32,144 nucleotides of DNA from a virus. The stretch covers positions 1-32,144 of IMG/VR virus record IMGVR_UViG_3300032006_002537; one strand, 5' to 3'. A model generated the notes under the pieces. The model had not been told where the DNA came from and made no database searches. It saw only the letters and a list, made by a program, of their open reading frames with translations. Position 1 is the stretch's first letter. Each line of letters begins with the position of its first letter. The position numbers and the translations under genes were made by a program. Shown one piece after another: positions 1 through 32,144 of this stretch.

Positions 1-111
1 CCTGTTGGATTAGATTATAAATTACCACCTACTAAAATAGTAGAAGATGCATGGCATGATTTTAATACTACTATAACAAAAATTGGACTAACGGAGGCAT
101 TATCGGAATGA
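1..111 (+). CDS. C-terminal end of an unidentified protein (partial)
   Basis: The window opens inside a reading frame that gives 36 codons and stops at TGA 109-111, ending in the residues EALSE. Its stop overlaps the ATG of the next gene in an ATGA arrangement, which is typical of translational coupling and supports a real gene end. Too little of the protein is present to recognise a family. Confidence 0.6.
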   Translation, partial: PVGLDYKLPPTKIVEDAWHDFNTTITKIGLTEALSE

Positions 112-1700
112 TATTTGGTTTATTTGTGCTATTTACGGCATTATTAATATCAGGAGTAGCCGCCTGGTATTCTATTGTTGGACTAATGGCTATTTTTAGT
201 GGAGCCGCTTTGGCAATTGCTATTATGGGCGGAGTATTAGAAGTAGGTAAATTAGTTACAGCAAGTTGGCTTTATAATTATTGGACAGTAGTACCTAGAT
301 TTCTTAAAATATATCTTACAGGTGCAGTAGTAGGTTTAATGTTTATTACATCTATGGGTATCTTTGGGTTTTTATCTAAAGCACACTTAGAACAAACTGC
401 AATGTCTGAAGAGCAAGTTGCTCAAATAACAGTATATGAAGGTAAGTTAGTTAGGGCGAATGCAAAAATAACACGCTGGACTGATGAAATAGACCGTTTA
501 AATAAAGGCGAAAACGTTAGAGTAGATAATATAGTTGCTAGTGAAGAAGAGCAACTACAACGATTATACAGTCGTATTGATACAGAAAAAGAAGCATTAA
601 GATTAACTGCCAAAGGCGCAATTGATATACAACAAGAAAAATTAAAAGATTCAGATCAAAGAACAAAAGATGATATAGCACTTATTAGTAAACGTGAAGG
701 CGACAATCAAGAAGAAATAGATAAAATACGACAACGTGAAAGAGGCATTGCATGGATTGCTCGTAGAGATATTGGTAAAATACAAGATCAACTCAAATTA
801 GATTTATTAGAAATAGATAAAAGATATGCACCTGATGTAGATGCAGTTAATAAACGTATTGCTACACTTAAAGAACAATCTAATTTAAAAACAGAAGATA
901 TAGATAAACGTGTAAACGAATTAGAAGGATTTATTGAAGCAGAACAAGTAATAGTAGATAAAGTTAGGGATGATAAATTAGTTTTAGAAAAAACATACAG
1001 AGCATTAGAAGTAGAAGTTGGTCCGGTAAAATATATTGCAGAATTTATATATGGTGATAATGCACCGGGTATGTTAGATAGTGCAGTTAGAGGAGTTATT
1101 TTATTATTGATATTTGTTTTTGATCCTCTTGCAGTATTATTAGTTATTGCAGGAAATATGACTATACGGCAATATATTGATTTAAAACCTTTACCTTTAA
1201 ATATGCGAAAGGAAGACGATAATGATGTTAGAATTGAACCGGAAAATATACCAGAAAGACCAATTCCTGAAACAGAACCAGACCCTGAGCCGGAACCGCC
1301 TGAACCTGAGCGAGAAGTTAGAGTTGATGAAGATGTTGTTGAACATAAAGAGGAAGAAGAGGATGAACCTAATGAACCAAAACCTGTAGAAGGTAAAGCA
1401 ACACGATCACATGAACCAGGAATTGCAGGAGTTATTCATCCAGTAAAAGATGAAGAAACAGAACAAAATATAAATGAAATAAAAGAAATATTAGAAAAAG
1501 CAGATCCAGAAGTAAGAGAAGAAGTGGTAAAGGAATTAGAAAAAGAAGATCAAGAAGTAAAATCAGTATTAGTTGATAAAACAAATAAAACAGTTTTAGA
1601 ACCATTAGTTAGTAAAGGGAGGTCATTATTAAAATCTTTAGCATCCGGCAAGAGCAAGAAAGTGAGTTGGATTAATACACCACATGAACCAGAACACTAA
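108..1700 (+). CDS. Membrane-anchored coiled-coil protein, function unknown
   Basis: The 530-residue protein has about three hydrophobic segments near the N-terminus (about residues 3-20, 24-44 and 69-90). A long charged heptad-like region (about 95-300) follows, with many E/K/D/R and few prolines, so a long coiled coil is likely. A fourth hydrophobic segment lies at about 329-351 ([20 protein letters not shown]), then an acidic proline- and glutamate-rich tail to the end. The layout suggests a phage inner-membrane protein with a large coiled-coil domain between membrane segments. I recall similar coil-containing membrane proteins in marine T4-like phages, but I cannot assign a role. It starts within the stop of the previous gene and overlaps the first 17 bases of clpX, so it probably belongs to the same transcript as clpX-infC-rpsU. 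Confidence 0.8.
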
Positions 1701-2916
1701 AGACTTTATCTGTAGTTTTTGCAATAAAACTCGAGAAGAAGTTAAAAAATTAATTCAAGGTCCGGACAACGGCGCTTTTATATGCGACGAATGTATTAAA
1801 CTTTCCTTTGATATTATTAGTGAAGAAGAAAGTGAAATTAATGAACATTATGTTTACACTCCACAAGCAATTTACGACCATTTAAATGAATTTGTTATTG
1901 GTCAGCATGAAGCAAAAAAAGTCCTATCAGTAGCAGTATATAATCATTACAAACGAATTAATCATATAGCATCAGACATAGAATTAGATAAATCTAATGT
2001 ACTGTTATTAGGTCCGTCTGGCTGTGGTAAAACATTAATGGCAAGTACAGTAGCAAAAATATTAGATGTGCCATTTGCAATAGCCGATGCAACTACAGTA
2101 ACAGAAGCAGGATATGTAGGCGATGATGTAGAAAATTTAATAACTAAACTATTGCATAATGCAGAATATGATATTGATAGGGCAGAAAAAGGTATTGTAT
2201 ATGTTGATGAAATAGATAAAAAAGGACGAAAATCTGAATCTGCAAGTATTACGAGAGATGTAAGCGGCGAAGGAGTCCAACAAGCATTGTTAAAAATGAT
2301 AGAAGGCACCGAAGTTCGTGTACCCCCAGCAGGTGGAAGAAAGCATCCTCAATCTGAAATAGTAGAAGTTGATACCAAAAACATATTGTTTATATTAGGA
2401 GGAGCATTTATAGATTTAGAAAAGCATATTAAAAAACGATTAAACAAAACAAAATCAATAGGATTTGGAGCAATAATAGATGAACAAGAAGATGACACAA
2501 ATTATTTTAGTCGAGTAGAACCAGACGATTTAGTTGAGTATGGCATGATACCTGAATTAGTAGGTAGAGTACCTGTACGTGTAGGTTTAAAAGAACTTAC
2601 AAAAAAGCAGTTAATACAAGTATTACAAGAACCTAAAAATAGCATTATTAAACAATTTCAACGAATATTTGAAATGGATAATGTTAAATTAGAATTTACA
2701 GATAAAGCATGTGAAGAAATAGTTAAAATTTGTAATGATACAAAAGTCGGCGCAAGAGGATTGCGATCAGTTATAGAAAATGCATTATTAGATGTGCAAT
2801 TTAACTTACCAACATACGAAAAGAAAGGCATAGAAAAGGTAGTTATAAATGAAGACACGATCACGAAACAACAGGAACCGTTCCTCGTTTACGGGAAAAA
2901 GCAACAGACGAAGTAA
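1684..2916 (+). CDS. clpX: ClpX, ATP-dependent protein unfoldase
   Basis: This is a full-length ClpX of 410 residues (bacterial ClpX is about 420). ClpX unfolds tagged proteins and threads them into the ClpP protease. The N-terminal zinc-binding domain is intact (Cys10, Cys13, Cys34, Cys37). The AAA+ core has Walker A GPSGCGKT (110-117), the pore loop GYVG (143-146), Walker B with Asp175-Glu176, the RKH loop (219-221) and the sensor-2 motif GARGLR (356-361). The IGF tripeptide used to dock on ClpP is also kept (Ile259-Gly260-Phe261), so it should couple to host ClpP; no clpP is in the window. Its 3' end overlaps the start of infC by 68 bases. Expected effect (inference): redirecting host proteolysis, with the phage zinc domain changing adaptor choice. 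Confidence 0.97.
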
Positions 2917-3394
2917 TTATATAAGCCACCCTATGTTGCGGCTTATAGATGAAAAAGGTGAGCAATTAGGCGTTATGGAGACTAGAAAAGCCATAGCAAT
3001 TGCTCGTGAACGGGAATTAGAGGTTGTAGTTGTATCTGAAAAGGCAGATCCACCGGTTGCAAAAATTGTGGATTTAAATAAATACGTATATAAAGAACAA
3101 CAAAGGAAGAAAGCTCTAGCAAAAAATGCTCGTGCAACTCGGACCGAGTTAAAAGAAATGCAATTTAGACCAAAAATTGATAACCATGATTTTGAAGTTA
3201 AAGCAAACAAAATTAAAAAGTTTTTAGATAAAGGTGATCAAGTAAAAATTGTAATTCGATTTAAAGGTCGCGAACGGTATATATACAAAGAGCAAGGAAT
3301 GGAACTTTTTGAAAGATTATCGAAAAGTTTGGAAACGGATTTCCTTTCAGAGCCTAAATTTGTCGGTTCAAGTATCGTAGCAATTTTAAAATGA
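2849..3394 (+). CDS. infC: Translation initiation factor IF-3
   Basis: The 181-residue protein has both IF-3 domains and the length of bacterial IF-3 (E. coli 180). The N domain is shown by [14 protein letters not shown] (about 30-43) and [15 protein letters not shown], the linker is Lys/Arg-rich, and the C domain starts at [17 protein letters not shown] and includes [10 protein letters not shown]-3 binds the 30S subunit, blocks premature 50S joining and proofreads start codon and initiator tRNA. The ATG at 2849 lies inside clpX and has AAAAGG about 9 bases upstream. The next ATG (2933) would remove residues that align with the conserved N-terminal strand, so 2849 is preferred. E. coli infC starts with AUU for autoregulation; this one uses AUG. 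It overlaps rpsU by ATGA, making a translation-takeover pair. Confidence 0.96.
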
Positions 3395-3603
3395 TAACAA
3401 TTGAAGTAAGAAATAATAATGCAGAAAAAGCAATTAAATTATTAAAGAAAAAAATTAATGCCGAAGGCACGTTAAAAGAATGTCGCGATAGGCAATTTTA
3501 TGAAAAACCGACAGATAAAAGGCGGCGGCAAAAAGCTCAAGCCATTCGTCGTATAGAACGACAATTACAAAAATTATATGAAGGTCGTTTAAAAAATTAT
3601 TGA
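3391..3603 (+). CDS. rpsU: Small ribosomal subunit protein bS21
   Basis: The 70-residue basic protein matches bS21 along its length (E. coli 71 residues): the N-terminal VRNNNAEKAIKLLKKKI, the ECRDRQFYEKPTDKRRRQK centre and a helical Arg/Lys tail. bS21 sits on the 30S platform near the 16S rRNA anti-Shine-Dalgarno and helps mRNA binding. Phage copies of bS21 are known, especially in marine and very large phages, and are thought to swap into host ribosomes. Here it is translationally coupled (ATGA) to phage IF-3, so both could act on initiation together. The -35 element of the next promoter begins at the last base of its final sense codon and runs through the TGA stop. Confidence 0.96.
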   Translation: MITIEVRNNNAEKAIKLLKKKINAEGTLKECRDRQFYEKPTDKRRRQKAQAIRRIERQLQKLYEGRLKNY

Positions 3604-3628
3604 CATCTTTATTATACTATGTTATAAT
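3600..3628 (+). promoter_or_regulatory. Consensus sigma-70 promoter with extended -10
   Basis: A perfect TTGACA (3600-3605) and a perfect TATAAT (3623-3628) are separated by 17 bases, with TG one base upstream of the -10 (TGTTATAAT). Transcription should start near 3635 and serve hsp20 and probably clpS. The -35 overlaps the stop codon of rpsU. The same architecture recurs at 9427 and 25224. Confidence 0.85.
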
Positions 3629-3651
3629 AATGATAAATAATAATGAGGAGA

Positions 3652-3678
3652 AGATTAATGCCACAGTAGGGTTAATCT
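3652..3678 (+). promoter_or_regulatory. Hairpin in the hsp20 leader, with a MPQ mini-frame
   Basis: AGATTAA (3652-3658) and TTAATCT (3672-3678) form a perfect 7-bp stem in the 5' leader of hsp20. A tiny frame ATG CCA CAG TAG at 3658-3669, preceded by GAGGAG, lies in the loop. This could be a leader or stability element. I see no convincing pairing that masks the hsp20 ribosome-binding site, so an RNA thermometer is not supported. Confidence 0.35.
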
Positions 3679-3711
3679 AACTCTGTCTTGCTTATAAAAA
3701 AGGAGAATATT

Positions 3712-4170
3712 ATGACACATAGACACCTCACAACCGCTAATCTTAGCGATTTTATTACTTCACTAACACCGTTTACAGTTGGAATGGACAGAATGTTTAG
3801 GGACTTAGAGCAGTTCTCTAATTCATATACTGCCTCATCTACAGGGTATCCACCCTATAACATCGAGCAAGTCGATGACGGTAAATGGGTGATTTCAATG
3901 GCCATTGCAGGCTTTGGTGAAGATGATATAGAAGTTTCACAAAAAGAACGCAATCTTACAGTTAAAGGTAAGATTGAAAATAAAGACGGTGATACAGATT
4001 CTTTTGTTCATCGCGGTATTGCTAATCGTTCCTTTGACCGAACTTTTCGCTTAGGTCCACATGTGCTAGTTAAGGATGCAGTCCTTAAGAATGGCATGTT
4101 GACTATAGATATGGAACAGGAAATACCAGAGGAAGAAAAACCTAAGGTAATTCCTATCACGGTTAATTAA
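3712..4170 (+). CDS. Hsp20/IbpA-like small heat-shock protein
   Basis: The 152-residue protein has the alpha-crystallin domain of the bacterial IbpA type: PPYNIEQVDDGKWVISMAIAGF, then the ERNLTVKGKIENKD strands, GIANRSFDRTFRLG, and the closing LKNGMLTIDMEQEIPEE. The C-terminal IPITV supplies the I-x-I anchor used in oligomer assembly. These ATP-independent holdases protect unfolded proteins, and small Hsps are common in marine T4-like phages. The ATG at 3712 is chosen because AGGAG lies 6 bases upstream; an upstream in-frame start at 3688 has no such site. It is the first gene after a consensus promoter and is followed by a GC-rich hairpin. Confidence 0.94.
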   Translation: MTHRHLTTANLSDFITSLTPFTVGMDRMFRDLEQFSNSYTASSTGYPPYNIEQVDDGKWVISMAIAGFGEDDIEVSQKERNLTVKGKIENKDGDTDSFVHRGIANRSFDRTFRLGPHVLVKDAVLKNGMLTIDMEQEIPEEEKPKVIPITVN

Positions 4171-4180
4171 GCAACTTTAT

Positions 4181-4206
4181 ATGCGGTGTCAAAACCGGCA
4201 CCGCAT
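4181..4206 (+). terminator. GC-rich stem-loop after hsp20, possible terminator
   Basis: ATGCGGTG (4181-4188) and CACCGCAT (4199-4206) form a perfect 8-bp stem with a 10-base loop in the gap between hsp20 and clpS. The stem is GC-rich against an AT-rich background. The following bases (TCATATTAAC) are only weakly T-rich, so it may be a partial terminator or an mRNA-processing or stability hairpin. Confidence 0.5.
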
Positions 4207-4239
4207 TCATATTAACTAAATATAAAAAAAGGTTTGCTC

Positions 4240-4548
4240 ATGCCTGATGTTGAAACTATAGTTGAAAAAGATACAAAAACAGTTCAAAATTTAAAAGAAC
4301 CCGAAAAATATCAAGTCATTTTTATTAATGATAATTTTACACCCATGGAATTTGTTGTAGAAGCATTAATGGCTATTTTTCATCATTCAAAAGAAGCCGC
4401 AGAAAAGATAATGATAGATATTCATGAAAAAGGTAAAGGAATTGCTGGTATATTTTTTTATGAAATAGCCGAACAAAAAGCATTAGAAACTACTCATTTG
4501 GCAAGATCTAAAGGCCATCCTCTAAACGTCGAAATTGAAACAGTATGA
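4240..4548 (+). CDS. clpS: ClpS, N-degron adaptor
   Basis: The 102-residue protein aligns along its length with ClpS (E. coli 106), which hands proteins with destabilising N-terminal residues to ClpAP. The core is YQVIFINDNFTPMEFVVEA, then a helical segment and IHEKGKGIAGIF. The residues that hold the substrate alpha-amino group in E. coli are Asp35, Asp36 and His66; the equivalents here are Asp31, Asn32 and His62, so the second Asp is Asn. The gate Met (Met36) is kept. The ATG at 4240 has AAAAAGG 7 bases upstream and is preferred to a TTG two codons earlier. No ClpA is in the window, so a host ClpA is the expected partner. Confidence 0.95.
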   Translation: MPDVETIVEKDTKTVQNLKEPEKYQVIFINDNFTPMEFVVEALMAIFHHSKEAAEKIMIDIHEKGKGIAGIFFYEIAEQKALETTHLARSKGHPLNVEIETV

Positions 4549-5101
4549 TATTATAGTTGTCGGAAATGGTGTTAGTAGAAAAAATATAGATCTTTGGCAA
4601 CTAAAAAAAGATTATATAGTATACGGATGTAATGCAATATATAGAGAATTTCAACCTGACATTCTTTTTTGTGTTGATGATAGAATGTGCAATGAAATTC
4701 ATGTAAGTGGTTATTCAAAAGCACATACAGTAATTTCACCGAATAAATATAGTTGTCCTTCAGCGACACATATCGAAACAAATAATAAATGGAAAAAATG
4801 GAATTGTGGAGCATTAGCATGTTATTATGCCGCAACGCAATTACCAAATATAATATATCTTATAGGATTTGACATTGGCGGAGAAGAAGAATACAGAAAT
4901 ATCTACGAAGGATCTCTCCACTATTGTAGTAGAGGCTCAGAACGCCACTTCTCAGTGGAATCTGCTACCACAAGACAACTTCTCTGGACCTTTCATTCCT
5001 TTCCCGATATCCAGTTTAGAAGAATTGGTGGAATGGCAATACATGAATTCGGAAGATGTAGAAATTATAGAAAAATAGAAAAATTACCTTATGAAAATTA
5101 A
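4535..5101 (+). CDS. Rossmann-like protein, possible DUF115/glycosyltransferase relative
   Basis: The 188-residue protein begins with a strand and glycine turn, DIIVVGNGVSR, followed by YGCNAIYREFQPDILFCVDD and later NIIYLIGFDIGG. This pattern (GNG-S near the start, C-N-A, P-D, then a D-D pair) resembles phage proteins annotated as DUF115/MptE-like or sialyltransferase-like. No catalytic assignment is safe. The start is TTG 4535, overlapping the clpS end by 14 bases; no in-frame ATG fits the compact N-terminal strand. It overlaps the next gene by 11 bases. A role in modifying a sugar or surface polymer is inference only. Confidence 0.65.
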   Translation: MKQYDIIVVGNGVSRKNIDLWQLKKDYIVYGCNAIYREFQPDILFCVDDRMCNEIHVSGYSKAHTVISPNKYSCPSATHIETNNKWKKWNCGALACYYAATQLPNIIYLIGFDIGGEEEYRNIYEGSLHYCSRGSERHFSVESATTRQLLWTFHSFPDIQFRRIGGMAIHEFGRCRNYRKIEKLPYEN

Positions 5102-6221
5102 AACAACAGATTATAACCGACATGTCATAGGAGATAATGTTGCATTATCTTTTGATGATTTTTATGAAGATTTAAAAGAATTAAGATCCATGTGTCCAGA
5201 TCATACTCAAGAATCTGATTATTGGAAATATAATAACGATTATTTAGATAATTCAGAAGAATCTAAAAAAGTTCAAAAAGAAATAGAAAAACGATTAACT
5301 TTAAAACCTGAAACAAGAGATAGATTATATCCTCGATTGTTACCTGTCGGTCCAGCCGGAACTGTGTCGGATATTTTTCCAGATTATAATACATTAAACA
5401 CACTTAAACCTATCATTAAAGAAGTGTATGATAAAGATGTTACTAGTGTTGAAAGCCAATGTATTAGTTCTACATATTGGGATTATGAACTGCATGTTGA
5501 TGCTCATAATTCACATCATGATAATGTTTTGTCAGCATGTTGGGATGAACTTATTGAAAAAGGCGATGAACATCTTTTAGATAGTATGCTTGTTCCTCCT
5601 GACAAAATAGATGAATGTCATTCTTGGATTAAAGAACGTGAAAATCTTGACCCAAGACTTTATAATAGTGCTACCGAGTTAGACATTGTTTCTGCAGACC
5701 GACCTATATTTCCGGCGGCTTTAAAAAAATCATATTTTTTTTATAATTATTTGCCAACATCTAAAAGATTAAAATTACAAAATCATCCTAATAGGCCCCA
5801 ATGGTTACCTGAAAATAGTTTTGTATGTTTTATATTTTTAGATTTTAATACCGATCCCCAATGGAATGAAATCCCTGAAATTCAATTTTGGAAACATAAA
5901 CCTATGAAGGTTTCTGATCATGAAAGATATAAAATAACCCAAAACGAATTAAAAAAAGAAGAAATAATATCACAATTATTTTATTACGAATCGTGGCATT
6001 ATGGTGAAGTAACAGAGGCAGATGCCTTTAAAACAAATAAACAACTAAGTGATTTGGTATGGGATGAACAGCATACATTAACAGAATATAATTTAATTCA
6101 ATCTATACCTGGCAAAATAAATAAATGTATTTTATTTCCGGGAGAATATTTTCATAAATTTAATTTTCCAAGAGGATACCTAGATTTACCTATGAGAACT
6201 CAAGTAATGATATTAAAATGA
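5091..6221 (+). CDS. 2OG-Fe(II) oxygenase-like protein (376 aa)
   Basis: The protein carries the spaced residues of an iron(II)/2-oxoglutarate oxygenase: H-x-D at His135-Val-Asp137 in DYELHVDAHN, a distal His355 in FPGEYFHKFNF and a following Arg369 in LPMRTQVMIL, which would bind 2-oxoglutarate. The rest is not recognisable and it is longer than the typical 200-250-residue phage oxygenases, with an insert of unknown function (about 150-330). Substrate unknown. It ends in an ATGA overlap with a second oxygenase-like gene, so the two are probably co-translated. The fold assignment rests on the metal-site pattern and the context of many related genes here, not on overall similarity. Confidence 0.6.
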   Translation: MKIKTTDYNRHVIGDNVALSFDDFYEDLKELRSMCPDHTQESDYWKYNNDYLDNSEESKKVQKEIEKRLTLKPETRDRLYPRLLPVGPAGTVSDIFPDYNTLNTLKPIIKEVYDKDVTSVESQCISSTYWDYELHVDAHNSHHDNVLSACWDELIEKGDEHLLDSMLVPPDKIDECHSWIKERENLDPRLYNSATELDIVSADRPIFPAALKKSYFFYNYLPTSKRLKLQNHPNRPQWLPENSFVCFIFLDFNTDPQWNEIPEIQFWKHKPMKVSDHERYKITQNELKKEEIISQLFYYESWHYGEVTEADAFKTNKQLSDLVWDEQHTLTEYNLIQSIPGKINKCILFPGEYFHKFNFPRGYLDLPMRTQVMILK

Positions 6222-6973
6222 AAATACAACCTCGTAATATATTCCATACACATATTTCCGCTTTTAACATATCCGATGAACCGGTGTTTAAATATTTGTT
6301 AGAGTTAAACAACCGAATGCCAGATAAAATAACTGAAGAAGAAAATATAACAAATCAAATAGGTAATACTTCATCATATAGTGCATATCAACGTAATATA
6401 AAAATGAATGATCTTACAACTTGGAATGCATACGAAGATGACGAATGGATTAAAGTTCGAGGTGAAGTTACTAAATTTTTAGAAAACCTCGCAAAATTAT
6501 ATGTAGATATGCATCATAATATGGGTACGGCTAATTGGATTAAAAGTAGAGAATTTGTAGTTACAAATTTATGGACGGTAAGATATAAAGAAGGAGATTA
6601 TCAATCATGGCATACTCATCCCCAATGTGCATTATCGGCAGTTTTATTTTTAGAAGTACCTGATAGTATTAATCCAGACACATTTCCTGATGGTATGTTA
6701 CATTTATTAAGCAATGGAACTTATGATGAGCATACTTTAGAAATAAATCATTCATATTATGTACAACCTGAGCCAGGATTAGTAATATTGTTTCCAGCAT
6801 CTATTGGGCATTTAGCATATCCATTTAAAGGGCCCGGCCAACGAACTGTAATATCATTTAATTATAATGATAAAATGGGCATGGCATCACTTGATAAAAG
6901 ATCAGGAAAATACCTTCTTTCCGGCCCTAATGGCAAGATTTACGAATTAACAGAGTATATTGAAGATAAATAA
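6218..6973 (+). CDS. 2OG-Fe(II) oxygenase-like protein (251 aa)
   Basis: The sequence resembles the putative phage/marine bacterial 2OG-Fe(II) oxygenase family: SWHTHPQCALSAVLFLEVP (His132 and His134), GLVILFPASIGHLAYPF (His198), then GQRTVISFN (Arg209). The first metal motif reads H-x-H rather than the classical H-x-D, as I recall is usual in this family. The protein is probably a cytoplasmic hydroxylase or related oxidase; the substrate is unknown. The start overlaps the previous stop (ATGA). It is the last gene before the 351-base gene-free region with strong RNA folding potential. Confidence 0.75.
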   Translation: MKIQPRNIFHTHISAFNISDEPVFKYLLELNNRMPDKITEEENITNQIGNTSSYSAYQRNIKMNDLTTWNAYEDDEWIKVRGEVTKFLENLAKLYVDMHHNMGTANWIKSREFVVTNLWTVRYKEGDYQSWHTHPQCALSAVLFLEVPDSINPDTFPDGMLHLLSNGTYDEHTLEINHSYYVQPEPGLVILFPASIGHLAYPFKGPGQRTVISFNYNDKMGMASLDKRSGKYLLSGPNGKIYELTEYIEDK

Positions 6974-6976
6974 TTT

Positions 6977-7089
6977 TAGGCGGACAAATATCGTCATGTA
7001 AACAGGAAGAACTGATCTAATCAATTACGTGCTGTTTATAGTAGTAAACTTGATCAAGATGTGTTTCAAATGACCATAAAGTCCGCCTA
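6977..7089 (+). ncRNA. Candidate structured RNA with nested stems
   Basis: This sits in a 351-base stretch (6974-7324) with no gene. Three perfect nested pairings are visible: TAGGCGGAC (6977-6985) with GTCCGCCTA (7081-7089), 9 bp; GTCAT (6993-6997) with ATGAC (7070-7074), 5 bp; and TAAACAG (6999-7005) with CTGTTTA (7032-7038), 7 bp. A palindrome CTTGATCAAG (7049-7058) occupies the remaining arm. The closing stem is GC-rich in an AT-rich genome. I could not match it to tmRNA, RNase P, 6S, hammerhead or a riboswitch I know. It could be a phage small RNA or a regulatory leader for the genes at 7325 onward. Confidence 0.6.
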
Positions 7090-7190
7090 CCGATAGAAAC
7101 AGGATGTGACAAAGTTCGGTTCGCACTAAGTAACCTCTGTTGTTAATATACAACTATGTTGAAAACTTATCGTGGCCGGGGGAGATGAGT

Positions 7191-7247
7191 GCAAAATCTA
7201 CAAACAATAGCTTATTCGCGATAAGGCTAAAAACAAAATGATTTTGC
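7191..7247 (+). ncRNA. Second candidate RNA hairpin domain
   Basis: GCAAAATC (7191-7198) pairs perfectly with GATTTTGC (7240-7247). Inside it, TAGCTTAT (7208-7215) pairs with ATAAGGCTA (7221-7229) through one bulged G around the loop TCGCG. Between this and the upstream structured element (7090-7190) I see only weaker pairings (CGATA/TATCG at 7091-7095/7168-7172). From 7248 to 7324 I see only AT-rich sequence with no clear promoter. The two structured blocks may be parts of one RNA. Confidence 0.5.
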
Positions 7248-7324
7248 TTCGTTCTTAATTGAGTATATGGTAATAATACCTCTGATAACATGTTTTATTT
7301 TTTTAATATACTAAGAGATACGGT

Positions 7325-7570
7325 ATGCAAGAATTAAGGAAAGGCAAAGCCTACAAGGTAGACAAAGAAGAATATGTCGCTGTATCTTTGAACATACGTG
7401 ATAGAGATCATTTCTATTCTATTGTTCATTACCTAAACAGGACGTTAGGTAGAACTGGTTGGAAAGCCCAAAAAAATACTCTTAAAAAATTTAAGCAAGG
7501 GCGAGTTAATGTTAAACGCCTTTTTTGGCTTTCTGACCCTTCTGTTTCTATAATATTAAAACTTCTATGA
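7325..7570 (+). CDS. Small basic protein, unknown
   Basis: The 81-residue protein is Lys/Arg-rich (for example WKAQKNTLKKFKQGR) with no membrane segment or known motif. ATG 7325 follows AAGAGA about 9 bases upstream, and the gene is coupled to the next one by ATGA. It is the first gene after the structured non-coding region, so any regulation by that RNA would act on it first. Confidence 0.6.
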   Translation: MQELRKGKAYKVDKEEYVAVSLNIRDRDHFYSIVHYLNRTLGRTGWKAQKNTLKKFKQGRVNVKRLFWLSDPSVSIILKLL

Positions 7571-7851
7571 ATGACATATTGTATGAACTTCAAAAAGTAA
7601 TACGAACCTTTAATGATAATATTGAAGACGATCCTGATATTAATCCTGATTTTATTAAAGAAGGACATATAGAAGTAGTTACACATGACAATATTCTTTT
7701 TGAATTAGATGTAAAACAATTAGAAGACGGGTCAATAGAAAAATCAATTTCAGTTTCTAAATTAGGTGATAACGGAGAAGTAGTTGAAGTCTACGAAGGT
7801 GACCAAGACGAATTATCCGAACTTATTCCTAATTCTAAATTATTAAATTAA
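7567..7851 (+). CDS. Small acidic protein, unknown
   Basis: The 94-residue acidic protein is rich in Asp and Glu (DNIEDDPDINPDF, YEGDQDELSEL) and has no Cys and no membrane segment. It begins within the stop of the preceding gene and ends one base before halogenase 1, so all three are probably one transcription unit. No family recognised. Confidence 0.65.
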   Translation: MNDILYELQKVIRTFNDNIEDDPDINPDFIKEGHIEVVTHDNILFELDVKQLEDGSIEKSISVSKLGDNGEVVEVYEGDQDELSELIPNSKLLN

Positions 7852-7852
7852 T

Positions 7853-9430
7853 ATGAAAGATATAAAAGTAAAAGATATTGTTATTATAGGTGGCGGAACC
7901 TCTGGGTGGATGGCCGCACTATTTTTACTAAAAAGAGAAGGATATAATATTACAGTAATAGAATCAAAAAAGATACCTACCATAGGAGTAGGCGAAAGTA
8001 CTCAACCATCGGTTTCTGCTTTTTTCGAATTTGCAGGATATAAGCAAACAGACTGGATGCCAAAATGTAAGGCAACTTATAAATCGGGAGTAATGTTTGA
8101 CGGATGGAATCCTGATAATCAATTTTTAGTTGATAGTGAATCGGCAGTATTTAGTATACTAGATACAACAGAATATGATTCGTATGGTACACATGATGCC
8201 GCAATAGCAACAGGCATGACTGCAAAAGATTGGTCTAATTGGTTTCCTTCATATCGATTAGCAATAAACAATAAATCACCTAAAATGGGTAAGGAGCGAT
8301 TTAATTATCTTAATGGTCATACTTCTCCTCCGCCTAATGCAGTACAATGGGACAATATTGCAGTAATAGATTTTTTAAAACAAGAATGTATAAAACTTGG
8401 TGTAACACATGTCGTTGATAGTGTCGTAGATGTAAACTTAGATCAAGAAGGATATGTAAAAGAGTTAATTTTAGAAGATGGAATGGAAAATATTCCAGGA
8501 GATATTTTTGTAGATTGTTCGGGATTTAATTCTGTTTTATTTGATACTATATATCAATGCCCATGGCATTCGGTACAGGAGTTTTTACCAACAAATAATG
8601 CTATAGCAATAAGAAGAAAATATACCAATCCCCAAAAAGAATGTCATCCTTATACCAAATCTACCGCAATGACTTCGGGTTGGATGTGGACAATACCTAC
8701 CTATGATGATTTAGCCCATGGATATGTTTACAGTGACAAATATATAGATAAAGATGATGCAGAAAAAGAAATACGAACAAAAATAAATGATTGGGATTCG
8801 CCAGCATTACATGTACCTTTTAAAGCAGGAACACGAGAAACAATATCCATTAAAAATGTATATGCTATTGGACTTTCCGCAGGATTTTTAGAACCATTAG
8901 AAGCAACAAATTTAGCATTTACAGTAATTGCAATAGGTAATTTAGGTAAGTTATTATACGAAACACAAAATATGTATAATGAGGCTATGGGATCGCATAT
9001 AAGTAGAATGTTTAGTTTACAAGTAGATGAAATGGTAAATTTTATATATATGCATTATAGAATGGCGCCAAAAAATGATACACAATTTTGGAAAGAAATA
9101 AAAGAAAGACCAATACCAGATAAAATAATGCCTATGTATAATGCAATAAAAGATGGGCCTTTATCCCAAACTATGTTTTATGATATGCAAATGAAAGACA
9201 TGCCAGGTTTTAGATTTCTTGAAGCAAATTCTCCTATATTTGCTTCGGGTCATTGGTGGCAATTATTAAAAGGATTTGGTCATTACGAAAATATTAAAAG
9301 ATCATATAGTGATGATTTTATACAGTATAGTAAAATGGTATTAGATGTTCATAAACATAGAATGGACAATGTAATAAAAACTTTTCCTAACCATTATGAT
9401 TTTCTAACAGAATGGTACGAATCAATTTGA
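7853..9430 (+). CDS. Flavin-dependent tryptophan-halogenase-like protein 1
   Basis: The 525-residue protein has the length and motifs of the PrnA/RebH family, which use FADH2, O2 and halide to halogenate aromatic substrates. Visible are the FAD motif GGGTSGW (13-19), IGVGESTQPS, the catalytic-lysine region ATYKSGVMF (Lys77, equivalent to Lys79 of PrnA/RebH), the W-x-W-x-I-P motif WMWTIP (277-282), which blocks monooxygenase activity, and GFLEPLEATN. In PrnA the last motif reads E-S-T-G and positions the catalytic Glu and halide. Here it is Glu350-Ala-Thr-Asn, so the Ser and Gly are changed. A marine phage member (VirX1 of cyanophage Syn10) is known to halogenate, preferring iodide. No flavin reductase is visible in this window, so a host reductase would be needed. 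Substrate unknown. Confidence 0.92.
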   Translation: MKDIKVKDIVIIGGGTSGWMAALFLLKREGYNITVIESKKIPTIGVGESTQPSVSAFFEFAGYKQTDWMPKCKATYKSGVMFDGWNPDNQFLVDSESAVFSILDTTEYDSYGTHDAAIATGMTAKDWSNWFPSYRLAINNKSPKMGKERFNYLNGHTSPPPNAVQWDNIAVIDFLKQECIKLGVTHVVDSVVDVNLDQEGYVKELILEDGMENIPGDIFVDCSGFNSVLFDTIYQCPWHSVQEFLPTNNAIAIRRKYTNPQKECHPYTKSTAMTSGWMWTIPTYDDLAHGYVYSDKYIDKDDAEKEIRTKINDWDSPALHVPFKAGTRETISIKNVYAIGLSAGFLEPLEATNLAFTVIAIGNLGKLLYETQNMYNEAMGSHISRMFSLQVDEMVNFIYMHYRMAPKNDTQFWKEIKERPIPDKIMPMYNAIKDGPLSQTMFYDMQMKDMPGFRFLEANSPIFASGHWWQLLKGFGHYENIKRSYSDDFIQYSKMVLDVHKHRMDNVIKTFPNHYDFLTEWYESI

Positions 9431-9455
9431 CTTTATAAATTTTTTATGTTATAAT
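9427..9455 (+). promoter_or_regulatory. Consensus sigma-70 promoter with extended -10
   Basis: TTGACT (9427-9432) and TATAAT (9450-9455) are 17 bases apart and TG precedes the -10 (TGTTATAAT). With the usual spacing the start site falls at about 9462, which is the A of the ATG of the exonuclease gene, so the message could be leaderless. The -35 covers the stop codon of halogenase 1. Confidence 0.82.
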
Positions 9456-9461
9456 AAACAC

Positions 9462-9998
9462 ATGAGAAACCATGTGATGATAGATGTTGAGTGCCTTAGT
9501 ACTCGACCTGATGCAGTATTATTAACATTTGGGGCCATACGTTTTAGGCCAACAGACAATGATGTAGATAAGGATCCATTTAAGATGGAACATTTCTACA
9601 GACGTGTTGATCCTGAATCTTGTACAAAAATAGGTTTACAAACAGATGAACCTACATTAGAATGGTGGGCAAAACAAGATGATGACGTTAAAGCAGAAGC
9701 ATTTGCTCCAGAAGATAGATGTGATGTAGCGGATGTTTTAAAAGACTTTTACATGTTTTGTAAAGGATGTGATCAGTTTTGGGCCCATGGTTCTATATTC
9801 GATATAATGATTATAGAAACTATAAATAGAATACTACAACGAGGCAACCCGTGGAAATTTTGGCAAATACGGGACACCAGAACTTTGTATAGCCTTGTAG
9901 ATATGAAACTTCCAAAAACTGCAAAGCATCATTGTTTATATGATTGTTATAATCAAATATTAGGTGTACAGGCCTCCTTTGCCCAATTAGGCCTATGA
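9462..9998 (+). CDS. DEDDh 3'-5' exoribonuclease-like protein
   Basis: The 178-residue protein matches the small DEDDh exonuclease family that includes Rv2179c. ExoI is MIDVECLSTRPDAVLLTFGA (Asp8, Glu10), ExoII is WAHGSIFDIMIIE, and ExoIII is KHHCLYDCYNQ with the expected His and Asp. It would remove nucleotides from 3' ends of RNA or DNA using two metal ions. The predicted transcription start coincides with this ATG and there is no Shine-Dalgarno, suggesting a leaderless message; an ATG at 9477 would also keep the catalytic DVE. It has its own promoter, separate from halogenase 1. Confidence 0.88.
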   Translation: MRNHVMIDVECLSTRPDAVLLTFGAIRFRPTDNDVDKDPFKMEHFYRRVDPESCTKIGLQTDEPTLEWWAKQDDDVKAEAFAPEDRCDVADVLKDFYMFCKGCDQFWAHGSIFDIMIIETINRILQRGNPWKFWQIRDTRTLYSLVDMKLPKTAKHHCLYDCYNQILGVQASFAQLGL

Positions 9999-10079
9999 AT
10001 GTGGAAACTGTATCTAATTTTATTTGCAATTATTGTCGGTGCTATTACAGGTAAAATACTTGCAATAATATACATATAA
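9999..10079 (+). CDS. 26-residue single-pass membrane peptide
   Basis: A short frame fills the whole gap between the exonuclease and the next gene, with no spare base on either side. It begins MWKLYLILFAIIVGAITGK and then hydrophobic residues to the end. It has one likely transmembrane helix with a G-x-x-x-G pattern. Exact fit between neighbours and a clean hydrophobic sequence support translation, but nothing else does. Confidence 0.5.
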   Translation: MWKLYLILFAIIVGAITGKILAIIYI

Positions 10080-10436
10080 ATGAGTGGAAAAAATATAGTA
10101 TGGAAAGGTAATTTTGAAATAGATTTAGTCAAACAAGATAGTTTGACAGCAATGCGCCATCACGCAAACGAACAAATAAAAAAATTACAAGAACATGCAG
10201 ATTTACTAGTAGAACAGGTAAAAGAAATTGTAGAAAGAGTGAAGTTAGCAGAAAAAATAGCAACGGCAGAATATGGTTTTAAGCCAGTACATTTAAAAGA
10301 ATATTATTTGTACAAAAAAAATAAAAAATTAACTTTAACATTAATAGCACCAGAAGAATGGAAACCTAAATCTCCATATGGTGAATGTATTGCTAAAGTA
10401 AGACAATTAGGAGATTCAACATGGGAAAAATTATAA
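10080..10436 (+). CDS. DUF2452-like protein
   Basis: The 118-residue protein has an N-terminal helical part (about 20-65, heptad-like, LQEHADLLVEQVKEIVERV) followed by FKPVHLKEYYLYKKN, LTLIAPEEW and LGDSTWEKL. This order is what I remember of the DUF2452 family found in bacteria and phages; the function is unknown. It starts right after the small membrane peptide and overlaps the next gene by 16 bases. Confidence 0.65.
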   Translation: MSGKNIVWKGNFEIDLVKQDSLTAMRHHANEQIKKLQEHADLLVEQVKEIVERVKLAEKIATAEYGFKPVHLKEYYLYKKNKKLTLTLIAPEEWKPKSPYGECIAKVRQLGDSTWEKL

Positions 10437-10825
10437 TTGTAATATTGTTAATTTTTGCTGTAAGTTTACCAATAACCTGTATGACCTTAATAACGGACAG
10501 TTATGGAAAAGTGCATGCCGAAGAAAGCAAAACAATATTTGAACCTAAATATCCTTCTAGTGTAATATATGGATTTATTAATGGATGTTATATGACATTT
10601 GAAGATGCACAATACAAATCAGATCAACTTTGGCCAGATGATTTAAAAAACATTTGTGGTTGTATAATGGATGGACTTAGAGAAGCAGTACCAGCAAAAG
10701 ATTTTTTAAAAGATTGGGGTGATGAATTAACAGAAGAACAACGATCACTGTCAAATATGTTCGGTATGTTATGTACAGAACAAATTATAAAACAAAAATT
10801 ACGAGAAAATAGAGATCCAGCATGA
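10421..10825 (+). CDS. Exported or membrane-anchored protein, unknown
   Basis: The 134-residue protein starts with a strong hydrophobic segment (MGKIIIVILLIFAVSLPIT) and then a soluble domain with several cysteines (around YGFINGCYM, ICGCIMDG and MLCTEQ). This suggests a periplasmic domain with disulfides or metal ligands, behind a signal anchor or signal peptide ending near VHAEES. No family recognised. It is coupled to the QueD-like gene by an ATGA overlap. Confidence 0.7.
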   Translation: MGKIIIVILLIFAVSLPITCMTLITDSYGKVHAEESKTIFEPKYPSSVIYGFINGCYMTFEDAQYKSDQLWPDDLKNICGCIMDGLREAVPAKDFLKDWGDELTEEQRSLSNMFGMLCTEQIIKQKLRENRDPA

Positions 10826-11355
10826 GTGATAAAATAGTTTTACCAAATAGAGAACCAAGAACATACAAATATAATAGCACAAAAGAATATGTAGATAAAT
10901 TTCCATGTGCATATAGACAATGGAAAGCAGACAGTCATTGTAATATTATTCATGGTTATAGTTTTACTATGCGATTCTTTTTTGGAACAGATCATTTAGA
11001 CGTTAGAAATTGGGTTGCTGATTATGGTGGTCTAGGCGAACTTAAAAGTTTTTTAGATGAACAGTTCGATCATACTTTATTAGTAGCAGAAGATGAACCA
11101 GAAATGGAACTTTACAAACAGTTAGAAAAAGCAGGAATAGCAAAACTTACTGTATTACCAAAACTAGGTTGTGAAGGCCTTTCGTCTATGTTATACAAAT
11201 ATATGAATGGAGTGTTTATTCCTGATATGTGGGGGCCAGGTGAAGCAGAAAGACTTTGGTGTTATAGAGTAGAAGTTCGTGAAACACAAACCAATATGGC
11301 TTGGCGTGAAGGACATAGGGAATGGGGTGAAGATTTATTTGATGTAGACGGATAA
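10822..11355 (+). CDS. QueD/6-pyruvoyl-tetrahydropterin synthase-like protein
   Basis: The 177-residue protein has the overall pattern of the PTPS/QueD fold, which makes 6-carboxy-tetrahydropterin (for 7-deazaguanines) or related pterins. Visible are FPCAYRQWKADSHCNIIHGY (27-46), VADYGGLGELKSFLDEQFDHTLL, the CEGLS segment with the substrate Glu, and VEVRETQTNMAW. In canonical members the zinc is held by three His (A-A-H near the start and H-G-H). Here the first is Tyr31 and the third Tyr46; His44 remains with extra His39 and Cys40. I recall a bacterial subgroup with the same RQW...SHC...HGY signature, so this is probably subfamily-specific and not decay. Overlaps both neighbours. Confidence 0.8.
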   Translation: MSDKIVLPNREPRTYKYNSTKEYVDKFPCAYRQWKADSHCNIIHGYSFTMRFFFGTDHLDVRNWVADYGGLGELKSFLDEQFDHTLLVAEDEPEMELYKQLEKAGIAKLTVLPKLGCEGLSSMLYKYMNGVFIPDMWGPGEAERLWCYRVEVRETQTNMAWREGHREWGEDLFDVDG

Positions 11356-12044
11356 TGATAGAACAACCATCTATACCTAAAATTATTGATAGTAATATTT
11401 TTGATGTTGATACAAATAAAGAACGTGACATTAAAATAATTGATATAGATATAAAAGATAGGTTTCCTCTCAAAGTAGCAGAAATTCCTGATGTATATGA
11501 AGATTATGTTTCTGTAAGACAATTTGCATTAGAACTTCCGTGTATGTTTGCCAGAAATGTAGATAAACATACAAATTATCCTGGTTATAGAGCTCATTAT
11601 ATTTGTGATCAAACTCCATTATGGACATTAATAAATGATGTTTTATTAAAACATTTTTCTAAAGAATGGGGAGGTCCGCATACTAAACCAATATATTTTC
11701 CTTTTACAACAGGCATATTAAACACAAAACATATTCAAAAACGTACGACGGCAATACAACCATTAGTATCTTTATTGCCTCATAGAGATAAACAACCACC
11801 ATCTCCAGGTATGTTTGCAGGAGTTATATATTTAAATTTGCTAGAAGAATGTGCAGGAGGAACAGCATTTTATACAAGTTCAATAGACGGACAACTTATG
11901 TATGAATCAAAAATGGTACCAAATACTATGATATTATATCAACAACGAATACCGCATTCGGGTGAAATAAAATATGAAGATTATTTAGAAAAGTTTAGAA
12001 TTACACAAAACTTTTTTATAGGCGATAAATATTATTGGTTTTAG
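11355..12044 (+). CDS. 2OG-Fe(II) oxygenase-like protein, DUF6445 type
   Basis: The 229-residue protein has LLPHRDKQPPSPGMFAGVIY with H-x-D at His143-Asp145, ECAGGTAFYTSS, a distal His201 in RIPHSGEI and Arg215 in KFRITQNFF. This is the DUF6445-like version of the double-stranded beta-helix oxygenase fold, a group I associate with bacterial halogenase neighbourhoods. A role in oxidising a peptide, metabolite or surface group is inferred. It starts in the stop of the previous gene and is followed by iscU. The same family returns as three tandem copies at 26-28 kb. Confidence 0.72.
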   Translation: MIEQPSIPKIIDSNIFDVDTNKERDIKIIDIDIKDRFPLKVAEIPDVYEDYVSVRQFALELPCMFARNVDKHTNYPGYRAHYICDQTPLWTLINDVLLKHFSKEWGGPHTKPIYFPFTTGILNTKHIQKRTTAIQPLVSLLPHRDKQPPSPGMFAGVIYLNLLEECAGGTAFYTSSIDGQLMYESKMVPNTMILYQQRIPHSGEIKYEDYLEKFRITQNFFIGDKYYWF

Positions 12045-12068
12045 AAAGAAATTATAAAAAGGAATTAT

Positions 12069-12452
12069 ATGGCATACAGTGAAAGGGTAATAGAGCATTA
12101 TGAGAAACCTAAAAATGTTGGGAGTCTGGATGGGAGCGATAACAATGTCGGTACTGGTTTGGTGGGTGCTCCTGAGTGTGGCGATGTTATGAAACTCCAA
12201 ATAAAAGTAGACTCAGAAACTAACGAAATTATTGATGCCAAATTTAAAACATTTGGTTGTGGTTCGGCAATTGCTTCTTCGAGTTTAGCCACAGAATGGA
12301 TTAAAGGTAAATCCATAGAAGAAGCAGATAGTATTAAAAATGTAGATATTGTTGAAGAATTATCTTTACCTCCTGTAAAGATTCATTGTTCGGTACTAGC
12401 CGAAGACGCAATTAAATCTGCGATACAAGATTATAAGAATAAACAATTATAA
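12069..12452 (+). CDS. iscU: IscU/NifU-type Fe-S cluster scaffold
   Basis: The 127-residue protein is a complete IscU, on which [2Fe-2S] clusters are built from cysteine sulfur and iron. All ligands are present: Cys37 and Asp39 in APECGD, Cys64 in FGCGS, and His106-Cys107 in LPPVKIHCSVLAED (the motif region recognised by the HscA chaperone). AAAAGGAATTAT precedes the ATG. No cysteine desulfurase is in the window, so sulfur must come from host IscS or SufS. Two A-type carriers follow at 13.1-13.9 kb, giving a compact assembly and transfer module. Confidence 0.95.
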   Translation: MAYSERVIEHYEKPKNVGSLDGSDNNVGTGLVGAPECGDVMKLQIKVDSETNEIIDAKFKTFGCGSAIASSSLATEWIKGKSIEEADSIKNVDIVEELSLPPVKIHCSVLAEDAIKSAIQDYKNKQL

Positions 12453-12459
12453 AGGTAAT

Positions 12460-12759
12460 ATGGGATTTTTTAAAAATATGGTAGACTGGTTCACCGGTTC
12501 TCCTGTTCCACCAGCAAGTACAATGGAAGAGGCAATGTTAGGGAAACCTACTCCAAATTATGAGCCAGAAGAAGTGCCGCCAAAAGAAGAAAAGGCACCT
12601 GCTAAAAAAGTAAAATATACAAAGACGTCGTTAATGAAAAAGACGAAAGGTCAATTAGAAGCGTTAGGTAGAAAAGAATTCAACATCGAGTTGGATAAAC
12701 GCAAAACAAAAGCAACTCTAGTAAAGGAACTTTTGGGCACCATCAAGAAAGCGGGGTGA
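12460..12759 (+). CDS. Small protein with C-terminal SAP/HeH-like helix-loop-helix
   Basis: The 99-residue protein has an amphipathic N-terminus (MGFFKNMVDWFTGS), a Pro/Glu/Lys-rich linker (30-52) and a basic C-terminal segment with the pattern KGQLEALGRKEFNIELDKR then KATLVKELL. This resembles the helix-extended loop-helix of SAP or Rho-N type modules that bind nucleic acid. The assignment is by pattern only. Start supported by AAAGG 6 bases upstream. Confidence 0.55.
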   Translation: MGFFKNMVDWFTGSPVPPASTMEEAMLGKPTPNYEPEEVPPKEEKAPAKKVKYTKTSLMKKTKGQLEALGRKEFNIELDKRKTKATLVKELLGTIKKAG

Positions 12760-12765
12760 GAATTT

Positions 12766-13116
12766 ATGCCTCAAAAATTTTGGCATGCCGGCAGAAAAGG
12801 AAAACATCTAGGATGGGATGATATTTCTGCTATGAATATTGAAGAATTACTAACACATCTTAAAGAATGGTACGGAGTAACGGATATAAAACCCATGAGA
12901 GATATTACACATGTTAATAGACCTCCATGGACTTTACCTGGTGATCCGGTTATTCATAATGCTTTAGAATGTTGGGCAGATGGTGCCGACGAATATGGAA
13001 AACTTCAACGAAGAGACGAAGGAACATATTATCATCTTTCGACGATGATAAAACGAAAAGATGTTATCCAATTATTAACTGAAACTGCCGACGGAGATCA
13101 ACCACCATCATGGTAA
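12766..13116 (+). CDS. Unknown protein (116 aa)
   Basis: This is a soluble, Trp- and His-containing protein (FWHAGRKGKHLGWDD at the start, NRPPWTLPGDPVIHNALECW in the middle). No membrane segment or known family. It follows the SAP-like gene by 6 bases and overlaps the first A-type carrier by 7, so it is within the Fe-S operon. Confidence 0.65.
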   Translation: MPQKFWHAGRKGKHLGWDDISAMNIEELLTHLKEWYGVTDIKPMRDITHVNRPPWTLPGDPVIHNALECWADGADEYGKLQRRDEGTYYHLSTMIKRKDVIQLLTETADGDQPPSW

Positions 13117-13478
13117 AATTTACAAAACGAGCTGTAAAAGTAATATCAAATATAATGAATGAGCAAAAAGTTAGCGACGATACAAGAGTACGAGTAGGCG
13201 TCAAAGGCGGAGGTTGTTCTGGTTTTACCTATACAGTAGATTTTGATAGTAGAAAAGGCAAATTTGATTTAGAATTCGAGTCATTCGGACTTAACATTTT
13301 AGTAGATAAAAAAAGCCACATATATATTAAAGATACAGAAGTAGACTGGTCAAACGATTTAAATGATCGTGGTCTAAAATTTAATAATCCCTCAGCAAAA
13401 GGTTCCTGCGGGTGCAGGACATCGTTTATGCATGAACATAAGGAAACCGAAGATGGATACAAACCAAGTTGGATGTGA
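13110..13478 (+). CDS. A-type Fe-S carrier (IscA/ErpA/HesB family), copy 1
   Basis: The 122-residue protein has the three invariant cysteines of A-type carriers: Cys36 in VKGGGCSGFTY and Cys100/Cys102 in KGSCGCRTSF. These proteins receive clusters from scaffold proteins such as IscU and pass them to apo-enzymes. Length and spacing are as in bacterial IscA/ErpA, plus a short C-terminal tail. It overlaps the upstream gene and the second A-type gene. Confidence 0.93.
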   Translation: MVKFTKRAVKVISNIMNEQKVSDDTRVRVGVKGGGCSGFTYTVDFDSRKGKFDLEFESFGLNILVDKKSHIYIKDTEVDWSNDLNDRGLKFNNPSAKGSCGCRTSFMHEHKETEDGYKPSWM

Positions 13479-13857
13479 GCTTAAAATAACAGAAAAGGCC
13501 GCTGTAGAATTTAAACAAATGTGTATCGATGAAGATAAACATTGGGCAGATTCATATTTAAGAGTAGGAGCAAATTCAGGCGGATGTTCTGGTTGGAAGT
13601 ATAGTTTAGATTATGAAGATACAGTAGATCCTACTGACTTGATTTTTGAACAATATGGTGTTAAACTAGTAGTAGACGAATACATTCTTAATGATATTAT
13701 TGGGGATGTTGAAGTCGATTATAAAGTTGGCAATCTAGTAGAACAAGGATTTATATTTAAACGATTAAAATATGAACATGTTTGTGGTTGTGGAGAAAGT
13801 TTTACACCAGTAAAAGATATACCAGCAGACGGACAAATGCCAGGCCTAGGATGGTAA
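13453..13857 (+). CDS. A-type Fe-S carrier, copy 2
   Basis: This is a second A-type protein of 134 residues with Cys45 in SGGCSGWKYS and Cys111/Cys113 in HVCGCGESF. It is clearly divergent from copy 1, so not a recent duplication, and it ends in PADGQMPGLGW. ATG 13453 is chosen because AAGGAA lies 7 bases upstream; an in-frame ATG at 13432 would add seven residues and lacks a site. Two A-type genes may serve different targets, as IscA and ErpA do in bacteria. Confidence 0.92.
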   Translation: MDTNQVGCELKITEKAAVEFKQMCIDEDKHWADSYLRVGANSGGCSGWKYSLDYEDTVDPTDLIFEQYGVKLVVDEYILNDIIGDVEVDYKVGNLVEQGFIFKRLKYEHVCGCGESFTPVKDIPADGQMPGLGW

Positions 13858-13876
13858 TATAATTTAAAACTAATTA

Positions 13877-15532
13877 ATGCAAATCAATAAAATTATAATA
13901 TTAGGCGGAGGATCATCCGGTTGGATGACTGCCGCTGGTCTTATTAGTAGATTTCCAAATAAAGATATTACGTTAATTGAATCTGCAAATATAAACACCA
14001 TAGGTGTTGGCGAAAGCACTTTAGCAGAAATAAACGATTTTTTAAAAATGTTAGGCGTAAAAGACGTCGACTGGATGCCCTTTTGTAAAGCAACATATAA
14101 ATTATCAATAGATTTTACAAATTGGGATGGTAAAGGAACTCGCTTTCATTATCCTTTTGGTTTTTATCCTAGATATGTAGAAGAACAATCCCCTCTTAAA
14201 AGAAAAGATCAATGGTTTCAACGAAAATTACTATGTAATACTCCTCCTACAGAATATGCTGAGTTTCTTTGGGATACCATTGAATTAATAGATCATAATA
14301 AATTTACTTTAAATGAAGATAAGTTTTTTTATAATTTTCAAACAACATCTCTTGCTGGAATGCGTAGCGGAGTTGCAACAGATAGGGCGTATCATTTTGA
14401 CGCATCTAAATTTGGAGAGTGGTTGAGATTACATTATTGTGAACCACGAGGAGTTAAACATGTTTTAGGTACCTACACAAATGCAGTACAAAAAGAAAAT
14501 GGTTATATAGATTATATAAACTTAAAGGATGATGATACAAATTATTATGCAGATCTTTTTATTGATTGTACAGGTTTTAATAGTGTTCTTCATGAAAAAG
14601 TTTTAAATGTTCCTTTTAATTCATTTAGTGATATATTAATTAATAATAAAGCATTAGCAACATCTATTCCATATACAGATAAAAATGTAGAAATGGAAAC
14701 CAATACTAATGCAACCACAATGAATGCTGGTTGGTGTTGGAATATTCCTTTATATAATAGAATTGGTACAGGATATGTTTATTGTTCTGATTTTATTTCA
14801 GAAGACGAAGCAGAAAGAGAATTTAGAGAATATTTGTTAAAACATAGAACACCTGTTGCAGGAAAAGAACCAATACGAGATATTTTACATATAGATATGA
14901 AAACTGGTATTAGACAAGAACCTTGGTGTAAAAATGTTATAGCAGTAGGATTAAGTTGTGGGTTTATTGAACCATTAGAAAGTACAGGATTATTACTTAC
15001 CCATAAAAATATAACAAATATTTGTAATGCTCTAGAAATGGGCGATGATGGCGAAAATGTAACAGGATATTTAAAACAAAGTTTTAATTCGTGGATACAT
15101 GCAGATATGGCATTTGCATCTTTTATAATGTTTCATTATGCCTTTTGTAAAAGAAATGATACAGATTATTGGGAATATGTTACTAATGAAGTACAATATG
15201 ATGGAAATATTTTTCCAGCATGTGAAGCATTAAATTATTATAAAGATAAGGTGTTAGGTCCGCATATGTTTTTAGAAAACCCATATCAAAGTTTTCAACC
15301 TCAAGAAGCCCTTAGTGTTATTATGGCAGGAATGGATTTTAATCCATTATATGTACGAGATATAAAAGAACAACATGTTAGACAAAATGCTGATTTTAAT
15401 AAAACAAAAGAATGGTTACGTAGTTTAGATACATGGTTAGCAGAAAAAAGAGCAAAAAATTTAAAGTATGTAAAAACTTTACCTACTCATTATGAATGGT
15501 TAAAACAAAATATATATAACGGAGAAGAATGA
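13877..15532 (+). CDS. Flavin-dependent tryptophan-halogenase-like protein 2
   Basis: The 551-residue protein keeps the full PrnA/RebH signature: GGGSSGW (10-16), IGVGESTLAE, Lys75 in ATYKLSIDF, WCWNIP (286-291) and GFIEPLESTG, with the catalytic Glu368-Ser369 and the halide-binding Thr370-Gly371 unchanged. Of the three halogenases in the window it is the most canonical and the most likely active. The family acts on tryptophan, other aromatics or carrier-bound substrates; the substrate is unknown here. It is coupled to mazG by ATGA. Confidence 0.94.
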   Translation: MQINKIIILGGGSSGWMTAAGLISRFPNKDITLIESANINTIGVGESTLAEINDFLKMLGVKDVDWMPFCKATYKLSIDFTNWDGKGTRFHYPFGFYPRYVEEQSPLKRKDQWFQRKLLCNTPPTEYAEFLWDTIELIDHNKFTLNEDKFFYNFQTTSLAGMRSGVATDRAYHFDASKFGEWLRLHYCEPRGVKHVLGTYTNAVQKENGYIDYINLKDDDTNYYADLFIDCTGFNSVLHEKVLNVPFNSFSDILINNKALATSIPYTDKNVEMETNTNATTMNAGWCWNIPLYNRIGTGYVYCSDFISEDEAEREFREYLLKHRTPVAGKEPIRDILHIDMKTGIRQEPWCKNVIAVGLSCGFIEPLESTGLLLTHKNITNICNALEMGDDGENVTGYLKQSFNSWIHADMAFASFIMFHYAFCKRNDTDYWEYVTNEVQYDGNIFPACEALNYYKDKVLGPHMFLENPYQSFQPQEALSVIMAGMDFNPLYVRDIKEQHVRQNADFNKTKEWLRSLDTWLAEKRAKNLKYVKTLPTHYEWLKQNIYNGEE

Positions 15533-15945
15533 AATTAGATGACTATCGAAAATTTGTAGATTCTATTACAAGTGACGAATCAAAAGTGTATACTTCTTTT
15601 TTGCATAGACTAGCAGAATTAGAAGCATCCGATGCACATATGCAAGGTAATATTAATATACCAAGACTATTAACAGCCGCATTTGGTTTAGTATCAGAGG
15701 GCGGTGAGTTCACTGAGGTAGTGAAAAAAGTTTTGTTCCAAGGAAAAACTTTAGATGAGGAAATTCGCACAAGACTAATAAAAGAATTAGGTGATGTAGC
15801 ATGGTATTGGGCCAATGCTTGTACAGCATTAAATGTTGATCCTAATGAAGTATTAGAAATTAATGCGAATAAACTTAAAGCAAGGTTTCCTGAAGGACAT
15901 TTTACCGCTGAACGTAGCGAAAATAGATTAGACGGAGATGTATGA
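15529..15945 (+). CDS. mazG: MazG-like nucleotide pyrophosphohydrolase
   Basis: The 138-residue all-helical protein has the metal-binding pattern of single-domain MazG: SEGGEFTEV (Glu57, Glu60, Glu63) and KELGDVAWYWAN (Glu86, Asp89), then the typical tail NANKLKARFPEGHF. MazG hydrolyses nucleoside triphosphates to monophosphates, and phage copies are widespread in marine T4-like phages. Start and stop overlap both neighbours by ATGA. Confidence 0.92.
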   Translation: MKLDDYRKFVDSITSDESKVYTSFLHRLAELEASDAHMQGNINIPRLLTAAFGLVSEGGEFTEVVKKVLFQGKTLDEEIRTRLIKELGDVAWYWANACTALNVDPNEVLEINANKLKARFPEGHFTAERSENRLDGDV

Positions 15946-16658
15946 GTGAAAAAAATACAGTTAAAATTTACATTGGAGGATACGGCGGAGAATTCGTATT
16001 AGGCGAAATTACTGAAGAACAACATGAATATTGGAAAGCATTAGGTGACGAAGAATTAGAAAAATATTGTTGGGATGCATTTGATTATGTAGAAGAAAAT
16101 CGTATTCCTGAAGATATGGATTTTTTAAATGGAGAAGGTTGGTATGAATGTGATAATGTTGAACATTGTTATGGATGCGATTTAGAAAGCTCATATATAG
16201 ATATAGAAGTACCAGGGCAAGAAGAGACAATTAATTATGAAAATGCATATGCCATTAGAGATAAATATGAAGACGCAGAAGAAAATGCTTTTGAAGATAT
16301 AGGTAAAGACTATTGGCTCGAAGACGAATTGGTTCGTGAAGAACGAGAAGTCTATACTAGTGAAGGTAACAATTACTGTTATGATCCCGGTCATTATTTT
16401 ACTGCATATAGTAGTGAAAAAGGTGGCTTTATTGATTGCGAATTTGAACTGCCCGATGGACACGAATTTGATGAAAGACGATTAGTGTTCAATACAATTG
16501 ATTTAGATGGTAACGATTTTTTGAATAGCATTAGTTATATTATGCCAGATGATGATCCTAAAGATCCAACTGAATTAGACAATATGGGTGGTGACACCAC
16601 CGGAAAAGGATGGGAATGTAGCATGTTTGAAATAACTCGTCCCGTGGAGGACGAATAA
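15942..16658 (+). CDS. Highly acidic phage protein, unknown
   Basis: The 238-residue protein is extremely rich in Glu, Asp and Tyr, with several cysteines (YECDNVEHCYGCD, NNYCYDPG). It begins with a beta-like strand, VKIYIGGYGGEFVLGE. No membrane segment or known motif. The acidity could suit a DNA-mimic or nucleic-acid-binding inhibitor, but that is speculation. A 92-base spacer follows (16659-16750) with nothing recognisable. Confidence 0.7.
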   Translation: MSEKNTVKIYIGGYGGEFVLGEITEEQHEYWKALGDEELEKYCWDAFDYVEENRIPEDMDFLNGEGWYECDNVEHCYGCDLESSYIDIEVPGQEETINYENAYAIRDKYEDAEENAFEDIGKDYWLEDELVREEREVYTSEGNNYCYDPGHYFTAYSSEKGGFIDCEFELPDGHEFDERRLVFNTIDLDGNDFLNSISYIMPDDDPKDPTELDNMGGDTTGKGWECSMFEITRPVEDE

Positions 16659-16750
16659 ATGATATAAAATTTAAATTCTAAAGGAAAAAAAATAGTCGAA
16701 TAAAAGAAAAAGCATTAATGCAAATTAAGTTATAAGGTATAAACAAAACT

Positions 16751-16975
16751 ATGAGAATATCATTATGGGGTTTAATAATGATAACAATATGGATTTTTGT
16801 TATTAGTAGTTGCACACCCTCAGGAACCGGATGCTATGGTTACTGGGAGAAAAAACGAGATGGATTACAAAGAGGCACTAGAGCGGGATGGAATACTAAT
16901 TATGTACATCCTTATCGACAATGTGTAGATGAAGATAATATAATATTAAATAAGGAAAAAAGACCATATGGCTAG
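16751..16975 (+). CDS. Putative lipoprotein
   Basis: The 74-residue protein starts MRISLWGLIMITIWIFVISS followed by Cys21, giving a lipobox-like I-S-S-C after a hydrophobic stretch. The mature part is small and polar with two more cysteines. It is probably exported and lipid-anchored. It overlaps the next small gene by 8 bases. Confidence 0.6.
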   Translation: MRISLWGLIMITIWIFVISSCTPSGTGCYGYWEKKRDGLQRGTRAGWNTNYVHPYRQCVDEDNIILNKEKRPYG

Positions 16976-17141
16976 TATTTTAGAAAAAACCTATAGTTTT
17001 CTTGATAGGAAACCAAGTGCTTGTAGAATGAGAGACCGTGATACAGCCGGAGGTAGAATCGATCCACATAAAAAGAAAAAGAAGTTAAGAAAACATAAAG
17101 AACATATCCATAAAAATTGGGATAAAGATCTCTGGGACTGA
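16968..17141 (+). CDS. Small very basic protein (57 aa)
   Basis: A 57-codon frame begins at ATG 16968 within the end of the lipoprotein gene and stops at TGA 17139-17141. It starts MASILEKTYSFLDRKPSACR and carries a cluster of lysines (HKKKKKLRKHKEHIHK), suggesting nucleic-acid binding. Position in the otherwise empty gap and the overlap support it being real. Confidence 0.55.
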   Translation: MASILEKTYSFLDRKPSACRMRDRDTAGGRIDPHKKKKKLRKHKEHIHKNWDKDLWD

Positions 17142-17151
17142 ATTTTAATAT

Positions 17152-17487
17152 ATGATAAATGAATCTATTAACAAATATTGGAGAGACTGGGCGGCATTAG
17201 TTTATTTGTTCCTTTGTTTATGTGACTTTTTTGCCGCACCTTTATGGTGGAATTTATTAATGGATGCATATTGTAATAAAATGGTTGATTTGGGTAAAAT
17301 GTGTGATGCAACTCGATGGGAACCGTTAACATTACAGATGGGTGGAATGTTTCATATATCATTTGCCGCTATTTTAGGTGTGCATACTTGGCGGAAAAAA
17401 GATGAAATGGAAATGGCACATAGAATTAAAATAGATACAGATGGTGATGGAGTACCTGATACAGAAATAATAGAGAAATCAAGGTAA
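17152..17487 (+). CDS. Holin-like membrane protein
   Basis: The 111-residue protein has two hydrophobic segments (about 13-33, WAALVYLFLCLCDFFAAPLW, and 59-80, LTLQMGGMFHISFAAILGV) with polar residues between and a charged C-terminus. Size and topology fit the small phage holins seen in marine T4-like phages, and D-F..P-L-W in the first helix is a feature I associate with them. The C-terminus contains DTDGDGVPD (95-103), the spacing of a calcium-binding loop. Holin function is inferred from topology only. Confidence 0.5.
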   Translation: MINESINKYWRDWAALVYLFLCLCDFFAAPLWWNLLMDAYCNKMVDLGKMCDATRWEPLTLQMGGMFHISFAAILGVHTWRKKDEMEMAHRIKIDTDGDGVPDTEIIEKSR

Positions 17488-17488
17488 T

Positions 17489-17716
17489 ATGTTTAATCCT
17501 TTTGTAGACTTTTCAAATCTAACAGTAGAGCAACTTGCTGAAAAGAAAACCGAACTAACAAAAAAACTTATGGGTATTAATAACTTAAGAGTTAGAGATC
17601 AAGTAACCGGTATTCTTAATCAAATCGAATTATTAATCCAAGAAAAATCTGAAGAAAGTTTACGTAAAGAATTAGAATCTTCTGAAGATTATAACGATTC
17701 ATTATCAATTGGCTGA
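17489..17716 (+). CDS. Small coiled-coil protein, unknown
   Basis: The 75-residue protein starts MFNPFVDFSNLT and continues as a charged helical region (LAEKKTELTKKLMGINNL, then LNQIELLIQEKSEESL). It is coupled to the DnaE-like gene (TGATG). I recall short proteins with this opening in marine phages, but no function. Confidence 0.6.
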   Translation: MFNPFVDFSNLTVEQLAEKKTELTKKLMGINNLRVRDQVTGILNQIELLIQEKSEESLRKELESSEDYNDSLSIG

Positions 17717-18240
17717 TGTGGTACGATAATTATATAGATAATAACGGCGAGATTATACTCGATGATAAAGCAGTTTTTGACTTATTATATCAGGGGTCAA
17801 ATTTAACAAATGTAAAATGTAAACGTTCAGAAGATTTAGAGATATATAATAGTATAGTAGACGAATATGATTTAAATATGTCTAAACTGCAATTTACAAG
17901 CAGTACCGAAGATAAAGAAAAGTTTATTCAAAAATGTTTAAATAATTGGTTCATTCCGGAAAAATATAAAAATATAAATCCTTATAATTACATACGTGAA
18001 TTAGCAAAAACACAAGAAGAAATAGATAGAGTAGAATTAGAAATACAAATGTTTGAAGAACGTAATATGAAAAATGTATTACGTTTTATGATATTTTTTA
18101 TAGACTTTATGCGAGAAAATAACATAGTCTGGGGTGTAGGCAGAGGTAGTTCTGTTGCTAGTTATTGTTTATATCTGTTAGGTGTGCATAAAGTAAATAG
18201 TTTACACCATGACTTAGACATAAAGGAGTTTTTAAAATGA
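17716..18240 (+). CDS. DnaE-like fragment (DNA polymerase III alpha palm motif)
   Basis: The C-terminal third of this 174-residue protein matches the start of the bacterial PolIII alpha palm: a helical lead (VELEIQMFEERNMKN), then FIDFMRENNIVWGVGRGSS (Trp139 to Ser146), ASYCLYLLGVHKVNSL and HDLDIKEFLK, which corresponds to V-G-P-G-R-G-S...L-F-E-R-F-L of DnaE. The gene stops exactly where DnaE would continue to its catalytic aspartates (P-D-F-D-x-D), so it cannot be a polymerase. It is bounded by coupled genes with no frameshift evident, so the short form looks like a stable phage protein. Possible role: nucleotide or template binding, or inhibition of host PolIII (inference). Confidence 0.7.
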   Translation: MWYDNYIDNNGEIILDDKAVFDLLYQGSNLTNVKCKRSEDLEIYNSIVDEYDLNMSKLQFTSSTEDKEKFIQKCLNNWFIPEKYKNINPYNYIRELAKTQEEIDRVELEIQMFEERNMKNVLRFMIFFIDFMRENNIVWGVGRGSSVASYCLYLLGVHKVNSLHHDLDIKEFLK

Positions 18241-18635
18241 CAAAAACAGCAAGGGGAAAAGAAATTAATATGGCCGCATTAATTGCCGCCAATGATACTT
18301 CTGTTGCCGTTAGTAACATACCTATGAATGCTAGAGGAGATATTCTAGGTCCTGGTGGCGAAATAGAAGTACCTGCCCAAGAAGTGCAAAAAGAATTTTA
18401 TAAAGAAAAACTAACTGCACCTAAGGAAGAAGTTAAAACACTAGATGATTTAGAAGAAAAAATCATTGGTACAAAAACAAAAACAAAAAAACAAACTGTA
18501 ATAGAAGAAAAAGAATGGGAAATAATTGCTGAACGTAAATTTACACGTGACGGCAAAGAGTTTGTAGAGTACGAATACTCAGATGGTTCAATAGAAGAAA
18601 AGGAGTTACATGCAAGTAAAACCACTAAAAAGTAG
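18237..18635 (+). CDS. Conserved phage protein of unknown function
   Basis: The 132-residue protein opens MTKTARGKEINMAALIAAND, then VSNIPMNARGDILGPGG, a signature I recognise from marine T4-like phages next to the gp31-type gene. The rest is charged and Lys/Thr-rich (IIGTKTKTKKQ) ending in a small strand-rich part (EWEIIAERKFTRDGKEFVEYE). It starts in an ATGA overlap and overlaps the co-chaperonin gene by 26 bases. Confidence 0.7.
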   Translation: MTKTARGKEINMAALIAANDTSVAVSNIPMNARGDILGPGGEIEVPAQEVQKEFYKEKLTAPKEEVKTLDDLEEKIIGTKTKTKKQTVIEEKEWEIIAERKFTRDGKEFVEYEYSDGSIEEKELHASKTTKK

Positions 18636-18948
18636 AGTATTAGCAAGTTCTTGTGAAATTGGAGCAAGAACAACTGAAAGTGGAATTCAGTTATTAGATG
18701 ATGACGGTAAAGAAGAAGGTATTAGACCTAGATGGTTTATCGTACGAGCAATTGGTCCAGAGCAAAAAGATGTTGTTCCAGGGCAGTATATTTTGGTTTC
18801 TCATGGAAGATGGACATGGGCCGCTACAGTTCATGATAAAGAAACAGATACATTTGTTCGAGATATTCGCATGATAGATGAAAACGATATATTGGCTGTT
18901 TCAGATGAAAGACCTAAAGAATTAGACCAATATGAAGTTACTCATTGA
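18610..18948 (+). CDS. gp31/GroES-like co-chaperonin
   Basis: The 112-residue protein has the GroES beta-barrel pattern: VKPLKSRVLAS at the start, TESGIQLLDDDGKEEGIRPR (mobile-loop region), WFIVRAIGPEQKDVVPGQYI and ending IDENDILAVSDE. T4 gp31 replaces GroES on GroEL to fold the major capsid protein, and marine T4-like phages carry relatives. AAGGAG lies 5 bases before the ATG inside the preceding gene. The phage is thus likely T4-like with host GroEL-dependent capsid folding. Confidence 0.82.
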   Translation: MQVKPLKSRVLASSCEIGARTTESGIQLLDDDGKEEGIRPRWFIVRAIGPEQKDVVPGQYILVSHGRWTWAATVHDKETDTFVRDIRMIDENDILAVSDERPKELDQYEVTH

Positions 18949-19786
18949 GCATAACGGTGGATTAGGTGATGCAATAATAGATACTGCATTTATTAAAAAG
19001 TTAAAAGAAAAACATCCCAAATATGAAATAGATTTATTTACGTATTTTGATAATGCCGAAATATTTTATAGTGCAAGTTATTTAAAAACTATAATTCCTG
19101 CACCAAGAAATTACAACCATATAAATATTAGTGATCAACTTAAAAATGCATATGATAAACATATATGTATCACTGGTCTTTTAGGTTGGGCATTCTTCAC
19201 AAAACAAAAAGGATTATTTCAACAACGGAGCGAATTATATAATGTTGAGGCTTCACCTAATGATATGGAAATATTATTAGATAATGATAAATTACCAGAT
19301 GATATTTTTAAAGATTTTACAACATCAGTGGTTTTTTCTGCACCTAAAAATGAACATTTAATGTCAGGAAAAACAATTAATAAAAAAGTTTGGGAACAAA
19401 TTTTTGATACATATAAAGATATTGTATTTTTACAAATAGGATCTAAAGATTATGATTTAGAATTTGAAGAACGAGATAATGTAATTAATTTAATGGATCA
19501 GATATCTATTAGACAAGCATTATCATCTATTCCTATGGCAACATTTGTAATAGGATGTGATAATTTTTTAAATCATGCATCTAGAGTTTTTAAGAAAAAA
19601 GGATTATTTCTTTGGGGAGCAAATGATCCTAAACAATATGGCTGGGAACAAAATATAAACTTATATAATAAAAGACATTGTTCACCTTGTTTAACAAGTC
19701 ACAAAGATCATACATGTTGTTTTTCCGAAGGTATAGACAACATTCCTTTTGATGAAATTAAAATAGCAATAGAAGAATTAAGATGA
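18932..19786 (+). CDS. Family 9 (heptosyltransferase-like) glycosyltransferase
   Basis: The 284-residue protein has the GT9 layout. The N-terminal acceptor domain begins LLIEHNGGLGDAIIDTAFIK (G-G-x-G-D near residue 10). The C-terminal donor domain has VFLQIGSKDYD, then IRQALSSIPMATFVIGCDN and NHASRVFKKKGLFLWGAND. Such enzymes add heptose or similar sugars from nucleotide donors. A short Cys-rich tail (HCSPCL, HTCC) may bind metal. It overlaps halogenase 3 by ATGA. Target unknown; host surface or phage glycan modification is plausible. Confidence 0.83.
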   Translation: MKLLIEHNGGLGDAIIDTAFIKKLKEKHPKYEIDLFTYFDNAEIFYSASYLKTIIPAPRNYNHINISDQLKNAYDKHICITGLLGWAFFTKQKGLFQQRSELYNVEASPNDMEILLDNDKLPDDIFKDFTTSVVFSAPKNEHLMSGKTINKKVWEQIFDTYKDIVFLQIGSKDYDLEFEERDNVINLMDQISIRQALSSIPMATFVIGCDNFLNHASRVFKKKGLFLWGANDPKQYGWEQNINLYNKRHCSPCLTSHKDHTCCFSEGIDNIPFDEIKIAIEELR

Positions 19787-21417
19787 TAAAAGATATAGTA
19801 ATTGTAGGCGGAGGGTTTTCCGGATATATGACAGCATTATTGGTTAGATATGCGTTTGGTACAAATTTATGGCCAGAGCTAACTGTTACAGTTATAGAAT
19901 CTTCTAGTATAGGTACAGTTGGTGTTGGTGAATCAACTGCTCAAAATGTTCCAATACTTCTAAACAGAGTAGGAATAGATCCTTATAAATTTATGAAAGA
20001 AACAAACGGAACATTTAAAATGAGTGCAAGGTTTGACAATTGGAATTATGAAGGAGAATCATACCATCATATGCTTCATGCACTATCTGTTATGTTAGAT
20101 TTAAAAATAGAACATACACGAACAAATAATTTTGATTTTTATAATCCTTATTTAGATTTGGGTCTTGATATTTTGTACTATCTTGCTAATAAAGATTGTA
20201 ACGAATATGGATTTGATAATTTAGTTTTAGAAAATAAAGTACCTTTTATAACACAAGAAAATGGGAGACCCCAAATCCAAAAAATAAAAGAAGGCAATCT
20301 TCGTTTAGAAAGCATGTTAGGCCAGGACCTTTCTGCTACAATGGGTATGCATATGGATGCTAATTTATCTGTAGATTTTTTAAAGAAAATATGTAACCAA
20401 CGACAGATAACAGTAATAGACGGCAAAGTAGAAAGTTGGAAGCAAAATGGAAAAACAGGAAATTTAACAGAATTAAAATTAGATACTGGAAGAAAAATAA
20501 AAGGTGATTTCTTTTTTGATTGTACTGGATTTAGACGATTAATTTTAGGCGATATATTCAACGAAGAATGGATAGATTATTCAAACTATATTCCACAAAA
20601 TTCTGTATCACTAATTGATGGTGGTGTAAAATATAAAGAAGGAGAAGATCCTAATGTTTTTACAATATTGGATGCACAAAAATACGGATGGATGTTTAAA
20701 ATACCTTTACGAGATAGAATCGGAACAGGGTATGTTTATTCAGATAAATTTGTTGACAAAGAAACAATTCAAAAAGAACAATTAGAACATTGGAATAATA
20801 AAGGGTACAATCCTTCAATAGGTAAGCAATTATCGTGGACACCAGGTAGATACAAACGATCATGGGTTAAAAATTGTATGGCAGTAGGATTATCGGAAGG
20901 ATTTTTAGAACCATTAGATGGTAGTGCATTAATTTTATCCTTAGGATTTTTAACACAAGTATTTTTTCCGATGTTTAATAAAGCAATGGAATTTGAAGGG
21001 CGGGACGTAAACCATTATAATGATACAGTAAATAGTGCATTTGAACATACAAGAGATTATATTTGTTTTTGCCATCTTCAAAAAAGGCAGGATTCAGACT
21101 ATTGGAAATATTTTAAAAATGATGATAATATATCCGAATCTCTTAAAGAAAAAATATGGACATGGGCCCATCGGCCTCCTAGAGGTTACGAATATTTGTC
21201 AGAACCTTCAAAACCATTTGGAATTGGTTCATGGGCAACAGTAGGTAAAAGATCAGGATTAGCAGGAGCTCATAATGCTCAAAGAGAGTTACACAATTTT
21301 AAGTTAGATAAAATAGGTAAACTAGTTTATGATACGTGTACAGAAATAAAAAACGAAGTTGCAGAAAATGCAATTACACATAAAGAATTATTAGATTATG
21401 TTTATAATCGACATTAA
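19783..21417 (+). CDS. Flavin-dependent tryptophan-halogenase-like protein 3, divergent
   Basis: The 544-residue protein has the family FAD motif GGGFSGY (Trp replaced by Tyr), VGVGESTAQN and Lys79 in GTFKMSARF (same number as the PrnA/RebH catalytic Lys). Two signatures differ: W-x-W-x-I-P is WMFKIP (303-308), and the E-S-T-G motif is Asp379-Gly-Ser-Ala in GFLEPLDGSA. The Glu to Asp and Ser to Gly changes hit the catalytic pair and halide site, so it may use another halide, act as a monooxygenase or have a new chemistry. FAD binding looks intact. It is coupled to the glycosyltransferase gene upstream. Confidence 0.88.
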   Translation: MIKDIVIVGGGFSGYMTALLVRYAFGTNLWPELTVTVIESSSIGTVGVGESTAQNVPILLNRVGIDPYKFMKETNGTFKMSARFDNWNYEGESYHHMLHALSVMLDLKIEHTRTNNFDFYNPYLDLGLDILYYLANKDCNEYGFDNLVLENKVPFITQENGRPQIQKIKEGNLRLESMLGQDLSATMGMHMDANLSVDFLKKICNQRQITVIDGKVESWKQNGKTGNLTELKLDTGRKIKGDFFFDCTGFRRLILGDIFNEEWIDYSNYIPQNSVSLIDGGVKYKEGEDPNVFTILDAQKYGWMFKIPLRDRIGTGYVYSDKFVDKETIQKEQLEHWNNKGYNPSIGKQLSWTPGRYKRSWVKNCMAVGLSEGFLEPLDGSALILSLGFLTQVFFPMFNKAMEFEGRDVNHYNDTVNSAFEHTRDYICFCHLQKRQDSDYWKYFKNDDNISESLKEKIWTWAHRPPRGYEYLSEPSKPFGIGSWATVGKRSGLAGAHNAQRELHNFKLDKIGKLVYDTCTEIKNEVAENAITHKELLDYVYNRH

Positions 21418-21428
21418 GGAGATATTTT

Positions 21429-22250
21429 ATGATTAAAGAAGGCGACACACTTCCTATTATTACTTGGGACATGTATAGAAGAGAAAAAGGAGTTAATGGT
21501 CCTATTGGACATTCCGCGGCATGGGATAAAGCACCACCGCGAATTTGGCAAAAGTGGAATTCTGAAAAAATGTTTAAAGATAGATGCGTGGTAATAGGCA
21601 TCCCTGGAGCGTGGACAGACAAATGTACACATCAACTGCAAATGTTCGATGGACAATTTGATATGATGTATACAAAAGATATAGAAAATATATATTTTAT
21701 TGGCGTAAATGATAGTTTCTGTATGCAATCTTGGTTATGGGCCCATTTTGTTATTAAAGCAGATTGGATAGCAGATGGTAATGGAGAATTTACAGAAAAA
21801 ATTGGCATGTTGGTGGATAAATCAAATATGGGATACAGCAAAAGATCATGGCGTTATGCAATGGTAGTTGAAAATAATACCGTTGAACAACTTTTTGTTG
21901 AAGACGGAAAAGAAGACAATGTTGCACATGATGTTGATCCTTATAAAGAAACTCATTGGGATAATGTTTACAAATATTTAATATCTACCGGAAGACGACA
22001 AGACCCGCCCGACGAAACTCGTTGGTATTATGATGTACCATCTGCAGAACGGATCAAGCAAGAAGGTGACCCTGTACCTTTTGATGAATTGCTTAGAGCA
22101 GGAGCATTAGAAGATGCAAAGTGGAATAGAGAAAATGCAGATTATATTAATTTTGATCCAAATAAAGATTCCATTGCTCATAAAGAACTAGAGGAATTAG
22201 AGCAAGCCAAAAGAGATCAAAATATGGAAGATGGCATGTTAGGATCCTAA
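21429..22250 (+). CDS. Peroxiredoxin (Prx5-like) with C-terminal extension
   Basis: Residues about 1-180 resemble the Prx5 subfamily: VVIGIPGAWTDKCTHQL with the peroxidatic Cys66, IYFIGVNDSFCMQSW, ADGNGEFTEKIGMLVD and SWRYAMVVENNTVEQL. It would reduce peroxides. The last 90 residues are an acidic, helical tail (EELEQAKRDQNMEDG) not typical of Prx5, function unknown. AAGGAG sits 8 bases upstream of the ATG. Glutaredoxin at 23954 could be its reductant, as in some hybrid Prx5-Grx proteins (inference). Confidence 0.87.
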   Translation: MIKEGDTLPIITWDMYRREKGVNGPIGHSAAWDKAPPRIWQKWNSEKMFKDRCVVIGIPGAWTDKCTHQLQMFDGQFDMMYTKDIENIYFIGVNDSFCMQSWLWAHFVIKADWIADGNGEFTEKIGMLVDKSNMGYSKRSWRYAMVVENNTVEQLFVEDGKEDNVAHDVDPYKETHWDNVYKYLISTGRRQDPPDETRWYYDVPSAERIKQEGDPVPFDELLRAGALEDAKWNRENADYINFDPNKDSIAHKELEELEQAKRDQNMEDGMLGS

Positions 22251-22801
22251 TGGAAACATTAAGATGTACTATTAAAGATATAGTAAGTAAATTAATTAAT
22301 AAAGAAATAGGTGCTATTTTTCAAGGTAAAATGGAATTAGGACCTAGAGCATTAGGTAATAGATCTATTATTGCTGATCCTAGAATGGAAGATGGTAAAG
22401 ATAAAGTTAATGAAGTTAAAAATAGAGAATGGTATAGACCATTTGCATGTAGTATATTAGAAGAAAGATCGCATGATTGGTTTGAAATGGGCAGACTTAA
22501 ATCCTCGCCTTTTATGAGTTATGCTATTCCAGTAAAGGAAGACAAATGGAAGAAAATACCAGCAGTAATACATGTTGACGGTACTTGTAGATTGCAAACT
22601 GTTAATAGGGATCAAAATCCTTTATACTATGATTTAATTAATGAATTTTATAATCAAACTAGTATACCTTTAATACTCAATACTAGTTTTAATCTAGCCG
22701 GTCAACCAATGGTGTTTAATCCTGCAAAAGCAATTGAGGTTTTTTTAGATAGTAAATTAGATTTTGTTTGGTTTCCTGAAATAGAAAAGGTAGTAGTATG
22801 A
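22250..22801 (+). CDS. Carbamoyltransferase C-terminal (YrdC-like) half
   Basis: The 183-residue protein equals only the C-terminal domain of NodU/TobZ-type O-carbamoyltransferases: IFQGKMELGPRALGNRSII (23-41), REWYRPFACSILEE, HVDGTCRLQTVN and PLILNTSFNLAGQPM. In the family this domain makes carbamoyl-adenylate and normally follows the ASKHA domain in one polypeptide. Here it is a separate gene placed before the other half, with TAATG overlap upstream and an ATGA overlap downstream. Both halves seem complete, so a two-subunit enzyme is likely. Confidence 0.9.
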   Translation: METLRCTIKDIVSKLINKEIGAIFQGKMELGPRALGNRSIIADPRMEDGKDKVNEVKNREWYRPFACSILEERSHDWFEMGRLKSSPFMSYAIPVKEDKWKKIPAVIHVDGTCRLQTVNRDQNPLYYDLINEFYNQTSIPLILNTSFNLAGQPMVFNPAKAIEVFLDSKLDFVWFPEIEKVVV

Positions 22802-23961
22802 GAATTTTAGGATTAGGTGTAGCACATGATTCACAGGCAGTAGTATTAAATAACGGCGAAATCGAATCTTATATTAAAGAAGAATCGTTGTCTAATACGA
22901 AACGAGATGCTAACCCTATGAAAGCCGCATTACATTGTTTATCCTTAGGTAAACTAGATGCCGTTGCTTATTCATCACCTACAGAAGATATTGCAGAATT
23001 ATTTTCTACTAATTTCTGGAAAATATTTGCAGAAAAAATGGCAGAAACAGAAGCAATAGATTATGCAGGGCAACATCATTTATGTCATGCATCTCTTGCT
23101 TTTTATAATTCAGGATTTGACGAATCATATTCTGTTGTAGTCGATTCCCAAGGTTCAATAGATTATAGAGAAGAACAAGATAGTTTTGTAGGTAGAGAAA
23201 CAGAAACTATATTTGAAACATCGTATCCTGCTAATTTTAATCGCATAGCACATAATCCTTCTCATTGGTTTGGTATAACTAGATTATATTCTATTATAAC
23301 AAATTTAATAGGAGAAGACGAGTTAGAAAATGGTAAACTTATGGGGCTAAGTGCATATGGTACTATAGATGAAAGTTTACCTCCTTTTTTTAATATATGG
23401 GTTCCTTCACGATATAATGATAGTTTTGGTTGCACAATATCATTTAATGAATATAATAGAATGCCAACTAAAGACGAAGGAAAATTAGGAGAAAATTTTA
23501 GATACGAAATTAAACCTGAAATAGATTTTACTTTAAATGAAATTATAAAAGATGTGCCTTTTTTAGAGAGAGGGCAAATGCGAGATATAAAAGACAAATA
23601 TCATGACTATGCAAATTTAGCCAAAAAAATGCAAAAAGAAAGTGAAGAGGCAGTTTTAAATTTTGTGTTTGATCATTGTGATTTTGATGCTTGCAAAAAT
23701 ATTTGTTTTAGTGGAGGTTATGCATTGAATTGTTTAGCAAATTTTAGATACACACAAGAACTTCCGCCAGACGTAAATATATTCATAGAACCTGTTGCTG
23801 ATGATGCCGGAATTGCAATCGGTGCGGCAAAACATCTATGGCACACAAAAAGTAAAGATTTAACTAAGCGACCTCTGACTAGCATATATAATGCAAGTCC
23901 TATATTTAATTTAGATAATTTTGAAGAAAACATAAACAAAATAGTGAGAGAAAATGAGTGA
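22798..23961 (+). CDS. Carbamoyltransferase N-terminal (ASKHA, NodU/TobZ-like) half
   Basis: The 387-residue protein is the N-terminal domain of carbamoyltransferases: MRILGLGVAHDSQAVVL, metal-binding H-x-x-x-H (His93, His97 in QHHLCHASLAF), Asp116 in VVVDSQGS, FSGGYALNC (304-312) and VADDAG with Asp335/Asp336. It matches the iron-site residues of TobZ (two His and two Asp). It transfers the carbamoyl group to a hydroxyl on a sugar or other acceptor. The C-terminal domain is encoded upstream in reverse order to the usual protein. It overlaps glutaredoxin by 8 bases. Confidence 0.92.
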   Translation: MRILGLGVAHDSQAVVLNNGEIESYIKEESLSNTKRDANPMKAALHCLSLGKLDAVAYSSPTEDIAELFSTNFWKIFAEKMAETEAIDYAGQHHLCHASLAFYNSGFDESYSVVVDSQGSIDYREEQDSFVGRETETIFETSYPANFNRIAHNPSHWFGITRLYSIITNLIGEDELENGKLMGLSAYGTIDESLPPFFNIWVPSRYNDSFGCTISFNEYNRMPTKDEGKLGENFRYEIKPEIDFTLNEIIKDVPFLERGQMRDIKDKYHDYANLAKKMQKESEEAVLNFVFDHCDFDACKNICFSGGYALNCLANFRYTQELPPDVNIFIEPVADDAGIAIGAAKHLWHTKSKDLTKRPLTSIYNASPIFNLDNFEENINKIVRENE

Positions 23962-24205
23962 AACAATATTATACACACATGTAAAAATACCAGATTGTTC
24001 TTATTGTAATAAGGCAAAAGAATTATTTGAGCAGAATAACATAGAATTTTCTATGCAAACTGTTGGAGAAGATTTAACACCAAGGGACCTCTATAATAAA
24101 ATCGGACCATATAAAATATTTCCACAGATTATATATGAAGGGAAATATTTAAAAGGCGGATATCCGGACTTAGTAGGGTTATTAGGTGCGCCGGAAGTTA
24201 GTTAG
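23954..24205 (+). CDS. Glutaredoxin
   Basis: The 83-residue thioredoxin-fold protein has the dithiol motif C-S-Y-C at Cys15-Cys18, the cis-proline loop in IFPQIIYEGKYLKGGYPDL and the C-terminal helix. Likely a reductant for ribonucleotide reductase, peroxiredoxin or Fe-S proteins. It overlaps the carbamoyltransferase gene by 8 bases and the next gene by 20. Confidence 0.93.
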   Translation: MSETILYTHVKIPDCSYCNKAKELFEQNNIEFSMQTVGEDLTPRDLYNKIGPYKIFPQIIYEGKYLKGGYPDLVGLLGAPEVS

Positions 24206-24431
24206 TTTTATATGCTCTGATAATGCAGATGATGAACCTTGGCATCAAGAAAAGGCAAGTAAACTATTAGAAAAATATCGAATTTGGTTTGATAATACAA
24301 AATTTAAATACGATAAAGATTATCGATATGTTCAAATGTATAGTCCACAAGAACATTTGATGAAATTTTATATATATGCAGATATTACAAATCCAAAATT
24401 AAAAGTACTATTTAAACTTAGATGGCTATGA
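24186..24431 (+). CDS. Unknown small protein, GTG start
   Basis: The 81-residue protein is read from GTG 24186 inside the glutaredoxin gene; there is no usable ATG near the start. It has a Trp/Tyr/Lys-rich middle (YRIWFDNTKFKYDKDYRYV) and no known motif. It is coupled to a 53-residue gene by ATGA. Confidence 0.55.
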   Translation: MRRKLVSFICSDNADDEPWHQEKASKLLEKYRIWFDNTKFKYDKDYRYVQMYSPQEHLMKFYIYADITNPKLKVLFKLRWL

Positions 24432-24589
24432 TAGATTTTCCAATAACAGAAAACCAAATAAGAGTGTTAAGCGACGAAAAATTAAAAGAAGTTTTGGAAT
24501 TATGTCAAAAAGAACATACTCGTAGACAACAAGAATATTTTGAAATTGCAAAACAAAAAGTAAATGATACATCAAATATTTCCACATAA
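24428..24589 (+). CDS. Small helical protein (53 aa)
   Basis: A 53-codon frame begins in the stop of the previous gene and overlaps the start of the next by 26 bases. It reads MIDFPITENQIRVLSDEKLK followed by a charged helix with RRQQEYFEIAKQK. The ATGA coupling and the otherwise empty gap support it. Function unknown. Confidence 0.6.
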   Translation: MIDFPITENQIRVLSDEKLKEVLELCQKEHTRRQQEYFEIAKQKVNDTSNIST

Positions 24590-25226
24590 GATTTATCACG
24601 CTAATATTAATAAAGATAAATCTTTTCATAAACAAATATTAGACGAAGCCAAACGAACAATGGATCCTGATATCCCATTTGAACATGGGGCAAATGTAAA
24701 TTACAAAGGATACACTTCTGTTCAAAAACGGTTTTGGACCAACTCACCTACATACGGAAAAGAATTTAAAAATCCTGTCTTTAAAGAAGTATTTGACTTT
24801 ATTGACGAAAGTGCAGACAAGTTTATTAAGGATTTACAAATTGATACAACCAACCAACAAATAAAAAAAACAAATGCATTCTTAAATTTTGGCAATAGTA
24901 CAGGTTCAGGATTGCATGATCACGAAGGTGCATTATTTAGTTATACATATTATTTTCATTTAGAAGGTACACTTCCTAGTTTATGGTTTTTAAGTCCTAT
25001 ATATAATGGACCAAAAGGACTATTTCCTTGGAGTGCCCTTGAATACACTCGCGAATGGCGACATGAATATGAATGTCAGCCAATCGTAGGTGATCTTTTT
25101 TTATTTCCTGGATACCTATTACATGGTACAAATGAAATAAAAGATGTTTATAACCGTTGGTTATTTAACGGAGACTATTTTGTTTTTTCCGATAATATAC
25201 CCAACTTTCCTCCATTAACTGATTGA
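24564..25226 (+). CDS. 2OG-Fe(II) oxygenase-like protein (220 aa)
   Basis: The metal site reads GSGLHDHEGALFSYTYYFHL with His118-Asp-His120, the distal His187 in FPGYLLHGTNE and Arg198 in NRWLFNGDY. It resembles the putative phage 2OG-Fe(II) oxygenases (H-x-H/D form). Its substrate is unknown; as the last gene before a consensus promoter it probably ends the halogenase 3 to carbamoyltransferase unit. Confidence 0.75.
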   Translation: MIHQIFPHKIYHANINKDKSFHKQILDEAKRTMDPDIPFEHGANVNYKGYTSVQKRFWTNSPTYGKEFKNPVFKEVFDFIDESADKFIKDLQIDTTNQQIKKTNAFLNFGNSTGSGLHDHEGALFSYTYYFHLEGTLPSLWFLSPIYNGPKGLFPWSALEYTREWRHEYECQPIVGDLFLFPGYLLHGTNEIKDVYNRWLFNGDYFVFSDNIPNFPPLTD

Positions 25227-25252
25227 CTTCAATAATTATAGATGTTATACTA
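25224..25252 (+). promoter_or_regulatory. Sigma-70-like promoter with extended -10
   Basis: TTGACT (25224-25229) and TATACT (25247-25252) lie 17 bases apart with TG one base before the -10. The -35 overlaps the stop codon of the oxygenase gene, as at the two other promoters. Predicted start near 25259, serving the small genes, tRNA-Thr and the oxygenase array. Confidence 0.75.
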
Positions 25253-25269
25253 GTTGTAGAAGTCAGTAC

Positions 25270-25277
25270 TATAAATA
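25270..25277 (+). promoter_or_regulatory. Possible T4-type late promoter
   Basis: TATAAATA is an exact match to the T4 late promoter element. It lies just downstream of the sigma-70-like promoter and 7 bases before the ATG at 25285, so a late transcript would start at or next to that ATG. AT-rich sequence can produce this match by chance. Confidence 0.35.
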
Positions 25278-25284
25278 TTAAATA

Positions 25285-25548
25285 ATGTATAGATTAAAAT
25301 TAACTACTGAAGAAAGACCCCACGGAGGGGTTAGGATCAGAACAAGTGAGTTTGAAACTTTACTTGAAGCATCTAGCCGGCTCAAAAGTCTTTTATTTAA
25401 AGAAGCAAAAGCCGAATTAGATTATGAGATCCTCGATTATGAGGTAGAGCACGCCGAGAAAATTATTTCTATGGGCGATATTGATAACCTTCTTAAAGAG
25501 AAAGAAAATGAAGGAATCGAAGAAAGACCTGGTAAAAAAGTTGCGTGA
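25285..25548 (+). CDS. Small charged protein, unknown
   Basis: The 87-residue protein opens with a strand-like RLKLTTEERPHGGVRIRTSE and continues as an acidic helix (AKAELDYEILDYEVEHAEK). No family recognised. It is the first gene behind the 25224 promoter and a possible late promoter; no Shine-Dalgarno is seen. Confidence 0.6.
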   Translation: MYRLKLTTEERPHGGVRIRTSEFETLLEASSRLKSLLFKEAKAELDYEILDYEVEHAEKIISMGDIDNLLKEKENEGIEERPGKKVA

Positions 25549-25663
25549 GGCTTTTTATAAAGTCAAACATGCACGAACAGTTGAAGATTATTATTATTGG
25601 CAAGATAGAGTAGAATATTTTGCCCATGCATTAAAAAAAATAGAATTTGCAAGAGCTCATTAA
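25508..25663 (+). CDS. Small basic protein (51 aa)
   Basis: The ATG at 25508 lies inside the previous gene with AGAGAAAG just upstream. The product is Lys-rich then aromatic (VEDYYYWQDRVEYFAHAL), probably two short helices. An upstream TTG at 25481 is possible but lacks support. Unknown function. Confidence 0.5.
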   Translation: MKESKKDLVKKLREAFYKVKHARTVEDYYYWQDRVEYFAHALKKIEFARAH

Positions 25664-25664
25664 T

Positions 25665-25970
25665 ATGACAGATAAACCACATTTTAGAGACGAAGCATTA
25701 GAACGATCACCTCAGTATCGACATATGATTAATCTCGAAAATAAAGAACGCAAAAAACAAGAAAAAAAGAAACATCAACGGGGTGGTAAAAAAATAGGTA
25801 ATAAACACCCAGATGGGACTTATACAGAGGTATCTACACCTGATTGCGATTGGCATGAACGATGGCAAAATCCAGACTATGAGGCAATTGTAGAACATGC
25901 TAGAAAATCCGGAATTAAGGCGACATACCAACAAAAGACCGAACCTAAAGTTAGATTTAAACAAGTATAG
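25665..25970 (+). CDS. Small Lys/His-rich protein, unknown
   Basis: The 101-residue protein has a strongly basic segment (ERKKQEKKKHQRGGKK) and a Trp/His part (TPDCDWHERWQNPDYEA). Start ATG 25665 is preferred to a TTG 18 bases earlier. Its stop TAG is one base before tRNA-Thr, so it and the tRNA are probably co-transcribed. Confidence 0.55.
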   Translation: MTDKPHFRDEALERSPQYRHMINLENKERKKQEKKKHQRGGKKIGNKHPDGTYTEVSTPDCDWHERWQNPDYEAIVEHARKSGIKATYQQKTEPKVRFKQV

Positions 25971-25971
25971 T

Positions 25972-26047
25972 GCTGGCGTAGCTCAGTTGGTAGAGCAGAG
26001 GTTTTGTAAACCTCAGGTCACGGGTTCAATTCCTGTCGCCAGCTCCA
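25972..26047 (+). tRNA. tRNA-Thr(UGU), CCA encoded
   Basis: Seven-bp acceptor GCTGGCG/CGCCAGC, D arm GCTC/GAGC, anticodon arm GAGGT/ACCTC with loop TTTGTAA (anticodon TGT), T arm ACGGG/CCTGT with TTCAATT, discriminator T and encoded CCA. It reads ACA and other ACN codons. Confidence 0.96.
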
Positions 26048-26065
26048 TATCCATATAGGAATATC

Positions 26066-26731
26066 ATGAGATTAAATTCAATTATATATGAAAATTTTTA
26101 CCCGGATCCATTTCTAATTAGAAATAAATTATTAAAACAGGAATTTTATCCTGCAGATTATTTGCATGATACAATTAGAACAGAAGAATTAGATAATGAT
26201 GATGTTGTTGAGATAGGTAAAATAGGAAATTTTTGTGGTGAACGAACAATACGAGCTAGTAAAATATTACCTGAAGCAGATGAATACACTCGAACTTTTG
26301 TAAACCAATATTGTAAGTTTAGTGATGAAACCAAATTAGAAGTAGATACATATTTTACATTACAAACTAAAGATCATGATAATGTTAATAAAAGTATCCA
26401 TCAAGATACAGATCCTATTATGGCCATTGTTGTTTACTTAACACCTAACCCCAAACCTAATAGTGGTACTATATTTTATTCACATAAAAAGACAGGATGG
26501 AATGGTATAAACAAAGATAGAGTACCAGATCTAGCATTTAAGGATATGTATCCTGCAAATAGGCAAGACCAAAATAAAGATAATTTTGAAGTAGACTCTG
26601 TAGTTGGAAATGCTTTTAATAGAATTGTATTATATGATAGTAAATTATTACATGCTCCTGGAACTTGTTTTGGGGATACTAAGGAAGATTGTAGATTAAC
26701 ACAAACATCTTTTATATTTAAATTAGCATAA
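26066..26731 (+). CDS. DUF6445-like 2OG-Fe(II) oxygenase, tandem copy 1
   Basis: The 221-residue protein has the H-x-D motif in SIHQDTDPIMAIVVYL (His112, Asp114), PNSGTIFYSHKKTGWNG, a distal His196 in LYDSKLLHAPG and Arg210 in CRLTQTSF. It is the first of three adjacent paralogues and the most divergent, with an insert after the GW motif. Catalysis of an unknown hydroxylation is inferred from the intact metal and 2-oxoglutarate residues. Start follows tRNA-Thr by 18 bases. Confidence 0.75.
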   Translation: MRLNSIIYENFYPDPFLIRNKLLKQEFYPADYLHDTIRTEELDNDDVVEIGKIGNFCGERTIRASKILPEADEYTRTFVNQYCKFSDETKLEVDTYFTLQTKDHDNVNKSIHQDTDPIMAIVVYLTPNPKPNSGTIFYSHKKTGWNGINKDRVPDLAFKDMYPANRQDQNKDNFEVDSVVGNAFNRIVLYDSKLLHAPGTCFGDTKEDCRLTQTSFIFKLA

Positions 26732-27252
26732 TGGATTATAGATTAATAGTATACGATGATTTTTTTATGCATCCCAACGAAATTCGAAAGAAAGCATTAG
26801 AACAAACCTTTAATCAATTAGGAAATTATCCTGGAATACGAACAGACCAATGTAAAAATATTTTACCAGAGATGTATAGAGAATTAAAATTGTCCTTAGA
26901 ACCATTAATACCTAAAAATTCAACAATAACTGCTAGGTTTCAAAAACAAGGAAAAAATGATTATAGAAAAATACATCAAGACGTTGATACATTTTTAACA
27001 TGTATAGTATATTTAGATGAAACTCCTATGCCAAATAGTGGTACAGGTTTTTATACTCATAAAGAAACAGGATGGGACGGTGGTACCAAAAAACCAGATA
27101 GTATAGAAGTTTTAATAGGGTCCGATTTTAAAAGAACAAGTGTAATAGAAAATAAATTTAATAGAATGATTATGTATAACGGTAACCTTGTACATAGAGC
27201 AGAGGAAGCAGGTAATGAAAGATTAACTTTAATATTAGGTGTGTATAAATGA
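26731..27252 (+). CDS. DUF6445-like 2OG-Fe(II) oxygenase, tandem copy 2
   Basis: The 173-residue paralogue has KIHQDVDTFLTCIVYLDETP (His82, Asp84), PNSGTGFYTHKETGWDGG, ENKFNRMIMYNGNLVHRAE (His155) and Arg164 in ERLTLI. It is shorter than its neighbours because a segment before the core is missing. It shares its first base with the end of copy 1 and overlaps copy 3 by 4 bases. Confidence 0.75.
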   Translation: MDYRLIVYDDFFMHPNEIRKKALEQTFNQLGNYPGIRTDQCKNILPEMYRELKLSLEPLIPKNSTITARFQKQGKNDYRKIHQDVDTFLTCIVYLDETPMPNSGTGFYTHKETGWDGGTKKPDSIEVLIGSDFKRTSVIENKFNRMIMYNGNLVHRAEEAGNERLTLILGVYK

Positions 27253-27851
27253 AAAATATTATTACTGTATATGATAATTTTTTTGATGACCCTAATAATG
27301 TTAGAGAAGAAGCATTAAAACAAGATTTTTATTATTGCGATCAGTTGAGTAATACGGCAACAATAGACGAAGATAATGATAATAAAATATTAGAAATTCT
27401 TAAAATAGGAATGACATTTCCAGGACAACGATCATTATTATGTGAAAATATTTTACCTAAAATATATAAAGAATTTCAAAAAAAAATATTAGCATTAATA
27501 CCAAATGATAATATAACTATAAATGCATTGTTTCAACGACAAACAAAAAATGATGAACGAAATATACATCAAGATGGTAATCCAGTTCTAGCAGGTGTAA
27601 TTTATTTAGATAATAATCCTGCTCCTGATACAGGTACTTGTTTTTATAAGCATAAAGAAACAGGCTGGGACGGAAGCACAGAAATGCCAACAAATGTTAA
27701 TATGATAGATAAAACTAGTTTTGAAAAAACTAGTATAATTGAAAATAAATTTAATAGAATGATTATGTATAATGCAAATTTGGTACATAGTGCCGAAGGC
27801 GCAAGAACTGATAGATTGACAGTCTCATTCTTTGTTTATCCAGGGATGTAG
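27249..27851 (+). CDS. DUF6445-like 2OG-Fe(II) oxygenase, tandem copy 3
   Basis: The 200-residue paralogue has NIHQDGNPVLAGVIYLDNNP (His107, Asp109), PDTGTCFYKHKETGWDGS, ENKFNRMIMYNANLVHSAE (His180) and Arg189 in DRLTVSF. Copies 2 and 3 share a run of over 30 identical bases in the ENKFNRMIMYN region, so their duplication is more recent or gene conversion occurs. Its TAG stop is formed by bases 8-10 of the following tRNA-Pro, so the gene and tRNA overlap by 10 bases. Confidence 0.75.
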   Translation: MKNIITVYDNFFDDPNNVREEALKQDFYYCDQLSNTATIDEDNDNKILEILKIGMTFPGQRSLLCENILPKIYKEFQKKILALIPNDNITINALFQRQTKNDERNIHQDGNPVLAGVIYLDNNPAPDTGTCFYKHKETGWDGSTEMPTNVNMIDKTSFEKTSIIENKFNRMIMYNANLVHSAEGARTDRLTVSFFVYPGM

Positions 27852-27918
27852 TTCAGTCTGGGAGAACGCTACATTTGGGATGTAGAGGTCGCTGGTTCAA
27901 ATCCAGTCATCCCTACCA
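27842..27918 (+). tRNA. tRNA-Pro(UGG), CCA encoded
   Basis: Acceptor AGGGATG/CATCCCT, D arm GTTC/GAAC, anticodon arm CTACA/TGTAG with loop TTTGGGA (anticodon TGG), T arm GCTGG/CCAGT with TTCAAAT, discriminator A, CCA encoded. It overlaps the end of the oxygenase gene. Confidence 0.95.
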
Positions 27919-27922
27919 GAAA

Positions 27923-27959
27923 TTTTTTATACTATCACTTCGCAATATAGTATAAAAAA
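27923..27959. terminator. Perfect 13-bp palindromic stem after tRNA-Pro
   Basis: TTTTTTATACTAT (27923-27935) is fully complementary to ATAGTATAAAAAA (27947-27959) around an 11-base loop with TTCG. The A/T runs on both sides fit a terminator-like or tRNA-processing hairpin, though its AT-rich stem is weak. It opens the candidate structured RNA region. Confidence 0.55.
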
Positions 27960-28118
27960 GAAAAAACTTAAGGTGGGTTTTTCCTCTTTAAACGAGAAGG
28001 GGTTTTTTACACCTGAGGGGAAGTTAGCGACTTTCTAACAAGAACGGATTAGGCTTACTACTTGCAAGACAGACGGGGTCGCCCTGAGGCATGAACTAGT
28101 AAGGTCCGTTCTTTATTT
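27960..28118 (+). ncRNA. Candidate structured RNA inside the tRNA cluster
   Basis: This 159-base gap between tRNA-Pro and tRNA-Asp has no gene but several pairings: AGGTG/CACCT (27971-27975, 28010-28014), GTTAG/CTAAC (28023-28027, 28035-28039), the perfect 9-bp AAGAACGGA/TCCGTTCTT (28040-28048, 28105-28113) and, inside it, CTTACTA/TAGTAAG (28054-28060, 28097-28103). The internal part is GC-rich. T4 has two stable RNAs of unknown function (C and D) in its tRNA cluster; this may be an analogue. It does not match tmRNA or RNase P. Confidence 0.55.
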
Positions 28119-28195
28119 GGTCCCATCGTCTAGTCGGCCTAGGACACCGGCCTGTCACGCCGGCAACACGGGTTCGAATCCCGTTGGGACCGCCA
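28119..28195 (+). tRNA. tRNA-Asp(GUC), CCA encoded
   Basis: Acceptor GGTCCCA/TGGGACC, anticodon arm CCGGC/GCCGG with loop CTGTCAC (anticodon GTC), T arm ACGGG/CCCGT with TTCGAAT, discriminator G, CCA encoded. A GUN anticodon is a queuosine target. Confidence 0.96.
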
Positions 28196-28207
28196 TAAAA
28201 AGGTAAC

Positions 28208-28339
28208 ATGAAAAAACTTATAAAAGAACTATGGGTGTTTATGTATGTACATTTATATGCAACACCAATTGCAATAATATCATTCGGGTTTATCACTATA
28301 ATGATGGGCGTTTTTTGGATGGTATTAAATTTACCATAA
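28208..28339 (+). CDS. Small membrane protein (43 aa)
   Basis: The 43-codon frame starts at ATG 28208 after AAAAAGG. It begins MKKLIKELWVFMYVHLYATP and has a long hydrophobic helix (IAIISFGFITIMMGVFWMVL). A positive N-terminus and one membrane segment suggest N-in orientation. It lies among tRNA genes; unknown function. Confidence 0.6.
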   Translation: MKKLIKELWVFMYVHLYATPIAIISFGFITIMMGVFWMVLNLP

Positions 28340-28366
28340 ATATTAACTTATAGAAAGGATAAAATT

Positions 28367-28636
28367 ATGGAAGATACAAATACAGTAATTAAATGGATTT
28401 TAGCATCCGTTACTATGATCGCAGGAATATTGATATTACAACCATATGGCTTACTATTTTTTGGTGTAGCATGTATGATTATATCTTTCCTAATTGTTAA
28501 CTCAATAGATGATAGTAAACCTATTGATTGGAATAAAGTCTGGAGAGATTCAGATAACAAATTTAATCAACAAAAATTTGATCATATTAATAAACGACTT
28601 GACGAAGTTGAAAAAGTCTCATTATCCAACATTTAA
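28367..28636 (+). CDS. Two-helix membrane protein (89 aa)
   Basis: Two hydrophobic segments (VIKWILASVTMIAGILILQ, then LLFFGVACMIISFLIV) are followed by a charged C-terminal helix (NKFNQQKFDHINKRLDEVEK). AAAGGA precedes the ATG. Topology fits a small phage inner-membrane protein; no family recognised. Confidence 0.7.
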   Translation: MEDTNTVIKWILASVTMIAGILILQPYGLLFFGVACMIISFLIVNSIDDSKPIDWNKVWRDSDNKFNQQKFDHINKRLDEVEKVSLSNI

Positions 28637-28640
28637 TCAT

Positions 28641-28715
28641 TCCTCGGTAGCTCAGCGGTAGAGCAGGTGGCTGTTAACCACCCGGTCGCTGGTTCGATTC
28701 CGGCCCGGGGAGCCA
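28641..28715 (+). tRNA. tRNA-Asn(GUU), CCA encoded
   Basis: Acceptor TCCTCGG/CCGGGGA (one T-G pair), D arm GCTC/GAGC, anticodon arm GGTGG/CCACC with loop CTGTTAA (anticodon GTT), T arm GCTGG/CCGGC, discriminator G, CCA encoded. Queuosine-type GUN anticodon. Confidence 0.95.
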
Positions 28716-28717
28716 GT

Positions 28718-28794
28718 GTTGACAGTAGCTCAATTGGTAGAGCATTGGATTGTGGTTCCAAAGGTTGCGAGTTCGAGCCTCGTCTGTCGACCCA
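28718..28794 (+). tRNA. tRNA-His(GUG) with encoded G-1, CCA encoded
   Basis: The acceptor has the eighth pair of tRNA-His (GTTGACAG/CTGTCGAC, giving G-1:C73). Anticodon arm TTGGA/TCCAA with loop TTGTGGT (anticodon GTG), T arm GCGAG/CTCGT, CCA encoded. It lies two bases after tRNA-Asn and 35 bases before the pckA-like gene. Confidence 0.96.
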
Positions 28795-28829
28795 ACAATA
28801 AATATGTTTTTAAGCCAGAAGGTAACAAC

Positions 28830-30056
28830 ATGGAAAATATAAATGTTAAAACCTTTCCTACCGGCAGAAGTCCAAAAGGGAAGTTTTATTTCGGTAATAA
28901 TACAATTAAATTATGTAGAGATCGTCCTAATGATTGTCAAATAGGCAACGTAGCGGATTTTAATATATTGTATGAAAGAATGATTCGAGAGCAATATCCG
29001 TACAGAGGTATTTTTCGTACTTGTGGTATTGATTTTGGAGTAGCCACTACAAGTGCAAATCATCATAAGTTTGTCGGAAATATGTTTAGGCAAACTACAT
29101 TACAAGATAATCATAAACTAACAGGCGATTGGAAGATATACCATAACATGGAACTAGAAAATGATCCATGGGTGTATATTCATTTAGATAGAAAAGAAGT
29201 ATTAATTACAGGCACAAGTTTCTTTGGTGAAATTAAAAAATGTGTATTTACTATTATTGGTTATTCAATGCCATTAGAAGGGCGGTTACCAATGCATTGT
29301 AGTGCCTTTGAATATAACGATAATACCGCATTAATGTTCGGATTAAGTGGTACCGGTAAGACTACATTAAGTGCTGATCCAGAATATCAATTAATTGGTG
29401 ATGATGAAATTGTATGGGACGAAGCAGGACTTACATATGTAGAAACTGGTTGCTATGCTAAAACAGAAGGACTTAATAGAGAAACACAACCAACAATTTT
29501 TCAAGCAATGGATACTGCGAGAGAGCAAGGACTGTTAATAGAAGAAAATGTAACAGAGCCAAATGCAAGAAGTAGTTACCCAATTGATTGTGTTCCAAAT
29601 GCAATTACAAATAGAGCATTGTTTGATCATCCTAAAGATGTATTCTTTTTAGCATTAGATGCTACAGGTACATTACCAGCAGTATCAAAGATAGAAGGAA
29701 TGGGTATTAGAAAACTGTTTGAAACTGGTTATACAAGTAAAATGCCTGGCACTGAAGATGGTGTAAATGAAATACAAAAAGTATATTCACCTTGCTATGG
29801 CAGTCCATTTATGCCACTACCTGTAAAAACATATAGCGATATGCTAATGGATAGAGTTACTGATGAAGAAAGTAATGTATTTCTAGTTAATACAGGAATG
29901 GATAAAACAGGTAATAGATTTCCATTAGATAAAACTCGTGCATATATTAAGCAGGCATTAAAAGGCGATTATACTACAAAAGATATTAAATGGACAAATC
30001 CAATACAACCTTGTAAAGTCGGAACTATAGAGTTACATGAATTAATAGGCGTGTAG
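28830..30056 (+). CDS. pckA: ATP-type phosphoenolpyruvate carboxykinase, trimmed core
   Basis: The 408-residue protein matches the PEPCK core, which interconverts oxaloacetate and PEP using ATP. Motifs in order: TGRSPKGKF (Arg13 = E. coli Arg65), FFGEIKKC (Lys136-137 = Lys212-213), LPMHCSA (His156 = His232), the P-loop GLSGTGKTT (171-179), IGDDE (189-193) and NARSSYPI (Arg247 = Arg333). Differences: the conserved Tyr before G-G-E-M-K-K is Phe131, and H-G-W after the DDE is I-V-W. Compared with about 530-540 residues in bacteria, it lacks the N-terminal stretch before TGRSPK and roughly the last 100 residues. ATG 28830 (AAGG upstream) is used, since an upstream start would read through tRNA-His. 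It overlaps tRNA-Ile by 10 bases. Confidence 0.87.
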   Translation: MENINVKTFPTGRSPKGKFYFGNNTIKLCRDRPNDCQIGNVADFNILYERMIREQYPYRGIFRTCGIDFGVATTSANHHKFVGNMFRQTTLQDNHKLTGDWKIYHNMELENDPWVYIHLDRKEVLITGTSFFGEIKKCVFTIIGYSMPLEGRLPMHCSAFEYNDNTALMFGLSGTGKTTLSADPEYQLIGDDEIVWDEAGLTYVETGCYAKTEGLNRETQPTIFQAMDTAREQGLLIEENVTEPNARSSYPIDCVPNAITNRALFDHPKDVFFLALDATGTLPAVSKIEGMGIRKLFETGYTSKMPGTEDGVNEIQKVYSPCYGSPFMPLPVKTYSDMLMDRVTDEESNVFLVNTGMDKTGNRFPLDKTRAYIKQALKGDYTTKDIKWTNPIQPCKVGTIELHELIGV

Positions 30057-30123
30057 TTCAGCTGGTTAGAACGCCACTCTGATACGGTGGAAGTCGTTGG
30101 TTCGAGTCCAACCATGCCTACCA
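30047..30123 (+). tRNA. tRNA-Ile(GAU), CCA encoded
   Basis: Acceptor AGGCGTG/CATGCCT, D arm GTTC/GAAC, anticodon arm CCACT/GGTGG with loop CTGATAC (anticodon GAT), T arm GTTGG/CCAAC with TTCGAGT, discriminator A, CCA encoded. The TAG stop of the PEPCK gene is formed by its bases 8-10. Confidence 0.96.
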
Positions 30124-30153
30124 AATAAATAACATTGTAATTACGGAGTGTCC

Positions 30154-30378
30154 ATGTCAACTTACAGTATTCGTTATTGTGTTATATGAAACTATTTGCC
30201 ACACGCCACTAGGTTAGTGGAAGAGATATCATTTATGGCAAATTATACTGCACAAGATTTTCATTTAGTAGAAGGTAACAGCGGGGAGTTTACTATCTGG
30301 AGAGACAATGAACAAATTTATAGTAAAGGTGCTTTGGATGATTTTCCTAATGGCGACGATATTGTTCGGTTGCTCTGA
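30154..30378 (+). CDS. selW: SelW-like (Rdx family) putative selenoprotein with in-frame UGA
   Basis: Reading from ATG 30154 (GGAG five bases upstream) gives 74 residues if TGA 30187-30189 is read as selenocysteine. The start is MSTYSIRYC (Cys9), then V-I-U12, then NYLPHATRLVEEISFM, LVEGNSGEFTIWRDNEQIY and KGALDDFPNGDD before the TGA stop at 30376-30378. The pattern I-x-Y-C-x-x-U...P-x-A...L, G-x-F-x-I..D...I-Y-S-K and F-P is that of SelW/Rdx redox proteins, with UGA exactly at the second redox position. A 6-bp hairpin with a GGT loop lies 22 bases past the UGA. Other genes here use TGA as a normal stop, so a Trp reassignment is not favoured. If UGA is not decoded, only an 11-residue peptide would be made. 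Confidence 0.75.
30206..30220 (+). promoter_or_regulatory. SECIS-like hairpin downstream of the in-frame UGA
   Basis: CCACTA (30206-30211) and TAGTGG (30215-30220) form a perfect 6-bp stem with the loop GGT. The UGA-to-loop distance of 22 bases and G at the first loop positions fit the bacterial SECIS pattern, in which SelB binds a short apical hairpin in the coding region. The E. coli fdhF hairpin also has a GGU-containing loop. Confidence 0.65.
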
Positions 30379-30553
30379 ACCCCCAATGTATATAAAAACG
30401 GATAGTCATACATATATATGTAAAATGGGTTGTCAAAATTATCCTTCTTGGCTGAAGAATCCAAAGGTAAAAACAAAGTTATGGCGCCCAAAAAAATATC
30501 AGGCACCACATTGTTTCGATCAATGTAGACACAAGCCTATAAAAAAATGGTGA
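30308..30553 (+). CDS. Putative lipoprotein overlapping the SelW-like gene
   Basis: The 81-residue protein has a signal-like N-terminus (VKVLWMIFLMATILF) and a lipobox L-F-G-C at Cys22, followed by a basic mature part with several cysteines (YICKMGCQNY, HCFDQCRH). It overlaps the SelW-like frame by 71 bases in another frame, which is large for this window. It is probably exported to the periplasm; it could be a lysis or envelope protein, but nothing proves this. Confidence 0.55.
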   Translation: MNKFIVKVLWMIFLMATILFGCSEPPMYIKTDSHTYICKMGCQNYPSWLKNPKVKTKLWRPKKYQAPHCFDQCRHKPIKKW

Positions 30554-30556
30554 TAT

Positions 30557-30778
30557 GTGGAGATAATCAAATGGACATTTGGAATATTAATTGGAGCAAT
30601 CTTTTTTTATATTCTATTTGTAATAGTAAACAGCAAGATACAAGAAATGGATAATAAAAAATCAACTTTTAAGTGTCAATATATAAGTGGAAAATGTAAA
30701 GTAAAAGTTACCGAAAAGAATTGCTCTGGCGGATTACCTGTATCATATTGTGAAGGAAAATTAAATGGAAGATGGTAA
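30557..30778 (+). CDS. Single-pass membrane protein, Cys-rich C-terminus
   Basis: The 73-residue protein starts at GTG 30557, three bases after the previous stop. One membrane helix (TFGILIGAIFFYILFVIVN) is followed by a short domain with four cysteines (FKCQYISGKCKVKV, KNCSGGLPVSYC), likely periplasmic and disulfide-bonded. Unknown. It overlaps the next small gene by 14 bases. Confidence 0.5.
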   Translation: MEIIKWTFGILIGAIFFYILFVIVNSKIQEMDNKKSTFKCQYISGKCKVKVTEKNCSGGLPVSYCEGKLNGRW

Positions 30779-30935
30779 CGTGAAAGAAAAAGTTAGATTC
30801 TATCAAAATGAAATAGAAAAAAACTTTACTCAGTATTGTAAGGAGGATAAAAGGCTCAGAAACTTATTAAAAGAGAATATGGATAAGATAAATCCAGAAT
30901 ATTTACCTAATCCAATTCATCCAGCAGAGAGGTAA
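30765..30935 (+). CDS. Small charged protein (56 aa)
   Basis: A 56-codon frame from ATG 30765 within the end of the previous gene to TAA 30933-30935. It starts MEDGNVKEKVRFYQNEIEKN, then KEDKRLRNLLKENMDKI, and ends with a proline-rich tail. It fills the gap before speD, whose ATG is 5 bases after its stop. Unknown function. Confidence 0.6.
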   Translation: MEDGNVKEKVRFYQNEIEKNFTQYCKEDKRLRNLLKENMDKINPEYLPNPIHPAER

Positions 30936-30940
30936 TATGA

Positions 30941-31345
30941 ATGCCCCAACACAAACATTTATTAGTTAGAGCTGAAGTTAAAAACCCAATTAAAGAAGAA
31001 AAAGTATTAAAAAAATGGCTTAGAGAATTGGTCGGAAAAATTGAGATGAAAATCATCAAAGGACCATATGCCGCATATGTAAATCAAAAAGGTAATAGAG
31101 GAATAACAGGAATTGTAGCAATAGAAACATCACATGTTGCAATTCATATATGGGATGAAAAAAATCCTGCATTGGTACAATTTGATGTATATTCGTGTGC
31201 AAGTTTTTCAACACATGAAGTTATATTACATTTAGCACCGATGAACCCGACAAAAATAGAACATTTATTTATAGATAGAGCTGATAATTTTGAAATAAGC
31301 AAAACACAAAAATGGTTATTAGATAATCAAAAAGAGGGAGCATGA
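30941..31345 (+). CDS. speD: S-adenosylmethionine decarboxylase proenzyme (SpeD)
   Basis: The 134-residue protein is the small prokaryotic class of AdoMet decarboxylase, which self-cleaves to make a pyruvoyl cofactor and supplies aminopropyl groups for spermidine. The core IETSHVAIHIWDEKN has the cleavage Ser64 and His69, and FDVYSCASF has the catalytic Cys86. GAGAGG precedes the ATG by 8 bases. Marine T4-like phages often carry speD, perhaps for polyamine supply during DNA packaging. It overlaps the next gene by ATGA. Confidence 0.92.
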   Translation: MPQHKHLLVRAEVKNPIKEEKVLKKWLRELVGKIEMKIIKGPYAAYVNQKGNRGITGIVAIETSHVAIHIWDEKNPALVQFDVYSCASFSTHEVILHLAPMNPTKIEHLFIDRADNFEISKTQKWLLDNQKEGA

Positions 31346-31557
31346 ATATTTGGATAGAATATTTTAAGATGAAAGATGATAGACTAAATAATCATGCCCA
31401 GATGAAGGAACAGGCAAAATGGATTCCGCCTGATCCCAAGGACGTTAGGAAAAGATTTTGTCAAACTTTAAAAGAAGCACAGAACCTTGCAAAAAGTCTT
31501 TTTGATCAAGGGTATCATGTGTCAATAAAACAAGACGGACATGGAAATACTAATTGA
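31342..31557 (+). CDS. Small protein, unknown (71 aa)
   Basis: This is a soluble, basic protein, MNIWIEYFKMKDDRLNNHA then WIPPDPKDVRKRF and a helix with GYHVSIKQDG at the end. Coupled to speD by ATGA; its last 17 bases overlap the start of purC. No family recognised. Confidence 0.6.
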   Translation: MNIWIEYFKMKDDRLNNHAQMKEQAKWIPPDPKDVRKRFCQTLKEAQNLAKSLFDQGYHVSIKQDGHGNTN

Positions 31558-32144
31558 AGGTAAAACTAAACTAATAGAATCCTTAGATGATAAAAGTTTA
31601 GTTAGAATACGAACAAAAGATTCACTTACGGCAAATGATGCCGCAATACAAGCAGACCTACCTGTAGCACAAGATAAAACAAGCCAGACAATTCATGTAT
31701 TTGCGTTACTGAAACGTGAAGGAATACCAGTTGCATATAAAAGCAGAAATGACGAAACATCATTTGTTGCAGATAAATGTAGAATGATTCCTATTGAATG
31801 TGTTATACGTAGAAGGCCATATGGTAGTTATATTAAACGAGAACCTCAAGCATCCTCTTCAGATTTATTTGATCCTGTAAAAACGGAATTTTTTCATAAA
31901 CATGCAATAGTTAAAGGTGAGATGATTTCTGAAGATAAAGCTCGAGAATTATACCTACGAAACGGAGAATGGACAGAAACTGTATACACAGACCCATTAA
32001 TAGAACCACATGACGAAACATGGTTACTTTATCCCCCTAAGCAACCACGACATGATATGCAACCATTAATGGACATAATACCTGTAGTAGATCCTGTAAC
32101 ATTAGAATATATTAGAAATTCGTTAATGATACCCTGTTTTGAAA
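31541..32144 (+). CDS. purC: SAICAR synthase (PurC), 5' part
   Basis: The frame from ATG 31541 runs open to the window end (201 complete codons). It carries PurC signatures: EILIEGKTKLIES at the start, DSLTANDAAIQ, KTSQTIHVFALLKREGIP, IPIECVIRRRPYGSYIKR and the following catalytic-domain segments. SAICAR synthase makes the aspartate-ligated intermediate of purine synthesis. Marine phages commonly carry purine genes to support DNA replication. The C-terminus lies outside the window, so completeness cannot be judged. Confidence 0.9.
   Translation, partial: MEILIEGKTKLIESLDDKSLVRIRTKDSLTANDAAIQADLPVAQDKTSQTIHVFALLKREGIPVAYKSRNDETSFVADKCRMIPIECVIRRRPYGSYIKREPQASSSDLFDPVKTEFFHKHAIVKGEMISEDKARELYLRNGEWTETVYTDPLIEPHDETWLLYPPKQPRHDMQPLMDIIPVVDPVTLEYIRNSLMIPCFE

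Follow-up and report, generated by a model that had tools for sequence, protein, structure and literature searches.

We have identified what appears to be a genuine phage gene for a SelW-like selenoprotein, one among many of its kind, in a 32 kb piece of a virus record from IMG/VR (the window, meaning the whole 32,144-nucleotide stretch analyzed here). The reading frame is interrupted by a UGA at codon 12, and on the sequence evidence presented below we put the probability that this codon is decoded as selenocysteine (Sec) at roughly 94%. The window would then be part of a T4-related bacteriophage that encodes a selenoprotein of the SelW/Rdx family with a thioredoxin fold. In a Sec-using host, the SelB and Sec-tRNA of that host would recognise a hairpin 22 nt downstream of the UGA, host ribosomes would then insert Sec at the UGA, and the finished 74-residue protein would bear a Cys-x-x-Sec redox centre. 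The features concerned are listed in Table 1.

Table 1. Features of the selW locus in the window
Feature	Position	Strand	Basis and remarks
Phosphoenolpyruvate carboxykinase (PEPCK), phage gene	28830..30056	+	ORF list; upstream of selW
tRNA-Ile(GAT)	30047..30123	+	ARAGORN; directly 5' of selW; locus anchor common to L003 and the selW-less L005
Ribosome-binding site CGGAG	30144..30148	+	5 nt before the ATG; read from the sequence
selW-like selenoprotein gene, 74 aa, Rdx/SelW (predicted)	30154..30378	+	Pfam Rdx; terminal TGA 30376-30378
In-frame UGA, codon 12, putative selenocysteine codon of C-V-I-U	30187..30189	+	Position shared with bacterial homologues and with 55 distinct phage proteins
Possible outer 8-bp stem AUUUGCCA/UGGCAAAU around the SECIS hairpin	30194..30243	+	Minimum-free-energy fold; by eye absent in L003
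Bacterial-type SECIS hairpin CCACTA-GGT-TAGTGG (predicted)	30206..30220	+	Position and covariation conserved in related phages
Small predicted lipoprotein ORF	30308..30553	+	ORF list; overlaps the 3'-terminal 71 nt of selW, in a different frame

With TGA read as Sec (U), the selW frame translates as MSTYSIRYCVIUNYLPHATRLVEEISFMANYTAQDFHLVEGNSGEFTIWRDNEQIYSKGALDDFPNGDDIVRLL, in which the CxxC/CxxU motif, C9-V-I-U12, follows the first strand. The original prediction held that a frame behind a good ribosome-binding site would give a complete SelW/Rdx protein if the TGA is a residue, with the UGA at the second redox position; the translation, the ribosome-binding site and the Pfam match, which spans the UGA, all agree with this. 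The read-through frame matches Pfam Rdx (PF10262) with an E value of 1.2e-11 (45.1 bits, against a curated cut-off of 22.6), and the segment 3' of the UGA alone scores 26 bits. The narrower NCBI models give scores below their cut-offs for the window protein (64.9 versus 88 for NF041051 SelTWH_Campy and 28 versus 34.2 for TIGR02174 CXXU_selWTH), and the protein is not assigned to either. The NCBI SelW models match every one of the 28 phage members with E <= 0.001, the best at 6.2e-30, and I6, Y8, C9, position 12, N13, Y14, P16 and A18 are invariant in 28 phage sequences. An AlphaFold model of the window protein (pLDDT 89) has its best PDB matches among bacterial SelW-related structures (2fa8, 2oka, 3dex and 2obk; TMq 0.79-0.84), and the predicted fold is the thioredoxin-like fold of SelW. 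The window protein has no match in PHROGs, and a search of the viral structure library with its model revealed nothing related to Rdx, which is what one would expect of annotation that ends at the UGA.

Downstream of the UGA lies a hairpin that can be compared with a published model of bacterial SECIS elements (PMC13188914). The model specifies an apical loop of 3-9 nt on an upper stem of 4-16 bp, a G within the first two loop positions that is usually followed by G or U, a distance of 16-37 nt from the UGA to the apical loop, and a minimum free energy of -7.5 kcal/mol or lower. The window hairpin conforms in all four respects, with its 3-nt loop and 6-bp stem, its GGU, its 22 nt spacing and its energy (-13.2 kcal/mol over 59 nt, z -2.25; -9.2 kcal/mol over 50 nt). 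The 6-bp stem and GGT loop had been described correctly from the first; the 22 nt given as the distance to the hairpin is that to the start of the loop (30212), and the stem itself starts at 16 nt (30206). The two strands of the window together contain 982 TGA triplets, and the selW UGA alone has a 6-bp stem behind it whose G[G/U] loop is placed at +22. When codons were shuffled synonymously, the stability of the hairpin was equalled at that position in 1 of 1000 shuffles (p = 0.001), and in 14 of 1000 when any SECIS-like placement was accepted.

The hairpin is kept, with compensatory changes, in related phages, as was proposed for a real element. In 24 chosen phage sequences 93.8% of stem cells are paired (61.3% after shuffling), with 49 double changes (17.5 after shuffling) and a covariation of 0.784 (0.171 after shuffling); the pairing signal is lost when the stem partner is slid by 1-3 columns. 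Over all 48 distinct phage 45-mers, pairing is 94.1% versus 65.1% shuffled, and the loop has the form G[G/U][U/C] in 48 of 48. Hairpins of exactly this form in the examined loci occur at selW UGAs in 45 of 45 cases, and none was found elsewhere in the examined phage DNA. A minority of group-A members have a weaker hairpin at the SECIS position, and one member, L033, has none there by a simple test.

The PEPCK gene of the window served to locate related phage loci, some with selW and others lacking it. In L003, a contig from an independent sister phage, PEPCK is likewise followed by tRNAs, the last of which is tRNA-Ile, and then by selW. Codon 12 of this selW is TGA and its stop codon is TAG, and the two SelW proteins are 70% identical. 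Between window and L003, dN/dS is 0.11 before the UGA and 0.15 after it, with the overlap with the next gene excluded, and 1.5-1.7 in the other two frames; judged by these ratios, purifying selection acts before and after the UGA alike. The hairpin stem shows a compensatory change, one C:G pair of the window corresponding to T:A in L003. L005, a further related phage, shares PEPCK and tRNA-Ile but continues with other genes and lacks selW there (7293-7447). This empty site marks selW as a removable cassette.

Viral contigs were scanned with the pattern YCxxU-N-[aromatic]..P..A, which sees only part of the family. It matched 103 stretches, mostly SelW read through the UGA, and yielded 55 distinct UGA-SelW proteins on about 75 viral contigs. 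The same in-frame TGA on so many contigs excludes a read error, one of the outcomes that had been named as fatal to the original prediction. When a Cys codon was put in place of the UGA, the matched pattern hit 8 stretches in viral contigs, none of them SelW, and the classical Cys-SelW pattern gave none; both patterns cover part of the family. A wide-alignment search of the viral contigs gave only unconfirmed stretches because its search pattern requires Cys. Among 50,697 records of sequenced phages no match to the SelW gene was found.

The T4-type capsid gene Gp23 is present on six UGA-SelW contigs (216, 134, 132, 131, 84 and 56 kb; E 1e-76 to 1e-145), and also in G002, a relative of the window. 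By capsid, the nearest isolated relatives of one group are HTVC008M and Methylophilales phages, those of another group are Microcystis and Flavobacterium phages, and those of the window's relative are the jumbo phages Phosso, 2.275.O and GAP32. The PEPCK locus of the window itself matches a phage contig, and the Gp23 encoded on that contig shares 73% identity with the Phosso protein. In a tree the phage genes fall into three clusters, with the window pair beside a bacterial gene (L119, see below); the alignment has few columns, and the three clusters are at best a tentative guide to the number of transfers into phages. We consider it about an even chance that several lineages of ocean T4-like phages separately acquired SelW and retained only the Sec form.

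UGA-SelW with the same SECIS also occurs in bacteria. A Polyangia MAG (L119) encodes YCVRUNYLPHATRLV with UGA and has the hairpin CCACCA-GGT-TGGTGG; at the equivalent of position 12 a Verrucomicrobiales MAG (L121) has UGA and a Myxococcaceae MAG (L120) has Cys. The homologues therefore include predicted Sec/Cys pairs at the UGA, and the expectation that Rdx sequence continues beyond the codon, with UGA or Cys at position 12, is borne out. All three of these MAGs have a tRNA-Sec over the cut-off. Matches occur in 59 of 141 genomes of the Myxococcota, the phylum of the Polyangia MAG; most have one internal TGA, and stop-free forms are also present. The selB gene is over the cut-off in 14 of 16 Myxococcota genomes with UGA-SelW that were checked. 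The closest bacterial SelW genes are those of Myxococcota, which connect to the phage genes via a long branch; in view of this branch we did not adopt Myxococcota as the phage host.

The 28 UGA-SelW phage records that were searched, the window included, contain no selB (many of them are fragments, and four exceed 130 kb) and no tRNA-Sec over the cut-off. Their best tRNA-Sec-like matches are Arg, Gly and Tyr tRNAs, and Sec machinery encoded by the phages themselves was rejected. Decoding is thus most likely carried out by host machinery, in line with the earlier suggestion of a host with SelA/B/C/D. The likeness to the bacterial SelW-like selenoproteins of Myxococcota and Verrucomicrobiota MAGs extends to the place of CxxU, the N-Y-x-P-x-A motif and the loop at 22 nt; the bacterial genes, however, are cellular and have their own tRNA-Sec and selB, whereas the phage gene depends on its host.

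Other readings of the UGA have to be weighed against Sec. Phages with recoded stop codons exist, and the window has six tRNA genes, so that an ordinary amino acid (Cys or Trp) might be inserted at the UGA by reassignment or by a suppressor tRNA, with no selenium involved. We judge this very improbable. Among 51 window genes that were taken as real, the stop is TGA in 25, TAA in 19 and TAG in 7, with 17 of these TGAs overlapping the next start; UGA is the commonest stop, and the code is therefore not reassigned, as the original prediction had supposed. The anticodons of the six tRNAs are those for Thr, Pro, Asp, Asn, His and Ile only. Moreover, reassignment does not predict a hairpin solely at the selW UGA, nor does it sit well with bacterial homologues that have the same hairpin in genomes with selB and tRNA-Sec. 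Even less probable, in our estimation, is that the UGA simply terminates translation and is followed by a decayed gene or by a shorter protein started at TTG 30196. A 60-aa ORF does begin at this TTG and gives a weak Rdx match, but the TTG has no apparent ribosome-binding site and the product would be without the first strand and the redox motif. Termination is also at odds with the low dN/dS on either side of the UGA, with the covariation of the hairpin across diverse phages, and with the presence of TGA at exactly this place in 55 distinct proteins.

It might also be asked whether selW is bacterial DNA misfiled as viral, since UGA-SelW is a bacterial family and many neighbours in the window are host-like (clpX, infC, rpsU, iscU). 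To this we give almost no credence, given the Gp23 genes on six other UGA-SelW contigs of 56-216 kb, the phage-type genes of the window (exonuclease, DNA polymerase and MazG) beside its six tRNA genes, and the match of its PEPCK locus to the contig with the Phosso-like Gp23. On another contig, L067, selW has a RecA-family recombinase gene nearby, and Gp23 is on the same contig.

The Cys-x-x-Sec motif in a SelW fold points to a thiol-selenol oxidoreductase. The phage SelW would probably be a small enzyme of this kind that maintains thiols, peroxide levels or iron-sulfur assembly during infection; we regard this redox or iron-sulfur role as tentative, at slightly less than even odds. In the 216 kb contig L011 (737-3392), genes for IscS-like, IscU-like (NifU_N plus BFD) and FeS_assembly_P proteins are followed directly by selW, and IscU/IscA relatives occur in the examined DNA of about 20 of the 75 selW loci, including the window. 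Such gene neighbours suggest that SelW helps iron-sulfur assembly or guards against oxidation while the phage infects its host. The iron-sulfur link is weak, since these genes are abundant in these phages anyway.

SelW-like proteins are the most abundant marine selenoproteins (PMC2398784, PMC9402790), and the GOS survey counted 427 Sec forms versus 56 Cys forms (PMC2398784). The ocean-metagenome SelW-like genes (GOS, Sargasso Sea) share family and CxxU with the phage genes; the studies describing them did not assign them to phages (PMC2398784, PMC1088965, PMC9402790). Overlap between the two sets is likely, and part of the ocean SelW-like pool now looks viral. The original prediction called phage selenoproteins barely documented, which was cautious wording. 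According to a 2019 review, viral selenoproteins have been proven in only two cases, both of them glutathione peroxidases of poxviruses (PMC6769590); like the phage SelW they are encoded by viruses and rely on host Sec machinery, but they belong to animal viruses and another protein family and use eukaryotic SECIS elements. Use of Sec by phages has also been inferred from tRNA-Sec genes predicted in huge phages from wastewater (PMC10747093). Those phages have tRNA-Sec predictions and no selenoprotein gene, the reverse of the UGA-SelW phages described here. Two reviews of prokaryotic selenoproteins are silent on phages, and targeted literature searches, which reached a minority of subscription journals and no preprints, turned up no phage selenoprotein; any claim to priority is tentative.

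As dozens of related ocean phages have the same kind of gene, phages would seem to be an overlooked home of selenoproteins, and standard annotation hides their UGA-SelW genes. If Sec decoding is correct, selenium becomes a factor in phage infection that can be tested, and the presence of UGA-SelW in a phage is a clue to a Sec-using host. If SelW was indeed taken up separately and is kept in the Sec form only, its full expression would be limited to Sec-using hosts, and phages would form a major reservoir of the selenoprotein that is commonest in the ocean and would exploit selenium during infection.

A T4 late promoter 5' of selW was considered, as AATAAATA, one base off the consensus, is present in both the window and L003. 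It was dropped: upstream of selW in 55 cases there are no exact matches, and the 7 near matches are at background. The window (1684-32144) contains unusually many host-like genes, several of them identified by eye only. These are clpX, infC, rpsU, hsp20, clpS, iscU, two iscA-like genes, queD, three tryptophan-halogenase-like genes and genes for redoxin, carbamoyltransferase, glutaredoxin and PEPCK, as well as speD and purC. Relatives of the window PEPCK are found on five viral contigs at 51-90% identity, and matches in the phage collection are only about 35% identical; the 3' end of the gene and tRNA-Ile overlap by 10 nt. The overlap of the lipoprotein ORF with the 3' end of selW is seen in L003 as well (6155-6370), the lipoboxes being ILFG-C and ILPA-C, and translational coupling of the two genes is possible.
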